Source of the DNA: Ruminococcus sp.
Lineage (GTDB): Bacteria; Bacillota; Clostridia; Oscillospirales; Ruminococcaceae
Direction: 5' to 3'
Assembly: GCF_017549005.1 (NCBI RefSeq)
Contig: NZ_JAFYYT010000055.1
Span: forward strand, 1 to 64,000
Length of the DNA: 64,000 bases
In this document: one piece after another, positions 1 to 64,000 of the stretch
Numbering within the stretch: the first letter of the stretch is position 1
How the letters are laid out: each line of letters opens with the position of its first letter
Made by a program: the position numbers and the translations under genes
Notes under the pieces: model-generated
Seen by the model: only the letters and a program-made list of their open reading frames with translations
What the model was told of the DNA's origin: nothing
Database searches by the model: none

Positions 1-987
1 ACCCTTGCCGTGCTTTGCAGCTACGAGCGAGCACATCTGAGCTGTTGCATTGTGTCTTGCCGAGCCCCACTTGTCGTAGAACTTATATCCGTCGCCTGAG
101 AGATTGCCAAGCTCGGGAGCGTGTGACCAGTCGCCTGTGATAGATCCGAGGAGTACGCCTGCACCAAGTGAAACATTCTCCCAGTTCATTACCCAGTAAC
201 CAAGAGGACCATTCTTAAGGTCATTGAGATATCCTTCGTCCTTTGTTGCGAGGTAGAGCCAGCCTGCAGCCCATGCGAGCTCGTCAGCTGATCCGCTCTC
301 GCCGCTTCCGTAGAACTCACAAGAGTAAGTTGCCGGATTCTGTTTGGAGAAGTCGTAAAGTGCCTTAGCGTAAGTAAGATCATCAGGGTTGCCGAAGTTT
401 ACATAGTTAGCTGCAAGAGCTGCCGCATATTCAGCAGTTACGTTTGCAGCACCGCCCGTGGACCAGAGCATACGGCCTCTGTCACCCTGAGTCTCAGGTG
501 CTCCCCAGTACTGGTGATCCGTATTGCCTTCGCCTTTTTCAATAAGAACTTTTGAAACGCTATTTCCGTTGAGAACTGTAGCGTCACGGAAGAACTTGGC
601 GAACTTGTCTGTTATAACCTTGAGGTGAGCGGTTTGTCCGGTTGCATCGAAAGCGTCCTTGAATTCGTAGTAGGCCCAGCCGAGAGTAGCTGCTGTGTAG
701 CCCTGAGGCTGACCGAACATTACATGGTCACCAGCGTCGTGGAATCCGCCAGGGACCTCGTCATCTGTGTGGCAATTGCCTCTCCATGAGAGAGCACAAT
801 CGGAATTGTTACCGCACATATTGGCATCATAGAAATAGAGGGAATACTGAAGGAGTTTTGCGTAGTTGTCGCCATCTGCTGCATTTGCCGATAGAGAGGG
901 GGTCACTGCTGCAAGAGGGGAAACAAATGCGGTAGCAGCAACTGCGCTGCTGATGATGGCTGATTTGAGCTTTTTTAGTTTTATCAT
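1..987 (-). CDS. Glycoside hydrolase family 9 cellulase, N-terminal part (cut by window edge)
   Basis: The reading frame is open from an ATG at 987 to the left edge, giving 329 codons of an unfinished gene. The first ~36 residues form a signal peptide (basic MIKLKKLK, hydrophobic core, Ala-rich end ANAADG). The mature protein starts directly with the GH9 (alpha/alpha)6 barrel and has no leading Ig or CBM4 module. The GH9 motif DAGDHVMFGQ is present; in this family the DAGD aspartates act as or beside the catalytic base. Later GH9-type stretches include SADELAWAAGWLYLAT and a Trp/Gly/His-rich segment near the edge. It probably cleaves beta-1,4-glucan outside the cell. A dockerin or CBM is expected beyond the edge but cannot be seen. 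The gene is transcribed leftwards and divergently from the propeller gene. Confidence 0.93.
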   Translation of the reverse strand, partial: MIKLKKLKSAIISSAVAATAFVSPLAAVTPSLSANAADGDNYAKLLQYSLYFYDANMCGNNSDCALSWRGNCHTDDEVPGGFHDAGDHVMFGQPQGYTAATLGWAYYEFKDAFDATGQTAHLKVITDKFAKFFRDATVLNGNSVSKVLIEKGEGNTDHQYWGAPETQGDRGRMLWSTGGAANVTAEYAAALAANYVNFGNPDDLTYAKALYDFSKQNPATYSCEFYGSGESGSADELAWAAGWLYLATKDEGYLNDLKNGPLGYWVMNWENVSLGAGVLLGSITGDWSHAPELGNLSGDGYKFYDKWGSARHNATAQMCSLVAAKHGKG

Positions 988-1035
988 GTTATCACTCTTC
1001 TTTCAAAATATTTGCCTATAACATGCTTAGTTTAC

Positions 1036-1083
1036 ATTATACAGTGTTTGGCTTAAAAACGAGTTACAAAACAGTTACAAAAC
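1036..1083 (-). promoter_or_regulatory. Candidate GH9 promoter with tandem 10-bp direct repeats
   Basis: On the minus strand a perfect -10 hexamer TATAAT lies at 1041..1036, about 50 bp before the GH9 start codon, but its -35 is poor. The repeat GTTACAAAAC (plus-strand reading) occurs twice, at 1063-1072 and 1074-1083. The spacing is 11 bp, one helical turn, right where the -35 and the upstream activator region would be. A weak -35 with tandem repeats suggests activator-dependent expression; this is inference. The remaining gap up to about 1310 is AT-rich and shows nothing else. Confidence 0.4.
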
Positions 1084-1323
1084 GATTACTATATGGTTAA
1101 TTGTGATATTTTGTTCAGAATTTTGCTATAAAGGACAAAAAAGTGTTATTTTAATTACATATAATTACCAGAATTATATGTAAAAGACTCTAAGGATTGA
1201 TCAGCATTCCGATGTGAATTCCTATTGAAAGATACCTATAAAAGTGATATAATTAAATTGCTGAATAATATTGATTTGATATGCTTATATCAATGTATTG
1301 GATTTATTACGGAGGAGATAAAT

Positions 1324-2235
1324 ATGTCAGGAAGATTTTTTGCACTTATGGCAGCTGCTGTTATATCTTTTGCACCTGTTCATAAAACAAGTCATGTTCC
1401 GGAGGGCTGGTTCGTATGGCACAGCTACACTGATTACTCAGCTATGGACAGCTGTTTGTATTACATGGAGCCTAATGGAAAAGTAAGAACGATAGATGGG
1501 AATTTTGTTCATGCAATGAACGGCAGCTTTGGTATTACTCCGGATAAAGTTGCATTTATGGCAATAGATAAGAAAGCGGACGAATGGGATATTTTCATAT
1601 ATAACGCCGTAGATGGAAGTATTGAAAATATGACTGAACGAAGCGGATTTCGCAATGAAGATCCGAAATGGTCTCCGGACGGAAAAAGTATTGTATTCAA
1701 GCGCGGAAAATGGAATAGTACAATTAACGATTTCCAGTATGATCTGGCGCTTTTAGATGTTCAGAACAAAAAGGTTACAATGCTTACAGATGATGTTTCC
1801 GAGGAAGCTATGCCTTGCTTTTCTGCTGACGGAAAATCAGTTTATTATGCAGGATATGAGAAGGGTATAGGCTCCATATACCGTATGTATCTGAGCAATG
1901 GGAAACGAAGAGTTATTTACAGTGAAAATGGAGTAAATGCCTATTATCCTATTGTTAATGGTAAAGATCTGTATTTTACTAAATGGCTGAGCAGAAACGA
2001 TCATCATGATCAGTTGATGCATTATGACGGCAGAAAGACTGTAAGACTTTCATTTAATAGATCGGACTGTGATTTCTCAGATATTTGTCCGGTAGGATTC
2101 GGCTCATATATCTACAGCAGTACACAGCACGGAGATTATGATCTTTATTATTTTAACGGCAGGGAAGCTGTATTGCTTTCAAAGATCAATTCAGAAAGAA
2201 ATGAGCTCGGTGCAGATTTCTTTGCTCTGAGTTGA
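1324..2235 (+). CDS. Secreted beta-propeller protein (TolB/PD40-like repeats)
   Basis: A 303-residue protein. The ATG at 1324 is preferred over upstream starts because GGAGGA lies 8 bases before it and the protein then begins with a short signal-like hydrophobic stretch (FFALMAAAVISFAP). The body has several WD40-like PD40 blades, such as EDPKWSPDGKSIVFKRG, AMPCFSADGKSVYYAG and YDLYYFNG. These are typical of TolB/DPP-IV-type propellers, which bind peptides or proteins. No catalytic domain is attached, so it is probably a binding or scaffold protein on or outside the cell. It stands alone, divergent from the GH9 gene. Function unknown. Confidence 0.75.
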   Translation: MSGRFFALMAAAVISFAPVHKTSHVPEGWFVWHSYTDYSAMDSCLYYMEPNGKVRTIDGNFVHAMNGSFGITPDKVAFMAIDKKADEWDIFIYNAVDGSIENMTERSGFRNEDPKWSPDGKSIVFKRGKWNSTINDFQYDLALLDVQNKKVTMLTDDVSEEAMPCFSADGKSVYYAGYEKGIGSIYRMYLSNGKRRVIYSENGVNAYYPIVNGKDLYFTKWLSRNDHHDQLMHYDGRKTVRLSFNRSDCDFSDICPVGFGSYIYSSTQHGDYDLYYFNGREAVLLSKINSERNELGADFFALS

Positions 2236-2982
2236 TTTTCTTTGCTTGCATAAGTCACTATTTTTTTGCCAATAATAGTCGTTAATTTGAAGATAACGAG
2301 TGAAATACATGCATTCTGCTTGAATAAACCGTTTCCGCTATTGGGGCGAAAAATGTGTATCTGAAATGAAATATGAAAAAGTCAATATCCGAAAATAACG
2401 AAATATAGGGAAGTGTTGGGACTGCTCCGAATAATGGATTACTACCATCTTATTCTGGCAGTGTGGGGGTGAATTTCTTATGTTCCACAATACAAAAGGC
2501 TATAAACAGGCGTTCACGATAGCTAGATGAACGCCTGTTTATTTAACTAAATATCGAAGTGTAAATAAATTGTAAAGACAAAAATAAAGAGTATAACCAC
2601 CTAAAAAACACCAATAAATGGAAAATATACTGATTAATTCCGGCTGCGAGCCTATGGCGTTGCTTACAACATTCAGAATAGCAAATAAGTTTCAAAAACT
2701 TTTTTATCTATATCGCAGGCGAAACTTCCATTGAAAATCATAATATTCTAACTCCATTTGAAACGAAAATGAATTCAGTTATCGCTTCAATAGAAATCAT
2801 TTTTGATACGTATCAAAAAGTTTTTTCTTGTCATAGTGCACCAAAAAGAGAAAAGTGATTTGTTCCAAATAACAATTTTTATGTTTTACTATCGGTAATA
2901 ACAAAAAATTCACATTATTCCGTGGATATAATGATATAATTAAGTAAAGCCTATGGCTCGATATGTAATAAGGGGTGATCAT
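2236..2982. other. Intergenic region without a convincing gene
   Basis: About 750 bp of AT-rich DNA with stops in all frames. It holds a strong hairpin (2504-2540) and a 14-bp sequence, TCTGGCAGTGTGGG (2454-2467), that recurs at 9156-9169 in another gap. The end carries the Shine-Dalgarno AGGGGTGATC of the subtilase gene. The shared 14-mer may be a remnant of a repeated element or a conserved RNA; nothing further is recognisable. Confidence 0.5.
2504..2544 (+). terminator. Hairpin terminator after the propeller gene
   Basis: Perfect 13-bp arms AAACAGGCGTTCA (2504-2516) and TGAACGCCTGTTT (2528-2540) with an 11-nt loop, followed by ATTTAA. The U-tract is short and the hairpin lies ~270 bp past the stop codon, so termination is likely but not certain. 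Confidence 0.55.
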
Positions 2983-3549
2983 ATGAGAAAAAACAGGTTG
3001 ATATCATGCATGGTCTCATTAGCTTTATCAGTCAATATTTCAGTCGGAAGTCTGAGTATTTCACTGCCTGTCAGTGCTGAAAACAACGTTACTGCTGATG
3101 AATTGACCGGCATATCCGAAAATGAGTATGTAGGCACGGAACACGCATATGATCCGTTGGCTGAGCTGAAGGCAGCTGAAAAAGAGAAAAAGTTCAGAGA
3201 AACAGCCAATATTTCCGAAAATAAGGTTGTTTTCTCGATACTTGATGTGCGTTCGGACAATAAACAGGGGGACTATCTGAACAACAACAGCGACATTTGC
3301 TGCAAATATGGACTTTATGGCGTAAGCATGGTTTATGAAACATCTGCTGCGGAGAAAGATACTTATGAAGTCTTTTATGAGGCTTATACTTCGTCAGACG
3401 ACGTATGGAGCGTTGTGGACAAGCTTACCGAGGACGAAAGCATAGTTTCGGCTGAACCTGTTTTCGTTTGGAAAAAGACTGCCACAGGCGCCCCTGTTGA
3501 AGTTTCTGAGGAGGAATTTGACCGTGCAGCTCATTTTAAGCTGCTTTGA
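2983..3549 (+). pseudogene. Dockerin-subtilase, fragment 1: signal peptide and propeptide
   Basis: The start ATG at 2983 has a near-perfect Shine-Dalgarno AGGGGTGATC. The fragment encodes a signal peptide (MRKNRLISCMVSLALSV, ending near VSAEN) and a propeptide-like region ending in SIVSAEPVFVWKK, typical of the end of the subtilase inhibitor prosequence. Reading stops at TGA (3547-3549) just before the catalytic domain. The catalytic domain continues without a break in the next frame as ETEKVW. One extra T in the run GCTGCTTTGAAAC explains the shift: removing it gives HFKLL-ETEKVW. The stop context CTT TGA matches the slippery codon pair of RF2 recoding, but without its upstream purine stimulator. 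Mutation, sequencing error or recoding are all possible. Confidence 0.75.
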
Positions 3550-5308
3550 AACAGAAAAAGTCTGGAAAAGCCTTAAAAACAGCAGATCTCCGGGCAAGGG
3601 CGCGATAGTTGCTGTTATCGACACAGGCGTTGACTATAACCACAAGGATCTTGCCGCAAATATATGGACAAATCCGGGAGAAAAACCGAATAACGGAATT
3701 GATGACGACGAAAACGGCTATGTTGACGATGTTCACGGCATAAATGCTATAACAGGTAGCGGCGACCCTATGGACGATCATGGTCACGGAACTCATGTTG
3801 CAGGTGCTATCGCCATGACCGCAGGAAACGGCGGCGGTATTGGTCTTGCTTATGGAGCGCAGATCATGTGTATCAAGGCAGGAAGGTCGGATGGAACCTT
3901 TGCAAGCTACGATATCGCAAAAGCTGTCAAATACGCCGTAGATAACGGCGCTGATATAATAAATATGTCTTTCGGCGGCGTGGAAAAGTCGCAGGTGGTC
4001 GAAGCTGCTCTCAATGAAGCTGCTGAGTCCGCTGTGCTTGTTGCTTCTGCAGGCAATGACGGCCTGCCTACAAGCGAGGCATATTCAAACGGCTACAAGA
4101 ACTGTATGGACTCATATCCTGCAGGATACAGCTGTGTTATAGGAGTTATGGCCTCGGATAATTATGACCGTCTTGCAAGCTTCTCGAACTGGGATTACTT
4201 GTCGGGAAAAGGCTGCGAATATGAAATGACAGCTCCCGGTACTGATATCTACAGTACCCTTCCTGATAACAGATATGCAGTATGGAGCGGAACTTCACTG
4301 TCAGCTTCTATGGTTTCGGCAGCAGCAGCTATCATCAGAAGCGAATATCCTAATAAAAGCAAGTATAACGCAAAATATACCACTGGACAGCTCATAAATG
4401 CCCCAAAAAGCAGGGCTTCAGCCGAGCCTGCGACCGTAACTGTTCCTGTTTCCACAACCTCTGAAACTGCCACATCTGTCACCACAAGCACCACAACTTA
4501 CGTAAAATCGGAAGACCCACTGGTAAATGCAGATGTTGACGGCATAGAAGGCATAACAAAGGACGATTTTGCATATATGCTGAAAGGGCTCGTTGGTATA
4601 AATGAGCTCAGCGGAAGCATGGGCGATGTGAACTGTGACGGAGCTGCCGATATGTTCGACGCAGTCAGCATACTAAGGCTCTGCAATAACCGTGATTCTC
4701 TGAAAGATATCATGGATTCAGCTACTATAAGCAAGGAAATTATATATTTTAACATACCGTCTGTCAATATCGAAGAGGACGGCAGCTGCACAAAATATAC
4801 CTTTACATATAATTCAAATCTGCCATTCAAGGCTATAACGGGACAGCTCAAGTTCAACGGCAAGCCTTATTCGGGAGAATTTGACGATATAAAGCTTATC
4901 GAGTCCTCGAGCGGCGAGATACTTTACGAATTCAATCCTGAAAACGGTAAATTTGCCGCATACTGCGAAAACAACGGCACCAACGGCAGCTTTACCATAT
5001 CGACATATGAGGGCAAGGACGGTTCCTACGCTATTGACATGAACAGTCTGACCTTCTATGACGAGAACGGCAAGGAGTTCCGCGATTTTGAACTGAGAAC
5101 CTTCCGTCCTGAACTCACTAAAAAGTCAGTTGAAGCTCAGAACGTTGCGACAGCAGCTGCTGTCGGCAATCCCACGGCTGTGGCTGTATATGATAAAAAG
5201 GTGGAGTATCCACGGCTTAACATAATTGACAGCCTTACTGTCCAGCCGCGACCCGACCTGCGGATAATGGACGTTGTAAAGTCGATTCTACCGATATTTC
5301 CAAGGTAA
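3548..5308 (+). pseudogene. Dockerin-subtilase, fragment 2: S8 catalytic domain and internal dockerin-like module
   Basis: This frame carries a complete subtilisin-family (S8) catalytic domain: Asp motif AVIDTGVDYNH near 3613, His motif DDHGHGTHVAGAIA near 3775 and Ser motif WSGTSLSASM near 4285. The usual GTSMAAP is replaced by GTSLSAS, but the Ser is kept. A short Thr/Ser-rich linker (~4440-4500) leads to a dockerin-like pair of Ca-binding loops (GDVNCDGAADMFDAVSILRL, ~4620-4685), then a beta-rich region. The frame closes at TAA 5306-5308. Coding sense resumes one base back in the -1 frame (KVDSTDIS from 5278), as if one A were missing from GTAAAGTCG. An upstream ATG at 3497 only extends the frame into shadow sequence. 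Confidence 0.75.
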
Positions 5309-8300
5309 ACAACGGCGACGGCATAATCCAGCCGGGCGAAACTGTAGGACTCGGAATATCAATTTGGAATAAATGGGGAGCAGCCTCCGACGTTAATGTA
5401 AAGATAGAAGCTGTAGGAGCTGACGGCAAGGCTAATCCATACGTTGAGGTGCTGGATAAGACTGTATCTTTCGGCGATATACCGTCGTTCAGCGAAGCTG
5501 ATAACGGCTTTGCACGCGACAGCGACGGCGTTAAGGGCGTTTCAAAGCCGATACGTATCAAGGTAAATGATAACGCGCCCAATGACGGAAAAATGGAGTT
5601 CAAATTGACCGTTACTGCCAAGAATGGATTTGATTTGGAAGATAAAGAGGTCTATACCGTAACTGATGAGTGCTCGTTTATAGTTCAGAATATTCAATAT
5701 CTCAGAGGCAAGATTAAGAAGGATATTACTCTTGACAGGTCGAGATTTTGGATAATTGATGAAGATGTTACTCTTAGTAGAGATGTAGCTATGAACATAA
5801 AGCCGGGAGCACAGGTGAATATTAATGCTACATTAAACGCAGAATCAGGATATTTTTTGTGTAAAGGAACAGAGGATAATCCAATCATATTATCTGGTTC
5901 CGGAAATTTGCGTGGAGGCTCAAAATCGAAATTATATTATACTGAAATAAGCGGCATTGGTTTTTCACTTAATTACTGTGACCATTGCAAGTTTAATATA
6001 AAAGATCATAGCTATAATAAGAGTATTGATGAAGCTTCAAATTCTGTTTTTAATGGTTCTCCTCCTACAAGCGCAGTAATGATGGTTCATGCTGGAATAT
6101 TTTGTTTAAAGGCGTATAATTGTTTATTTAACTATGTTGATGCTTGTGTCGACCATGGCAACAACACTTTCACATCTTATGGAGAATATAATAATAATGT
6201 TGTAATAGTTAATCCAAGCGAGTATAAGGAAACTATACCATTCTTTCATAACCGAATCAACAATAACGCATTTCTAAATAATTATAATATTACTCCTCCG
6301 TCATATCAAAGTATAACATTTAGTTTTAAGGAGATTCAAAATAACGAGCCTGAAAAATACCATGCAGAAGCATGGGATTGTATGAACTTGTGTGGGAATT
6401 GCAACTATTACGGAACAGATGATCCTGAATTGATAGGCATTCCAAAAGGTGCTGAAAAAGAATATCCGGGAATAGAAAAATCATATCTTAAACTTGATTC
6501 GCCTGAAATTGAAAAAATATATCCATTTATGACAGAAGCATATATTACGGATAATTATGGTGAAAGGCTTGACAATGTCTATTTAAACCAAGAAGTAACA
6601 CTTCATATATTTTTTAATCGTGATATGGCTCGGGATATTCAGCCTCAAGTTACAATTGGATATCCTTATAGGGTAGATAGATTTAGAAATCCTGATGGAA
6701 GTTATTATGAAGTAGGCGAGGCCTCATATACTTATGATAATTATGCTATAAACGGTGACTGGATTTCAGCAAGAGAATGGGCAGGTAGATTTGTATATAA
6801 CGGCGAAGGAGCATATATCCGCTCCGAGGGCGCGGTAGCAGCCGACGACCGCTGGCTCGTCACTGGAAACGACGGTGGAAGATTTGGCTTCAATGTTGTA
6901 AAGCCTGCGACTGTACAGGCTATTACTCTCAAGGGTACGGGCAAATCAGGCGCAAATCAGCTCACATGGTCGCAGGACGAAATGGAAACTCTTGCAGGCT
7001 ATAACCTGTACCGTTCAATCGATAATGAGTATTTCACAAAGCTTAACAAGACTCTCTTATCAAATGAAGAGTTGCAGTACACTGATACCGAGGTTATTAC
7101 AGGTCAGAAATATTACTACTATTTTACTGCCGTCGATACGGACTTTAAGGAGTCATCGCATTCAAATACGGTAGAATGTATTCCTCTTGACAGCGCAAAA
7201 CCACAGATAACGCATACTCCCGTAACCTATTCAGAACCCGAAAAGGCTGTTATTATCAGCGCCAATGTTACCGATAATGTCAAGGTTGATTATGTAACCC
7301 TGTATTATAAGTATGCAGATGAAAAGGAATGGAACAAAATAAGCATGAAAAATCCTACGGGCGCAAACTACAAGCATACTTTTTCATCTTATGAAGTCAA
7401 AAACGGAGAACTGATGTATTATATTGAAACCTCCGACGGTATCAACAAGTCGTTTTTCGGAACCGAAAAAGAGCCTTGTATCATTGAAATAATGCCTGTT
7501 TCACAGACAACCGTTGCAGCATCGACTACCTCGACAACCACAACAACGATGTATAATTCGGGTTATTCGTATACAAGTACCTCAACAAGTATTCCTCAGA
7601 AGGAAAATCTTATACTGAACGGAGTAGGCGTTTCAGGCGTTAATATGCTTAACTGGTCGTATAACGGTAATCGGGAGATACTTGGCTATTCATTGTACCG
7701 CACAGAAGTAATTAATACTGCTTGGTATAATACGACTGCAAATTACAAGAAGCTCAATGATTATATTATCCCGACAAATGAAACGAAATATACGGACAAA
7801 GATGTTCTGCGCGATCACGAGTATTGTTATTACGTTACGGTAGTGTATACGAATTGCAATGAATCAGCACCTTCAAATATAATAAATTGCAGTCCTTATG
7901 ATACGTTAGATAACGTGTGTCCGACAATAAGCAATGTCCACAATTCAGGTGTTATCCCTGATATAGGCATAACTATCTTTGCCGATATTGCCGATGATTT
8001 CGGCGTGAAAAATGCTATACTTTATTATAGGAACAGAGGGGATTACTCCTGGAATACACTGACTATGGAGAATACTACAGATAAAACGTATTCGGCAACA
8101 ATTCCGCTTTCAAAAATCAGAACAGGTATGATAGAGTATTATATTTACGCTCAGGATTCAAGAAATACGGCGGAATACGGCAGAAGATCAGTGCCTAAAT
8201 CTTTGAGCATAGTTGTGCCTTTGACTGAAACTACTACCACGACCGTAACTACTACCACGACAACAACAACAACTTCAACTTCTACAACAGTTACATCAAC

Positions 8301-8823
8301 GACTGCTGACGTATCAACTTCGCAAACAACAACTACAACGACTTCTCCGCCTTTGGAACTGCCTATAAATTCGATAGCTGTAAGCAATGGTGAGGAGTAC
8401 AAGATACCGCTTGACCGCAGTGATGTTTCGTTTGTTTCGGATAATACCGATGTTGCGGTGGTTTCACCCGACGGAACGATAAAAGCTGTTGGAGCTGGTG
8501 AAGCTACGATCACAATTACAGACAGCCGGTATAACGTAGTTAAGCTTAAAGTCACTGTAAGTGCGGTGGAGGATTATAAGCTTGGCGATGTGGACAATAA
8601 CGGAATAATCGACGCAGTCGATGCTTCTGCAGTTCTTGCGTACTATGCGCGTATTTCCACTAATCAGGACGGAGGATTTACCGAAAAGAAAAAGCTTACC
8701 GCAGATGTGAACCGTGACGGTATCATAGACGCGGTCGATGCAGCAAAGATACTTGCATACTATGCCTATGCTTCCACAACAACAAGTGAATTGAAGCCGA
8801 TGGAAGAATTTTTAAAGAAATAG
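5278..8823 (+). pseudogene. Dockerin-subtilase, fragment 3: beta-helix, FnIII, Big2 and C-terminal dockerin
   Basis: Coding sense starts at 5278 and the first ATG is at 5449. Domains in order: a beta-sandwich region (~5290-5640); a region resembling a right-handed parallel beta-helix (~5690-6480); a fibronectin type III-like module (~6905-7190); a Thr-rich linker; a second FnIII-like module (~7600-7895); a long Thr linker of ACx codons (~8220-8350); a Big2/Ig-like domain (~8356-8570); and a type I-like dockerin (~8575-8790) with two Ca-binding repeats, GDVDNNGIIDAVDASAV and ADVNRDGIIDAVDAAKI. The dockerin would attach the protein to a scaffoldin. DNA between about 5640 and 6810 is clearly more AT-rich than both flanks. 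The fragment has no ribosome site of its own, so it is likely expressed only by frameshifting or not at all. The intact parent would have about 1,946 residues. Confidence 0.75.
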
Positions 8824-8838
8824 CTGTGTAATATTGCC

Positions 8839-8879
8839 AACAGCCTGTACATTTGAAAGTACAGGCTGTTGTGTTTTTT
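8839..8879 (+). terminator. Rho-independent terminator of the subtilase gene
   Basis: Perfect 12-bp arms AACAGCCTGTAC (8839-8850) and GTACAGGCTGTT (8859-8870) with an 8-nt loop, followed by GTGTTTTTTA. It starts 15 bp after the stop codon. Confidence 0.9.
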
Positions 8880-9588
8880 ACTCTCCATTGTAATGGGGCA
8901 CTTATATCCCACTTTAATGATATGTGCGCTCTACGAGATAAAATGTATGATATCTGCTGAATACAATATGGGAATTGAACGTTTGCCCAGTGGTAAATTT
9001 GAAACAACTGCACTGAGTCTAAAACTTAAAAAAGAAAAGTATTACTTTGAAGCTCTTTTTGAATTGTAAGCATGTACACCAATCCAAAAAATTGAAAAAA
9101 CAATAATATAGGCAAATATCAAAGAATGTAATTGCTTGAAAAGATAAAATCAGACTCTGGCAGTGTGGGAATTTAGGAAAAGTAAGCTTTTCCTGCCGGG
9201 GCACAAGAAAAAGATGGCTGAGATTGAAAGGAAGCATTAAATTGAGTAATTGACTGATTTCGGCAGCGAATATCCAGAGCATACCCTGTTTTACAGGCGT
9301 TTATGAAACCGTTCAATTATAAGGAAACTTAAAACCTTTTCCCGAAATATTGACATAAAAAATAAAGAATGATATAATAAATAGGCGTTAAAAATATTAT
9401 CTTTCTATATTATATCTTTATAATAACTTTTGATATGCTTCAACAATTATTCCTGAAAGTTGATATTAGCCTGTAAAGCCGTCAGAACAGGCTATTGATC
9501 ATAGATAAATACACCAATTATATTTGCACTTATTACTCCGCTAAAAAACACTTTTTGTTGCTGTAAATGTAATTAGAAAGAGGATTTG
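8880..9588. other. Intergenic region with a gene-remnant-like ORF and a shared repeat
   Basis: About 700 bp without a convincing gene. A short frame, 8951-9069, ends in SGKFETTALSLKLKKEKYYF and reads like the C-terminal end of a larger protein, but it has no Shine-Dalgarno. At 9156-9169 lies TCTGGCAGTGTGGG, identical to 2454-2467, followed by a small AGGAAAAG/CTTTTCCT hairpin. The last 200 bp are AT-rich and hold the promoter region of the RHS gene. Confidence 0.4.
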
Positions 9589-12500
9589 ATGAAAAAAACA
9601 AAAAAAATTCTTGCCTTGTCCGTGGCAGCAGTTATTTTATCAGGCATAACAGCGCCTTATTCCGGGATGAGAGCTGTTAATGCGGCTGATAATACTGCTT
9701 CGGAAAACTATGTATTTAGGGCCGGGGAAGTCCTGATAAACGTAAGTGATCTCGGTATCAGCGGTGATATCTGCGAGACATCTGATATTCCCGATATAAG
9801 TTCGGGTATAATGAGCTTTCTTGATGACAAAACCGAGATAGTATCACATTCAGATATCTGCGGCAACGTCTTTGAGATCACAGAGGGAGCATACAGCAGT
9901 TCGGATTACTGCATAGGAGCTTCAAGGCTCATAGCAAATAAGGAGATAGTTTCAGAGAAAAACATAAGACTGAATGCTGAAACTGTCTCAAGCGGTGAAA
10001 GAACTGTTCTTTACTCAAAGAGCGGAGATATTTATGTCAATGCTCTGCGATTTGCTTTCAATGGTATCATCTATGCGCCCAATGGCACGGTATATATCAA
10101 CAGCCATGATACGGAAATAGTCGGCGCGGTAATAGCAAAGAAGATAGTTATTGAGGGCAGCCATGCAAGCCTTTCTTCAACAGCTGAAACAATGTCAATG
10201 CTGAATGACCTTGAGTTTATTCGCAATGACAGGATATCGGAACCTGTTTCGTTCTATAACGGCGAGAACGGAAACATAACGTTCATGTTCAGTGGAGATG
10301 ATGAGCTGTGCAGCAAATCTGTCTATGCAAGATATGACGGAGGAGGTTTCAGAAAAATCACCGAAACATCTGACAATACTATATATCTTGATACAGGTGC
10401 TTTTGCAGAGACTGCCGATTATATGATAGCCGCAACGGACAAGTTCGGCAATAAGATCAGGAGCAGGATATCCACATTCAGAAAAGAAAATGATAGAATA
10501 AGCAAAGCGGTCATCGACACTGACGGTGATGAAATACCCGACGCTTATGAGGCAATGCTCGGAACTTACCCCTATTCAGCCGATACTGACGGTGACGGTT
10601 TTAACGACGGATATGAGCTGCTTACACTTTATACTGATCCGCTTATTTTTGACAGTGACAGCGACTTTGACGGTGATAAGCTTAATAATTATGCTGAAAT
10701 GCTCTCAGGTTCAGACCCGTATCTCATTGACAGCGACTTTGACGGCATATACGATAATGCTGATGCTTCTCCCCTTGAACCTCAGGACGGAGCTGAACTG
10801 AAAATCATGGATGATATCACTGTTAAGACAGGTAAATTTGATATTGTGCACCGTTTTATAAACGATAACGGCGAGAAATGTGAATCAGTTTATAACTGGC
10901 TTACAGATTCCGTCAGAACAAAGTCTGTCGGAAACAAAAGGGTTTATGGCATATTTGACGCTGAACACCGTTGTATCGATATGGTAACGGTGACACCTGA
11001 CGAGTCTGTAGTCAATGCATATACATATGACGGAGATGATCTCAGTTCCGTTTCGCACAATGGAAACAGGTATGAGTATACCTATGATGAGAACAGAAAT
11101 CTTACAGGTGTGACCATAAACGGTTATGAGCTCCTTAACAATGAATATTCCGATAATCAGCTGTCTGCTGTTCACAGTGAAGATACCGATGTAGAGTATA
11201 GCTATGACAATGACGGACAGATAGTCGGAATTGAATTTGACGGTGAAGAAGCATATGAAGTGGATTATGATGAAAACGGCTCCGTTACTGCGCTGTATGA
11301 CCACATAAATAATACCACATATGAATACAGCTACGATAAAAATGGCGATAACAGCGTTTTGAGCTCGGTGGAGACAAGCAGCGGATTTGGCTATGAGTAT
11401 TCCGGAGACGAGAGGTCTCAGAACGTGGTATATAACGACAACGGAACGCAGAAGTCGCAGAATACCGTAATTACAGGGGACGTATTCAATAAAAGCTATA
11501 ATGCCGATACAGCGCTCATTACAGGCAACAGCAGCGTTAATACAGTGGTTGAAGGCTATGAGCATTTCAATCAGATTATAAGCGTGAATGATAATGAAAT
11601 CTTATCAGCTCAATGGCAGAATTCCGAATACGGTACCGAAAAGATAGAATTCGGAGACGGGAGAGCTATTGATTATGATTACGACAGAAATGCCAATATT
11701 TCTGCAATTAATATCAATGATAAGAACAGGTCGTCCTATGAATATGATGATCTTAACAGGCTTGTCCGCGAAAATAACAGGGCAGCCGGCAGGACATATG
11801 TGTATTCCTATGATAAGTACGGAAATATCCTTTATGTTGCTGAATACAGCTTTACGGAAGGGGAGCCCGGAGAGCCCTTAAATATAACTTCATACGGATA
11901 CAATGATAGTTCATGGAACGATCTTCTTACAGAGTATAACGGGCAGAGCTTCACATATGATATGTCGGGAAAGCCTTTATCATACCGTAGCGGAATGGTT
12001 TTCGGCTGGGGAAAATACGGGAAGCTTGAAAGTGTTAAAACCAGTGACAGTGATATCGTTTATACGTATGATATCAACGGCGCCAGAACTTCTAAAACAG
12101 TAAACGGAGCAGCAACTTCCTATAACTATGAGGGCGATAAGCTGATCGAGCTCAAGAACGGAAATGACAATATTTGGTTCATATATGACGAGGGCGGCAG
12201 CATTATCGGAATGGAACATGGCGATGAGGCTTACTATTTCAGTAAGAATGCTCAGGGAGATATTGAGCGCATTGTTGATAGCAGAGGTACATATGTCTGC
12301 GAGTACAGCTATGACGCATTCGGAAATATTGTATCAGTCAGCGGTGACAGTTATATTGCTAAACTCAATCCTTTCCGCTACAGGAGCTATTTCTACGATG
12401 AAGAAACAGGCTTTTACTATCTTAATGCAAGGTACTACGATCCTGAGGTGCGCCGTTTTATAAATGCTGATGATGTGCAATATATCGGCGCTAAGGGCTC

Positions 12501-13161
12501 GGCAGCAAGCTACAACCTTTTTGCATACTGTGAAAATAATCCCGTAATGTACAGCGACCCAGGCGGAAATACTTTTAAATTCAACCGTTATTTAACGATT
12601 TCCGGAACTTTTGATAGCAGTCCCGTGTATTCAGCCTCAATATGGAACGGTTTAAGGAAATACAAAGCAAACTGCTATTGCTATGCTCTGAATATGTATG
12701 CAAGTGACAGTATATGGGAGCCAAATCAGTATATTGCTGTGAATCCCGGGAATATCAGTGGGGCGGATTTCAATTTGCGTCCGGGAAACAGCTATGCAGA
12801 AAAGATAATTAACGCACTGAATGCTGATATTCAGAAAATGAGTGAAGATATCGGCTATGTCAGCAACAAATATCTTGAAGCCTGGAACTGGATATATGCT
12901 GATCCTGCCTACGGTTCGGGCTATGATATTGCCCTTGTACTGGACCTCAGTAATGGATATACGGATTATCACTGGTACAGAAAGGACAGTAACGGAAGGT
13001 GGTCGCACAAGCCCGGAAATACAGAAGTGCGTGATGTTGACGCTTCTGGAAATCATATCTATGATCCGCAGAACGCAGACAGGGATTACACGAGCACTAC
13101 AGGTCTGAATTACAGTACCTATGTCGGTACATTCAGGATATATCGCTATGCTGTATGGTGA
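9589..13161 (+). CDS. Secreted RHS/YD-repeat protein with C-terminal putative cysteine-peptidase domain
   Basis: 1190 residues. The ATG at 9589 fits AAAGAGGA five bases upstream better than the TTG just before it. Layout: signal peptide (1-33, ending VNAADN); a beta-rich region with a bactofilin-like stretch (~130-210); Ca-binding thrombospondin type 3-like repeats (~307-400, e.g. DTDGDEIPDAYEAM, DTDGDGFNDGYEL); YD repeats (~440-920, e.g. YEYTYDENRNLTGV); an RHS core (~925-985, FYYLNARYYDPEVRRF and NPVMYSDPGG); and a ~200-residue tip. The tip contains NCYCYALNM (Cys1029) and DYHWYRKDSNGRWSHKPG (His1128), an order that suits a papain/NlpC-like cysteine peptidase. In RHS proteins the variable tip is usually the effector. 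No cognate immunity gene follows. Whether it is a toxin or an adhesin-like surface protein is open. Confidence 0.85.
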   Translation: MKKTKKILALSVAAVILSGITAPYSGMRAVNAADNTASENYVFRAGEVLINVSDLGISGDICETSDIPDISSGIMSFLDDKTEIVSHSDICGNVFEITEGAYSSSDYCIGASRLIANKEIVSEKNIRLNAETVSSGERTVLYSKSGDIYVNALRFAFNGIIYAPNGTVYINSHDTEIVGAVIAKKIVIEGSHASLSSTAETMSMLNDLEFIRNDRISEPVSFYNGENGNITFMFSGDDELCSKSVYARYDGGGFRKITETSDNTIYLDTGAFAETADYMIAATDKFGNKIRSRISTFRKENDRISKAVIDTDGDEIPDAYEAMLGTYPYSADTDGDGFNDGYELLTLYTDPLIFDSDSDFDGDKLNNYAEMLSGSDPYLIDSDFDGIYDNADASPLEPQDGAELKIMDDITVKTGKFDIVHRFINDNGEKCESVYNWLTDSVRTKSVGNKRVYGIFDAEHRCIDMVTVTPDESVVNAYTYDGDDLSSVSHNGNRYEYTYDENRNLTGVTINGYELLNNEYSDNQLSAVHSEDTDVEYSYDNDGQIVGIEFDGEEAYEVDYDENGSVTALYDHINNTTYEYSYDKNGDNSVLSSVETSSGFGYEYSGDERSQNVVYNDNGTQKSQNTVITGDVFNKSYNADTALITGNSSVNTVVEGYEHFNQIISVNDNEILSAQWQNSEYGTEKIEFGDGRAIDYDYDRNANISAININDKNRSSYEYDDLNRLVRENNRAAGRTYVYSYDKYGNILYVAEYSFTEGEPGEPLNITSYGYNDSSWNDLLTEYNGQSFTYDMSGKPLSYRSGMVFGWGKYGKLESVKTSDSDIVYTYDINGARTSKTVNGAATSYNYEGDKLIELKNGNDNIWFIYDEGGSIIGMEHGDEAYYFSKNAQGDIERIVDSRGTYVCEYSYDAFGNIVSVSGDSYIAKLNPFRYRSYFYDEETGFYYLNARYYDPEVRRFINADDVQYIGAKGSAASYNLFAYCENNPVMYSDPGGNTFKFNRYLTISGTFDSSPVYSASIWNGLRKYKANCYCYALNMYASDSIWEPNQYIAVNPGNISGADFNLRPGNSYAEKIINALNADIQKMSEDIGYVSNKYLEAWNWIYADPAYGSGYDIALVLDLSNGYTDYHWYRKDSNGRWSHKPGNTEVRDVDASGNHIYDPQNADRDYTSTTGLNYSTYVGTFRIYRYAVW

Positions 13162-13703
13162 TATATATTATGAAAAAGTGCTCGTTAAGCTAACATATAA
13201 TTTAATATGAGACAGTTATGTTATTGAGATAAAAGAATACATTTTTATAGGATTGAATGGAGAGGCATGATGAATTATGGCAGGTAAGTATATACAGATT
13301 TAAGAAAATTATTTAATAGCAATTAATGGTTAGAACTTATTGTATAAATCTGATACAATATAACATATTGTTGCATGAATTAAGTGCAATAATGCTTGCA
13401 AAGTTGATATTCTGCTTTAAACGAGCTTAATACTGCCTTTTGGACAATTGTCGTAATACAATAGAAGCAATTACTTTGGTCGGATTTGTTCGGTTTCATA
13501 TTTATTTCCGTAAAAAATATTTTTTGAAATATGTTACACTTTACATGAAGAATGCGTTATTATAAAGGGAGAAATTATTTTAATAAAATAAGGCATATGT
13601 AACAAATATTCTTTGATGCTCATTGATCGGCGCATTTTGATCTGAGTTTTTTGCGTCGAATCCTGAACATAAATACTAAAATACTAATAAGGAGGAACCA
13701 TTT
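13162..13703. other. AT-rich intergenic region
   Basis: No frame of useful length and no strong hairpin. The place where an RHS immunity gene would be expected is empty. The only clear signal is the Shine-Dalgarno AAGGAGG just before the next gene. Confidence 0.5.
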
Positions 13704-16700
13704 ATGGAAAACAAATGGAAAAAAGCTGCTGCATTTGCAATGTCATTAGCACTTGTAGCAGTAAATTCAGCAGGTTCATTGTCAAATTCCAACATGATCG
13801 TGGCAAAAGCCGCAGAAGCAACCGTGGAGTCAAGTGAAACAGCAGGAACTGTTTCCAAACAGGGAGAGGATGAGTCGTATTATGACGCAGAGACAGAAAC
13901 TCTTCATCTTAAAGGCTATGTAAGAAACGGTGACAATCATACAGGCCTTATTTATCCTGACGGAATTGATGGTGCTGTCATGCATATTGTTGCTGACGAA
14001 GGAACAGTACTTCCTGTCGATTCAAGCTTTTTGTTCTATGAGAAAAGTATAGAAACAATTGATCTGAAAAATGCAGATACTTCCAATGTAACAGACATGT
14101 CACATATGTTTGCTGGTATGCTTAAAATAAAATACCTTGATCTCAGCGGTTGTGATACATCAAATGTAACGAATATGTCTGGTATGTTCAGTTCATGGTG
14201 GCATAGTGCTGACTATATTAATATCAGCGGATTGGATACATCAAAAGTCACAGATATGTCAGATATGTTCACTTTCAATGACGTAGGACCATTTGACCTG
14301 ACAATTTTCGATACATCAAATGTAACTGATATGTCTAATATGTTTGGCTGGAGCGGTGCTGATGTACTTGATCTGAGCAGTTTTGATACTTCAAAGGTTA
14401 CGGATATGTCCGATATGTTTTATGTAGCAAACCCTAAAACTATATATGTTGGTCCTGGCTGGACAACCGAATCTGCTATCGGTGCGGATATGTTTGGGGA
14501 ATGCTATGATATCGTTGGCGGCGCAGGAACAGTATATGATCCTAACCAAACTGGCATAGAATACGCTCACGTAGACGGCGGTTCGGAAAATCCGGGATAC
14601 CTGACATTTAAAGATCCCCAAAAGGACGAGTCATACTTTGACGCAGAAACAGGAACACTTCACCTTAAGGGCTATGTAAGAAACGGTGGGGAAGAGACAG
14701 GTCTCGCTCTGCCCGAGGGCGTTGAAGGAATAGATGTTATTAATATTGTTGCTGATGAAGGAACAGTACTTCCCGAGGATTGCAGATGGTTACTGTTAGG
14801 TCTTGACTCCGTCGAAACGATAGATCTGAAAAATGCAGATTCTTCCAATGTTACGGATATGTCATATATGTTTGGCAATACTAATCTGTATTTAGCATTG
14901 TATGAAGAGGATTATTTGCCTTACTCACATATAAAGTCTATTGACCTTATAGGAATGGATACAAGCAACGTAACTGATATGAGTTATATGTTTGCAGGCT
15001 GTTTGGAACTTGAATCTCTTGACCTGAGTAGCTTTGATACATCAAATGTTCAAAGTATGAAATATATGTTTTTGATTGACGCGGCTCTTAAATCTCTTGA
15101 TCTCAGCAGCTTTGATACATCTTATGTTTCTGATATGAGTAATATGTTTGATTTATGTTTCGGTCTTGAACACATTGATATCAAAAGTTTTAATACAATG
15201 TACGTTAATGATTTCAGTGGGATGTTCAATGGCTGCAGATCTTTAACATCTCTTGATATAAGCAATTTTGATACGAGATGGGCAAAGGATATGAACCGTA
15301 TGTTTACGGGATGCGAAGAGCTTTCAGATATCGATCTCAGCAGTTTTGTTACAAGACAAGTTACTGATATGAGTTATATGTTTTGTAATTGCGACAAGCT
15401 CAAATCGCTTGATATTAGTAACTTTGATACAGCATATGTTACTGACATGAGCAATATGTTTGGAGGTTGCAATTCTCTTGAAACAATAATAGTCGGTAAT
15501 GGTTGGTCGACCGAGTCCGTCGAAGAAGCCTCTTATATGTTCTACCGTTGTGAAAAGCTTAAAGGCGGTGAAGGAACAGTATACGATGAAAAACATATTG
15601 ACATAGAATACGCTCATGTTGATGGCGCCAATGATAATCCCGGATATTTCACTCCTATGGATACTAATGGTGACGAAACATATTATGATGCAGAGACAGA
15701 GACCCTTCACCTTAAAGGCAACGTCAGAAACAGCACTAATGGTACAGGCATTATTTATCCTGATGTAATTAATGGGGACATCAAGCATATTGTTGCTGAT
15801 GAGGGAACAGTACTTCCTGTTGATTCCAACCATCTGTTCAGCCATACGAGCGCAGAAACGATTGATCTGAAAAATGCAGATACTTCCAATGTAACTGATA
15901 TGTCTTATATGTTTGAATGGGGATATAGCATACAAGCTATTGATTTCACAAACTTTGATACTTCAAAAGTTACGAATATGGCAGGGATGTTCTCAAATTG
16001 GTATCATACTACACCTCCGATTGACATAAGTGGTTTTGATACAAGCAATGTTACGAATATGTCGGGTATGTTTTCAGCTTGTACCGCAGAGTCGTTTGAT
16101 TTCAGTCATCTGGATACTTCAAGTGTTACTAATATGTCAGGTATGTTTATGTGGGGTGGCTATGATTCACTTGATCTGAATAACTTTGATACATCAAATG
16201 TAACTGATATGTCTAATATGTTTGGTTGGAATTATGGTATAGAAACTATTGATATCAGCAGCTTTGATACATCAAATGTTACTAATATGGATAGCATGTT
16301 CGCAGCATGTGGAAGGCTCACTACTGTATATGTAGGCCCAAACTGGACTACAGAAAATGTTGTCCTTACTCCATGGTTCCCTATGTTTACGGACTGCGAA
16401 AGTCTGATAGGCGGCGAAGGAACAAAGATTTCATCAGACCATGATATTGATTATGCCCATGCAGATGGCGGCAAGGAAAACCCAGGCTACTTTACTCTGA
16501 AAGAGAATAATAAAGACAAATCATATTTTGACGCAGAAACTGGAACACTTCACCTTAAGGGCGAAATAAGAGGTGCAGGTTACGATAAGGGTCTTGTACT
16601 TCCTGCCGGAGTAGATAGAAATAAAGTTAATCATATTATTGCTGAAGAGGGTACTGTTCTTCCGGAAGACTGCAGTTATTTCTGTATACGCATTCCAAAT

Positions 16701-17753
16701 CTTGAAACAATAGATCTCCATAATGCTGATACTTCAAATGTTACGGATATGTCTTATATGTTTATGCCCGTTGACGACGAAAATTATGACATGAAAGAGA
16801 TCAATATAAGCAATTTCGATACATCAAAGGTAACAAATATGAAGGGTATGTTCAAATGGTGCACTATGGCCAAAGCACCTGATTTCAGCAGCTTTGACAC
16901 TTCAAATGTTACTGATATGTCTGAGATGTTTGCATACAGTACAATGATCAGGGAACTTGATCTCAGCAGCTTTGATACGTCCAATGTTACGGATATGTCT
17001 GGAATGTTTGCAAAATGCATTCTTCTTGAATCAATAGATGTAAGCAGTTTCAATACATCAAAGGTTACAGATATGTCTGAGATGTTTATGCTGACCCCTG
17101 TTGAATATCTTGATCTTAGTGGCTTTGATACGATCAATGTTACTGATATGTCGAATATGTTTTGTGGATCACATATCCGTTCAATTGATACAAATGGTTT
17201 CGATACAAGAAATGTGACTAATATGCAGGGAATGTTTTTCAATTCTTGCATTGAGTCGATAGATGTAAGTAAATTCGATACATCAAATGTTACTGATATG
17301 TCCGATATGTTCGATGCTTGTGGTCGTCTTGAATTACTTGACATGAGCAGTTTTGATACATCGAATGTAAAAAATATGGCGGGTATGTTTGCTGGATGCA
17401 ATTCACTTGAAAAAATAACAGTCGGAGATGGCTGGTCAACTGAGTCGTTAGAAGAATCAGCTTGTATGTTTTCGGGCTGCGAAAAACTCAAGGGCGGTGC
17501 AGGAACAGTATATGATGAAAATCATACTGACGCAGAATATGCACGTATCGACGGCGGCAAATCCGCTCCCGGCTATTTTACATCTGTCAATGGTAACAGC
17601 GAAGAGGATACAACTATTGTTATAGTCATTCCTGAGGAAACAATGAATGTGATTTCATATCTGTATGATAGCATAAGTGATCCTACGATCAAAAACATTG
17701 CTTCTACAGCAAAGAACTTCCTTAGCAAGTATTTTTCTTTCAGAATAATATGA
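13704..17753 (+). CDS. Giant DUF285 (BspA-like) repeat protein
   Basis: 1349 residues, ATG at 13704 behind AAGGAGG. An N-terminal signal sequence (KKAAAFAMSLALVAVNSAGS) is followed by about 40 copies of the ~24-residue DUF285 repeat with core FDTSNVTDMSNMF, which forms an LRR-like solenoid. The repeats fall into four larger modules. Each opens with the same signature, D-x-S/T-Y-Y/F-D-A-E-T-x-T-L-H-L-K-G, near residues 56, 308, 657 and 938, and most close with G(E/A)GT-x-Y(D)...HxDG...NPGY/FT. The protein ends in a short amphipathic tail without LPXTG, dockerin or transmembrane anchor. BspA-like proteins bind host or matrix proteins or other bacteria. Here it is probably a secreted or cell-associated adhesin; the ligand is unknown. 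Confidence 0.88.
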   Translation: MENKWKKAAAFAMSLALVAVNSAGSLSNSNMIVAKAAEATVESSETAGTVSKQGEDESYYDAETETLHLKGYVRNGDNHTGLIYPDGIDGAVMHIVADEGTVLPVDSSFLFYEKSIETIDLKNADTSNVTDMSHMFAGMLKIKYLDLSGCDTSNVTNMSGMFSSWWHSADYINISGLDTSKVTDMSDMFTFNDVGPFDLTIFDTSNVTDMSNMFGWSGADVLDLSSFDTSKVTDMSDMFYVANPKTIYVGPGWTTESAIGADMFGECYDIVGGAGTVYDPNQTGIEYAHVDGGSENPGYLTFKDPQKDESYFDAETGTLHLKGYVRNGGEETGLALPEGVEGIDVINIVADEGTVLPEDCRWLLLGLDSVETIDLKNADSSNVTDMSYMFGNTNLYLALYEEDYLPYSHIKSIDLIGMDTSNVTDMSYMFAGCLELESLDLSSFDTSNVQSMKYMFLIDAALKSLDLSSFDTSYVSDMSNMFDLCFGLEHIDIKSFNTMYVNDFSGMFNGCRSLTSLDISNFDTRWAKDMNRMFTGCEELSDIDLSSFVTRQVTDMSYMFCNCDKLKSLDISNFDTAYVTDMSNMFGGCNSLETIIVGNGWSTESVEEASYMFYRCEKLKGGEGTVYDEKHIDIEYAHVDGANDNPGYFTPMDTNGDETYYDAETETLHLKGNVRNSTNGTGIIYPDVINGDIKHIVADEGTVLPVDSNHLFSHTSAETIDLKNADTSNVTDMSYMFEWGYSIQAIDFTNFDTSKVTNMAGMFSNWYHTTPPIDISGFDTSNVTNMSGMFSACTAESFDFSHLDTSSVTNMSGMFMWGGYDSLDLNNFDTSNVTDMSNMFGWNYGIETIDISSFDTSNVTNMDSMFAACGRLTTVYVGPNWTTENVVLTPWFPMFTDCESLIGGEGTKISSDHDIDYAHADGGKENPGYFTLKENNKDKSYFDAETGTLHLKGEIRGAGYDKGLVLPAGVDRNKVNHIIAEEGTVLPEDCSYFCIRIPNLETIDLHNADTSNVTDMSYMFMPVDDENYDMKEINISNFDTSKVTNMKGMFKWCTMAKAPDFSSFDTSNVTDMSEMFAYSTMIRELDLSSFDTSNVTDMSGMFAKCILLESIDVSSFNTSKVTDMSEMFMLTPVEYLDLSGFDTINVTDMSNMFCGSHIRSIDTNGFDTRNVTNMQGMFFNSCIESIDVSKFDTSNVTDMSDMFDACGRLELLDMSSFDTSNVKNMAGMFAGCNSLEKITVGDGWSTESLEESACMFSGCEKLKGGAGTVYDENHTDAEYARIDGGKSAPGYFTSVNGNSEEDTTIVIVIPEETMNVISYLYDSISDPTIKNIASTAKNFLSKYFSFRII

Positions 17754-17833
17754 TAGTTAATGATGGAATTGGGCTTAAATTAACCTCAAATTCCGTGCAA
17801 ACGAAAAATAGTGCAATAAAATAGTATGTGATG

Positions 17834-17860
17834 AGACCGATTGCGAAAGCAGTCGGTCTT
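17834..17860 (+). terminator. Weak hairpin after the DUF285 gene
   Basis: Arms AGACCGA and TCGGTCT enclose TTGCGAAAGCAG, which can itself pair partly (CTGC-like). The following sequence TATCTGTATATT is a poor U-tract. It is the only terminator candidate in the gap 17754-18055; the rest of that gap shows nothing else. Confidence 0.4.
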
Positions 17861-18055
17861 ATCTGTATATTAGCAAATGATTATTTGACACTTACGAATA
17901 TAGTCCATTGCAGGGACCATGACCGGTATAGAATAATAATTACTTTGAAAAAGGCAAGAGGCTTTACAATGTCATTCGCGTTATCAACAGAGTTGACTTT
18001 TATCGTGGACAGAGTTATAATATTTAGAGGATTTATATAAGGGAGAATGATTTTT

Positions 18056-19042
18056 ATGAAAATGACAAGATTTATATCAGTAATTAGTGCGGCGGCAATA
18101 TCCTTGTGCTGTATCTCAGTGAGCAGCGCTGCGGCAGCAGTATCGGCAAATAATGATATATCTGCGCTTTCTGCCAATAAGCAGGCAGGATATAACCCGT
18201 GCAATAAGCAGGATAACAAGGAAGTGCCCTATGACGGCTCAAAATGGTTACAGCCAAAAAAGTGGGGCTCAACAAAGGTTGATCCTAATAATTATAAGGG
18301 GAAAGCAAAGCTGTGGTTCGATAAAGTATCGATTACTGTTAATGATGCAAGAAGTATGGCTGATGCCGGTGAGGTTCAGCGTATATGCTTTCATGCGTCA
18401 GGTATACAGGATAAAGTATCGACAATGGAATTTCATATTTATTATGATGCAAGGCTGACTTCCCAAAAAATAGGACGCTCTCCAATATTAGCCGGAGGTG
18501 CGGCGGCTGATTTTTCACCTGTTACGACATTTATATAAGATGGAGCTATTAAGTGGTCAGCATGTGCGGAAGGTGATTACTCATATGACGGCGATCTGTT
18601 TTACATGGATTTTATTCTACCTAAGAACGCTAAGGTCGGCGATATTTATCCTATCGGTATTGAATATTATTATGACGGAGCATTTAGTGACATTTTTTAT
18701 AATTATCACCAGGATGACGAGGGAAAGCTGCAGATGGCCCATGTTTTTACCAAAGGAATACAGAATGGGTATATTAAAATAGTAAAAGGCGGTGCGCTTG
18801 GCGATCCAAATGGTGACGGCGATATAAACGCCGTGGACGCTTCAAACATTCTTTCTGTTTACAGCAGGATATCCACCAAAAAGGCAGCGCTTACAGATAC
18901 GGAGCGAGCATACTGTGATGTGAACAAGGACGGTTTCGTAGATGCAGTTGACGCTTCCAGAGTCCTTTCATACTATGCTTATATTTCTACGAATAAGGGT
19001 AAAAATAAACTTGACTTTGTGACATATGTGATGAATTCATAA
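18056..19042 (+). pseudogene. Secreted cohesin-dockerin adaptor, interrupted by an in-frame TAA
   Basis: ATG at 18056 with GGGAGA upstream; an ATG at 18047 is too close to that site. The frame gives a signal peptide (ISVISAAAISLCCIS...), then a cohesin-like beta-sandwich (AKLWFDKVSITVND, MEFHIYYDARL). It is stopped by TAA at 18536-18538. The same frame continues at once with DGAIKWSACAEGDYSY and FILPKNAKVGDIYPIGIEYY, the second half of the cohesin. A two-repeat dockerin follows (GDPNGDGDINAVDASNIL, CDVNKDGFVDAVDASRVL), ending at 19042. One cohesin plus one dockerin is the layout of adaptor scaffoldins such as ScaC of R. flavefaciens. As read, only a half cohesin is made. Readthrough, mutation or sequence error cannot be separated here. 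Confidence 0.7.
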
Positions 19043-19099
19043 TAATGCGAACCGTCTATGTGGTCGGTACATGGCTTTTGATTCAACTGAACACGAAAA

Positions 19100-19133
19100 A
19101 AGGACTTCTCAAATGAGAAGTCCTTAATAATTT
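19100..19133. terminator. Bidirectional terminator between convergent genes
   Basis: Arms AAGGACTTCTC (19100-19110) and GAGAAGTCCTT (19115-19125) with a 4-nt loop. A-rich sequence lies on the left and an AT-rich stretch on the right, so it can serve the cohesin gene (+) and the lipoprotein gene (-). Confidence 0.8.
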
Positions 19134-19136
19134 ATA

Positions 19137-20432
19137 TTACTTTTTCTTCTTTGACGGCTCTGTGTATTTGCCTGCCTTGAAGTCCTTGATAGTTTCCTCA
19201 GTGAGGTCGTTATCCATGCCGAGGATATAGAGGGAGTCGTTCATACGGTTCTTGAGTTCCTTTTCGTATGCCTTTTTGTCAGTAGTTTCGCCGTTGATTT
19301 TATAAACCACTTCTGCATTTTCGTTCTGTTTCATGGCATTTTCGCTGTCGCCGTAGGTGAATACCTGTGCAAGCTTGTAATTCGGCTCGAAGGTATAGAT
19401 ACTTCCTGCGGTATAGCTCGGACTGTCGACCTTTGAATAGATCTCCTTTGCCTTTTCGTCATAGCCGATAGTGCCCTCGGAGTTTCCGAAGCTTCCGATC
19501 GGAACAGGACAGCCGTTCCATGAGAACATCTGAACGTAAGGCGCATAGTGATAAGCTCCTGAAATGAAGAGCTCAGGGACGTCATCGCCGTTTATATCCA
19601 TAAGCGAGAAGTGATTGTTGTCGTTTTCTTTTTTGGTTTTTAGGTAGTCGTTGAGGATAGCTGCAAAAGCGTCCTTCCAGTCGTCATATTCGCCGAGAGC
19701 CGCTTTTATAACGTCTTCGTCGAAGCTGTGATCCTCGCCGATATCCTTTGTAAAGCCCGAGAGGAAGTGATTATAGTCCTCGACGAATTTTTCCTCTGTA
19801 ACGAATTCGCCGTCCTCCTTGACAGCCAGGTTTGAACGCTGGAACGAGCCAACATTGGCGAAAGCCTTGCCCTTGAGGCGGTAGAGCTGTATATTCATTA
19901 CCTGTATATCGTCACGGGTCCTTGTGGTAGTGATAAGGCTCCTGTCCATTACATAATTGAGCATTTCGCACTCGGTAATGGGGTCAAACTGAGTATACAG
20001 ACCATTGCTGATAGTTTTGATGAGGTAGGTCTTGTTACCGGGCTGACCATAGGAGATTACCAGCTCTGGTACCAGGTCGTCGTTGATATCATATACGGTA
20101 AAACGGGCTGTATCATCGTATTTGTCGGATTTTTTGAAGTCCTCGAGGGCTTCGCGGTAGACCTTTGACCAGTCGAGGTTTGCAACGGTGGTCATATCCT
20201 TGGTATCACCCATTACAGGCATTTCCGATGGATCAAGGTCGAGTACGGGGTCTGTAGGTGCAGGTTCGGTAGGTCCTGTAGTTTCGGAAGTACCGTTATT
20301 ATCGTCGGTTGCGTCCGCAGAAGCAGTCACATCGGGAGATGTTGTGGTGTTATCGTTTGAGTTTCCGCTGTTTTTGCTTGTACAGCCGCAAAGCAGCGCA
20401 GTTATACAAAGTAAAGCTGTAAGCTTTTTCAT
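19137..20432 (-). CDS. Lipoprotein with FG-GAP/VCBS-like repeats
   Basis: 431 residues. The ATG at 20432 is chosen because GGAGGT precedes it by 6-7 bases and it gives a clean lipoprotein signal, MKKLTALLCITALLCGC, with Cys17 as lipidated residue. A Ser/Thr/Asn/Asp-rich spacer (~18-75) follows. Two FG-GAP-like units are visible, FTVYDINDDLVPELVISYG and FSLMDINGDDVPELFISG, both of the D-x-N-x-D-x-x-P-E-L type seen in many Ruminococcus surface proteins. Probably a membrane-anchored binding protein on the outer face. No enzyme motif was found. It has its own promoter and is a single-gene unit. Confidence 0.75.
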   Translation of the reverse strand: MKKLTALLCITALLCGCTSKNSGNSNDNTTTSPDVTASADATDDNNGTSETTGPTEPAPTDPVLDLDPSEMPVMGDTKDMTTVANLDWSKVYREALEDFKKSDKYDDTARFTVYDINDDLVPELVISYGQPGNKTYLIKTISNGLYTQFDPITECEMLNYVMDRSLITTTRTRDDIQVMNIQLYRLKGKAFANVGSFQRSNLAVKEDGEFVTEEKFVEDYNHFLSGFTKDIGEDHSFDEDVIKAALGEYDDWKDAFAAILNDYLKTKKENDNNHFSLMDINGDDVPELFISGAYHYAPYVQMFSWNGCPVPIGSFGNSEGTIGYDEKAKEIYSKVDSPSYTAGSIYTFEPNYKLAQVFTYGDSENAMKQNENAEVVYKINGETTDKKAYEKELKNRMNDSLYILGMDNDLTEETIKDFKAGKYTEPSKKKK

Positions 20433-20469
20433 GTTCTGACCTCCAATGAAGTTATAATAGATCGTAAGT

Positions 20470-20498
20470 ATTATAACATAAAAAAAGGGATTTGTCAC
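20470..20498 (-). promoter_or_regulatory. SigA-type promoter of the lipoprotein gene
   Basis: Minus strand: GTGACA (20498-20493), 17-bp spacer, TATAAT (20475-20470), 38 bp before the start codon. Confidence 0.65.
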
Positions 20499-20583
20499 CA
20501 CAATTATTGCGATTTTCGTTAATTTTTCACTTTTCTGAGCTGCTTATGATACATTTGTGATAGCATGATCGGACACGGCAAAA

Positions 20584-20613
20584 TAAAATCCCCCGTACAT
20601 CGCATACGGGGGA
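20584..20613 (-). terminator. Terminator of the PadR operon
   Basis: Arms TCCCCCGTA and TACGGGGGA (20589-20597 and 20605-20613) with a 7-nt loop. Read on the minus strand it is followed by TTTTATTTT, a good U-tract, just after the last gene of the operon. Confidence 0.8.
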
Positions 20614-20625
20614 GAAAAAACTATA

Positions 20626-20826
20626 TCATGTCTCTTGTGTGATCTCAGTGGTATTATCGAGTTCAAGCCCCGAAACAACGGCGCACAGTTTTCTTACAGT
20701 GCCGTTGTCGAACTCGATGGTAACGACGGTATCGCCGCCGAGGGGCAGGGTGTCGATCACAGTACCCCTGCCGAAAAGGCGGTGTATAACGCGGTCGCCT
20801 TTTTTGATCTCAGCATTTTCGGGCAT
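20626..20826 (-). CDS. Small UvrD/PcrA C-terminal (Tudor-like) domain protein
   Basis: 66 residues, last gene of the PadR operon, starting 5 bp after the DUF4097 stop, so probably translationally coupled. The segment KKGDRVIHRLFGRGTVIDTL matches the small SH3/Tudor-like domain found at the C-terminus of UvrD/PcrA helicases (GDKVxHxxFGxGTV). It is followed by a short beta-rich tail. A free-standing copy may bind nucleic acid or a polymerase, but its role with DUF1700/DUF4097 proteins is unknown. A plus-strand frame over the same bases lacks a Shine-Dalgarno and is not supported. Confidence 0.7.
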   Translation of the reverse strand: MPENAEIKKGDRVIHRLFGRGTVIDTLPLGGDTVVTIEFDNGTVRKLCAVVSGLELDNTTEITQET

Positions 20827-20831
20827 AGCGT

Positions 20832-21692
20832 TTAACCCTGATCGTAATACACATTTGCCGCACCGATGCCTGTGTCAACATCGAGCTTGTACTTTCCGAC
20901 CTTGCGATCGAAGTCCTCCTGCGGATTTGTAAGTCTGAATGTCATTTCGCCCACGCCGCCGTCAGCGTCGATGTCGCCGTTGATAGTGCCGATGAACTCA
21001 AACTCGCCAAGTCCCTGATCGGCGTCAATACCCCCGAGAACTCCGCTGATGTTAACATCTCCGGCACCGCCGTCGATCTTGAATTTGCCCTCACAGTTGA
21101 TATCTGTGATATTTACTTCACCTGCGCCGCAGTTGAAATCGCCTGTGCTGCATTTGACATTTTTTAAGTTTACCTCGCCTGCGCCGCAGTCAATTTTCAT
21201 CTTGTTGCAGAGGATATCGGAAACCGTTGTTTCACCGGTGCCAAGTTCAAGAATGAAGCTGTTGTACTCCTTTTTGGGGAGCAGAATAGTTACAGTCGTT
21301 TCATCATCTTCATTTTTCCAGAAATCCACAAGGTTGTGTAATTTTATCTTCTTTTTTGAGTGATATGTGCGGAAAGTTCCGTTTTTTACTTCGGCACCGA
21401 AGCCCTCGGGAACGTTTTTAGCGTCAACATATATATTGTTGTCCTCGCTCTGTTCGATAGAAAGGTCAGCCCAGTCTATCTCCATATTAAGTTCCTTAAC
21501 GTCTGAAACGCTGAAGCTTTCGCTGTAGTCTGTAAGGTGGAGGCTCGACTTTGCGCCGAATGCCCTGAAAAGCGCATATCCAAGTATAAACAGGATAAGA
21601 CCTGCAAGTATGCAGATGAGCCATACCCAGCTGCCGCTTTTTTTCTGAGGAGCTGTCTGAGCTCCCTGTGTTACTTCATTATTCTCATACAT
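20832..21692 (-). CDS. DUF4097-family membrane protein
   Basis: 286 residues; ATG at 21692 with AAGGAGAG about 9 bases upstream. A short polar N-terminus, one transmembrane helix (~22-46, WVWLICILAGLILFILGYAL), then a repetitive extracytoplasmic beta-helix typical of DUF4097: SVSDVKELNMEIDWADLSIEQ, TVSDILCNKMKIDCGAGEVNL, DFNCGAGEVNITDINCEG. Such proteins are co-encoded with PadR and DUF1700 proteins in Bacillota and are thought to act at the cell envelope; the molecular role is unknown. It overlaps the DUF1700 gene by 8 bp. Confidence 0.85.
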   Translation of the reverse strand: MYENNEVTQGAQTAPQKKSGSWVWLICILAGLILFILGYALFRAFGAKSSLHLTDYSESFSVSDVKELNMEIDWADLSIEQSEDNNIYVDAKNVPEGFGAEVKNGTFRTYHSKKKIKLHNLVDFWKNEDDETTVTILLPKKEYNSFILELGTGETTVSDILCNKMKIDCGAGEVNLKNVKCSTGDFNCGAGEVNITDINCEGKFKIDGGAGDVNISGVLGGIDADQGLGEFEFIGTINGDIDADGGVGEMTFRLTNPQEDFDRKVGKYKLDVDTGIGAANVYYDQG

Positions 21693-22329
21693 TTTCTTTC
21701 TCTCCTTTTTTGAAAAGACTCATTATCCAGTTCCAGAAGCGTTTTACTGCTCTTCCGCAGGCAGGTATCAGACTGCTGAATGCAGGTTTGCAGATGAGAA
21801 GAACGATACCTGTTACAACAAGACCTGCGCCTATGAACATGAGCGCAAGGAACGGCGACTCAAATATAGTAGCCAGACCGCCAATGATGAGGGCTATAGC
21901 AGCTACAGCCGCTGCAAATACCAGCGAGCATACGACTACTATAATTGTGAACAGCAGCGAGCAGATAACGATAAGTACGGGGAGCCATATGGGGAAGGTG
22001 AGTACGCCTATCAGTATCCTGAGCGCCCATGTGCCGCCCGATGTCTTTTTTACGGGCTGAGCTGCTGCATTATTGTTGAAGCTCTGTGCCCCTGTGTTCT
22101 GCGGAGGCATAACGGGAGCGGGATCAACGTGGATACCGCTTTCGCGGAGAATATTTACCGCAACATCTTCGGGCGAACCCATAGAAGCAGCAGTTTCCTC
22201 CTCCTTTCCGAAGCCTGCGTCGAGGAAGACCTCCTCATAATAAGTCAGGGCGTCGTTGATATCCTCTTTGGGAAGTCCGCCTTTCTCAAGGCTGTTCCTT
22301 AATCTTGTAAGAAATTCAAGCTTGTTCAT
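21685..22329 (-). CDS. DUF1700 (HAAS-domain) membrane protein
   Basis: 214 residues. The ATG at 22329 has GGAGCTG at the right distance; an upstream ATG at 22345-22347 lacks one. The N-terminus MNKLEFLTRLRNSLEKGGLPKEDINDALTYYEEVF is the signature of DUF1700/HAAS proteins. A Pro/Gln-rich linker is followed by several hydrophobic helices (ALRILIGVLTFPIWLPVLIV, IVVVCSLVFAAAVAAIALII, LALMFIGAGLVVTGIVLLI). It overlaps padR by 14 bp. HAAS domains are usually paired with PadR regulators and may relay a membrane signal to them; that link is inferred from family context. Confidence 0.88.
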   Translation of the reverse strand: MNKLEFLTRLRNSLEKGGLPKEDINDALTYYEEVFLDAGFGKEEETAASMGSPEDVAVNILRESGIHVDPAPVMPPQNTGAQSFNNNAAAQPVKKTSGGTWALRILIGVLTFPIWLPVLIVICSLLFTIIVVVCSLVFAAAVAAIALIIGGLATIFESPFLALMFIGAGLVVTGIVLLICKPAFSSLIPACGRAVKRFWNWIMSLFKKGEKENV

Positions 22330-22648
22330 TATTTTCAGCTCCCTCATTCAATAAAATACTGTCGATCTTTTTCTTATGGCTTCGCCATTCCTCGCGATAT
22401 TCCTCAAGGGAATCGTTACCCTGGGAAGTGATACGGTAGTATCGTCTGTTCCTGCCCATAAACTCCTTGTCATATGTTTCAAGAAGCTCGTTTTTCTGCA
22501 ATCGTCTGAGGACGGGGTAGAGGGTAGATTCGGAAATGTCCACAGCCTTACGCAGGTATTGGGTTATCTCGTAGCCGTAGGTGTCATTGTTCTGAACGAT
22601 AGAGAGCACCATTGCGTCGAGAAGCCCTGCATTGATAGAAAAACCCAT
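22316..22648 (-). CDS. PadR-family transcriptional regulator
   Basis: 110 residues, ATG at 22648 with AAGGAGC upstream. A winged-helix DNA-binding domain fills almost the whole protein: GLLDAMVLSIVQNNDTYGYEITQYL, SESTLYPVLRRLQKNELLETY (recognition helix and wing) and GRNRRYYRITSQGNDSLEEY, followed by a short C-terminal helix. The length fits the small PadR-s2 class. It is first in a four-gene operon with DUF1700, DUF4097 and a Tudor-like protein. A 25-bp palindrome overlaps its promoter and is the likely autoregulatory operator. Confidence 0.93.
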   Translation of the reverse strand: MGFSINAGLLDAMVLSIVQNNDTYGYEITQYLRKAVDISESTLYPVLRRLQKNELLETYDKEFMGRNRRYYRITSQGNDSLEEYREEWRSHKKKIDSILLNEGAENNEQA

Positions 22649-22707
22649 AGTGCAGCTCCTTTCCTAAAAGATATAATATTTTAGCGCTTGTAATATCTAA
22701 GCTCTGA

Positions 22708-22740
22708 CAATATTATACGACGTATAATATTGTTTGTCAA
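22708..22740 (-). promoter_or_regulatory. Consensus promoter overlapped by a perfect palindrome (PadR operator candidate)
   Basis: Minus strand: TTGACA (22740-22735), 17-bp spacer, TATAAT (22717-22712). Both hexamers and the spacing are ideal for SigA. The 25-bp palindrome CAATATTATACG-A-CGTATAATATTG (22708-22732) covers the spacer and the -10. A dimer bound there would block RNA polymerase, which suggests tight repression of an intrinsically strong promoter. Confidence 0.85.
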
Positions 22741-22826
22741 TACAATATTATGAAATTTAAGTAAGACTGTATATCTGCACAATACGACCCATGTGAACCT
22801 GTCTTCTTATTGTCAGAATATAACAA

Positions 22827-22850
22827 AAGAGCCCGCCTGAGCGGACTCTT
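22827..22850 (-). terminator. Terminator of the sigma/PASTA operon
   Basis: Arms AAGAGCCCGC (22827-22836) and GCGGACTCTT (22841-22850), with one G-U pair and a 4-nt loop. Read on the minus strand it is followed by TTGTTAT. Confidence 0.7.
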
Positions 22851-22888
22851 TATACTTGATTATTCCTTTCATATCATTGGCAGATATT

Positions 22889-24847
22889 TTACTGAACAGT
22901 TCTGAATACTTCGGCAACATCAATAGGATCGGCATTCCGTTTTGTTATATTGCCGTTTGCGTCGCGTATGTATTCAACTCTATAGATAAGAGCTCTTTTG
23001 TTATTATTTGTATTCAGAAGATATACGCTTAAAGATGATATCTTTTCAACATCGTCGGCTTCAAGCTCTATAGGCACGCTTTTTGTTTCGGGGCACAAGA
23101 ACACGCCGAAATCATAAGTCGTGTCGCTACCGTCAGTCTTCCTTAAAACGCCGTCTAACTGATATCTTCCGTTAACGTCATCGGGAAGTCCTATAGTAGA
23201 TAACATCAGCCTTTCGTTGGCCGTGTCGCTGCTGTAATAGAGAGTTATCTCATCGCCCTCCCTTACAGTTTCACCTGCTGGTGGGGTCTGAGCTACTACT
23301 ATATCATTTTCTTTGGAAGAGCGGACGGCTTCTGTAATGACCTTGAGACGTCTGTAGCCTGCCATTACGGTCGCGTCCTTAATGTTCATTCCTGCATAGT
23401 CTTTCATAGTGAATTCTTCCGCTGAATCTTCTTTGCTGACGTAAAGCGTTACCTCCGAGCCCTGAGGCATTCTTTCGCCTTCTGCTGGCTGTGAGCTGAT
23501 AACGTAGTTCGGCTGTACCTTATTATCATAGGTCATTATCGGAAAGACCTCAAATCCACTATCAATGAGCAGCCTTTTTGCAAGCTCGAACTGCATACCT
23601 GCAACATGAGGGACTGTAACAAGTTCTTCATCAGCATTCTCGATGATATTTCTTATCGAATCCTTAATACTGTCTGATATTTCAAATACGGCTTCACAGC
23701 GATTGAAATAACAACATACAATGTTAAAGCTGTATATTTCCATCTTATATGCTGTTGATAATTCTTCACTAGCAAAATAAATAGTATATTCGGGCGGTTC
23801 CTGCAAATTCAGATTTTTTTTATCTAAATCAGTTGTGTATTGTTCTGTTTCCTGCCATTCAGCTGACCGCAGAATTTTTTTAATATTTTTGGCGCTGTCT
23901 TCGGATATTTCGTATGTTTCAGACGGTTTGGGGCTTTTTTCGACTAAAGTAAGTACGTTTCCAAACATAAATGGCATTTTATCGGGAGATATATTATCCT
24001 TGACGAATTCGTATTCTTCAAGGACAGATGAGAATAATCTGTCTGCGCTTTCTTTTCCGATATTATAGGATTTTTGGATTATTGTATTTCCGTCATCAGC
24101 GTTTGAAAAATGAACGTTTACCAAACCGTTGTCGTAGAACATGAAATCCAGTCTATAATTGGTGTCGTAGTCCTTATCAAGATCTATGAAGGAACAATCA
24201 ATTAGTATATCTTTATCGTTTATGTAATCATTGGGATCAACTTCTTTCCAGTCAAACGAAACGTATGATTCGGCCAGTTTGGCAACGTTTGTACAAATCA
24301 TTTCATACGTTTGAGTGTATATGTAGGTTAAAATGTCTGATTCAAGATATAAATGACAGCGTTTTACAGCGAACTCATGTTCTTCGTTCAGTATAGGATT
24401 GTAAACTTTTACGTATTCGTCAAAAGCATAATCAGAATCGATGAGAGGAGAATCCTTGCCGCTTTTTTCTGTAGGTTCCATATTATTAGTAGTATTATTA
24501 TTTTCCGTGACTGATGTAAAACTGCTGTTATCAGTTACAGAAGCATCCAATGTTTTGTTTTTGTTCAGCAATGCCCAGCCGCCTGCTGTTCCGCCTGCAA
24601 TTACGGCAAGCACAGCGGCAGCCGAAACAAATTTGTGCCAGAATGTTTTTTTGTATATCTCCACGCCTGATACTTCAATAACGGGAGTTTCATTACTTTC
24701 TTTGGTTCTTTCGTTGTATATCTTTCTGCTCATTGCAAACATCCTCTCCTTGTCACTTTCGGAGGCGGGGCAGCTGTCGGCAATTCTTCTTATATCAGCG
24801 TCGTCTGCATTTTCGAGTATTTCAAGATCAAATCCATTATCTTTCAT
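22889..24847 (-). CDS. Membrane protein with two PASTA domains, putative anti-sigma factor
   Basis: 652 residues, 12 bp after the ECF sigma gene. The cytoplasmic N-terminus (1-70, with DADIRRIADSCPASESDKERMFAMSRKIY) is in the place of an anti-sigma domain. One transmembrane helix spans ~73-93 (VSAAAVLAVIAGGTAGGWAL). A large extracytoplasmic region follows, with two PASTA domains near 407-470 (VPHVAGMQFELAKRLLIDSG...) and 473-540 (KDYAGMNIKDATVMAG...), then a beta-rich end. PASTA domains usually sit on Ser/Thr kinases and PBPs, where they sense muropeptides. Finding them on the partner of an ECF sigma factor suggests a cell-wall-responsive switch. The sigma-binding role is inferred from position and topology only. 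Confidence 0.75.
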   Translation of the reverse strand: MKDNGFDLEILENADDADIRRIADSCPASESDKERMFAMSRKIYNERTKESNETPVIEVSGVEIYKKTFWHKFVSAAAVLAVIAGGTAGGWALLNKNKTLDASVTDNSSFTSVTENNNTTNNMEPTEKSGKDSPLIDSDYAFDEYVKVYNPILNEEHEFAVKRCHLYLESDILTYIYTQTYEMICTNVAKLAESYVSFDWKEVDPNDYINDKDILIDCSFIDLDKDYDTNYRLDFMFYDNGLVNVHFSNADDGNTIIQKSYNIGKESADRLFSSVLEEYEFVKDNISPDKMPFMFGNVLTLVEKSPKPSETYEISEDSAKNIKKILRSAEWQETEQYTTDLDKKNLNLQEPPEYTIYFASEELSTAYKMEIYSFNIVCCYFNRCEAVFEISDSIKDSIRNIIENADEELVTVPHVAGMQFELAKRLLIDSGFEVFPIMTYDNKVQPNYVISSQPAEGERMPQGSEVTLYVSKEDSAEEFTMKDYAGMNIKDATVMAGYRRLKVITEAVRSSKENDIVVAQTPPAGETVREGDEITLYYSSDTANERLMLSTIGLPDDVNGRYQLDGVLRKTDGSDTTYDFGVFLCPETKSVPIELEADDVEKISSLSVYLLNTNNNKRALIYRVEYIRDANGNITKRNADPIDVAEVFRTVQ

Positions 24848-24859
24848 ACCTTTACCTCC

Positions 24860-25426
24860 TTACAGTGAAATGTTCATCTCGGTGAGCTTTTTCCTCAGCT
24901 TTACCAGAGCGCGGCTGCACCGCATACGGACAGCTTCGGGGGTCATGGACACTATCTCGGATATTTCCTTTGAGTTCCGCATGAAAAAATACTTCTGCAT
25001 TATTATTACCGAATCGGGTTCTCCGAGGAGCTCCACACAGTGCAGGAGCTTTGAGCGCATATCCTTTTTATCCACTATTTCCTCGGTGTTGTCGGGAGCT
25101 TCAAGCTGTTTTGCCTCGTCGTCGTCAACAGAGAACGTACTTATCTTTTTATTAGTAAGCCTTCTGTACACATCGGATGCCTTTCTTCTTGCGACCGTGC
25201 CGATGAAGCCTGTGATATCGCCGCCCCACTCCCTGCTCTCGTCGTAGTATATGTAGATATCGGCAAATGAGTCGCTGACGCATTCTTCGATATCCTCGCG
25301 GCTTGCACAGCTGCGGAGCTTGCTGAAAACAATGGTATAAACGTAGTTGAAATATTCGCTGAAAAGAATACGCTGAGCCTGTTCCTTTGATTCAAGGGAA
25401 GTATTTCTGTATTCTTCATGTGTCAT
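24860..25426 (-). CDS. ECF-type RNA polymerase sigma factor
   Basis: 188 residues, ATG at 25426 with AAGGTGA upstream. Region 2 is visible as LFSEYFNYVYTIVFSKLRSC...EDIEECVSDSFADIYIYYD...GDITGFIGTVARRKASDVYRR, including the DxxQ-like core helix. Region 4 is a helix-turn-helix: ELLGEPDSVIIMQKYFFMRNSKEISEIVSMTPEAVRMRCSRAL. It forms an operon with the PASTA membrane protein. Such pairs usually autoregulate, but no clear ECF promoter motif was found in the gap upstream (25427-25600). Confidence 0.92.
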   Translation of the reverse strand: MTHEEYRNTSLESKEQAQRILFSEYFNYVYTIVFSKLRSCASREDIEECVSDSFADIYIYYDESREWGGDITGFIGTVARRKASDVYRRLTNKKISTFSVDDDEAKQLEAPDNTEEIVDKKDMRSKLLHCVELLGEPDSVIIMQKYFFMRNSKEISEIVSMTPEAVRMRCSRALVKLRKKLTEMNISL

Positions 25427-25597
25427 GGTCTCACCTTCTTATGTTAAAGCTTTTATAATGCATTGTATCGGCTTTCACTCTATCTATTCCCGTGACAGGA
25501 GAGAAGTGCAACGGGAAAGGATATATTTTTATGTTTTAATTAATCCCCCTGAAAAAGATACACACATATTATACTATTAAACAGCTTCAAAAGCAAG

Positions 25598-25631
25598 AAA
25601 AAAACAGCCGGTACAAGCGTACCGGCTGTTT
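25598..25631 (-). terminator. Strong terminator of the serpin gene
   Basis: Perfect 13-bp arms AAACAGCCGGTAC (25602-25614) and GTACCGGCTGTTT (25619-25631) with a 4-nt loop. Read on the minus strand it is followed by TTTTTTC. Confidence 0.92.
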
Positions 25632-25638
25632 AAAAGCG

Positions 25639-27579
25639 TTAAGTTGTTTCAAGCTGGGTAGCTGCTCCGATGAAAAGTGGAACATTGTTCTTGTCAACTA
25701 TCATGTAGACGAAAGGTCTGTCGAGGTAGATGTAGACCTTTTTCTTTTCGATAGGAGCTGCCGCACCTTGGCCCATGATGACCGCTGTTGCAGCTGCTGC
25801 CTTTGTGCCCTTCTCGGTGACTTCTATCTTGGTCTTGTGGAGAACGTCGTCGATGTAGAGGGGCAGCGAATCAGGTACTGAAAGGTCGTTTATCTTTGAG
25901 AAGTCGGCGATATTTTCGTTGAATGCTGTTTTCATGCCGAGCTCAGGGAGAATTTCCTTGAGCGACTCGCCGTAATTGTACTTGAACTTTGGTATCATTA
26001 CGTAAAGGTCTACAGTAGCGGGATCCTCGCACTCCTTGAGCCCCTTTGCAAGAGCCGTACCGTCAAGGTTCTTGATGTACTCGTTGAAATCAACGTCCTT
26101 GTGAGGAAGTATTCCCACGAAGCTGTAATCTCCGCCCATGTAAGGCTTCTTGAAAGCGTCAGCATTACCGAGGTCGAAGTACTGCCTCTCCATGCTGTCC
26201 ATCTTCTTGATAGGCGTCTTTTCGCCGTCAAGACCTGTGAACTCGCCGTCAGTTGTATTAAGATACGGGCTTGCCCATTCAGCCTCGAAGTACAGGGTAT
26301 TTATGAGCATCATCATGGAGTTGTCTTTGATGTTTGCAGGCGTGATAAGAGTAGGTATCATGCCCTTTGTGTTCTTATTTACCCAGCTGTTGACGTCTTT
26401 TACGATCTTATCGGGCACGAAGTCGCTCTTGTATATCTCCGCGTTGTAGAATTTCTTGTTTGCTTCAAGGAATTCGTCGTATACCTTGAAAGTCGGGTCG
26501 TCCTTGAACCATATTGAGTCTGCAAGATATATCTTTTTCTTCTCTTCATCGGGGAGATTGCTTATGTAGTAAGCCATGTACTCGTTCATTTCGTCCAGTG
26601 AAAGACCGTTTCCGAGCACCTTTTCCATTTCCTCGCGGGTCTGTCCGTCAGCTCCGTTAGCAGTCATTGAAAGGGCAGCTGAAATGGAAAGGGGAGAGAT
26701 AAGCAGGTTCTTCACGCTGTCTTGCTTATATTCATAGCATTTTTTGAGCACATCAACGCCGAAATTCATTTCTGCGCCTGCAAATTTCTCGTCCGTGGCA
26801 ACTCCCTCTGAAGACTGTACGCTTACGGTATTGTCAAGGCGGACGCTTCCGATATTTGAAGCTCCGTTGAAGGACTTGGAACTTCCGAGAGTGAAATCTA
26901 CCACCTGTCTGAGGTCATTTTCATCTATGACGGTATCATAGTTTATGTCTGCATTTAGGAACTGGTCCTCGGAGAGCTTGTCCGAAAGGGTTCCTGCGAT
27001 ATACTTCTTATAGGTAAGGACGTCGAATGAGTCAACGATACCGTCATCGTTGATATCGCCGTAGAAATGCTCATTGGGGTCTTTTACGGAGATGATCTCG
27101 TCAACATCGAAAAACCTGTCTATGCTGCCGTAGCCCCAGTAGCCCACTTTTAAAAGATCATCATACTTCTGGGTAGAAGCAAATTTGATATTGACTCTCT
27201 GCTCGGGCACAAGATCCTTGACAAGCTCGTAGCTTGACGTATAATCGTCGGGATATACGCCTGTTGAACGCGAGTCGTGGAGCTCTATCTCCTTGAGGTC
27301 TTCATACATAAAGTAATTATTGCCCCTTGACGGGAGAATACTGATAGTTATACTATAGGGACGAGCATTGATACTGTAGATATATGCGTCAATGAACTCA
27401 TATTCATACATACCTGTTTTTTCGTTATACGAGACCTTTATGAACTCGTTTTCTTCTTCTTCGGTCTCGGCTGAAACAGCAGGCGGAAAGACCGGCTTGA
27501 TGCTGCCTGCAAATCCGAATACAAGGGCAGCGCTCATTATTCCTGCTGCTATACGTTTGATTTTTGTCATATCACCCAT
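25639..27579 (-). CDS. Dockerin-bearing serpin (serine protease inhibitor)
   Basis: 646 residues. The ATG at 27579 has AGGAG 9 bases upstream. Signal peptide to about residue 37 (AAVSAE); a beta-rich region (40-165); a dockerin (~172-230) with Ca-binding loops GDINDDGIVDSFDVLTY and ADINYDTVIDENDLRQV; then a full serpin fold (~260-646). The serpin has the typical hinge EKGTKAAAATA of an inhibitory reactive loop near 587-600, followed by VIMGQGAAAP, and the C-terminal signature DRPFVYMIVDKNNVPLFIGA. Counting from hinge Gly as P15 puts P1-P1' at about Gly-Ala, suggesting a subtilisin/elastase-like target. The dockerin would dock it onto the cellulosome to protect the enzymes from proteolysis. 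The dockerin lies before, not after, the catalytic fold. Confidence 0.95.
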   Translation of the reverse strand: MGDMTKIKRIAAGIMSAALVFGFAGSIKPVFPPAVSAETEEEENEFIKVSYNEKTGMYEYEFIDAYIYSINARPYSITISILPSRGNNYFMYEDLKEIELHDSRSTGVYPDDYTSSYELVKDLVPEQRVNIKFASTQKYDDLLKVGYWGYGSIDRFFDVDEIISVKDPNEHFYGDINDDGIVDSFDVLTYKKYIAGTLSDKLSEDQFLNADINYDTVIDENDLRQVVDFTLGSSKSFNGASNIGSVRLDNTVSVQSSEGVATDEKFAGAEMNFGVDVLKKCYEYKQDSVKNLLISPLSISAALSMTANGADGQTREEMEKVLGNGLSLDEMNEYMAYYISNLPDEEKKKIYLADSIWFKDDPTFKVYDEFLEANKKFYNAEIYKSDFVPDKIVKDVNSWVNKNTKGMIPTLITPANIKDNSMMMLINTLYFEAEWASPYLNTTDGEFTGLDGEKTPIKKMDSMERQYFDLGNADAFKKPYMGGDYSFVGILPHKDVDFNEYIKNLDGTALAKGLKECEDPATVDLYVMIPKFKYNYGESLKEILPELGMKTAFNENIADFSKINDLSVPDSLPLYIDDVLHKTKIEVTEKGTKAAAATAVIMGQGAAAPIEKKKVYIYLDRPFVYMIVDKNNVPLFIGAATQLETT

Positions 27580-27630
27580 AATAAAAAACTCCTCTCATGT
27601 CATATCGCGGATATAGCTATCCGTGCTTTC

Positions 27631-27659
27631 AGTATAACACTGTAAACAGGATTTGTCAA
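27631..27659 (-). promoter_or_regulatory. SigA-type promoter of the serpin gene
   Basis: Minus strand: TTGACA (27659-27654), 17-bp spacer, TATACT (27636-27631), about 50 bp before the start codon. Confidence 0.8.
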
Positions 27660-27734
27660 TAAAGAATGGGGATTTTCACTAATATAAATTTGAATCGGAT
27701 GATTTTTTTGTGGATTTATTGGCCGCAAAATTTA

Positions 27735-27785
27735 AGGGCGGCAAAGCCGCCCTAACTAATGACTATTCACTAATAACCGGTCACT
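27735..27785. repeat. GC-rich hairpin and TAATxACT-type repeat remnant
   Basis: GGGCGG CAAA GCCGCCC hairpin (around 27735-27752) followed by CTAACTAATGACTATTCACTAATAACC-like sequence, broken here into short TAAT/ACTAAT words. The same word style flanks the hairpin element at 39301-39475. It lies just after the VanY gene (minus) and may also act as its terminator. Confidence 0.4.
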
Positions 27786-27786
27786 C

Positions 27787-28674
27787 TTATTCGTGATAGT
27801 AAGAATCAATATTGAAGTACTCCTCCATAGTGAGGCCGCTGTTGTGTATAGCGTATGAAAGGTCTGTACCGACATAGCGAACGTGCCATGATTCATACTG
27901 ATAGCCTGTTATGCTCTCCTTGCCCTGTGGGTAGCGGAGAATGAAGCCGTACTCGTGACAGTGGTCAGCCAGCCATTTAGCCTCTCTGGTATTATCAAAT
28001 GAGCTGTCTATCTGATTCACGTCGATGGCAAGTCCCGACTGGTGCTCGGAGTATCCGGGACGTGCTGAATATCTGTCAGCTTCAGCCTGTCCGTCGCGTG
28101 CAACGTAGTTGTTGTATATCTGAGCCTGATAGTCGTATGAACGGAAGCCCGAAGCAAAATAAATGTAGAGTCCCTTCTTTGAAGCGTCGCTTGTCATCTT
28201 GTAGAACTGGTTCTCACAAGTGGGGTCAAGTCCCGGAGCAAAATCAGCTGGGAGACTGTATGACTTGTTTGCTATAAGAGCGCCCTGTATGTATGTTATT
28301 CCCGCAATGTCATGCTTTGCAGGTGCAGGAGCGTAGTCAGGGTCCTCAGGTGAGGGAGCCTCTGTCTTTATTACGTCCTCGGCAGGAGCTTCACCGCCTG
28401 CGGCAACAGCTTCGCCTGTTGTGGCATTTTCGGCAGCAGCGGTCGTCTCTTCTGCAGCAGTAGTCTCTTCCTCAGAAGCAGCTTCAGTGGTGATTTCTTC
28501 GGTTTCCTGAGCAATCTCTGTTAATGCCTCTGTTGTAACGGCAGCAGTAGTTGCTGCTTCTGTCGGCGACGTAAACTTCCTGCGTGAGGAAGCGGTTCCG
28601 TCATCGGTCTTTCCGCAGGCTGTGCAAGAGAGCGCAGCTGCGATTGCTAATGTAATAAGTATACTTCTTTTCAT
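27787..28674 (-). CDS. VanY-type D-alanyl-D-alanine carboxypeptidase lipoprotein (M15B)
   Basis: 295 residues, ATG at 28674 behind AAGGAGGA. Lipoprotein-like signal ending LSCTAC-GK (Cys20), though the -3 residue is Cys rather than Leu. A low-complexity Ala/Thr/Glu linker (~30-110) spans the wall. The M15B catalytic domain follows with the zinc-site motifs SEHQSGLAIDV (SxHxxGxAxD) and ESWHVRYVG (ExxWH), and FASGFRSYDYQAQIYNNYV. It trims the terminal D-Ala from peptidoglycan stem peptides. There is no resistance cluster around it, so it is more likely a general wall-maturation enzyme than a vancomycin-resistance factor. Confidence 0.92.
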   Translation of the reverse strand: MKRSILITLAIAAALSCTACGKTDDGTASSRRKFTSPTEAATTAAVTTEALTEIAQETEEITTEAASEEETTAAEETTAAAENATTGEAVAAGGEAPAEDVIKTEAPSPEDPDYAPAPAKHDIAGITYIQGALIANKSYSLPADFAPGLDPTCENQFYKMTSDASKKGLYIYFASGFRSYDYQAQIYNNYVARDGQAEADRYSARPGYSEHQSGLAIDVNQIDSSFDNTREAKWLADHCHEYGFILRYPQGKESITGYQYESWHVRYVGTDLSYAIHNSGLTMEEYFNIDSYYHE

Positions 28675-28845
28675 TTTTAAATCCTCCTTATGCGGATAGC
28701 GTTTTCTGTAAAAAACAATCGTGACAGGTCAGACGAGTGTTACATAAAAAACATTAATTTTATATTTTGACTTAATATGCTGCCTGCACTCCTATTTTAT
28801 CACATTTAGTCGGATATTGCAAGTCCGGTTAAAAATCCGTGAATA

Positions 28846-28874
28846 TTGACATAAAAATGCTTGTGTGCTATAAT
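28846..28874 (+). promoter_or_regulatory. Consensus SigA promoter of the first GNAT gene
   Basis: TTGACA (28846-28851), 17-bp spacer, TATAAT (28869-28874), 28 bp before the start codon. Both hexamers match the consensus fully. Confidence 0.9.
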
Positions 28875-28902
28875 ATACCCAAAAATTAGAGGAGATACTG
28901 CA

Positions 28903-29319
28903 ATGGATGGACTTATCATAAAGCACAATGAACTGAGCGCAGAGGAATTTATAGAGCTGTGGGAAACTGTATGGGGACAAGGTCCGTCCTTGGAGCAGAC
29001 AAGACTTGCTATGGAAAACACCCTGTTCAGGGTATCTGTCTCTGACGGGGAAAGGATAGTGGCTATGGCGCGTGTTATCGGCGACAAGGGGCTTGATTAC
29101 TATATCAAGGACGTTATTGTCCGTCCCGAATATCAGGGCAGGGGAATCGGACGTATGCTCATTGAAGAACTGCTGAAATATATAGATGATAACGGCGTCA
29201 GCGGTACGGATATCTTTGTGGAGCTCTGTGCTGTTCCCGACAAGATACCTTTCTATGAGAAATTCGGCTTTGATTTTAACGAAGCAAAGCGCCTGAAAAT
29301 GTATCACCATGTAAAATAA
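28903..29319 (+). CDS. GNAT-family N-acetyltransferase
   Basis: 138 residues; ATG at 28903 with AGAGGAGA upstream. The acetyl-CoA binding motif A is clear: VRPEYQGRGIGRMLIEELLKYI (R/Q-x-x-G-x-G/A), preceded by the beta4 strand DYYIKDVIV. The end KIPFYEKFGFDFNEAKRLKMYHHV matches the GNAT motif B. Substrate unknown; it may acetylate a small amine or a protein N-terminus in the cytoplasm. Single-gene unit with its own promoter, convergent with the next GNAT gene. Confidence 0.9.
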   Translation: MDGLIIKHNELSAEEFIELWETVWGQGPSLEQTRLAMENTLFRVSVSDGERIVAMARVIGDKGLDYYIKDVIVRPEYQGRGIGRMLIEELLKYIDDNGVSGTDIFVELCAVPDKIPFYEKFGFDFNEAKRLKMYHHVK

Positions 29320-29323
29320 GAAC

Positions 29324-29356
29324 TGCCCCGAAGCACTGCTTCGGGGCATAATTATA
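29324..29356. terminator. Bidirectional terminator between GNAT genes
   Basis: Perfect 11-bp arms TGCCCCGAAGC (29324-29334) and GCTTCGGGGCA (29338-29348) with a 3-nt loop, between two convergent genes. Confidence 0.8.
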
Positions 29357-29373
29357 ATGTTCAGTTATAATGT

Positions 29374-29922
29374 TCAGTCCACAAATTCCATTGTGAAGAG
29401 TTTGGAGAGGATACTTCCTGCGTAGGACTTCATAAGTGCCACATATTCCGAGCCCTCAACGTCGCCGCCTATGCCGAGTATCTCGTATGTTACCTTGCCT
29501 TCGCGGAGCTTCTTGTGCAGCTCCCTGAAGCCGTTCCTGATATAGAACTGCCTGCGCTTGAGTCTTTCCTCATAGTTCTCCGACGACTCTTCAAGCTGCT
29601 CGATAGCGAGGAAAAGTCTGCGTCCCTTGTATATTTTCATGGCATTCTGCAATATAGCGCTGCCGATGCCCTTGCCGCGGCAGTCCTCGGAAACAGCAAG
29701 GTAAAAGACGTAGGAGAGGTCGCGGTAGTTGACGATATAAAGCATTCCTGCCCACTCGTCATTGCAGTGTATTGACCAGAAGTCCACGTTCTTTTTCTTG
29801 GCTTTCAGCACAAGCATGAGGAAGGGCGCCCGCTCGTCATCGGGGAAGGCTCTCATGTAAAGCTGCTTTATCTTGCGGAAATCAGGGCTTTTTGTTTTAA
29901 GCTTTGTGAAATTGAGTTTCAT
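29374..29922 (-). CDS. GNAT-family N-acetyltransferase
   Basis: 182 residues. The ATG at 29922 has a perfect AGGAGGT five bases upstream, so longer versions are rejected. The acetyl-CoA motif is FYLAVSEDCRGKGIGSAILQNAMKIYKGRR. The N-terminal YMRAFPDDERAPFLMLVLKA resembles a GNAT subgroup common in gut Clostridia. It lies 14 bp after the RimJ/L-like gene and is co-transcribed with it. Substrate unknown. Confidence 0.88.
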   Translation of the reverse strand: MKLNFTKLKTKSPDFRKIKQLYMRAFPDDERAPFLMLVLKAKKKNVDFWSIHCNDEWAGMLYIVNYRDLSYVFYLAVSEDCRGKGIGSAILQNAMKIYKGRRLFLAIEQLEESSENYEERLKRRQFYIRNGFRELHKKLREGKVTYEILGIGGDVEGSEYVALMKSYAGSILSKLFTMEFVD

Positions 29923-29936
29923 GGCGTACCTCCTGT

Positions 29937-30479
29937 TCAGCTGTTTTCTATGCAGTAGCACACCTCGCCCTCAGGGAAGATGCCCTGCTGTCTGAAACGT
30001 TCGACGTTATCAGTTCTTTTCATTGCGGACTTTTCAAGCACACGTCCCGACTTCTTGTTTTCAGCGCGGTGATAGGCTTCAAGTCTGCGAAAATCCGTTG
30101 TTGCGAATATCTCCGAAATAACTGCGGAAAGAGCTTCCCCTGCATAGCCGTGTCCCTGAAAGGCTGAGCCGATGCAGTATTCTATCTCTGCGGTGCGGAT
30201 ATCCTCATATACGCGGCAGAAGGCTATCTGTCCGATGTTCTGACCGCTTTCCTTTTCAATGACAGCCCACCTGTAAAAGCTTTCACTTTCGTATCCGCTG
30301 ATGTATTTGTCAAGAAGCCCCTTTGCTTCTGCGGCGTCAGAGTATACAGGCTCGCCGTATTCGTTCTGAACCGACGGGTCAGACGCCCAGTTGCGGAGCA
30401 TATCATCGAGGTCCTTTGCTTCAAATCTTCGCAGCAGGAGCCTCGGAGTATCTATAGTATGAGTGCCGCTGTGCTGCAT
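29937..30479 (-). CDS. RimJ/RimL-type GNAT acetyltransferase
   Basis: 180 residues, ATG at 30479 behind GGGAGGT. Motifs of the Acetyltransf_3 group: TIDTPRLLLRRFEAKDLDDMLRNWASDP at the N-terminus, IGQIAFCRVYEDIRTAEIEYCIG, the acetyl-CoA loop SAFQGHGYAGEALSAVI, and RRLEAYHRAENKKSGRVLEK. This group acetylates ribosomal protein N-termini or small amines; the substrate is not clear here. First gene of a two-gene unit with the next GNAT. Confidence 0.9.
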   Translation of the reverse strand: MQHSGTHTIDTPRLLLRRFEAKDLDDMLRNWASDPSVQNEYGEPVYSDAAEAKGLLDKYISGYESESFYRWAVIEKESGQNIGQIAFCRVYEDIRTAEIEYCIGSAFQGHGYAGEALSAVISEIFATTDFRRLEAYHRAENKKSGRVLEKSAMKRTDNVERFRQQGIFPEGEVCYCIENS

Positions 30480-30597
30480 GATAAAGACCTCCCTTACCGG
30501 TTTATAGTATAATTATAACATATAAATGTTAACAATTCAAGCAATCGCGGAATGATAGCGGCGTAAAAATCAATTAAGCCGCGAACATGGCAGGCGC

Positions 30598-30626
30598 TTG
30601 ACGTATTGCTGCTCATATTGTATAAT
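30598..30626 (+). promoter_or_regulatory. SigA promoter of the nudC-like gene
   Basis: TTGACG (30598-30603), 17-bp spacer, TATAAT (30621-30626), 32 bp before the start codon. Confidence 0.85.
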
Positions 30627-30657
30627 TAAAATGATATGATGAAAAGGAGCTATAAAC

Positions 30658-31494
30658 ATGATACAGGACATTTATCCAAGCAGACTTGACAACAGCTTTC
30701 GCAGGATAACTCCCGCGGACTGTCCGGGAAAGAGTATTGCCGTGTGCTTCAAGGACGGCAGGATACTTGCCGACACAAGCGGCAGGGATGTGATATTTCC
30801 GCGTGTTTCGGAGGTTTCGGTCAATGCGGAGATGATATATCTTTTTGCGGTGGACGACGAGAAGTTCTTCCTTGTGCGCGGTAATGAGGACACAAAGGTG
30901 AAAAACGGCAGCTTCGGCTATTATACCACCCGTGAACTGAGAGACAAGTGCAGGGGAAAGTACCTTTTTGCGGCTTTCACGGCTTTTCACCTTGCAAAGT
31001 GGTATGATGACAACAGATTCTGCGGAAAATGCGGCGGAAAAACAGGCTGCGATGACGCGGAAAGAGCTCTTGTGTGCGCGGACTGCGGAAACAAGGTCTA
31101 CCCGAGGATAAATCCTGCGGTTATCGTTGGAGTAACCAAAGGGGACATGATACTTATAACACGCTACAGGAGGGGATTTGCCCACAATGCCCTTATCGCA
31201 GGCTTTACGGAGATAGGCGAGACTCTCGAACAGACCGTACAGAGAGAGGTAATGGAAGAGGCAGGACTGCACGTGAAGAATATACGTTATTACAAGTCCC
31301 AGCCCTGGGGAATGGCTTCCGACCTGCTTGTGGGATTTTACTGCGACGTTGACGGCAGCGATACCATAAAAATGGACGAGTCCGAGCTTAAATACGCGGA
31401 ATGGGTAAGCAGGAAGGACATTGAGCTGCAGCCGTATGAGCATAGTCTGACCAATGAGATGATGAAGCTCTTTAAAGAAGGAGGAAGCTGCTGA
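30658..31494 (+). CDS. nudC: NudC-like NAD(H) pyrophosphatase (zinc ribbon plus Nudix)
   Basis: 278 residues, ATG at 30658 behind AAAAGGAGC. An N-terminal domain is followed by a four-Cys zinc ribbon, FCGKCGG...LVCADCGN (two CxxC pairs, ~121-146), and the Nudix domain with box GFTEIGETLEQTVQREVMEEAG (Gx5Ex7REVxEEAG is complete). The family signature YYKSQPWGMASDLLVGF (SQPW) marks NudC, which hydrolyses NADH/NAD+ to NMN and AMP and removes NAD caps from RNA. It acts in the cytoplasm. Single-gene unit whose terminator overlaps the stop codon. Confidence 0.93.
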   Translation: MIQDIYPSRLDNSFRRITPADCPGKSIAVCFKDGRILADTSGRDVIFPRVSEVSVNAEMIYLFAVDDEKFFLVRGNEDTKVKNGSFGYYTTRELRDKCRGKYLFAAFTAFHLAKWYDDNRFCGKCGGKTGCDDAERALVCADCGNKVYPRINPAVIVGVTKGDMILITRYRRGFAHNALIAGFTEIGETLEQTVQREVMEEAGLHVKNIRYYKSQPWGMASDLLVGFYCDVDGSDTIKMDESELKYAEWVSRKDIELQPYEHSLTNEMMKLFKEGGSC

Positions 31495-31513
31495 AAAAGC
31501 GGCTTCTTTTTTG
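31484..31513 (+). terminator. Terminator overlapping the nudC stop codon
   Basis: Arms GAAGCTGCT (31484-31492) and AGCGGCTTC (31498-31506), with one G-U pair and loop GAAAA, then TTTTTTG. The hairpin begins inside the last codons of the gene. Confidence 0.9.
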
Positions 31514-31606
31514 TTATGTAAAAAACTGTGTATTATGCAATGATATAACCAACAAAAGCCTATACATCAACTTTAACAGCGATTTTATCAATTTTATGAT
31601 TTTCGG

Positions 31607-31635
31607 TTGACTTTTTTGGTGGAAAATGTTATAAT
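31607..31635 (+). promoter_or_regulatory. SigA promoter of the EAL gene
   Basis: TTGACT (31607-31612), 17-bp spacer, TATAAT (31630-31635), 59 bp before the start codon. Confidence 0.85.
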
Positions 31636-31693
31636 ATATGTGTGTGATATAGTCAGAGAATTATTCGATCTTTTTTCACAGGGGGGTGGAAAT

Positions 31694-33604
31694 ATGTTTG
31701 CGAATACTGATCTCAGACTCGGTACCTATATGCCTGTTGGCGATATTATAGTATTATCCTTGTGCCTGGTTATGAGTATATTGATAAGACAGACTCACAT
31801 CGGAAAAGAAAAGACAGGCTTTCATATCATTATGCATATCCTTTCATTTGCATTTGTTGCAGCAGTGGCAAACATTCTTTTCCAGACTCATATGCAGAAG
31901 GAAGAACTGAACATTCCTTATATATACATAATAAGGATCATTCATCATGTTCTTTTCATGCTCATAATGATCTTCTACATAAGGTACATACAGGGCTGCT
32001 TATGGATACCTACAAAAGGAAACAAGAAGGTCAGGATACTAATAGTTGTTTCAGTGGTATTAACAGTTATTCTTGATGTTCTGGCTTCATACTTCAAAAT
32101 CGGATTCTACATAGATAAGGATCATGATTATAATGCAGGTCTGGACATTTTTGAAGTAATGTACCTGATATTTATGATAAATATCGTTTATCTGCTCATA
32201 AAGTTCAGAAAACGCCTGCTTATGAAGATATTTACGGGAATCGTCAGTGTGCTGGTCATATCGAATCTGCTTCTTGTCATACAGGCTTTCAACAAGCAGA
32301 TATCGTATACATCTATCTGCTGTTTCCTGCCTATAGTCAGCATTATCTTCTTTTTCCACTCCAATCCGTTCAGTATTGATACGGGTGCTGTCTCGGGAGA
32401 ATTCTTTGCGGAAGAGATCAAGGAGAATCTCGCAAAGGGAAACGAAATGGTCATTATGTGCTGTCATATGCCGGGTTTCTCCTCAAAGATAACTAAATCT
32501 GCTGAGCTTAGAACGGAATTTTACGAATTTTTCCGCAATAACGTCAAAAAGGCTATACTTTACAGCTTCCCGAACGACAGCTTCGTAATGACGATAGTAA
32601 AGCAGAAAAACACTGAGACTGATAAGCTCGTCAGCAAAATGCTGGACGATTTCAGAAAGAGCCACGAAATTTTCAATATTGATTACAAGATAATCATCAT
32701 GGAGTCCTCCGACATAATTACAAATGTCAGCGATTATCATAACATAATCGACTATACCGACATGAAAATGCCGTTTAACTCAATTGAGCGGGTTACTCCC
32801 GATGATATAAAGGACTACTACGACAAGCACTATATTCTTAGCGAGCTTGAGGATATAGCAGCTAAAAAAGATCCCTTCGACCGCCGTGTGCTGGTCTACT
32901 GTCAGCCTGTTTACAACCTCAACACAGGTCAGTACGATACAGCCGAAGCGCTCATGCGCCTGAAACTGGACAAAACGGGAATGGTTTTTCCTGACCAGTT
33001 CATACCGCTGGCAGAGCAGTTCAACCTCATACACAACCTGAGTATGATAATCCTCAACAAGACCTGCTTTGCGCTGCGAGGCCTTCTCAACGAGGGATAT
33101 ATAGTGAAGCGTATTTCCGTTAACTTCTCGGCTATCGACCTGAGATACGATTCGTTCTGCGACGAGGTCAAGGGCATAATCGAGAGAAACGGCATAGAAT
33201 ACGGAAAAATAGCCGTCGAGATCACCGAGAGCCGGAGCGACGCGGACTTCAATCTTATGAAGCAGCGTGTTATCCAGCTTCAGGATCTGGGAATAAAGTT
33301 CTATCTTGACGATTTCGGAACAGGTTATTCAAACTTTGAGCGTATCATGGAAATTCCTTTCGATATCATCAAGTTTGACCGTTCGCTGCTGATAGAGTCG
33401 CTGAAAAACGCCTCATCGCAGTACATGGTAAAGACCTTTGCCAATATGTTCCACGACCTCAAGTACTCCATACTTTTCGAGGGCGTCGAGAACGAGCATG
33501 ACGAGAACCGCTGCAAGCTCATGATGGCGCAGTATCTGCAGGGCTACAAGTATTCAAAGCCCATACCTATAGAAGAACTAAGGAAATTTCTTCTTCATGC
33601 ATAA
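31694..33604 (+). CDS. Membrane-bound EAL-domain c-di-GMP phosphodiesterase
   Basis: 636 residues; ATG at 31694 follows GGGGGGTGGA, while an upstream in-frame start would overlap the promoter. About seven transmembrane helices (1-235) form a sensor resembling MASE-type domains. A region near 245-375 looks like a degenerate GGDEF without the GGDEF loop. The EAL domain (~395-636) keeps the key residues: AEALMRL (the EAL motif), NFSAIDL, EITES, the DDFGTGYSN loop, IKFDRS, EGVEN and QGY. It should therefore hydrolyse cyclic di-GMP to pGpG. The membrane part probably senses a signal; which one is unknown. Own promoter and terminator, so an independent unit. Confidence 0.92.
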   Translation: MFANTDLRLGTYMPVGDIIVLSLCLVMSILIRQTHIGKEKTGFHIIMHILSFAFVAAVANILFQTHMQKEELNIPYIYIIRIIHHVLFMLIMIFYIRYIQGCLWIPTKGNKKVRILIVVSVVLTVILDVLASYFKIGFYIDKDHDYNAGLDIFEVMYLIFMINIVYLLIKFRKRLLMKIFTGIVSVLVISNLLLVIQAFNKQISYTSICCFLPIVSIIFFFHSNPFSIDTGAVSGEFFAEEIKENLAKGNEMVIMCCHMPGFSSKITKSAELRTEFYEFFRNNVKKAILYSFPNDSFVMTIVKQKNTETDKLVSKMLDDFRKSHEIFNIDYKIIIMESSDIITNVSDYHNIIDYTDMKMPFNSIERVTPDDIKDYYDKHYILSELEDIAAKKDPFDRRVLVYCQPVYNLNTGQYDTAEALMRLKLDKTGMVFPDQFIPLAEQFNLIHNLSMIILNKTCFALRGLLNEGYIVKRISVNFSAIDLRYDSFCDEVKGIIERNGIEYGKIAVEITESRSDADFNLMKQRVIQLQDLGIKFYLDDFGTGYSNFERIMEIPFDIIKFDRSLLIESLKNASSQYMVKTFANMFHDLKYSILFEGVENEHDENRCKLMMAQYLQGYKYSKPIPIEELRKFLLHA

Positions 33605-33611
33605 TTTATAA

Positions 33612-33652
33612 AGAGAGCGATAAGAATGTCTTATCGCTCTCTTTATATTTTT
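33612..33652 (+). terminator. Terminator of the EAL gene
   Basis: Perfect 13-nt arms around AGAGAGCGATAAG / CTTATCGCTCTCT with a short loop, then TTATATTTTTTTT. Starts within 15 bp of the stop codon. Confidence 0.93.
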
Positions 33653-33686
33653 TTTGTGTCTTTTGCAGTAAAAGGAGAAAAAATCA

Positions 33687-33715
33687 TTGACCTTATTGTC
33701 AAAATATGATATGAT
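33687..33715 (+). promoter_or_regulatory. SigA promoter of the efflux operon
   Basis: TTGACC (33687-33692), 17-bp spacer, TATGAT (33710-33715), about 40 bp before the adaptor gene. Confidence 0.8.
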
Positions 33716-33755
33716 ATTAGATATAAATAAGTCTCTCTGAGGAGGAGATAACAAA

Positions 33756-35207
33756 ATGAGCAAGAGCAAGAAAATAGTGAAACGTATCGTGATCCTGCTG
33801 GTTATACTCTTTATAATCGGCGGCATAGTGATGTTTGTGAGAAGCGCTATCCGCGGAGCAACACAGAACATAGTGATGCGCTCCGATACCTGCGGTTTCG
33901 TGAAGCGTCAGGACCTTACGAGCTATGCAAGCTTTTCGGGACAGATATCCAGCAGCGACAAGCTGATGGTGACAGCTGACCCTACGCTGAAAGTAAGCAA
34001 GCTCAATGTAAAGGTGGGCGACAACGTCAAGGCAGGGGACATTCTCTGTGAATTCGACAGTAAGAAGCTCCAGGAAAAGTACGATAAAATGGTGAAGAAC
34101 AGCGAAAAGGCACAGGGGGCTTCACAGCACAGCCACGACCTTATCGTAAGGAGCTACAACAAGGCAAAGACCGAAAGGGATTCAATGATATCCAAGGCAA
34201 AGTCTACATATGATACAGCCGTTTCAAAGCGGGACAGCGCCTATGAAACATACAACAAAATGATAGACGAGTACAACAAGCTGTACAGCTTACAGATAGA
34301 CGCATACAACGCATGGGCAAATGCCGCTGATAACGACCCTGACAAGGATTACAAGAGGCAGGTCCTTGATGATATTTCCAAGGAGTTCGTTGTTTCCGAG
34401 AAGGAGCTCAAGGCTCTTGAGGAAAGCCTCCCCGAGCTTGATTCCGCTGTCAGCGCAGCAAATGAAGCATACAATACAGCTGTTGAAACCGGCGACGAGC
34501 TCCTGCAGAAAGCACAGGACGCTCTTGACGATGAGAAGTACTCTCTTGACGACGACTCCGATGACAGTCAGATAGAGGAGCTTCGCGAGAGAATAGAAAA
34601 ATGTACGGTCAGAGCCGAAAGGGACGGAGTCGTTACCGAGCTCAATATTTCCGAGGGAAGCGTTCCCGAGTCGGGAAATATCATGACTATCGAGAATACT
34701 GCCGATCTTATCGTTGCAGGTAAGGTCAGCGAGGCTGATATCCTCAAGGTAAACGAGGGTATGGAAGCCGAGATAAAGACAAGCGCTACCGAGGACAGGA
34801 TAATCAGGGGCAGGATAAAGCGTATCGAGAAGATAATCTCCTCAGGTCAGGCAAAGTACGATCAGGGCGGATATACCGTTGAGGTAAGCGTAGAGGAAAA
34901 GGACAGCGGCCTTCTCATAGGAATGTCCGCAAGCGTCAAGATAATCCTCGACAAGCGCGAGAACGTCCTCAGCGTTCCGTATAACGCTGTCCGCGGCGGC
35001 GAGAACGAGGGATATTTCATTTACGTGGCAACTCCCCAGGAGAACGATATGTACAGCATATCAAAGCGTAAGGTATCAAAGGGCTTTGAGGGCGATTTCT
35101 ACACAGAGATAATATCGGGCTACGTCAACGACGGAGATATCGTACTTACTGATCCTATGGGCGTATCCGACGGCGATATTATCCCGCTCAGCGTCCCCGA
35201 GGAGTAA
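33756..35207 (+). CDS. MacA/HlyD-like efflux adaptor protein
   Basis: 483 residues, ATG at 33756 behind GAGGAGA. A basic N-terminus and one transmembrane helix (~9-30) are followed by a lipoyl half-domain (LKVSKLNVKVGDNVKAGDILCEFDS), a long coiled-coil hairpin (~100-275, rich in Lys/Glu/Ala), the second lipoyl half (CTVRAERDGVVTELNISEGS) and beta-barrel domains with LLIGMSASVKIILDKRENVLSVPYNAV. In Gram-positives such adaptors work with MacB-type ABC transporters to export peptides or antibiotics. It is first in a three-gene operon, and its stop codon overlaps the ATPase gene region (TAATG). Confidence 0.92.
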   Translation: MSKSKKIVKRIVILLVILFIIGGIVMFVRSAIRGATQNIVMRSDTCGFVKRQDLTSYASFSGQISSSDKLMVTADPTLKVSKLNVKVGDNVKAGDILCEFDSKKLQEKYDKMVKNSEKAQGASQHSHDLIVRSYNKAKTERDSMISKAKSTYDTAVSKRDSAYETYNKMIDEYNKLYSLQIDAYNAWANAADNDPDKDYKRQVLDDISKEFVVSEKELKALEESLPELDSAVSAANEAYNTAVETGDELLQKAQDALDDEKYSLDDDSDDSQIEELRERIEKCTVRAERDGVVTELNISEGSVPESGNIMTIENTADLIVAGKVSEADILKVNEGMEAEIKTSATEDRIIRGRIKRIEKIISSGQAKYDQGGYTVEVSVEEKDSGLLIGMSASVKIILDKRENVLSVPYNAVRGGENEGYFIYVATPQENDMYSISKRKVSKGFEGDFYTEIISGYVNDGDIVLTDPMGVSDGDIIPLSVPEE

Positions 35208-35212
35208 TGCCG

Positions 35213-35926
35213 ATGAAGACGATCATCTCTATGCACGGGATAATAAAGAAGTTCTACATCGGAATGCCCAATGAGCTTGAGATACTTCACGGTCTCAACT
35301 TCAAGATAAATGAGGGAGAGTTCGCGTCGATAGTAGGACCTTCGGGTTCGGGAAAGAGTACGCTGATGAACATTATCGGAGCTCTCGACCGCCCTACAGA
35401 GGGAATATATATGCTCAACGGCATAGATGTGGCTCAGCTCAACGATTCCGAGCTCAGTGCCATAAGGAACAAGGAGATAGGCTTCGTTTTCCAGAACTTC
35501 AACCTTGTTTCCCGTACAAATGCCATAGAAAACGTTGAGCTCCCCATGCTCTATGCGGGAGTCGGCAGGAGAGAGCGCAGACGCCGCGCTGAAAAACTGC
35601 TGGAAATGGTGGAAATGAGCGACAGAGCTACCCATAACCCAAACGAGCTTTCAGGCGGTCAGAAGCAGAGGATAGCCATTGCGAGAGCTCTTGCAAATTC
35701 ACCGTCCATAATACTTGCGGACGAGCCGACAGGCGCCCTTGATTCCGTAACGGGACACATGGTAATGGATATATTCCATAAGCTCCACAGGGAGGAGCAC
35801 AAGACCATCGTCCTCATCACTCACAGCAAGGAGCTTGCTTCCGAAACTGACAGGATAATCACCCTGAAGGACGGAAGGATAGTATCGGATACGGGAAAGG
35901 CAGGTGGCGAAAATGTTCTTCTTTGA
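35213..35926 (+). CDS. MacB-type ABC transporter ATP-binding protein
   Basis: 237 residues from the ATG at 35213, which has GAGGAG eight bases upstream; an ATG at 35207 overlaps the adaptor stop and is only 2 bases from that site. Walker A is GPSGSGKST, the Q-loop is GFVFQNFNLV, the ABC signature LSGGQKQRIAIARAL, Walker B IILADEPTGALDS, and the H-loop VLITHSKEL. The sequence belongs to the LolD/MacB/FtsE group, which powers FtsX-like permeases. It overlaps the permease gene by 14 bp. Confidence 0.95.
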   Translation: MKTIISMHGIIKKFYIGMPNELEILHGLNFKINEGEFASIVGPSGSGKSTLMNIIGALDRPTEGIYMLNGIDVAQLNDSELSAIRNKEIGFVFQNFNLVSRTNAIENVELPMLYAGVGRRERRRRAEKLLEMVEMSDRATHNPNELSGGQKQRIAIARALANSPSIILADEPTGALDSVTGHMVMDIFHKLHREEHKTIVLITHSKELASETDRIITLKDGRIVSDTGKAGGENVLL

Positions 35927-37250
35927 AAATATACGTCTCGCCATTGCGTCTCTCAGGTCCAATAAAATGAGAGCCATACTTACCATGCTCGGCATAATCA
36001 TAGGCATAAGCGCGGTAATAACCATTACAACTCTCGGAAACTCGCTGAAAAAGACGCTTTCCAATTCTTTCAACAAGCTTGGCGGTCAGACATTTGATGT
36101 TGAATACCGTTTCAGGTATGAAGAAAATGAGGGTGAAGACGGCATTGCCATGTACAGACCCATGACTGATGACGACTACATAACCGATGATATGCTCAAG
36201 GAGCTTGAAGAGCTCTATCCCGGCAGATACCTTGTCAGCCGCTCCACCGAGCTCGGCGTCGGAAAGGCAAAGAACAAGAAGGGCGATAAGCTCAATGTCA
36301 CCATAAGCGGCGTGACAGAGGGATATATGAAGGCTGATAATCTCAGCAAGATACTCAGAGGAAGAACTATAAACGATGACGACGACAACGGAAAGAAACA
36401 CGCGATAGTGGTTTCCGATGTCTTTGTAAAGCAGTACTTCGGCTACGACGACGCCAATGCTGTGGGAAGCGATATAAGTGTAGACATCGAGGGCATATGC
36501 GATACCGATTTCACCATCGTGGGAGTATACAAATACCCGAAGATATACGAAAAGTATCAGCAGTCCACTTCCAACTTCATGGACAGGGAAACCCCCGTGA
36601 TGATACCATACAGCACCGCCAAAAAGATATCACACTCTCTCACTGACGACGGACGGGAGTGGTATATGACCTTCGTGCTGAATGATAATTCAGTGGACAG
36701 GGCTAAGGCGGTAAGTGACGCTGAAAAATTCTTCAAGGAAAAGTACAGGAACAACAAGTACTGGGGTACCAAAATATACGACCCTCAGAACGAGCTCGGC
36801 ATAGTGAACAAGGTGCTGAACATTGTCACGCTGGTAATATCTGTAATTGCTGCTATATCGCTTCTTGTAGGCGGTATCGGAGTTATGAACATCATGCTTG
36901 TAAGCATTACTGAGAGAACACGCGAGATAGGCGTAAGAAAGGCTCTCGGAGCTAAAAAGCGCCATATCAAGACCCAGTTCATCGTCGAGGCTATAATTCT
37001 CTGTCTCATAGGCGGAATAATAGGCGTTCTTCTCGGAATATTCAACGGATACCTCATAGGATATATTGCAAGGTACGCTTTGGGTCAGATGCCCGAGTAT
37101 CAGGACTTCGTTGCCCTTTCGGTGCAGCCCTCGCTCAATGCGATACTGCTGTCACTGGGATTTTCAATGCTTATCGGAGTATTCTTCGGAAGCTATCCTG
37201 CCGGAAAGGCTGCAAAGCTCGACCCTATCGAGGCGCTCAGATACGAATAA
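35913..37250 (+). CDS. MacB/FtsX-type ABC transporter permease
   Basis: 445 residues from the ATG at 35913, with AGGTGG five bases upstream; a GTG at 35904 is an alternative start. N-terminal helix after FENIRLAIASLRSNKMRAILTMLGIIIGISAVI (the classic MacB permease start), a large extracytoplasmic domain (~60-275), then three helices in the FtsX domain with VGGIGVMNIMLVSITERTREIGVRKALGAKKRHI, a family signature. It ends with PAGKAAKLDPIEALRYE, also typical. Works with the adaptor and ATPase upstream; substrate unknown. Last gene of the operon. Confidence 0.95.
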   Translation: MFFFENIRLAIASLRSNKMRAILTMLGIIIGISAVITITTLGNSLKKTLSNSFNKLGGQTFDVEYRFRYEENEGEDGIAMYRPMTDDDYITDDMLKELEELYPGRYLVSRSTELGVGKAKNKKGDKLNVTISGVTEGYMKADNLSKILRGRTINDDDDNGKKHAIVVSDVFVKQYFGYDDANAVGSDISVDIEGICDTDFTIVGVYKYPKIYEKYQQSTSNFMDRETPVMIPYSTAKKISHSLTDDGREWYMTFVLNDNSVDRAKAVSDAEKFFKEKYRNNKYWGTKIYDPQNELGIVNKVLNIVTLVISVIAAISLLVGGIGVMNIMLVSITERTREIGVRKALGAKKRHIKTQFIVEAIILCLIGGIIGVLLGIFNGYLIGYIARYALGQMPEYQDFVALSVQPSLNAILLSLGFSMLIGVFFGSYPAGKAAKLDPIEALRYE

Positions 37251-37258
37251 TATCATTT

Positions 37259-37296
37259 TATCAAAAAAGCCGATGTCTTATAAAGACATCGGCTTT
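37259..37296. terminator. Bidirectional terminator between the efflux operon and a GNAT gene
   Basis: Arms AAGCCGATGTCTT and AAGACATCGGCTT with a short loop (about 37265-37294), flanked by AAAAAA on the left and TTTTTT to the right. Confidence 0.92.
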
Positions 37297-37298
37297 GA

Positions 37299-37799
37299 TC
37301 ATTTTTTTATGCGTACAAAATAGGATTCGTCGTCCTCGTGGTGGATATAACCGCCGTTTTTCATCATAGCCCTGAGAGAGGCGGGATTGTCTTTGTGTAC
37401 TCTCAGGTATATCTCGTCCTCGGGAACCACCTTCCGTGCGATATCGACTATAAGTCCGAGCCCCTCAGTCCCGAATCCCTTACCGCGGTATTCAGGAGCG
37501 ATATAATATCCGATATGACCTGCACCGTTTTCAAGGGACTCGCAGAGATAGTGCCTCAGGTCGAGTTTCCCGACTATAGTATCGTCGTTCCACAGGAAAT
37601 AAGATGTCATGGGAACGTAGCCCTCGGGCAGCATTTCTCCCCGCGAGTTGGCTATGATAATATCAAGAGCAATTTTGAAGCCATGGCGGTTCACGCCGTG
37701 GTATTCGTTTATATAGCCGTTCTCGTCCATAGGTATATCACGGACGAAAAGGAACTCCTTTTCAAAGTCGTCAGTGTTTGCAGGTTTAAGATAAAGCAT
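37299..37799 (-). CDS. GNAT-family N-acetyltransferase
   Basis: 166 residues, ATG at 37799 behind AAGGAGATACC. Core motifs: TIVGKLDLRHYLCESLENGAGHIGYYIAPEYRGKGFGTEGLGLIVDIA (acetyl-CoA loop YRGKGFG) and IYLRVHKDNPASLRAMMKNGGY. This layout matches the YkkB/YedL-like subgroup of small-molecule GNATs. Substrate unknown. It lies 9 bp after... the next gene on the minus strand begins upstream, so the two may be co-transcribed with the flavodoxin-like gene. Confidence 0.9.
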   Translation of the reverse strand: MLYLKPANTDDFEKEFLFVRDIPMDENGYINEYHGVNRHGFKIALDIIIANSRGEMLPEGYVPMTSYFLWNDDTIVGKLDLRHYLCESLENGAGHIGYYIAPEYRGKGFGTEGLGLIVDIARKVVPEDEIYLRVHKDNPASLRAMMKNGGYIHHEDDESYFVRIKK

Positions 37800-37808
37800 G
37801 GTATCTCC

Positions 37809-38357
37809 TTATACATTTTTAATTATGCCGCTAAATGCAAGTATCTCAGCCATGTGAGCTTTAACATTTTCCTTGTATTCGACAGAGCAAAGTCCGAGAT
37901 GACCACAGCAGCTTATTTCCATGTGTCCGTAGAAATGCTCGATAGTACCTATTATTTTATCGCATTCCTTCATATTGGGACCTGTCCTCAGGGCGACGGA
38001 ATAGCCTTTTTTGCCGCTCCTGAGGCTTGCATGGGGTTCATGGGTATTGCACCAGGGCGTACATCTGTCGATAAACGCCTTGAACTGTGCAGGTACGTCC
38101 GCCCAGTAGGAGGGAGCGACGCAGACAATGATATCAGCGTTTTCAAACTCTGCGATGATATCGTCGAAGCCGTCTTTCTGAACACATTCAGCGGTCATGG
38201 GGCAGCTCCTGCATCCCCGGCAGAAGCCGAATGAATAGTCGCTGATACAGACAGCTTTGGTCTGAAACTTTTCGCTCAGCTCACGGTAAATGATATTTAC
38301 GATCTCCGCAGTAGCGCCGTTGCGAACGGGACTGCAGTTTATAACAAGAGCCTTCAT
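37809..38357 (-). CDS. Flavodoxin-like NAD(P)H-dependent FMN reductase
   Basis: 182 residues. ATG at 38357 follows GGGAGTTTTGGAT; longer versions lack a site. The start MKALVINCSPVRNGATAEIVNIIYREL is the phosphate-binding loop of the flavodoxin fold (SPVRNGAT), followed by CRGCRSCPMTAECVQKDGFDDI, a Cys-rich segment found in the iron-sulfur/flavoprotein-like group, and VAPSYWADVPAQFKAFIDRC. It probably uses FMN to reduce a quinone or other small electron acceptor. It is upstream of, and in line with, the GNAT gene 37299-37799. Confidence 0.88.
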   Translation of the reverse strand: MKALVINCSPVRNGATAEIVNIIYRELSEKFQTKAVCISDYSFGFCRGCRSCPMTAECVQKDGFDDIIAEFENADIIVCVAPSYWADVPAQFKAFIDRCTPWCNTHEPHASLRSGKKGYSVALRTGPNMKECDKIIGTIEHFYGHMEISCCGHLGLCSVEYKENVKAHMAEILAFSGIIKNV

Positions 38358-38426
38358 ATCCAAAACTCCCAATTCGCTATAAATTAATCGTATTTTACCA
38401 TACAATTACGAAAATGTCAAGAAAAA

Positions 38427-38451
38427 ATCACTTCCGAGAGCACGGAAGTGA
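38427..38451 (-). terminator. Terminator of the M23 peptidase gene
   Basis: Arms TCACTTCCG (38428-38436) and CGGAAGTGA (38443-38451) with a 6-nt loop. Read on the minus strand it is followed by TTTTTTC. Confidence 0.88.
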
Positions 38452-38458
38452 CATTTTC

Positions 38459-39244
38459 TTATTGTGAGCTTATAAAACTCATCGGGTCGACGAACTTGCC
38501 GTCATGAGTAAGTTCGATATGCAGATGAGGAGCTATACTGCTTTCGATATCCGCAGTTTCACCCACGCAGCCAATTAAGCTGCCGCGTTCCACCTTGTCA
38601 CCCTGCTTAACGGCAAGGTCTGCTCCGAGTCCGCAGTATTTTGAGATATAGCCGTTATTGTGGTCGATAGTTACCGAAACGCCCCAGAGCGGATCATTAG
38701 CAACGTCTTTAACTTCTCCGTCGGCGATGGCGCAGACATTGGCACCGACCTCCGCAGCGATATCAGTACCGTTATGGGTCTGCCATGTGCCTGTGGTAGT
38801 GTTTTTTACAAGCTCCCCGTTGCTGAAGTCACCGAGGACAGAGCTGATATCCGAAAGGGGAGATACGGCTCCCGACAGATCGGCAGCTGCGGGCTGCACC
38901 TGTTCTGCGAAGCTGTTTTCGCTGAAGGGAGCGTCAACGCTTATTTCCGCAGCAGGCAGTGTCTGAGGCGGTATTTCCGTTATGCTCGGAGCAGTCACCG
39001 CAGTTGTCACAGTATATGCATGAGCGGCGGTAGTTTTGGGTATGTTGGTAACGCGCCTGTCAACGGGAGCTTCATGCACGATGCTGTTTTTTTCGGCAGG
39101 GGGCTTCACCTGGGTTATCCTGTCACCCTGTTTATGAGCGAAAAGGCAGGCAGCACCTATCATAACGGCGCTTATGCCGAGTGCGGCATAGAAGCCTTTT
39201 GAGCCTTTTCCGTAGTACTTATCGGTCAGTTCATTTTTCTTCAC
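38459..39244 (-). CDS. M23-family (LytM-like) peptidoglycan endopeptidase
   Basis: 261 residues from a GTG at 39244, which has GGAGG seven bases upstream; the ATG at 39262 would place that site inside the gene. One N-terminal transmembrane helix (~22-42, FYAALGISAVMIGAACLF), a Thr/Ala/Pro-rich linker, then a C-terminal M23 domain: THNGTDIAAEVGANVCAIADGEV (first His and Asp of the zinc site), IDHNNGYISKYCGL, and IAPHLHIELTHDGKFVDP (HxH). All zinc ligands are present, so it is likely an active wall hydrolase. The membrane anchor and late M23 domain recall SpoIIQ, but this assignment is not certain. It lies downstream of the PBP2 gene, beyond an IR-rich element. Confidence 0.88.
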   Translation of the reverse strand: MKKNELTDKYYGKGSKGFYAALGISAVMIGAACLFAHKQGDRITQVKPPAEKNSIVHEAPVDRRVTNIPKTTAAHAYTVTTAVTAPSITEIPPQTLPAAEISVDAPFSENSFAEQVQPAAADLSGAVSPLSDISSVLGDFSNGELVKNTTTGTWQTHNGTDIAAEVGANVCAIADGEVKDVANDPLWGVSVTIDHNNGYISKYCGLGADLAVKQGDKVERGSLIGCVGETADIESSIAPHLHIELTHDGKFVDPMSFISSQ

Positions 39245-39300
39245 ACTAACACCTCCGACCATATTATTGACATATCATCGGATTTTATACGCAGTAACAA

Positions 39301-39475
39301 GTAATTAGTGATTAGTGATTAGTGATTAGCAGCAGACGCCTTTCACGGCGTTTCATGTAGGGGGTGATGTTATCTGCCCGAACCATTTTTTGTAGGGGCT
39401 TTTTATATCAAAAATAGGAACGCCGATACGGCGTTCCCAAATAATATCTAATCACTTATTACTGATCACTAAAAA
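39301..39475. repeat. MITE-like inverted-repeat element
   Basis: About 175 bp bounded by GATTAGTGATTAGTGATTAG-type repeats on the left (39301-39329, unit ATTAGTG) and CTAATCAC...CTGATCACT on the right (39448-39473). Inside are two hairpins, ACGCC...GGCGT (~39336-39352) and GGAACGCCG/CGGCGTTCC (~39417-39438), plus two GTAGGGG words. It does not code. A related short form occurs at 48232-48285. Confidence 0.6.
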
Positions 39476-39483
39476 CTTCAATA

Positions 39484-41772
39484 TCAGTTATTGTCGGGTT
39501 CCTGTGAGACCTCGGGAGATAAACTGCTTGTATCTGTTGAAGACGCAGGCGGAAGTGTTGCAACAGGAGCAGCTGTCCACGGTTCGGTCGCCTGAGTCGG
39601 CGGCTCTGTGGGCTGAGTCCACGGCTGCTGATAAACGGTGGTGGTCCCGGGTTCTGTCTGCTGCTGGATAACCGCTGTAGTTGCCGTAGTTTCAGTAGTC
39701 TGAGCAGTGGTCGTCGTTGTAGTCGTAGTGGTTGAAAGCACAGGGCGCACCTCGTCGGGGAGCTTCGGCTTTGTTGGCCCAACGCCGTGAAGTCCGTAGC
39801 ACTCCTGATAAGCGAGAAGAATGTCCCTTATCATATATTTTGAGTATTCACCGTGTTCAACAACGCCTGCAAAGGCGATCTCGGGATCGTCTGCGGGAGC
39901 AAATCCGATGAAGAATGAGTTCTGATCGAGAACGTTTGCGCCGACCTGAGGAGTACCCGTTTTTATAGCCACATCGAAGCCGAGGTTGGTAAGCGAATAC
40001 CTGGCAGGCATACTGCGCGAAGCGTCTATCATACCGCCAACGATATAGTCATAGAGGTCCGGAGTATTCAGCTCTATCTGATTAGCGACCACAGGTTCGG
40101 TCTTTCTGATGAGCTGACGTGAGCCGTAGGTGTAATAACTGTCAACGATATATGGCTGATATCTCACGCCGCGGTTTCCGATAGTGCTTGCTGCAACAGC
40201 CATTTGCAGGGGAGTCATACCGCAGTCCTGGTTACCGATACCGGCCTGTATAACGCAGCCGATCACCCATTCCTGACCGTGTTCTTCAAAGGTCTCGGGG
40301 TTACAGAGATATCCCTCTGCGTCGCCTGTTTCAATGCCCGTATGGGAGCCGAGACCGTACATTTTGGCGTATTTAGTGATATTGTCGATACCGAGCAGAC
40401 GCGACAGCTCATAGAAATAGCAGTTGCACGATACTTCGATAGCGCGTCTCATGGTAATATTTCCATGGGTGCCCGTACAGGAGTAATGTCCGCCGTAGAA
40501 CCAGTAGTCGTGACCGCAGAACAGAGGAGTTCCGCCTGTTACAACGCCCTCGTTGAGACCAGCCGTAGCGGTAATGGTCTTGAAGGTGGAACCCGGACGG
40601 TACAGACCGTAGGTGCAGCGGTTTACAAGGGGAGAATCCTCAGCCTGTAAGAAATACTCGTAATTCTCAACGTAATCCTTGAGGTTGTAGGTGGGAGCTG
40701 TAGCCATGCCCTTTACCGCGCCGGTTTTTGCGTCAAGTACGCATACAGCGCCGCATTTGCCCTTGAGAAGGCTTGGCATGGGGTTGATAGCAGGGAATGT
40801 ATAGTTGAGGAAGTTATCGAGGATATCCTGCAATTTCAGCTGAAAAGCGCCGTCAACGGTGAGCTTTACTGTCTCGCCCGAGGTAGCCTCGGCAATAGTC
40901 TTAACGTCGCGTACAACTCCGTCCTTAACGGCTATCTGTTCCTCGCCGTTGAGACCGCGGAGGGGAGTTTCCATAGCGTATTCGATACCGCTTTTTCCGA
41001 GGGTATCGTTGTAGCTGTAGCCCTTTGACTTGAGCTCGTCATATTCCTCGGCGTAGATAGGACCTACAGTGCCTATCTCGTGTGGGAGGATATCGCCGCG
41101 GACGACTTTTCTTTCGGAAGCGTCCACAGCTTCGATACCGCGGTAGTAATTGCCGAGCTCCTTGAGCTCAACTACAGTTTTCTGGTCGACGTTCTTGGCA
41201 AGGAGAAGATCGTTTGTATAAGAGAAGTCCTTGTCTATCATCTGATATCGCATACCTGCGATGATACGTTTTTCCTCCGTGGTATATTCGTCGGATATCT
41301 CATAATCGGATATGAGCTTGTCTATGCAGTTATCCGCAGTAGCGTAAACGTTCAGGTTAAGGTCCGATATCAGCTCTGAAACATCTACCTTTGTGAAGTA
41401 ATATGGCTGTTCAAAGGAAACAGGTATGCTTTCCTCGAATTTGTAGCCGTGCTCCCCGAGAGCCCTGTATATACCGAGGAGTATCCTGTTGCCCTCCTGA
41501 AGATCGGTAGGGAAGAAAGCCATTTGAAGTACGAGATCGGTACGGGCGTCATTTGTAACGATGGTATTTCCGCTGAAGTCGATTATCTCTCCGCGGGTAG
41601 CCTTTATGCCCTTTTTATAGGTGAGGGTTCCGGGCTCGTACTGCGTGGGAGTTTCTATAGATTCGTCGCCCATTACCTGTATCTTCATGAGCCTCAGTGA
41701 ACTAAGAAGCGAAAGTGAAACGACGAGCAATATTATAATGATAGATTTGAGATTTTCCGCAAATCCTTTCAA
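39484..41772 (-). CDS. mrdA: Penicillin-binding protein 2 (class B transpeptidase)
   Basis: 762 residues from a TTG at 41772 with AAAGGAGG six bases upstream; the upstream extension runs through a long hairpin and is unlikely to be translated. One transmembrane helix (~10-30), a PBP dimerisation domain (GNTIVTNDARTDLVLQMAFF..., GKSGIEYAMETPLRGLNGEE), and the transpeptidase domain with SxxK as GSTFK, SxN as SCN and KTG as KTGTPQ. All catalytic residues are kept. A Thr/Pro/Gln-rich C-terminal tail of ~75 residues follows, longer than usual for the family. It cross-links peptidoglycan during cell elongation and is last in the mreB-mreC-mreD operon. Confidence 0.95.
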   Translation of the reverse strand: MKGFAENLKSIIIILLVVSLSLLSSLRLMKIQVMGDESIETPTQYEPGTLTYKKGIKATRGEIIDFSGNTIVTNDARTDLVLQMAFFPTDLQEGNRILLGIYRALGEHGYKFEESIPVSFEQPYYFTKVDVSELISDLNLNVYATADNCIDKLISDYEISDEYTTEEKRIIAGMRYQMIDKDFSYTNDLLLAKNVDQKTVVELKELGNYYRGIEAVDASERKVVRGDILPHEIGTVGPIYAEEYDELKSKGYSYNDTLGKSGIEYAMETPLRGLNGEEQIAVKDGVVRDVKTIAEATSGETVKLTVDGAFQLKLQDILDNFLNYTFPAINPMPSLLKGKCGAVCVLDAKTGAVKGMATAPTYNLKDYVENYEYFLQAEDSPLVNRCTYGLYRPGSTFKTITATAGLNEGVVTGGTPLFCGHDYWFYGGHYSCTGTHGNITMRRAIEVSCNCYFYELSRLLGIDNITKYAKMYGLGSHTGIETGDAEGYLCNPETFEEHGQEWVIGCVIQAGIGNQDCGMTPLQMAVAASTIGNRGVRYQPYIVDSYYTYGSRQLIRKTEPVVANQIELNTPDLYDYIVGGMIDASRSMPARYSLTNLGFDVAIKTGTPQVGANVLDQNSFFIGFAPADDPEIAFAGVVEHGEYSKYMIRDILLAYQECYGLHGVGPTKPKLPDEVRPVLSTTTTTTTTTAQTTETTATTAVIQQQTEPGTTTVYQQPWTQPTEPPTQATEPWTAAPVATLPPASSTDTSSLSPEVSQEPDNN

Positions 41773-41795
41773 AGGTCTGCCTCCTTTATGATTAT

Positions 41796-41858
41796 GACCG
41801 CCACCTGAGTGTGGTACACATACAAACCGCTGTATGCGTACCACACTCAGGTGCGGTC
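41796..41858 (-). promoter_or_regulatory. Long hairpin between mreD and the PBP2 gene
   Basis: Arms of 28 and 27 nt (41796-41823 and 41832-41858) pair almost perfectly around an 8-nt loop; they differ by one bulged C and one A/G mismatch. It lies in the 90 bp between the mreD stop and the PBP2 Shine-Dalgarno. No U-tract follows, so it is more likely an RNA processing/stability element or a partial attenuator than a terminator. Confidence 0.7.
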
Positions 41859-41865
41859 TGAAATG

Positions 41866-42444
41866 TCATCTTCTGTTTTCGGGCTGAATATTCGTATTGA
41901 AAGCTTCCTCGATGGTAAGGTGTTCTTTCGGCATGAGCAGTCGGTTCACGAGCTTCAGCACAAGATAAATAAAGACCGCTGAAATAACAGTGTAGATCCA
42001 GACTCTCAGCGAAACCCTGACGAATATGCGGCTGACGTTTTCGTAGCCCCACATCTGATAGTAGAACTTATAGTCCAGTCTGCACTGTATGTATGAAACA
42101 ACGGCGGTTATTATCATAAAATTGATAAATCGGTCTCTCAGATAAAGCTCAAAAACGAGATTTGCGGCAATGCAGAAAAACGCAAGTATCACCGCATTGT
42201 ATCCGAAGAGCTTACCGCAGCTTATATCAATAAGAAAGCCGCACATGGCTCCCGTAACTGCCGAGCCGTAGATATTGTTGTTTACAGCGATCCCTATAGC
42301 AAGCGGAACAAGGAGTATAGGCTTGTAAAGGGTGCCCGAGGTCATGATGATGAAGCTCAGGAAAATGAGCAGATAGTACACTATCCACCGAAGAGAGGTC
42401 TTGATGCGGAGTATATTCTGCTCGCGGGTAGTTCTAATCCTCAT
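41866..42444 (-). CDS. mreD: Rod shape-determining protein MreD
   Basis: 192 residues from the ATG at 42444, overlapping mreC by 11 bp; upstream starts only add a basic Lys/Arg tract. Five to six transmembrane helices, e.g. WIVYYLLIFLSFIIMTSGTL, ILLVPLAIGIAVNN, GAMCGFLIDISCGKLFGYNAVIL (typical MreD segment with G-x-x-x-D), FMIITAVVSYIQC. MreD helps MreC and RodA-PBP2 organise the elongation machine in the membrane. Position between mreC and PBP2 confirms the call. Confidence 0.9.
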   Translation of the reverse strand: MRIRTTREQNILRIKTSLRWIVYYLLIFLSFIIMTSGTLYKPILLVPLAIGIAVNNNIYGSAVTGAMCGFLIDISCGKLFGYNAVILAFFCIAANLVFELYLRDRFINFMIITAVVSYIQCRLDYKFYYQMWGYENVSRIFVRVSLRVWIYTVISAVFIYLVLKLVNRLLMPKEHLTIEEAFNTNIQPENRR

Positions 42445-43330
42445 CTTCTTCTGCCTCTTCCTCTGCCTCTTCTTCTTCCTCATCCTGATGCTTGCCGCTG
42501 AAATCGGTTATAACGATAACAGAGGTAAGACGGGCAACGTCCACGCATGGCTGTATCTCAGCGCATACGGAAAGGCCGTTTGAATCGAAGCCTGTTTCTA
42601 TGATAGTGCCTATGGGGTAGTCTTTAGGGAAAATACCGCTTGAACCTGCGGTTATCATAAGGTCTCCGCGCTTGAGCTTGTTCTTTTTAGGTACGTGTAC
42701 CAGTTTTGTATGACCGTTCTCAGAGGAAAGCACATTGCCCTCGATGATACCCTGGTCCGCATTTGAAGCGGAAGCAACGGCAGCTACCGAAAGATCGGGG
42801 GAGAGAATAGTTCTCACTGTGGAAACGTGCTTTGAGACCTCTACGGTAATTCCCACAAGTCCCTCAGATGTTACAACGGGGCAGTAGGTGAGAATACCGT
42901 CTTCCGAGCCCTTGTCGATAGTAAAGGACTTGAAAGGGTCGTTGGTGACATAGCCCAGTACCTTGCAGGGTTGAGAGAGCTGATAGTCCTCGTGATCCTG
43001 CTTTATGGTGACGAACTTTCTGAGCTCTTCCACCTCAGCCTTTATGGCGTCGTATTCCGTAAGCTGAGCGTTGAGCTCGCCGATCTGTTTTCTGAGCTTT
43101 TCGTTTTCCTCGAAATAGCTGTCCGCGTTCTTGAGCTTGTCCACGGTATGCTCCATTTTCATGCTTATACCGTTTGAAGCGGCGCGGAAAGGTTTTGTGA
43201 TGGTATTGATGAAAGAAGCTCCCGAAACGGAATAGCCGCCCTTAGTGACGGCATAGACCATTATTCCCACAAGAAAGGCGAGAAAAGCAAGCAGAACCTT
43301 GAATCTGGTGCTTTTTATGAAATCGCGCAT
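42434..43330 (-). CDS. mreC: Rod shape-determining protein MreC
   Basis: 298 residues, ATG at 43330 behind GGGGGAGC. N-terminal transmembrane helix (FKVLLAFLAFLVGIMVYAVTKGG), a coiled coil (~60-105, ENEKLRKQIGELNAQLTEYDAI), and the MreC beta domain with CKVLGYVTNDPFKSFTIDKGSEDGI, PVVTSEGLVGITVEVSKHVSTV and GDLMITAGSSGIFPKDYPIG, all family hallmarks. A Glu/Asp-rich tail ends the protein. It links MreB to the periplasmic or wall side of the elongasome. Third line of the operon mreB-mreC-mreD-PBP2. Confidence 0.95.
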   Translation of the reverse strand: MRDFIKSTRFKVLLAFLAFLVGIMVYAVTKGGYSVSGASFINTITKPFRAASNGISMKMEHTVDKLKNADSYFEENEKLRKQIGELNAQLTEYDAIKAEVEELRKFVTIKQDHEDYQLSQPCKVLGYVTNDPFKSFTIDKGSEDGILTYCPVVTSEGLVGITVEVSKHVSTVRTILSPDLSVAAVASASNADQGIIEGNVLSSENGHTKLVHVPKKNKLKRGDLMITAGSSGIFPKDYPIGTIIETGFDSNGLSVCAEIQPCVDVARLTSVIVITDFSGKHQDEEEEEAEEEAEEDED

Positions 43331-43341
43331 GGAGCTCCCCC

Positions 43342-44358
43342 TTAATAGTACTTGACGTTTTCGGTGAGAGCGTCCTGATAATCGTTGATATTCTCAAGTA
43401 TTTTGCCTGTACCCTCTGCAACGCAGTCAAGGGGGTATTCTGCGATATAAACCGGCATACCCGTTTCACGGTTTATGAGCTTGTCCAGTCCGCGCAGAAG
43501 GGCTCCGCCGCCCGAAAGTGTAATGCCGTGGTCGATTATATCGGCTGAAAGCTCAGGCGGAGTTTCCTCAAGAGTGGACTTTATGGCGTCGATAACTCTT
43601 GAAAGGGGCTCAACGAGAGCGTCGCGTATCTCCGCAGAGGTGACTGTAACGTTCTCGGGAAGTCCGTTGAGGAGATTCCTTCCCTTTATTTCCTGTGATT
43701 CTTCCTTTTCGCTTGGGAAAGCCGAGCCGATATCGAGCTTGATATTCTCGGCAGTTCTTTCGCCTATGAGAAGATTATATTTTTTCTTGATATAGTTGAT
43801 GATAGCGGCGTCGAATTCGTCGCCTGCACATCTTACCGAGCGTGAAGCGACTATGCCGCCCATTGAAATAACAGCGACTTCACTTGTACCGCCGCCGATA
43901 TCCACTATCATGCTACCTGCCGCTTCATTGGTGGGGAGACCTGCGCCGATAGCCGCAGCCATAGGTTCCTCTATGATAAGGACGTTGTTGGCGCCTGCCT
44001 TTTTGCAGGATTCGCGGACAGCACGTCTTTCAACGGCGGTAACGCCCGAGGGAATACAGATGATAACGTTTGCCTTTGTGAAAAAAGTACCCTTCAGAGC
44101 TTTTTTTATAAATTCCTGAAGCATGGTGGTAGCAATGTCGAAATCGGCAATAACGCCGTCTTTAAGAGGTCTAACGGCGACTATCGAGCCGGGGGTACGG
44201 CCGATGACGTCCTTTGCCTCCTTACCCACATAGCGGCATTTATCCGTTCTGGTATTTACAGCAACAACGGAGGGCTCTCTTATTATTATACCCTTTCCTC
44301 TCATATATACGAGAGTATTAGCAGTGCCGAGGTCAATGCCAATATCTTTTGTAAACAT
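43342..44358 (-). CDS. mreB: Actin-like rod shape protein MreB
   Basis: 338 residues from the ATG at 44358 with AGGAGC seven bases upstream. Strong matches along the whole length: [21 protein letters not shown] (phosphate 1), [57 protein letters not shown] (phosphate 2), [18 protein letters not shown]. Typical length for MreB. It polymerises under the membrane to guide wall synthesis during elongation. First gene of the mreBCD-PBP2 operon; promoter seen upstream. Confidence 0.97.
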
Positions 44359-44404
44359 TATGCAGCTCCTTAAATGCAATGATTCTTTGTATACACATAT
44401 TTAT

Positions 44405-44433
44405 ATTATATCACCAACGGGAAATATGTACAA
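44405..44433 (-). promoter_or_regulatory. SigA-type promoter of the mreB operon
   Basis: Minus strand: TTGTAC (44433-44428), 17-bp spacer, TATAAT (44410-44405), 47 bp before the start codon. Confidence 0.75.
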
Positions 44434-44536
44434 GATTTTTCTCCGAGAAATTCCCAAGTACGCAAATTTTGGTACAATACGGAAACTAATGGACCCGCAG
44501 GCATTAAAAAACTGTCGAAAAGGACGGGATAAACGA

Positions 44537-44797
44537 TTATTTATCGGGAACTACCTTGGGAGCAGTCTTGATATATGCATATATTGCGATGATTATGCAG
44601 ATTATCTGTGCCACATTGATATTGAAAGTAAAGCCGAATGTGATGCTGAAGAGCTCCATAGAGAACGTGCTGGGAGAGAGGCTTATTCCCCTTGAATAGC
44701 CGAGCCATGCAAACGAACCTGATGAAACGTTTCCGATAACTCCTCCGAGAATGCAGGCACAAATAAAGAGAAGCAGAAAATAGAGTGTCTTTTTCAT
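44537..44797 (-). CDS. Small membrane protein, DUF4321-like
   Basis: 86 residues, ATG at 44797 with GGAGA eight bases upstream. Two transmembrane helices: FLLLFICACILGGVIGNVSS and NVAQIICIIIAIYAYIKTAP, the second after a conserved FGFTFNINV-type stretch typical of DUF4321 proteins in Clostridia. These small proteins often sit next to mre or maf genes; function unknown. It follows dut by about 36 bp and probably ends the zapA-U32-dut operon. Confidence 0.75.
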   Translation of the reverse strand: MKKTLYFLLLFICACILGGVIGNVSSGSFAWLGYSRGISLSPSTFSMELFSITFGFTFNINVAQIICIIIAIYAYIKTAPKVVPDK

Positions 44798-44833
44798 AAA
44801 TAATATCTCCAATCTTTTGTTTGATATGATCTA

Positions 44834-45271
44834 TTAAATTCCCGATGAACCGAAGCCGCCGTTTCCGCGCTCTGTTTCCGAGAGCTGGTCGCTGACCTCG
44901 ATATCGGGCATTAATATACGTGTTGGTATCATCTGAGCTACGCGCATTCCGTGCTCAACGGTAAAGGGCTCTTTACCGTGATTTATAAGCGGGACGAACC
45001 ATGCGCCGCGGTAATCGCTGTCGACAACTCCCACGCAGTTTGCAAGGGATACTCCGTACTTTGACGAAAGTCCCGAGCGGGGATAGATAAGGAGAGCGAT
45101 ATCGTCGGAATCAGGCTCCGCCGTGATACCTATGGGTATCATTTTTATCTCCCCTGGGGCGAGCACAACAGGAGCTTCAAGGCAGGCGCAAAGGTCAAGG
45201 CCTGCGCTCCCGGGAGTAGCCCGTGAGGGGATAACAGCCCGTGGATCGAGCTTTTTGAAGGTGAGTTTCAT
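44834..45271 (-). CDS. dut: dUTP diphosphatase
   Basis: 145 residues; ATG at 45271 overlaps the U32 stop (ATGA). All five trimeric-dUTPase motifs are present: motif 1 PGSAGLDLCA, motif 2 PRSGLSSKYGVSLANCVGVVDSDYRG (motifs 2-3 run together), motif 4 RVAQMIPTRI and the C-terminal motif 5 RGNGGFGSSG. It splits dUTP into dUMP and pyrophosphate, keeping uracil out of DNA. Translationally coupled to the U32 peptidase gene. Confidence 0.95.
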   Translation of the reverse strand: MKLTFKKLDPRAVIPSRATPGSAGLDLCACLEAPVVLAPGEIKMIPIGITAEPDSDDIALLIYPRSGLSSKYGVSLANCVGVVDSDYRGAWFVPLINHGKEPFTVEHGMRVAQMIPTRILMPDIEVSDQLSETERGNGGFGSSGI

Positions 45272-47304
45272 GTTGAGATACCTCTGTAGTAAAGTCCGCG
45301 GGTGATATTGCCCTGCGGTTTGCGTCCGCTGAGAGCGGCGCGTGTACTGTCGGCGTCCTCGTCCGAAAGACAGACGACGCCGTAGCTTATGCCGTGTATT
45401 TCGCCGAGCCTGTCAAGCATACAAAGCCTGTCGGCATTGAGTATCTCCGCGTAGTTCTCCGAGCATACGACAGGGAACTCCCTGCCTGTGCGGTCGATGA
45501 GCTTTTTCGTGCATTTTCCGCATCCGACTTCGTTCCTTATGGGGCAGTTCCTTGTGAGCATGAGCGGCAGTCTGCCGTATATGACAGCTCCTATGGGAAG
45601 CTCCGAGCGTACTGCGGCTATCTGCGGAAGAGTTGCTTCCACCGAGAAAACGCAGTCCTCAAGCCCGAGACCGCGGAGGTATTCCGCGCTGAAGGAGTTG
45701 AAAACGTTGAGAGTAAAGCTGCCGTGAAGCTTAAAACCGAGCTTTCTGCCGATAGCTATGCAGTCGGGAGTGTGGCAGTAAAGCCTTGAAAGTCCCTTTG
45801 TTTTCAGCACGTTGAGCTTTTCCACAAGCTTGTCTTCATCGGTTATGAAGCGGGGCGGCGAAATAATTATTTTATTTATATCCACGCTGCCGAGCATATC
45901 ATCGCCGAGCAGCCCGATCGGAACTATAACGTACTCCGACAGCTCTGCTGCAGCCACTGCCTGTTCGGCGGTGCGGCAGAATGTGCGGAGCTTCAGCTCT
46001 CCGTCGGTATTGCCGCTGTGAAAGCTGCCAATATCGGGAGTATAGTCCGTTATGGTATATTCAGGCGTATTTTTTGCAGTGATCGCAGCTGTCAGCTTTT
46101 CCGTGACCTTACGGCGAAGCTCGTTGAGCTTTCCTGCCGGGACAATAAGTCCCTCACCGATGTCCGCGGTTAGTTTTCCGAGGCTGAATACCGTGTCTCC
46201 CAGCTTTGAGAGCTGTTTTTCGAGAGCAGCCATGTCAGTAGGGCGGTTCAGAGCCTTTTCGGGAGCTTCTCCTGTTGCGGAAGCCGATATGCTGCCGCAT
46301 TCCGCAGTTATCACAACAGGCTGTCCTGATTTTATCACTGCATGGATATCAATAGTATAAGCTTTCCGCTCAAAGCGGTAGAGCTCATGTATCTTCGGTA
46401 TCAGTTCATGGGCGGAAATAACGTCGTCCTTTTCACGGACTCCGAACATATCCTGCCTTTTGCCTGTAAAATAGCCGTCCGTGAAGCCGCTTCGCGAGAA
46501 AACTCCGCGCAGGAGCTTCATATCGGGAGCATTGCCATCAAGCGAGGCTTTCAGCTCGTGTACTGCGGAAGCCACATATTCGGGGCGCTTCATGCGTCCC
46601 TCGATCTTGAAGGAATCAACTCCCATATCCGCGAGCTCACGGGCATTTGGGAGCAGCGAAAGGTCTTTCAGCGAAAGCGCAGCTCTGTCCTTATTGCCGA
46701 CGGCAGAAAATGGAAGCCGGCAGGCTTGTCCGCAGCAGCCGCGGTTGGCGGAGCGCGAGCCTATCATTGCCGACATATAGCATTGTCCCGAGACTGACAT
46801 ACACAGCGCACCGTGTACGAATATCTCGGTCTCGATACCGACCTTGCATATACGGGAAATAGTTTCCTTGTCAAGTTCACGTGCAGGGACTACTCTTGCG
46901 TATCCGAGGTCGCGGAGCAGTGAAGCTCCTGCGGCTGTATGCACCGACATCTGCGTAGAACCGTGAAGTACGGCGTCAGGTACGCAGCGGCGGATAAGCT
47001 CTGCACAGCCCCAGTCCTGAACAATGAAAGCGTCAACGCCGTTTTGGGCGGCAGCCTTTATGTACTCGCAGAAATCGGCAGCTTCATCGTCTGATATCAC
47101 CGTATTTACAGCAAGATCGAGCATTGCTCCGTATCTGTGGCAGAAAGCGGCGGCTTCCTTTATCTCGTCAAGTGAAAAGTTCGCGGCGCTGCTTCGCGCA
47201 GAATAGCGCTTTCCGCCTATGTACACAGCCTGAGCGCCTGACCTGAGAGCCGCACGGAGAGTTTCCATGCTGCCTGCCGGAGCGAGTATCTCGGTTTTAT
47301 TCAT
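45268..47304 (-). CDS. U32-family peptidase (collagenase-like / RlhA type)
   Basis: 678 residues. The ATG at 47304 shares its A with the zapA stop (TGATG), so translation is coupled. N-terminal U32 core: MNKTEILAPAGSMETLRAALRSGAQAVYIGGKRYSAR, HGSTQMSVHT, and the Cys-rich signature SGQCYMSAMIGSRSANRGCCGQACRLPF, which binds an iron-sulfur cluster in relatives. The C-terminal half adds the DUF3656-type region with a second Cys set (NCPIRNEVGCGKC). Bacterial relatives modify rRNA/tRNA (RlhA, TrhP) or degrade collagen. Housekeeping context (zapA, dut) favours an RNA-modification role. Confidence 0.88.
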   Translation of the reverse strand: MNKTEILAPAGSMETLRAALRSGAQAVYIGGKRYSARSSAANFSLDEIKEAAAFCHRYGAMLDLAVNTVISDDEAADFCEYIKAAAQNGVDAFIVQDWGCAELIRRCVPDAVLHGSTQMSVHTAAGASLLRDLGYARVVPARELDKETISRICKVGIETEIFVHGALCMSVSGQCYMSAMIGSRSANRGCCGQACRLPFSAVGNKDRAALSLKDLSLLPNARELADMGVDSFKIEGRMKRPEYVASAVHELKASLDGNAPDMKLLRGVFSRSGFTDGYFTGKRQDMFGVREKDDVISAHELIPKIHELYRFERKAYTIDIHAVIKSGQPVVITAECGSISASATGEAPEKALNRPTDMAALEKQLSKLGDTVFSLGKLTADIGEGLIVPAGKLNELRRKVTEKLTAAITAKNTPEYTITDYTPDIGSFHSGNTDGELKLRTFCRTAEQAVAAAELSEYVIVPIGLLGDDMLGSVDINKIIISPPRFITDEDKLVEKLNVLKTKGLSRLYCHTPDCIAIGRKLGFKLHGSFTLNVFNSFSAEYLRGLGLEDCVFSVEATLPQIAAVRSELPIGAVIYGRLPLMLTRNCPIRNEVGCGKCTKKLIDRTGREFPVVCSENYAEILNADRLCMLDRLGEIHGISYGVVCLSDEDADSTRAALSGRKPQGNITRGLYYRGIST

Positions 47305-47666
47305 CAAATGCTGTCGCTGAGCTGCTTGAGCTTGACCATATTTTCAAGCTGAGTTATCTTGGACTTGAGAACTTCTATCTCCTTCTGAGCAGCGTCGCGC
47401 TCAATACGTGTCCTGCCTGCCTCGTCCACGTACTCCTTAGTCTGGTCGCGGATATTGTCAAGGCGCTGATTAGCCTTGTTGAGGTCGTCGAGGAGAGCCA
47501 TGGCAACCATTATAGAAGCTGCATAAGGCGAAGAACCGCTTGCTGCGGTTATCTCGTTGATCTTGGTCTCGAGTGCTCTTGCGAGTGCATAAACGTAGTT
47601 CGGAGCTTCGGCAGTTTTTATCTTGTACTCCTTACCACATATTATGACCTTAACTTCATTAAGCAT
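47304..47666 (-). CDS. zapA: Cell division protein ZapA
   Basis: 120 residues, ATG at 47666 behind AAAGGACG. N-terminal ZapA head: EVKVIICGKEYKIKTAEAPNYVYALARALETKINEIT; PYAASIMVAMALLDDLNKA is the helical family signature; the C-terminal half is a coiled coil (ERDAAQKEIEVLKSKITQLENMV). ZapA dimers bundle FtsZ filaments at midcell. First gene of the zapA-U32-dut unit. Confidence 0.92.
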   Translation of the reverse strand: MLNEVKVIICGKEYKIKTAEAPNYVYALARALETKINEITAASGSSPYAASIMVAMALLDDLNKANQRLDNIRDQTKEYVDEAGRTRIERDAAQKEIEVLKSKITQLENMVKLKQLSDSI

Positions 47667-47856
47667 TTATATCGTCCTTTCCGTGGCGTATTATTAACCA
47701 CTCTACATTATACACTATTTCTCGCAAAAAGGGAAGTGTTTTTTGAAAAAAATTAATTTTTAGTGAGCAGTTCATGTTTTGTGGGCTGCTTTTGGCAGTC
47801 CGAAGCATATTGCTTTTGTATGGGCTGTATCTGTGGGTCCGATTGTTTATAGAGCT

Positions 47857-48210
47857 TTAACCTTTATATGCTATTGCGTCGATTTGAAAGAGGATACCTT
47901 CTCTGATAAAATCGGTCGTGTAAGCTTTTCTTGTGGGATATCTGCCGTTAAAATGCTTTTTTATTACGTCGGGAAGGTAATTCAGGTCGCTGATATTTCT
48001 GAACAGGCAGTCCATTTTTACAACCGAATCCAGTCCTAAACCGGCCAATGCAAGTCTGCTTTTCAGTGTATCGAATGCACCGTTTATCTGTTCTTCTATT
48101 GGCCGACCTTCATTTCCCATGCAATATCCGACGAAAACGTAGTCGCCGGCCTCGATAACAGTTGAATCAGCCCAGAACTCGTCTGCTTCAAGTCTTTTTA
48201 TATTTTCCAT
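47857..48210 (-). CDS. RidA-family protein
   Basis: 117 residues. The ATG at 48210 is taken although its Shine-Dalgarno is weak (GAGAG 12 bases upstream); a TTG four codons earlier is the alternative. RidA (YjgF/L-PSP) features: FWADSTVIEAGDYVFVGYC, IEEQINGAFDTLKSRLALAGLGLDSVVKMDCLFRNISDL, and PTRKAYTTDFIREGILFQIDAIA near the end. The usual last motif has IEIEAIA and the Arg that binds imines; here the Arg is at RKAYT. RidA proteins hydrolyse reactive enamines/imines from PLP enzymes. Stand-alone gene; terminator not seen. Confidence 0.85.
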   Translation of the reverse strand: MENIKRLEADEFWADSTVIEAGDYVFVGYCMGNEGRPIEEQINGAFDTLKSRLALAGLGLDSVVKMDCLFRNISDLNYLPDVIKKHFNGRYPTRKAYTTDFIREGILFQIDAIAYKG

Positions 48211-48231
48211 CTTAATTATCAACTCTCAGTT

Positions 48232-48285
48232 CTCATTTTACGGAACGCCGTGGGCGGCGTCCCCTACATGGTTCAATAGGAGCCT
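48232..48285. repeat. Short IR element with GTAGGGG-type core
   Basis: Sequence ACGGAACGCCGTGGGCGGCGTCCCCTACATGG contains an ACGCCG/CGGCGT hairpin and CCCCTACATG, whose complement CATGTAGGGG also occurs in the element at 39301-39475. Probably a fragment of the same dispersed repeat. Non-coding, between the RidA gene and a small membrane gene. Confidence 0.5.
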
Positions 48286-48290
48286 GCGGT

Positions 48291-48611
48291 TTATGTATCG
48301 GAATTATTCTTCTTATTTCTTATTGCGGAGACAACAGCAGCAATCAGAAATCCCACAAAAGCTCCAAGTGAGAACGTACCGATGAAAAACATGGGAAACC
48401 CTATAGAATATTTCGAGGTGATATTCAAACCTGCTTCACATACAACATAGATAGCAGCAGTGATACAAAGCAGTATTATCTTTGTCTTTCTGCTTAATTT
48501 AATTAAGACTGTTAATAATGCAGCGACAATTAATGCAGCGACGGCTCCGCCCAAAAAAATATATAATGAATTCGATTCAAAAAGCTCCTGTACGATAGGT
48601 AAATATTGCAT
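48291..48611 (-). CDS. Small three-helix membrane protein, unknown
   Basis: 106 residues, ATG at 48611 with AAGGAG upstream. Three hydrophobic segments: SLYIFLGGAVAALIVAALLTVLI, IILLCITAAIYVVCEAGL and PMFFIGTFSLGAFVGFLIAAVV, with a basic, Asn-rich C-terminus. No family was recognised. It is an orphan gene near a repeat fragment; function cannot be inferred. Confidence 0.7.
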   Translation of the reverse strand: MQYLPIVQELFESNSLYIFLGGAVAALIVAALLTVLIKLSRKTKIILLCITAAIYVVCEAGLNITSKYSIGFPMFFIGTFSLGAFVGFLIAAVVSAIRNKKNNSDT

Positions 48612-48662
48612 AGTTAAAATCTCCTTAATTATTTCAAATGTTTGAATGACAACTGCGGCGGT

Positions 48663-49244
48663 TCAGTAGTAGCGTTTGAGACCGATGACCTTGCCGAGAA
48701 CTTCCACCTCGTCCACGATTATGGGCTCCATAGTGTCGTTTTCGGGCTGGAGGCGGTAGTGATCCTTTTCCTTGTAGAAGGTCTTTACGGTAGCGTCCTC
48801 GTGACCGATGAAAGCAACGACGATATCACCGTTTTCCGCGTAGCTCACGCGCTTGACTATGACAATGTCGCCGTCGAGAATACCTGCGTTTATCATGCTT
48901 TCGCCCCGTATCTTCAGGGCAAAGAGCTCCTGCGGGTCTACGCCCGGAGCTTCAAAGCCGATATATCCCGTGATATCCTGAACGGCTGTTATAGGCTGTC
49001 CTGCGGTGACTGTACCCATAACAGGAACGGAAGTAGTTCCGCTGTTCGGCAGTCGGAGAGTGCGGTTGAGATTGCCTGTTTTTTCTATGAGTCCCTCACG
49101 GACGAGAGTTTCGATGTATCTGTGGGCAGTTGATGTTGACCTGAAGCCCATAGCGTCCATTATCTCCCTGACGGAGGGGGACATTCCGTCGCTCAGACGG
49201 GACTTTATATAGTTGAAAACAGCTATTTCCTTGTCTTTCAGCAT
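48663..49244 (-). CDS. lexA: LexA SOS repressor
   Basis: 193 residues. The ATG at 49244 has AAGGAG eight bases upstream, which lies in the last codons of murC. N-terminal winged helix: KEIAVFNYIKSRLSDGMSPSVREIMDAMGFRSTSTAHRYIETLVREGLI. C-terminal S24 domain with Ala-Gly cleavage site VTAGQPI, catalytic Ser in GESMINAG and Lys in DATVKTF. RecA-stimulated self-cleavage frees SOS genes. No LexA-type operator (GAAC-N4-GTTC) was seen near its own start, and it appears to be carried by the murC transcript. Confidence 0.95.
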   Translation of the reverse strand: MLKDKEIAVFNYIKSRLSDGMSPSVREIMDAMGFRSTSTAHRYIETLVREGLIEKTGNLNRTLRLPNSGTTSVPVMGTVTAGQPITAVQDITGYIGFEAPGVDPQELFALKIRGESMINAGILDGDIVIVKRVSYAENGDIVVAFIGHEDATVKTFYKEKDHYRLQPENDTMEPIIVDEVEVLGKVIGLKRYY

Positions 49245-49248
49245 ATTT

Positions 49249-50664
49249 TTACTCCTTTGCAAGCTTTTCCAGTATCATTTTTGCTATCTTGTAGGCGTCG
49301 CCGCAGCCGAGGGTAATGACCAGGTCGCCCGACTGTGCGTGTTCGCAGATATAATCGCATATCTGTGCGAAGTTGGCGTATTTGCGCTCGTCCGTCCATT
49401 CAGCGGACTCGTCCTGCGGGAACCATATGCAGTCCGGTATCTTTTCCGCAAGGTGACGGGTGAAGATACCATAGGTGTTCTTCTCGCGGCTTCCCATGAT
49501 ATCGGTGAGCACGGCGTGGTCTGGTATCTGGAGGACCCTTGCGAAATCGTCAAGGAGCAGCTTTGTACGGGAGAAGGTGAAGGGCTGGAAAACTGCCCAT
49601 ACGTGGCTGAAGTTCATTTCCATAGCCGCATTGAGGGTAGCTTCGAGCTCTGTAGGGTGGTGAGCATAGTCGTCCACAACGGTTATGCCCTTTTCAAAGC
49701 CCAACTTTTCAAAGCGGCGCTTGGCTCCGCGGAAGTCCTCAAGACCTTTCTGAATGAACTTGAAATCAACACCCACATAGCGTGAAGCAGCCACAGCCGC
49801 AAGAGAATTGAGGACATTGTGTATGCCTGCAACGTGGAGAGTTATTGTTCCGAGCTTTTCGCCCCTGTACATAGCGTCGTAGGTGGTGAGGAGCCCGTTT
49901 TCGTGCTTCACGTTCACGGGATAGTAGTCGCAGGAGCTGTCCTTGCCGAAGGTTATTATCTCCTTGCCTGTTATACCCTCCAGGGACTTCATGGAATTTG
50001 CGTCCGAGCCGTTGACGATTATGCACTTTGAGGTGTTTTCGTTGAATTTATGGAAGGACCTGATGATATTTTCAAGAGTTCCGAAGTAGTCAAGGTGATC
50101 GGCGTCGATGTTGAGTATAACGGATATATCGGGGAAGAATTTAAGGAAGTGGTCCTCGAATTCGCAGGATTCGCAGACCATTATATCGCTTTTGCCTGCA
50201 ACTCCGCTTCCGCCGATGCAGGGGAGCTTTCCGCCGATATACGCGGAGAGGTCAACGCCTGCGGTAAAGAGTATCTGAGTGATCATGGAGGTAGTCGATG
50301 TCTTTCCGTGAGTTCCCGAAACGCATATAGCGTTGTCGTACCAGCTCGTTACGATACCGAGGAGGTCTGCACGTTCAAGAACCGGGACTCCGCTTGCTTT
50401 TGCTGCCATGAGCTCGGGGTTGTCAGCCATTATAGCGGCTGTATGGACGATAAGATCGGCTCCCTCGATATTTTCGGCTCTCTGACCGATGAAAACGGGT
50501 ATGCCCATTTTTCTTACAGCGTCGAGGGTCTCGGTCTCGTTATTGTCCGAGCCTGTGAGATAGTATCCCTGAGAGTGGAGTATCTGCGCGAGAGGGTACA
50601 TTCCCGAGCCTCCGATCCCGATGAAATGAATGTGCTTTTTGCCTTTTAAGATGTTGATATCCAA
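49249..50664 (-). CDS. murC: UDP-N-acetylmuramate-L-alanine ligase
   Basis: 471 residues from a TTG at 50664; AAAGGTGATC lies three to eleven bases upstream and matches the 16S tail, and the protein then starts MDINILKGKKHIHFIGIGGSGM, the typical MurC N-terminus. Domains: Rossmann-like UDP-binding (FIGIGGSGMYPLAQIL), ATP-binding with CVSGTHGKTSTTSMI, substrate loops CESCEFEDHFLKF and NIDADHLDYFGTLENI, and VVDDYAHHPTELEATL in the C-terminal domain. It adds L-Ala to UDP-MurNAc in peptidoglycan synthesis. Four bases separate it from lexA. Confidence 0.95.
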   Translation of the reverse strand: MDINILKGKKHIHFIGIGGSGMYPLAQILHSQGYYLTGSDNNETETLDAVRKMGIPVFIGQRAENIEGADLIVHTAAIMADNPELMAAKASGVPVLERADLLGIVTSWYDNAICVSGTHGKTSTTSMITQILFTAGVDLSAYIGGKLPCIGGSGVAGKSDIMVCESCEFEDHFLKFFPDISVILNIDADHLDYFGTLENIIRSFHKFNENTSKCIIVNGSDANSMKSLEGITGKEIITFGKDSSCDYYPVNVKHENGLLTTYDAMYRGEKLGTITLHVAGIHNVLNSLAAVAASRYVGVDFKFIQKGLEDFRGAKRRFEKLGFEKGITVVDDYAHHPTELEATLNAAMEMNFSHVWAVFQPFTFSRTKLLLDDFARVLQIPDHAVLTDIMGSREKNTYGIFTRHLAEKIPDCIWFPQDESAEWTDERKYANFAQICDYICEHAQSGDLVITLGCGDAYKIAKMILEKLAKE

Positions 50665-50792
50665 AATGATCACCTTTCCTGAATAAATGATATAAAAACG
50701 GGACAGACCCGAATATCGCTGTTTGTCCGGCATATGAAAAAATGCCGCGGATAATTGTTATATTATTTTGTCGTGTTTTTCGTATAAAATGC

Positions 50793-50821
50793 TTGCAATT
50801 TTACGAATTCTGAGTTATAAT
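50793..50821 (+). promoter_or_regulatory. SigA-type promoter of spoVG
   Basis: TTGCAA (50793-50798), 17-bp spacer, TATAAT (50816-50821), ~100 bp before the gene. In Bacillus the spoVG promoter is SigH-dependent; this one looks SigA-like. Confidence 0.7.
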
Positions 50822-50919
50822 AGTTTACAGGTTTACTTTCAACTGAAATTAATCGTTATAAATATAAATTAATTCAGTTCGCGTACCGTGAGTCACAAAG
50901 ACTAACAAGGAGGAAAACT

Positions 50920-51219
50920 ATGGAAATTACAGATGTAAAGATCAGAAAGATCATGTCTGACGGCAGGCTCAGAGCGGTAGTTTCGGTAACTATCGACGAT
51001 ATGTTCGCAGTTCATGACATCAAGGTGGTACAGGGCGACGAGAGACTTTTCGTTGCAATGCCAAGCAGAAAGGACGAGAACGGTGTTTTCCGCGATATCG
51101 TTCACCCTATCTCGGCTTCCGCAAGAAAGCTTTTCGAGGAGACCATTCTTGAAGCATACGAGAGACAGCTTGCTGTGATCGAGGCTGAACAGCCGGGAGA
51201 GAGCGATGAAGCTGTCTGA
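50920..51219 (+). CDS. spoVG: RNA-binding regulator SpoVG
   Basis: 99 residues, ATG at 50920 behind AAGGAGG. Almost the whole protein matches the SpoVG family: MEITDVKIRKIMSDGRLRAVVSVTIDDMFAVHDIKVVQGDERLFVAMPSRKDENGVFRDIVHPISASARKLFEE is the conserved core (viewed in short parts: VHDIKVV, FVAMPSRK, DIVHPI). SpoVG binds RNA and DNA and affects virulence, septation and sporulation genes in Bacillota. Single-gene unit with terminator. Confidence 0.96.
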   Translation: MEITDVKIRKIMSDGRLRAVVSVTIDDMFAVHDIKVVQGDERLFVAMPSRKDENGVFRDIVHPISASARKLFEETILEAYERQLAVIEAEQPGESDEAV

Positions 51220-51234
51220 TACAGCCAGACATAC

Positions 51235-51262
51235 AGACCTGCATCATGCAGGTCTTTTTTAT
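51235..51262 (+). terminator. Terminator of spoVG
   Basis: Arms AGACCTGCA (51235-51243) and TGCAGGTCT (51247-51255), 3-nt loop, then TTTTTATTA. Confidence 0.93.
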
Positions 51263-51798
51263 TATATGCCGAGGATACGTGCAGCCTTGAGAACTGCGAT
51301 CTGTGTCTTTCCGTCGCGGATAGTTCCGTCCATGACCTGCTTTACAGCTTCCGTGAGCGGTATGCGCTCAACGTCGAGAAATTCGTCGGGATCGAGGTTC
51401 TGACTGCTGAATGTCAGTCCCTTTGCGAGGTACATATAGGTCACCTCGGTGTTGTATGCAGGAGTGGGGAGCATTTCCCCGAGATAGATGTATTCGGAAC
51501 AGGTATAGCCTGTTTCCTCAAGAAGCTCGCGCTTTCCGCATTCGCCGTGATCCTCGCCCTTTTCAAGCTTTCCCGCGGGAACTTCGCGGGTGACGGTCTG
51601 AAACGGATAGCGGAACTGCTTTACGAGAAATATCTCGTTGTTTTCTGTTATGGGTATCACGCATACTCCGCCGTGATGATGGAGCACGTCGCGGACAGCG
51701 GTACTGCTGTTTTCAAGCTCTGCCTTGTCGTGAGTAATGGTGAATATCGGACCTTCGTATATGAGGTCACTGGATATGGTTTTTTCCTGTAAATGCAT
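51262..51798 (-). CDS. Nudix hydrolase (ADP-ribose pyrophosphatase-like)
   Basis: 178 residues. The ATG at 51798 is eight bases from AAAGGAG; an ATG at 51804 is only two bases from it. Nudix box: GKLEKGEDHGECGKRELLEETG (Gx5Ex7RELxEExG, complete) after VKQFRYPFQTVTREVPAG, with PTPAYNTEVTYMYLAKGL and DEFLDVERIPLTEAV in the family-specific places of ADP-ribose pyrophosphatases (NudF-like). It would split ADP-ribose to AMP and ribose 5-phosphate. It overlaps or touches the end of the YfhO gene, so the two are co-transcribed. Confidence 0.92.
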   Translation of the reverse strand: MHLQEKTISSDLIYEGPIFTITHDKAELENSSTAVRDVLHHHGGVCVIPITENNEIFLVKQFRYPFQTVTREVPAGKLEKGEDHGECGKRELLEETGYTCSEYIYLGEMLPTPAYNTEVTYMYLAKGLTFSSQNLDPDEFLDVERIPLTEAVKQVMDGTIRDGKTQIAVLKAARILGI

Positions 51799-51800
51799 TA

Positions 51801-54323
51801 TCATTTCTCCTTTTTATTGAAAAGACTGTCGCAGTATATCTGTGCGGTCTTTATTTTCTGACATGATGTGTAGTCATAATAGCTGCTGAAACTGTACGGC
51901 TCGTTTTTGCCGTCTTTTCTGCGGCAAAGTATGAGATACAGCACAAGCGCTGCAGCTGCACACAGGCTTACTATTATCCCTTCCGTGAGAAAGGGCGTTC
52001 TGTAACGGAAAACTATGGTATTCTTTCCGGCGTCTGCCTTTACTGCCATAAAGCCCTCGTTAACGCGTTCGATATCAGCTTTTATGCCGTTTACCTCAGC
52101 ACTCCAGCCTCTGCTGTAGGGAACGCTGAAAAAGACGAGCTGAGGCTGTTGGAGGTCGATGACCGAGCGGAAGCCATTTTCGTCGTATGAAAAGCTCTCG
52201 GCGCAGCACTGTTGCTTCTGGCGGCAGAAAAATTCATAGGTCTTGCGGTTGATGGCAGGGTAGTACTCGGGGTCGAACTCCGTGAGTATATCCTTGTATT
52301 TTTCTGCCTGTTCATCGGTGAGAACAAGTGACTTTATCATGATGACCTCGCGCTGAATAGCGCTTTTCTGCCTTGCCTCGTTCCTTGTTATATATGAATC
52401 GTAAGCCCAGCCCATAGGGACGAAGAGCTTGTTTTCGTATATCTCGAAATCAGCCGTGTCTCCGACGTATTCAAAGCCCGTGAGCTCATCGGGGATTATA
52501 ACATCGCTGATATCCTCTTCCTCGGGGTCTTTGTTTGCGTGTCGCGTCTGTACGGGCGGAACTTCCGAAACAAGGCTGCTGTAGCTGTTCCCACCGGACT
52601 TTTCCTTGTAGAAGTACTTGACCGATAGCAGACCTCTCAGCCCGTAGTGGTGCAGGGATGGCCTTGAAGCAACGTCGCGTCTTATGCCGATAAAGCTGTA
52701 AAAGTCCATGATAGATGGGGTGACGACGCTATGAAAGGCTCTGATTGAGGGGAGTCCCCATATCATAGAGGCGTTTTCGGTGTTGAAGCCTGTATCTGTG
52801 CGGAAGAAGCTGCTGCTGCCGACCGCTTCGTATACCTCGTCATCATAGTCGATGAATGAGTTGATGTAGTGTTTCGCGGAGCTGACGCTGCTTGCAGAGT
52901 AGAGGGTCGTGGTGAATATACATATTATGGACGCCGCCGAGGTCACAAATACCATGAACGCGGTGCTGAGAGTACCTTTTTTCTTCCTTTGCAGTATATG
53001 ATATGCACAGACGAGGAAAACTGCTGCGACTGCAATAGTCGCCCAGAAATAGGGGGTATCCTCGGGCATGGAGAAAAGCTTCGGCTTTTCGCCGTTTTCG
53101 GGCTTTCGTGGGATAATGCCCACAAGCGCGAACAACACAAGGACAGCTGCACTGACTTTAAGGCCGAAGAAGCCGTCTGAGCCTTCGTCGTCAAGGGTAT
53201 GAGCGGTCATCATAGCCATTATCAGTATGGGCATATAGAACCACCGCGCGTAATAGTAGGAGTTCAGCGCCTGGAACAGGCTGTTCAGCACGGGAACGAA
53301 TGCGAACAATATGCAGACCGCCGTGAGCTTTGCCGCCCAGTGCTTCTTTTTCAGCCGCATGAATGATATCACGCCCGTCATGGAGAATAATGGGAGATAT
53401 CCGCCTATCGAAGCCCACAGTTCGTAGTTCTGGCTGAAAAGAATTGGATATCCGGGGGGATCGCAGGGCATGAAAAAGCTCTGTATTATGTGCGGTATGA
53501 GAGTCCTGTCGGCGTAGGATATCATTTCCGTACCGTAAAGCCTCTCGCCCAGTCGGAAATTCCCCATAAGAGCCATTGCCGAGGGCAGAAGTATGAAAGC
53601 CGCAAGGAGAGTCCCCAGTATCGCTTCGATCATCAGCGGCAGGAACCTCCGCCATGTTATGCGGAAATCAGGACTCCTGAAGCGGCAGATGCAGTAAATA
53701 ACGAGAAATACTGCCTGACCTGCGAAGAAATAGTAGTTTATACACGCCATAAGCGCTGTTATAAGGGCAAAAGCGCCTCTGCGGCGGTTGTTCACGCACT
53801 CCTCCAGTGCTATGAGCATGAGTGGGAAAAATGCGGTGACGTCCTGGAAATGGTTGAAAAAGATGTTGTATATCTGAAATCCCGAGAACGAGTATAGCAG
53901 AGCTCCCGTGAGAGCGGCGTTGCTGCCGCGGACGAACCTGCGTATATAGGCGTAGGCGGTAAGGGAAGCTGTGCCGTGCTTTACGGCAAGCACCACAGGC
54001 ATGGCGTGAAGCATGAGACTTCTCGGAAGAAGGGCTGTCAGCCAGAAAAACGGACTGCCGAAGAGGTAGAACGAATATGACGTCATAAAGTCGGAGCCCA
54101 GGTCTGTGAGCCAGTTCCAGCCGAACTGACCGTTTCTGACTGCCGAGTTCGCAAGGCAGTAAAATGGTATCTGCTGGGCGTTGTAGTCGCCGTAATATAT
54201 GAAATACCCTTGCTCCGTCAGCATCATGGGAAGCAGCGAGAACAGCATAGTTCCGAAGCCTATGAGGAATGCTGTCAGGTATTTTTCTTTTGTACAGCCG
54301 CGCGTCATGAAGCTCCTTTTCAC
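51801..54323 (-). CDS. YfhO-family multi-pass membrane protein
   Basis: 840 residues from a GTG at 54323, with AAAGGAG nine bases upstream; an ATG at 54308 with AAAAGGAG four bases before it is equally possible. About twelve transmembrane helices fill residues ~10-460 (GTMLFSLLPMMLTEQGYFIYYGDYNAQQIPFY is the YfhO signature with YGDYNAQ). A soluble domain and a last helix (IIVSLCAAAALVLYLILC) follow. B. subtilis YfhO is thought to be a glycosyltransferase-like flippase partner acting on lipoteichoic acid. Function here is inferred from family membership only. The following Nudix gene is coupled to it. Confidence 0.88.
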   Translation of the reverse strand: MKRSFMTRGCTKEKYLTAFLIGFGTMLFSLLPMMLTEQGYFIYYGDYNAQQIPFYCLANSAVRNGQFGWNWLTDLGSDFMTSYSFYLFGSPFFWLTALLPRSLMLHAMPVVLAVKHGTASLTAYAYIRRFVRGSNAALTGALLYSFSGFQIYNIFFNHFQDVTAFFPLMLIALEECVNNRRRGAFALITALMACINYYFFAGQAVFLVIYCICRFRSPDFRITWRRFLPLMIEAILGTLLAAFILLPSAMALMGNFRLGERLYGTEMISYADRTLIPHIIQSFFMPCDPPGYPILFSQNYELWASIGGYLPLFSMTGVISFMRLKKKHWAAKLTAVCILFAFVPVLNSLFQALNSYYYARWFYMPILIMAMMTAHTLDDEGSDGFFGLKVSAAVLVLFALVGIIPRKPENGEKPKLFSMPEDTPYFWATIAVAAVFLVCAYHILQRKKKGTLSTAFMVFVTSAASIICIFTTTLYSASSVSSAKHYINSFIDYDDEVYEAVGSSSFFRTDTGFNTENASMIWGLPSIRAFHSVVTPSIMDFYSFIGIRRDVASRPSLHHYGLRGLLSVKYFYKEKSGGNSYSSLVSEVPPVQTRHANKDPEEEDISDVIIPDELTGFEYVGDTADFEIYENKLFVPMGWAYDSYITRNEARQKSAIQREVIMIKSLVLTDEQAEKYKDILTEFDPEYYPAINRKTYEFFCRQKQQCCAESFSYDENGFRSVIDLQQPQLVFFSVPYSRGWSAEVNGIKADIERVNEGFMAVKADAGKNTIVFRYRTPFLTEGIIVSLCAAAALVLYLILCRRKDGKNEPYSFSSYYDYTSCQKIKTAQIYCDSLFNKKEK

Positions 54324-54458
54324 AGCAGTGTTCTCCTTTAAAAATAGATATACACATGAATTATACCACAAACGTCTCGGAAATGCAACAAAAAACGAAT
54401 ATATTTTCGATTATGGGGACATGGCGTGGGATATAGTATATAAATTATGATATATTTG

Positions 54459-54487
54459 TTGACTTTAATAACTAATTATGGTAAAAT
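54459..54487 (+). promoter_or_regulatory. SigA promoter of the scaffoldin gene
   Basis: TTGACT (54459-54464), 17-bp spacer, TAAAAT (54482-54487), about 115 bp before the start codon, leaving a fairly long 5' leader. Confidence 0.75.
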
Positions 54488-54601
54488 ATAAACGGATTTT
54501 CCCCATTCCATTCAGCGTATCATGCAATATAATGTGGTATGGTGTGTTGTAACGGGCAGATCTATATTTTTCACTATTATAACAAAGAAGGAGTAAAAAC
54601 T

Positions 54602-55966
54602 ATGAAGAAACTTATCAAACGTGTTTGCAGCGCTTTAGTATCGCTTCAGCTCATTGTCTGCGCATCGGCATTGCCTTCAATTGCGGTAGGAAAAGCAGGC
54701 GGAAACCCTTATGGTATCAATGACGTTGATCCTCAGGACTCAGAGATCAAGCCTACGCTTTCACTCTCGCAGGTTAAAGGCACAGCAGATTCTGTTGTTA
54801 CAGTAGAGCTTTCAGTAATCGGTGCAGATGAAAAATATTGCTATACAGACCTTCACATCAAGTATGACTCAAGACTTAAGCTTGTTTACAGAGACGATGA
54901 ATACGCTGAAAAAGGACCTGCAGGAAAGAAACTCAGCTATACACAGGAAAAGGACGGAGAGTCAGGAATTCTTTTAACAACTTCCGCCGACAAAAATTCA
55001 GGCAGAGACGGTGTTCTGTGGATTATGGATTTCCAGCTCCCTTCAGATGCCAAGATGGGAGATGTATACCCTGTATGCATTAATTACAAGGAAGGCGACC
55101 ATTTCACAAATTTTGAAAATGACGAAGCCGGTAAGCTTATGGAAGCATGGGTGTTCACAAACGGTATCGAGCAGGGCTGTATTACAGTAGGCAACGAGCC
55201 TGAGGATAAGCAGGAGACTACTACAACTACTGCTAAGATCACAACGACAACTACCACAACCACAACAACTACTACCACAGCAGCAACCACTACAACAACT
55301 GTAACGAAAAAGGTCGTGCAGCCGCAGCTTTCGCTTTCAAAGGTAAAGGCATCTGAAAAAGGCGGCGCTATTGTGTCAGTTGACCTCAGTGTCAGCGGAG
55401 CAGACAAAGAATATGCAAATACTTGTCTGTTCGTAAAGTATGATGAAAGACTTAAGCTTGTAAACGGAGAGGCTAAAAAAGGTCCTGCAGCTGAGGAGCT
55501 TGAAGCAGGTCAGGCACAGTTTTCGGATCCTGAAAACCAGATATGCCTTGTTACAGCAGGCAGAGGCAATGATGGAAGAGACGGAGTTCTGTGGACATTT
55601 GATTTCCAAGTTCCCTATGACGTTAAGGACGGAGACATATTTGATGTAGAGTTCGTTATTGATGATGGTTGTATTTTCCAGAACCGCGATATGAATGAAG
55701 ACGGAGAAGAAATGGAGACCTGGGCAAAAGAACATGCTGAGAACGGTTATATCGAGATCTCTGACGAGATCGAAATTGAAGGTCCTGTTTACTCTTTGGG
55801 CGATATAAACGGCGACGGTATAATAAACGTAAGCGACGCTGTACTGGTATTTGCTGTAATGATAAATCCCGGAAGATTTTCCGAAGAGCAGAAGCTTGCT
55901 GCTGATATAAATGGGGACGGCAGAGTAAACATTGTAGATTATGTTTTGATACTCTTGCAGATCTAA
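54602..55966 (+). CDS. Two-cohesin scaffoldin with C-terminal dockerin
   Basis: 454 residues, ATG at 54602 behind AAGGAG. Signal peptide (~1-33); cohesin 1 (~36-197: KPTLSLSQVKGTADSVVTVELSVIG, DLHIKYDSRLKLVY, GVLWIMDFQLPSDAKMGDVYPV); Thr-rich linker (~200-238); cohesin 2 (~242-388: QPQLSLSKVKASEKGGAIVSVDLSVSG, LFVKYDERLKLVN, GVLWTFDFQVPYDVKDGDIFDV); and a dockerin (~398-454: GDINGDGIINVSDAVLVF, ADINGDGRVNIVDYVLIL). The cohesins are similar to each other in motif order. They would bind enzyme dockerins, and the protein's own dockerin would attach it to another scaffoldin. The layout recalls ScaA of R. flavefaciens FD-1, but the gene is not in a sca cluster. Confidence 0.93.
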   Translation: MKKLIKRVCSALVSLQLIVCASALPSIAVGKAGGNPYGINDVDPQDSEIKPTLSLSQVKGTADSVVTVELSVIGADEKYCYTDLHIKYDSRLKLVYRDDEYAEKGPAGKKLSYTQEKDGESGILLTTSADKNSGRDGVLWIMDFQLPSDAKMGDVYPVCINYKEGDHFTNFENDEAGKLMEAWVFTNGIEQGCITVGNEPEDKQETTTTTAKITTTTTTTTTTTTTAATTTTTVTKKVVQPQLSLSKVKASEKGGAIVSVDLSVSGADKEYANTCLFVKYDERLKLVNGEAKKGPAAEELEAGQAQFSDPENQICLVTAGRGNDGRDGVLWTFDFQVPYDVKDGDIFDVEFVIDDGCIFQNRDMNEDGEEMETWAKEHAENGYIEISDEIEIEGPVYSLGDINGDGIINVSDAVLVFAVMINPGRFSEEQKLAADINGDGRVNIVDYVLILLQI

Positions 55967-56034
55967 TGACACTCATTTACGCTGCATTGCGTAGATTCTG
56001 AACGTTTTTACTGTAAATAGGATTTTTTATGCGG

Positions 56035-56066
56035 AATGCTCCCTATTTAAGGGAGCATTTTTGTCA
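56035..56066 (+). terminator. Terminator after the scaffoldin gene
   Basis: Arms AATGCTCCCT (56035-56044) and AGGGAGCATT (56050-56059), 5-nt loop, followed by TTTTGTC. Confidence 0.88.
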
Positions 56067-56077
56067 TTTCACGGCAG

Positions 56078-56106
56078 TTGCATTTTCTCAGCATATGTGT
56101 TATAAT
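56078..56106 (+). promoter_or_regulatory. SigA promoter of the desulfurase-thiI unit
   Basis: TTGCAT (56078-56083), 17-bp spacer, TATAAT (56101-56106). It starts within 20 bp of the previous terminator. Confidence 0.8.
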
Positions 56107-56143
56107 TAAAAGAATGCTTATGACAAAGGAATGGATAACGGAA

Positions 56144-57274
56144 ATGGAAGTTTACCTTGACAATGCGGCGACCACCAAGCCCTGCGCGGAAGCTGTTGCG
56201 GCGGCTGTGGAAGCAATGACCGAAAAATACGGCAATCCCTCCTCGCTCCACCGTGCGGGACTGAATGCACAGCTCCTCGTTGATGACGCGAGAAAAGCAA
56301 TAGCTTCGGCGATAGGTGCGGAAAGCGATAATATATGCTTCACCTCGGGAGCTACCGAGAGCAATAACCTTGCCCTCCGCGGAGCTTCGGCTGCTTACGG
56401 CAGGAAAAGGAAAAAGATAGTTATATCGGCTGTGGAGCACGCTTCTGTTGAGGAAACTGCCGCAGACCTGGAGAAAAACGGCTTCGTTGCGGTGAGAGTT
56501 CCTCCCCGTGAGGACGGACGGTATTACGCGGCGGACTTTGTCAATGCCTGCGACGATGATACCTGCCTTATCAGCATGATGTACGTGAATAACGAAACGG
56601 GATATATCCTGCCTGTAAAGGAGACTTTTTCTGCGGTAAAACGCAGATTTCCTGGTATAATCACCCATACTGACTGCGTTCAGGCTTTTATGAAGCTGCC
56701 TGTCAGGGCTAATGCACTCTGTGCGGACCTTATCTCCCTCAGCGGTCATAAGATACACGGCGGCAAGGGCGTGGGAGCTCTTTACATCAAAAAGGGAGTC
56801 CGCGTACTTCCTGTAGTTACGGGGGGCAAGCAGGAAAAGGGCATACGCTCGGGTACTGAGAGCGTTCCCATGATAGCGGCTTTCGGAGCGGCTGTGAAAA
56901 AGCTTGTCCCGACTATCGCTGAGCGCTATGAAAAAGTGGCCGGACTGAAAGCGTATCTGCTGGATAAACTCGGCGGAATCGAGGGCGTTGCGGTAAATTC
57001 TCCCGAGGACGGCTCGCCCTATGTGGTGAATATCTCGGCAGTGGGCAAGCGCTCGGAGATAATGCTCCACTTCCTTGAAAGCAAGGAGATATACGTTTCA
57101 AGTGGTTCTGCCTGTTCAAAGGGACAGCAGAGCGGAGTTCTCGGACAGTTCGGCATACGTGACAAGCGGGCGGACAGCGCTCTGCGTATCAGCATGACCG
57201 CGGAGACTACCGAGGAGGAGCTTGACCTCTTCTGCGAGGCTCTCTGCGAGGGCATGGAAAAGGTGAGAGGATAA
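56144..57274 (+). CDS. Cysteine desulfurase (IscS/NifS family)
   Basis: 376 residues from the ATG at 56144, which gives the conserved start MEVYLDNAATTKP; earlier ATGs at 56114 and 56120 overlap the promoter region. PLP-binding motif SLSGHKIHGGKGVGALYIKKG (Lys in HK), TSGATESNNLAL, EHASVEETA, HTDCVQAF and the active-site loop SSGSACSKGQQSG with the catalytic Cys. It takes sulfur from cysteine to an enzyme-bound persulfide. Directly before thiI, so it most likely supplies sulfur for 4-thiouridine in tRNA (a NifZ-like role as in Bacillus). Confidence 0.95.
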   Translation: MEVYLDNAATTKPCAEAVAAAVEAMTEKYGNPSSLHRAGLNAQLLVDDARKAIASAIGAESDNICFTSGATESNNLALRGASAAYGRKRKKIVISAVEHASVEETAADLEKNGFVAVRVPPREDGRYYAADFVNACDDDTCLISMMYVNNETGYILPVKETFSAVKRRFPGIITHTDCVQAFMKLPVRANALCADLISLSGHKIHGGKGVGALYIKKGVRVLPVVTGGKQEKGIRSGTESVPMIAAFGAAVKKLVPTIAERYEKVAGLKAYLLDKLGGIEGVAVNSPEDGSPYVVNISAVGKRSEIMLHFLESKEIYVSSGSACSKGQQSGVLGQFGIRDKRADSALRISMTAETTEEELDLFCEALCEGMEKVRG

Positions 57275-57308
57275 CAGTTTACATATATAATAGTATAGGA
57301 GAACAGCT

Positions 57309-58487
57309 ATGAAAGAACTGATACTTGTAAAATACGGTGAAATGGCACTGAAAGGTCTCAACAAGAAGACCTTTGAGGATATGCTCATAAAGAACATAAA
57401 GCGCAGACTGAAGCCCCTCGGTCATTTTCAGATGACCAGCGCTCAGTCTACAACATATATAACTCCTCTTGACGAGGACATCGACCTCAACGAGGCAGCC
57501 GACAGAGTGGGCAAGATATTCGGTATAGCCACCTACTGCCGCGCCTGCGTATGCGAGAAGGACTTCGAGGACATATGCAACAAGAGCTATGAGTATCTTG
57601 AAGATGTGCTCAGCTGTGCAAAGACATTCAAGGTCAATGCAAAGCGCTCCGACAAGGCATTCCCGATGAAGTCTCCCGAGATATGCATGGAGCTTGGCGG
57701 AAAGCTCCTCGAGAAGTTTCCGCATCTGACCGTTGATGTCAAGAACCCCGAAGTCACGGTAACTGTTGAGATACGCGACGAGAACGCTTTCGTTCACGCC
57801 GAGAACATCAAGGGAGCAGGCGGACTTCCCGTTGGAAGCAGCGGAAAGGCTATGCTTCTCCTTTCAGGGGGTATTGACAGCCCCGTGGCAGGCTACATGA
57901 TGGCAAAGCGCGGTATCCACATCGCCGCTATCCACTATGTGAGCCCTCCCTATACATCCGACCGCGCACAGCTCAAGGTGGAGCAGCTCTGTCAGAAGCT
58001 GACGGACTACTGCGGCGGCATCGCATTCTACTGCGTACCCTTTACCGAGCTTCAGGAGGCTATCAAGGACCACTGCCCCGAGGAATTCTTTACTATTATA
58101 ATGAGAAGGCTCATGATGGAGATAGCTCAGCGCATCGCCGAAAAGGACAACTGTCTTGCACTTATCACAGGCGAGAGCGTGGGACAGGTGGCAAGTCAGA
58201 CGATGGCGGCTATGGTCTGCACCGACGCAGCCTGCCGTATACCCGTGTTCCGTCCCTGCGTGGGCATGGACAAGACCGAGATAATCGAAATCGCACGTAA
58301 AATAGATACATTCGACACATCAGTGCTCCCGTATGAGGACTGCTGTACCGTATTCACTCCCCGTCACCCGAAGGTAAGACCTGTGCTCAGTGATGTGGAA
58401 AAAGCTCAGAACAGCTTTGATTTTGAGCCGCTCATACAGAAAGCTGTCGAGGGAACTGTTATGAAGACCTTTAATTACGGAGATTAA
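57309..58487 (+). CDS. thiI: tRNA 4-thiouridine synthase ThiI
   Basis: 392 residues, ATG at 57309 behind AGGAGAAC. N-terminal ferredoxin-like and THUMP domains (LILVKYGEMALKGLNKKTFEDML, KRSDKAFPMKSPEICMELGGKLL), then a PP-loop ATPase with MLLLSGGIDSPVAGYMM and LALITGESVGQVASQT. There is no C-terminal rhodanese domain, as in the Bacillus/Clostridium form, which needs a separate desulfurase; that gene is directly upstream. It makes s4U8 in tRNA and can serve thiamine synthesis. Confidence 0.96.
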   Translation: MKELILVKYGEMALKGLNKKTFEDMLIKNIKRRLKPLGHFQMTSAQSTTYITPLDEDIDLNEAADRVGKIFGIATYCRACVCEKDFEDICNKSYEYLEDVLSCAKTFKVNAKRSDKAFPMKSPEICMELGGKLLEKFPHLTVDVKNPEVTVTVEIRDENAFVHAENIKGAGGLPVGSSGKAMLLLSGGIDSPVAGYMMAKRGIHIAAIHYVSPPYTSDRAQLKVEQLCQKLTDYCGGIAFYCVPFTELQEAIKDHCPEEFFTIIMRRLMMEIAQRIAEKDNCLALITGESVGQVASQTMAAMVCTDAACRIPVFRPCVGMDKTEIIEIARKIDTFDTSVLPYEDCCTVFTPRHPKVRPVLSDVEKAQNSFDFEPLIQKAVEGTVMKTFNYGD

Positions 58488-58556
58488 TTTTAAGTTTTTC
58501 ACAAATTAATCACATCATTTTTGTGAGATATTAACTAAAGCAAGGACGGCGATTTA

Positions 58557-59093
58557 GTGGTAAGCGTTAAATTTTCTGAAACTGATACCGATAAACTTGA
58601 CAAAACAGTAGAAAATGTTGTAAAATTATTAGAACGAAAAAGTCTGACCATTGCTACAGCGGAGAGCTGTACGGGAGGACTTCTTTCAGAGCTTATAACA
58701 TCAGTATCGGGCGCGTCTGCGGTATTCGAGCTTGGGATATGTACTTATTCCGAGCGAATCAAGACCGAATTTCTGGGAGTTCCTGCCGAAACGATTCGGG
58801 CTTTCGGCGTAGTGAGCGAACAGACGGCATTGAGTATGGTCAGAGGGCTGAAACAGCGCTCAGGAGCAGACGTGTGCGTTTCCGTGACGGGTATTGCAGG
58901 TCCATCGGGCGGAACTGCTGATACTCCCGTGGGAACGGTCTATATCGGTTTCGATATTTGCGGCAGGGAATTTGTAAAACTTCCGGAGCTATGTAAGCTC
59001 AGCGACATGAGCAGGGCGAATATCAGAAAATGCGCCGCTGCTTATGCCTTTGAAATCGTCGAAAAAATGCTGATGGAGGAGATTACAGACTGA
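58557..59093 (+). CDS. CinA C-terminal domain protein (NMN deamidase, PncC-like)
   Basis: 178 residues from a GTG at 58557 with AAGGA ten bases upstream. Only the C-terminal CinA domain is present: TIATAESCTGGLLSELITSVSGASAVFELG, the conserved YSERIKTEFLGV, and VCVSVTGIAGPSGGTADTPVGTVYIGF. The full-length CinA N-terminal MoCF domain is absent, as in E. coli PncC. It turns NMN into nicotinic acid mononucleotide to recycle NAD. Its stop overlaps the sortase gene start (TGATG). Confidence 0.93.
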   Translation: MVSVKFSETDTDKLDKTVENVVKLLERKSLTIATAESCTGGLLSELITSVSGASAVFELGICTYSERIKTEFLGVPAETIRAFGVVSEQTALSMVRGLKQRSGADVCVSVTGIAGPSGGTADTPVGTVYIGFDICGREFVKLPELCKLSDMSRANIRKCAAAYAFEIVEKMLMEEITD

Positions 59094-60856
59094 TGAGCGA
59101 CAAGTTCAATGAAGAAAGCTCAGAGGCTCAGCGCAGAGCTGAAAAAATAAAAGCGATCAGAAGGTCGATACACAGTGAAGCGGAAGTCGCTCCTACGACC
59201 TATGATAATAAAAACGAAACAGAACGCACGGAGAGCATATCCGACCGCATAATGAGAGCCAAGGAAAAGAAAATGGCTACAGCGGCGGACATACTTGAAG
59301 AGCTTGACGCTGCTATCGCTTACGAAAAGGCAGCGGCTGCAAAAATGGCTGAAGAAGCTGCCAGAGTTGCGGAGAAGGCTGCCGAAAGCGCTTCACCTGA
59401 TATATCCGATCTGCTTGACGGACTTGAGACACCCGCACATGAGGAACTCAAGGAGATAGCGGAGGAGATCGCAGGCGACTTTACAGAAGTTGCCGATACG
59501 GTCACTGATAAGGTGGAGGATTTCACAGAGGTCTCCCACGAGGCAGAAGAAGAGGAAATAGACCTTGAAGAGGTATTTTCCGTAAAGCCTGAAGCTGATG
59601 AAGAACCCACAAGGGTCATGTCAAGCGAGGCTGTCATGAAAGCGGCAAAAGAAGAAGGCGTTCAGCATACAGACAGTGAGGCTGCTGCCGCAACGGCTGG
59701 TCCTGCCGAAAGCATACTGAAGGCGGAACACGGTACACATCAGGCGCAGCACAGGGAGTTTGCTCCCGAAAATGCCGGAAATGCGGCGGAAGAAGCCGTA
59801 TTACCCGAAAAAAAGAAGAAACACAAGAAGAAAAAGAAGAAAAAAAGCTTCAAACAGCGGCTTATCGACCTTGTTCCCCATAAGGGCGACGGCGTCGGTG
59901 AGTGCATAAGAAAGATCGTATTCCTCTGCTCGATAATTGCCATAGTTGTCTGCGGATACATGGTTGGCGATTACTACTATGACCTGTGGTCAAGCAGGAA
60001 CAAGACCGAGAAGATCATGGAGATATACGATACTGCGACTGAAAAGAAAAAGCCTCCCGTACAGAAGAAAGAGGAAGATAAAAGGAAGAAGTATACTCTC
60101 CTCGAGGGCGCGCGCAAGCTCCTTGAGATAAATCCCGATATCGTCGGAGTAATAAGCATACCCGACACTCTTCTCAACAATCCTGTTTTGCAGGCGGAGG
60201 ACAATAAAAAGTACCTCAATACGAAGTACGACCTTACTGAGAATATCGCGGGCGAGATCTTCCTCGATTACAGAAACCACTTTGACGAGGTGGACGAGGA
60301 AGGCTATCTTAAATGCCCGAATTCGGACAATCTTATCCTTTACGGACACAATATGTACGATGATCAGTTGTTCGGATCACTTAAATACTATGTCAGAAAT
60401 GAGGCGTATTACGGACTTCACCCCGTTATAAACCTCAGCTCTAATTACGAGAATTATCAGTACAAGATATTTGCATTTTTCATACTTGACGCCGACGATG
60501 AGACCGATACACGATTTGACTGCTGGAACGATCTCGACTTTGACAGCGAGGACGATTTCTACAATTTCGTCAACGAGGCAAAGAGAAGAACTATCCGCAC
60601 CAACGATGTAGACGTAAAGTACGGCGATCCGCTGCTTACACTTTCCACCTGCAACAGCTATCTCCCCGATGAACGTGCCCGTCTTATAATACTTGCAAGA
60701 CTGGTAAGAGAGGGCGAGGATCCGATGAAGGGTACTCAGGACAGTCAGCCGAACCCCAATATCAAGTGGCCGACGCTGTTCTACGCTGATCACCCCAACG
60801 AACATTACGATCCTGATGCAGAATTTGTACCCTACGGCCCCAAGGAAGGAAAGTGA
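59093..60856 (+). CDS. Class B sortase with long cytoplasmic N-terminal extension
   Basis: 587 residues, starting in the stop codon of the previous gene (TGATG). Residues 1-270 form an unusual cytoplasmic extension: charged, Ala/Glu-rich and coiled-coil-like, ending in a Lys-rich run KKKKHKKKKKKKSFKQR. A transmembrane helix follows (~272-292, IVFLCSIIAIVVCGYMVG). The sortase domain has His in LILYGHNM (~417), Cys in LSTC (~520) and Arg in DERARLIILARL (~527), the full catalytic triad. Class B sortases attach pili or haem proteins to the wall, or act as housekeeping enzymes in some Clostridia. No substrate is encoded here. Next gene is a second sortase. Confidence 0.92.
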   Translation: MSDKFNEESSEAQRRAEKIKAIRRSIHSEAEVAPTTYDNKNETERTESISDRIMRAKEKKMATAADILEELDAAIAYEKAAAAKMAEEAARVAEKAAESASPDISDLLDGLETPAHEELKEIAEEIAGDFTEVADTVTDKVEDFTEVSHEAEEEEIDLEEVFSVKPEADEEPTRVMSSEAVMKAAKEEGVQHTDSEAAAATAGPAESILKAEHGTHQAQHREFAPENAGNAAEEAVLPEKKKKHKKKKKKKSFKQRLIDLVPHKGDGVGECIRKIVFLCSIIAIVVCGYMVGDYYYDLWSSRNKTEKIMEIYDTATEKKKPPVQKKEEDKRKKYTLLEGARKLLEINPDIVGVISIPDTLLNNPVLQAEDNKKYLNTKYDLTENIAGEIFLDYRNHFDEVDEEGYLKCPNSDNLILYGHNMYDDQLFGSLKYYVRNEAYYGLHPVINLSSNYENYQYKIFAFFILDADDETDTRFDCWNDLDFDSEDDFYNFVNEAKRRTIRTNDVDVKYGDPLLTLSTCNSYLPDERARLIILARLVREGEDPMKGTQDSQPNPNIKWPTLFYADHPNEHYDPDAEFVPYGPKEGK

Positions 60857-60862
60857 TAAGCC

Positions 60863-61813
60863 ATGAGCAAAGCTATTAAGATCATTTCAGCCTGCGCTGC
60901 CTGTGCAGCGGCGGTAGGTCTCGGAACTGCGGCTGTATTGCTGAACAAGGACAGGAAAGCTGCTCCTACTCCAAGCGTCGTACAAACCACCGCAGCTGTT
61001 ACCGAGCCTGTTGCAGACCTGCCTGAGAAGCTGTCGGATAAGTACAGCTATGTTCCGTCGGAAACCGGCGTGAGCGAAAGGACAAAGTCTCTCAAGAGGC
61101 TCAATAAGGATATCATGGGATATATCAAGATCGACGGTACCCAGGTGGATTATCCGTTTGTGCATGATCCCGGCGAGGTACCTGCAAACGATCCGTACTA
61201 TGGACCCGACGCATGGCCGCCCAATATGTTCTATCTTGAAAAGGACCTTTTCAGACAGTACTACGACAGGGGAACGCTCTATGCAGATTACAGGGACGTC
61301 TTCGGCAGCAACGATCTTGAACACTCCGAGAACCTGGTCATCTACGGTCACAGCTGGTATGACGGAACGATGATGGGTTCACTGAGAAAATACCGTGCAG
61401 GCTTTGATTTCTATAATCAGTACCCGTTTATAAAGGTCAGCTCCAATTACAGGGACTATGATTACGTTATATTCGCTTACCTTGTAACGAGCGGCACCTA
61501 CGACGCTACGGATTTCCACTACTGGAATATGGAAGAGCTCGACAGCGAGGAGGAGTTCAACTTCTACATCGACTGCTGCAAGCGTTCGTGGGGCATTGAC
61601 ACGGGAATAGATGTTAAATACGGCGATAAACTGCTGACGCTCTCCACCTGCTATGCAGACTGGGACAATTCGAGGTTCCTTGTTGTGGCAAGAAGGCTGA
61701 GAGAGGGGGAGGTCGCAGGAGACCTCAATTCCATTCAGCATACGGAAGCCTTTATGCAGGCACAGAAGGAGGCAGCTGAAAAAGCCGCTGCCGAACAGCC
61801 TCAGCAGCAGTAA
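60863..61813 (+). CDS. Class B sortase
   Basis: 316 residues, ATG at 60863 six bases after the previous stop. N-terminal signal-anchor helix (~6-27, IISACAACAAAVGLGTAAVLL), no long extension. Catalytic His in LVIYGHSW (~161), Cys in LSTCYAD (~263) and Arg in NSRFLVVARRL (~271). A Gln-rich tail ends the protein. It is similar in order of motifs to the first sortase but clearly diverged, so the pair may have separate substrates. Co-transcribed with the first sortase and probably the SpoIID-domain gene 31 bp downstream. Confidence 0.93.
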   Translation: MSKAIKIISACAACAAAVGLGTAAVLLNKDRKAAPTPSVVQTTAAVTEPVADLPEKLSDKYSYVPSETGVSERTKSLKRLNKDIMGYIKIDGTQVDYPFVHDPGEVPANDPYYGPDAWPPNMFYLEKDLFRQYYDRGTLYADYRDVFGSNDLEHSENLVIYGHSWYDGTMMGSLRKYRAGFDFYNQYPFIKVSSNYRDYDYVIFAYLVTSGTYDATDFHYWNMEELDSEEEFNFYIDCCKRSWGIDTGIDVKYGDKLLTLSTCYADWDNSRFLVVARRLREGEVAGDLNSIQHTEAFMQAQKEAAEKAAAEQPQQQ

Positions 61814-61844
61814 GCGCCTTACTATATAATAAAAGGAGATCGTT

Positions 61845-63146
61845 ATGAAGGTACAGACAATGCTTAAAAGAGCAGCAGCTGTCACTTCGGGAGCATTGGT
61901 GCTCTCGGCTTCTACGGGTATAGTAATTGCGGAAGACGGCACAATTGCAGCGGAAAATACTTCCGCCGTGACCGAAACCGCTGTAAGCGATACCACATCC
62001 AGATTAACGGAAGCCGTTACCGAAGCCCTTGCAGAAAACGAGGACGAGGAACAGAACAAACCCGTTGACTGGGAAAAAGCTGACATCAGCGATTACGATT
62101 CCAGCCTTACACTTATAAGCTACGAGCTCGCTACCCCCGAAATGGCAAAGGTGGGCGAGCCTGTTGACCCATATGCAGGGCTTTCCGAGGAAGAGCGCAA
62201 GGCTCTCGAGGAAGCTGTTGCAAAGAAGAAGAATGCACTCAGAAAGGCTACGCCCACTCTGTCAAAGAATGCGGCGGTAAGCCGTACAAAAACACCTACT
62301 GCGGTGGAGCTCGTTACTTCGGGAGCAACTGTGGGAGATATACCATCCTCGCAGCCTGACCCGAACCTCGAAGCAAAGCCCGGACAGTTCGCATTCGTTA
62401 CATACGGCTGGGGACACGGAGTGGGAATGAGCCAGAACGGCGCTAATTTCTATGCTGCCTATGCAGGCTGGACATATCAGGATATCCTGTACCACTACTA
62501 CCCCGGAACCGAACTTATGAACACAGGCGAGACAGACGAGGAAGAGCTCACCATAGCTCATAAGCCTGCAGGCGATACCCTCAAGGTAGTCTCCGAGATA
62601 GTGAACCGCGAGGTTGGCGGAAGCTTCTCCTATGAAGCTATCAAGGCACAGGCAGTTGCCGTATATACTTATCTTAAATATAACCACGACGATTCCAGTG
62701 ACCTGAGAGGCAAGGAAGACCCTCCGCAGATAGTCATCGACGCCTGCAACGAGGTTCTCGGCGAAGCGCTTTTCTATGACGGCAATTATGCCCTGACAGT
62801 ATTCTCCGCTTCAAGCGGCGGCTGCTCGGCAAACTGCTACGAGGTATTCTATGCGGATTATCCTTACCTGAGAAGCGTGCCCAGCGATTACGACGCGGCG
62901 TTTGATCCGCATTGGGGAACAGTTACGTATATGGAAGCTGATACAGTAAAGAAAAAGCTTGAATCAGCATATCATATAACTCTTTCCGACGATCCTGACA
63001 ACTGGATCCAGCCTGTTTATTCCGAGCAGACGGGATACGTTACGGAAGTCAGCATCGACGGACAGAAAACCATAAAGGGATATCCCTTCTCTATGATGAT
63101 GGGACTTAAATCCTCCAAATTCAATCTTACATATACAAATGATTGA
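61845..63146 (+). CDS. Secreted SpoIID/LytB-domain protein with permuted motif order
   Basis: 433 residues, ATG at 61845 behind AAGGAGATC. Signal peptide (~1-28), a disordered Glu/Ala/Thr-rich stretch, then the SpoIID-type domain. The motif GWGHGVGMSQNGANFYAAYAG...ILYHYYPGTEL (~188-222) comes first, followed by VSEIVNREVGGSFSYEAIKAQAVAVYTYL (~250-278), SASSGGCSANCYEVFYADYPYL (~322-345) and KGYPFSMMMGLKSSKFNLTY (~411-430). In usual SpoIID/LytB proteins the GHGVGMSQ block is last, so this domain looks circularly permuted. SpoIID cuts glycan strands as a lytic transglycosylase. The catalytic Glu expected in the E-x-x-x-G/A-x-V-x-x-E region appears as SEIVNREVG. Substrate and function are inferred. 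Confidence 0.85.
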   Translation: MKVQTMLKRAAAVTSGALVLSASTGIVIAEDGTIAAENTSAVTETAVSDTTSRLTEAVTEALAENEDEEQNKPVDWEKADISDYDSSLTLISYELATPEMAKVGEPVDPYAGLSEEERKALEEAVAKKKNALRKATPTLSKNAAVSRTKTPTAVELVTSGATVGDIPSSQPDPNLEAKPGQFAFVTYGWGHGVGMSQNGANFYAAYAGWTYQDILYHYYPGTELMNTGETDEEELTIAHKPAGDTLKVVSEIVNREVGGSFSYEAIKAQAVAVYTYLKYNHDDSSDLRGKEDPPQIVIDACNEVLGEALFYDGNYALTVFSASSGGCSANCYEVFYADYPYLRSVPSDYDAAFDPHWGTVTYMEADTVKKKLESAYHITLSDDPDNWIQPVYSEQTGYVTEVSIDGQKTIKGYPFSMMMGLKSSKFNLTYTND

Positions 63147-63186
63147 TAAACGGCTTTGAGCCGGTACAAGTATTACAGAACAAAAG

Positions 63187-63242
63187 AAATAAGTCTTTGG
63201 ATAGATGAGAGGCACAGCCTTAGTGTATCCGGAGGCTTATTT
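63187..63242 (+). terminator. Terminator-like hairpin after the SpoIID gene
   Basis: 17-nt arms 63187-63203 and 63226-63242 pair fully if G-U pairs are counted, around a 22-nt loop. It is followed by CTCCTTTT, a weak U-tract. Ends the sortase/SpoIID operon. Confidence 0.6.
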
Positions 63243-63251
63243 CTCCTTTTG

Positions 63252-63519
63252 GGTGATGAAAGGTGAAGCCGAGAGGTGAAAAAAACCTTAAAAATACTCG
63301 AAAAGGTGAAAAAAGGTGAAAACTTAGCAAAATAAATTAACAATAGCAAAAACGTTTGTTCTGCTTTTGGTTAAACTTTGAACAAAATCCACAAAATATC
63401 GCGGATTATCGCGTTAACTCTTGTAAAAAACTCCATCTTGACCTTGACTCTGAATAATGGTAAAATATGTTTAGGGTGAAAAAAGGTGATTGGAAGTGAA
63501 ATTTTCCAAATTAGGGTGA
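63252..63519 (+). promoter_or_regulatory. mraZ promoter and MraZ-type GGTGA repeat array
   Basis: Promoter: TTGACC (63438-63443), 17-bp spacer, TAAAAT (63461-63466). GGTGA occurs at 63252, 63262, 63275, 63305, 63315, 63475, 63485 and 63515, with AGTGA at 63495. Most steps are 10 bp (or multiples), so the repeats lie on one DNA face. MraZ binds direct repeats with GTG cores at this spacing in other bacteria, so the array is a likely autoregulatory operator, partly just downstream of the -10. This region and the hairpin before it fill the gap 63147-63559. Confidence 0.75.
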
Positions 63520-63559
63520 ATCAGTCCTAAGAGTTTGCAAGAAAGCGAGGCGAAGTTCT

Positions 63560-63991
63560 ATGTCAGATCTGTTGTGCGGTACTTATTATCCAAGCATAGA
63601 TCAGAAGGGCCGTATGAGCTTCCCGACAAAGCTGCGCGAAATACTCGGACCGGAGTTCTTTCTCTGTCAGGGACATGATGACGCCTATATCGCCGTATAC
63701 TCGCCAGAGGCATTTCAGGAATACTGCGAGACTCTTAATTCCATACCCGGCAAGAAGGGAAGCGACATAAGACGTAAGCTTCTTGCAGGTGCTGATAAGC
63801 AGGTCCCCGATAAGCAGGGACGTATCTTTATCACACAGCAGCTCAGAGATCATGCAGGGATAACCGACGAGGTAGTCGTTATCGGTGCAAACAGAAGAGC
63901 TGAGATATGGAACAAGTCCAGATGGGAAGAATTCAACAGCAATATCTCGCAGGACGAGATCAACGATGTGCTTGCTGATCTGGTTCTGTGA
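63560..63991 (+). CDS. mraZ: Transcriptional regulator MraZ
   Basis: 143 residues, ATG at 63560 behind GCGAGGCG. Two AbrB-like SpoVT/MraZ halves are visible: GTYYPSIDQKGRMSFPTKLREIL (with the DxKGR motif) and KQVPDKQGRIFITQQLRDHAGI (DKQGR). The rest matches MraZ length. It is normally the first gene of the dcw division/cell-wall cluster (rsmH, ftsL, pbpB...), which should follow beyond the window edge. It binds DNA repeats before its own gene and represses the cluster. Confidence 0.95.
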   Translation: MSDLLCGTYYPSIDQKGRMSFPTKLREILGPEFFLCQGHDDAYIAVYSPEAFQEYCETLNSIPGKKGSDIRRKLLAGADKQVPDKQGRIFITQQLRDHAGITDEVVVIGANRRAEIWNKSRWEEFNSNISQDEINDVLADLVL

Positions 63992-64000
63992 TACAGACGT

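Follow-up and report, generated by a model that had tools for sequence, protein, structure and literature searches.

A circularly permuted SpoIID/LytB domain at a CinA-sortase B locus of Ruminococcus

SpoIID enzymes cut glycan strands, and do so outside sporulation as well, according to two studies (PMC6221140, PMC6635528), in the first of which E101 is given as the catalytic residue of C. difficile SpoIID. In another paper (PMC4877998), a SpoIID-like protein of C. acetobutylicum is described as possibly being a substrate of sortase, and a scaffoldin of Ruminococcus is mentioned as being attached by sortase. In the literature searched, which was limited to papers available without subscription, we found no report of SpoIID with a circular permutation or permuted order, of SpoIID with sortase B, or of SpoIID with Actinobacteria and LytB; the titles matching a sortase-cinA fusion among the literature matches listed were unrelated.

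The protein analyzed here is encoded in a Ruminococcus sp. contig, within a stretch of 64,000 nucleotides referred to as the window (Table 1). With the SpoIID proteins of spore formers (PDB entries 5i1t and 5txu from C. difficile and 4rwr from B. anthracis), it shares both blocks of the domain, the catalytic Glu and similarity over most of the domain, but its blocks are swapped and its score against the stage II sporulation protein D equivalog model TIGR02870, 122 bits, lies below the cut-off of 234.75. Against TIGR02669, it scores 118 bits, above the cut-off of 83.3, and thus counts as a SpoIID/LytB domain, yet the match is split into two pieces in swapped order, the best of which places residues 124-225 on profile positions 179-269 of 270, with no single collinear match in the canonical order. 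The Pfam match (PF08486; 27 bits, cut-off 23) covers the KAQA part alone and so does not by itself reveal the permutation. More generally, domain models score permuted proteins piecewise, which calls for caution in reading their output.

Two further groups of proteins invite comparison. Canonical-order SpoIID proteins at the same kind of locus, namely L142 of R. albus 8, L131 and L202, share a short loop after KAQA with the window protein (judged by eye) and, in L142 and L131, also an N-terminal box, but carry block B C-terminal to block A; L142 falls below the Pfam cut-off (20.2 versus 23). The GHG-first SpoIID/LytB proteins of Actinomycetota (L171, L173-L179, L185, L189, L190) have the same block order as the window protein, but their inter-motif distance is 155-179 residues, compared with 71-78 in clade I, the group of the window's genus defined below.

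Table 1. Features of the window and fused genes at related loci (window positions unless a locus is named)
Feature	Coordinates	Strand	Details
CinA C-terminal (PncC, nicotinamide-nucleotide amidohydrolase) domain protein	58557..59093	+	178 aa
First class B sortase	59093..60856	+	587 aa; TLSTC motif; class B model 160 bits, cut-off 153.75
Second sortase	60863..61813	+	316 aa; TLSTC motif; best on class B model, 102 bits, below cut-off
Permuted SpoIID/LytB protein	61845..63146	+	433 aa
Conserved N-terminal box (WEKADISDYDSSLTLISYE)	62070..62126	+	from sequence alignment
Block B (GHGVGMSQ...HYYPG)	62367..62513	+	canonical profile 196-243 on residues 175-223; usual C-terminal end, here first
New B-to-A junction	62514..62573	+	20 residues separating the two profile matches
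Block A (KAQAVAVYTY, SSGG, GLKSSKF)	62574..63143	+	canonical profile 12-201 on residues 244-433; usual N-terminal part, here last
E256, aligned with catalytic E101 of C. difficile SpoIID	62610..62612	+	weak 9.2-bit PDB piece, backed by family alignment
Strong hairpin, perhaps a terminator	63185..63244	+	3' of permuted gene; fold of 63176-63256, -34.9 kcal/mol, z -5.88
Fusion L203	L203:6781-10419	-	1213 aa; Pfam MoCF, CinA_KH, CinA, sortase, SpoIID; full sortase
Fusion L205	L205:3560-6709	+	1050 aa; sortase partial (NCBIfam), none in Pfam
Fusion L204	L204:3819-6710	+	964 aa; trace of sortase

Block order and circular permutation

The preliminary description had placed GHGVGMSQ...HYYPG ahead of the KAQA and SGG motifs, with GLKSSKF at the C-terminus, and this order is confirmed by the translation and by the profile matches. 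Behind an N-terminal signal-like segment, recognized by eye, GHGVGMSQ starts at residue 190 (nucleotide 62412) and HYYPG occupies residues 217-221, followed by KAQAVAVYTY from residue 267 (62643), SSGG from residue 323 (62811) and GLKSSKF at residues 420-426 (63102-63122). The domain starts at about residue 175, with block B reading PGQFAFVTYGWGHGVGMSQ...HYYPG and block A following it as EIVNREVGGSFSYEAIKAQAVAVYTY...SASSGG...GLKSSKFNLTYTND. Downstream of the gene, a simple terminator scan lists positions 63231-63246, but the region totals 8 terminator-like sites versus 6.9 in shuffles.

Against a canonical profile of 243 positions, derived from 81 distinct canonical-order domains, the native protein yields two matches in swapped order (Table 1). 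Once block B is moved to the end, these are replaced by a single 256-bit match spanning profile positions 12-243 of 243, and in a rotation scan in 4-residue steps, the top scores were obtained with the cut within the B/A junction. The canonical-order relative L054 gives one main match in its native order (304 bits, a score that is not independent because L054 is included in the profile). Each block thus occurs once, the order is swapped and moving block B back produces one full match, bearing out the circular permutation proposed in the preliminary description. A second GHG motif at the C-terminus was sought and is absent: none of the 168 open reading frames (ORFs) with both block profiles, drawn from 170 loci with gene copies included, has a second block B match at the threshold used, and a second GHG block or tandem domain was accordingly rejected.

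In phmmer comparisons with SpoIID proteins in the PDB, 5i1t and 5txu align with the window protein in three pieces and 4rwr in two, all in permuted order, the KAQA piece of the 5i1t alignment being weak by itself (9.2 bits). By contrast, L202, which is the L054 gene with more flanking sequence, aligns with 5i1t in the canonical order, as two pieces of which the larger (223-424 on 141-325) runs from block A through block B, and matches TIGR02669 in a single stretch; this difference counts in favor of the explanation preferred below. The cut lies between ...KFNLTYT and PGQFAFVTYG, and because the corresponding stretch of L202 reads KFNVSYSGGQFIFTTYG, the new ends are probably located at a hairpin turn.

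Locus context and distribution

In the window, a gene for a CinA C-terminal domain protein is followed by two sortase genes, which directly precede the permuted gene. Of the two sortases upstream, the first exceeds the class B cut-off, and the second scores best on the class B model but remains below that cut-off. The first sortase has a charged N-terminal region of approximately 270 residues, with a poly-lysine run ahead of the membrane segment (by eye). Eight sortase-domain matches are found in the genome, including the two at this locus. At all 30 loci from this genome and 29 congeners, SrtB is matched on the same strand in the 1.5-2 kb upstream, and MraZ lies downstream at 21 of the 30, two of the loci ending short downstream. 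From window position 63560 onward (L192:9561-18130), the locus adjoins what we take to be a division and cell-wall cluster, with MraZ followed by RsmH-, PBP-, MurE-, MraY- and FtsW-like ORFs.

The same locus is also known with the canonical block order, in R. albus 8 (L142), L131, L202, L203 and L206-L208. Because these canonical-order relatives show the same gene order, we consider it most likely that the permutation affected a gene whose position and partners stayed unchanged, and thus that it probably arose in place. Fusion of the genes is seen in three genera, with CinA joined to a canonical-order SpoIID and the sortase part between them in L203, L205 and L204 (Table 1); Pfam detects a sortase in L203 alone. 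These fusions combine a cytosolic enzyme with wall enzymes in a single protein. The adjacency and fusion of the CinA, sortase B and SpoIID genes suggest that anchoring by sortase is connected with the cleavage of glycan strands. Among 80 listed matches from named genomes, SrtB is encoded upstream at 26 of 32 permuted loci versus 23 of 48 canonical ones, and among these matches, CinA was not found in the flank examined at 10 of the 26 permuted loci with SrtB.

Homologs with the same block order proved numerous in Ruminococcaceae, a family in which the preliminary description had suggested that they be sought. The domain is present, collinear with the query, in 34 of 35 other genomes of the genus (the lone exception, G035, is 88% complete), which led us to reject both an assembly or frame artefact and a lone oddity. 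At the family level, an uninterrupted match from GHG to KAQA was obtained in 20 of 197 sampled genomes, that of the window included, representing 11 of 125 genera, with the loci checked by reading the motifs. With E-values of 1e-16 or better required, sampling of the order (345 genomes) contributes G429 and sampling of the class (391 genomes) contributes G901, which is 77% complete and 5% contaminated; nothing further came from the phylum (398 genomes). The 80 of 490 matches listed from named genomes include permuted forms from two metagenome-assembled genomes (MAGs) of R. flavefaciens and from MAGs assigned to Ruminococcus, Oscillospiraceae and Clostridia. Almost all sampled genomes of the genus have the permuted gene next to sortase genes, and so do related gut bacteria. 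Overall, the 170 loci contain 85 permuted and 83 canonical ORFs, copies of one gene included. One permuted copy, L049 in G085, has an in-frame stop in block A and represents either a pseudogene or a sequencing error. A search of viral contigs recovered no relative.

This wide spread, together with the existence of the locus in both orders, goes beyond the preliminary description. The gene is orthologous and syntenic, and the persistence of both orders in related lineages, those of R. flavefaciens and R. albus, offers a direct view of the fixation of a permutation in a catalytic domain.

Starting from a permuted protein of a Thermoleophilia MAG (L135), the search was extended to Actinomycetota, in which both block orders occur. 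At least 26 of 149 sampled genomes of this phylum, G1310 included, have a GHG-first match over the whole query, as counted by eye with a GHG-first query from single rows extending from query residue 8 or earlier to residue 263 or later; in further genomes, the two halves appear as separate rows in either order. By motif, 11 of 21 Actinomycetota loci are GHG-first, 1 is GHG-last and 9 fall outside the motif pattern.

Number of origins of the permuted order

For phylogenetic analysis, the 168 ORFs were reduced to 157 rows by removing duplicate domains and A blocks shorter than 130 residues (such as L111), and then to 105 by removing rows at least 72% identical to a kept one, with the blocks set in a common order. 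Clade I (20 rows; support 100/99) comprises the window's genus and nine further genera and sits among canonical-order proteins of the locus. Clade II (14 rows; 100/97) and L053 are placed apart from clade I, and L135, the one Actinomycetota-type GHG-first row in the tree, is far from it, on a long branch and with an odd composition. In clade II, SrtB is found upstream in 8 of 14 rows and was not matched in the other 6; L053 has SrtB upstream.

On the maximum likelihood tree, the permuted label needs four changes of order, one of them for L135; the starred branches force four, and a single change was obtained in none of 200 bootstrap trees. Several origins of the permuted order are the better-scoring reading. 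In a tree of block B alone (44 columns), the permuted rows are scattered. The competing history is a single origin for clades I and II and L053, with the canonical locus genes among them being paralogues or reversals. It draws on the presence in all three groups of members in the same kind of locus and on AU tests that reject none of the joint groupings (I+II, p = 0.468; I+L053, p = 0.216; I+II+L053, p = 0.275), but in addition to the changes counted above, the log-likelihood falls by 5.0, 17.0 and 21.6, respectively, when the groups are joined, and we consider this history doubtful.

Returning to several origins, we tentatively propose a broader picture with two parts. First, the SpoIID/LytB fold would have been permuted several times independently at the same hairpin, in the Ruminococcus group, the second clostridial group, L053 and Actinomycetota, and would thus be a naturally permutable enzyme; second, CinA-SrtB-SpoIID would constitute an envelope module not described so far, whose three parts (a CinA domain in the cytosol, a sortase in the membrane and a glycan-cleaving enzyme outside) act as one unit, encoded as a single polypeptide in some genera.

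Predicted activity and partners

The Glu column that contains E256 holds E in 76 of 76 permuted rows and in 80 of 81 canonical rows, with one gap. Many residues are invariant in both blocks in an alignment of 30 sequences from the genus, and the domain is under purifying selection, with dN/dS of 0.03-0.05 against four congeners at nearly saturated synonymous sites. These features argue for an active enzyme and, as the active-site Glu and the core motifs are kept, the permuted protein has most likely retained the ability to cut glycan strands outside the cell; its lytic role is suggested by the family and the conserved Glu. Given the synteny and the fusions, it would likely be an extracytoplasmic lytic transglycosylase working with class B sortases. 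A C-terminal sorting signal of the kind carried by sortase substrates was not found by eye in the window protein, which ends in NLTYTND. Since the genome encodes a separate canonical SpoIID (L001) and SpoIIP, engulfment is probably not the task of the permuted protein; its assignment as the sporulation SpoIID equivalog was rejected on account of L001 and the TIGR02870 score below the cut-off.

The region preceding the domain carries a box (WWKAELSDYD...SYE) that is common to clade I and, weakly, to R. albus-type canonical proteins. A strict box pattern, composed after the sequences had been seen and missing the window's own protein, matches 25 of the 60 N-termini from clade I, 2 of the 83 canonical ones and none of 2860 shuffled sequences. 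The box common to permuted L039 and canonical L131 extends over 16 residues (E = 0.003, for a short match in a small set).

We are fairly confident that the product of the gene is a secreted lytic transglycosylase of the SpoIID/LytB type and that the circular permutation arose in place, at a conserved CinA-SrtB(-SrtB)-SpoIID locus; the enzyme is predicted to cleave glycans where SrtB attaches proteins. The ancestral locus gene would have had the canonical arrangement, with the N-terminal box and a linker followed by block A, block B and a tail. In the window's genus (R. flavefaciens and its kin) and the nine further clade-I genera, block B would have come to lie between the linker and block A, with the position and neighbors of the gene unchanged. 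The strand ending in GLKSSKF-NLTYT and the strand PGQFAFVTYGWGHG would flank the cut, the site of which is probably a hairpin turn, and the old ends would be connected by a short linker. The likeliest route would be a tandem duplication of the domain, after which the first A and the last B disappeared; a tandem-duplicated intermediate was not seen among the 168 ORFs. Because the gene adjoins or is fused with class B sortases, the permuted enzyme most likely opens peptidoglycan at the sites of SrtB protein attachment. Counted against this explanation are the clade-II rows and named loci in which SrtB or CinA, respectively, was not matched, the partial (L205) or trace (L204) sortase in two of the three fusions, the weak direct alignment of E256, the shortness of the loop that holds the zinc ligands in C. 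difficile SpoIID, and the short N-terminal-box match to canonical proteins.

The spacing of the blocks bears on whether the fold would close within one chain. In 60 clade-I ORFs, the gap between the two block models is 3-8 residues, and such a short junction of nearly constant length, with the cut at a probable hairpin turn, suits one-chain closure. The stretch ahead of block B, counted from the start of the open frame, is long (112-250 residues, median 166) and would be compatible with a domain-swapped pairing, in which block B packs on block A of a neighboring molecule so that activity would require a dimer or a larger assembly; in view of the junction, we regard such pairing as improbable. 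Least probable of all, with only a slim chance, is a degenerate protein in which block A by itself would be what is left of an inactive SpoIID and block B would have become an independent element for wall binding or structure: C140 and H145, the zinc ligands in C. difficile SpoIID, do fall in a loop that is short in the window protein, and in its canonical-order relatives as well (by eye), but the invariant residues in both blocks, the universal Glu of the permuted rows and the low dN/dS all speak against degeneration.

Some relatives carry additional domains. A Peptidase_M23 domain precedes the permuted clade-II SpoIID domain in L112:6207-7571(+) and L169:6404-7810(+), and a type I dockerin precedes the permuted domain in L111:6608-7423(+), where the contig stretch analyzed stops inside the gene. 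On the reverse strand of L062, an N-acetylmuramoyl-L-alanine amidase-like part, recognized by eye, is fused to a canonical SpoIID.
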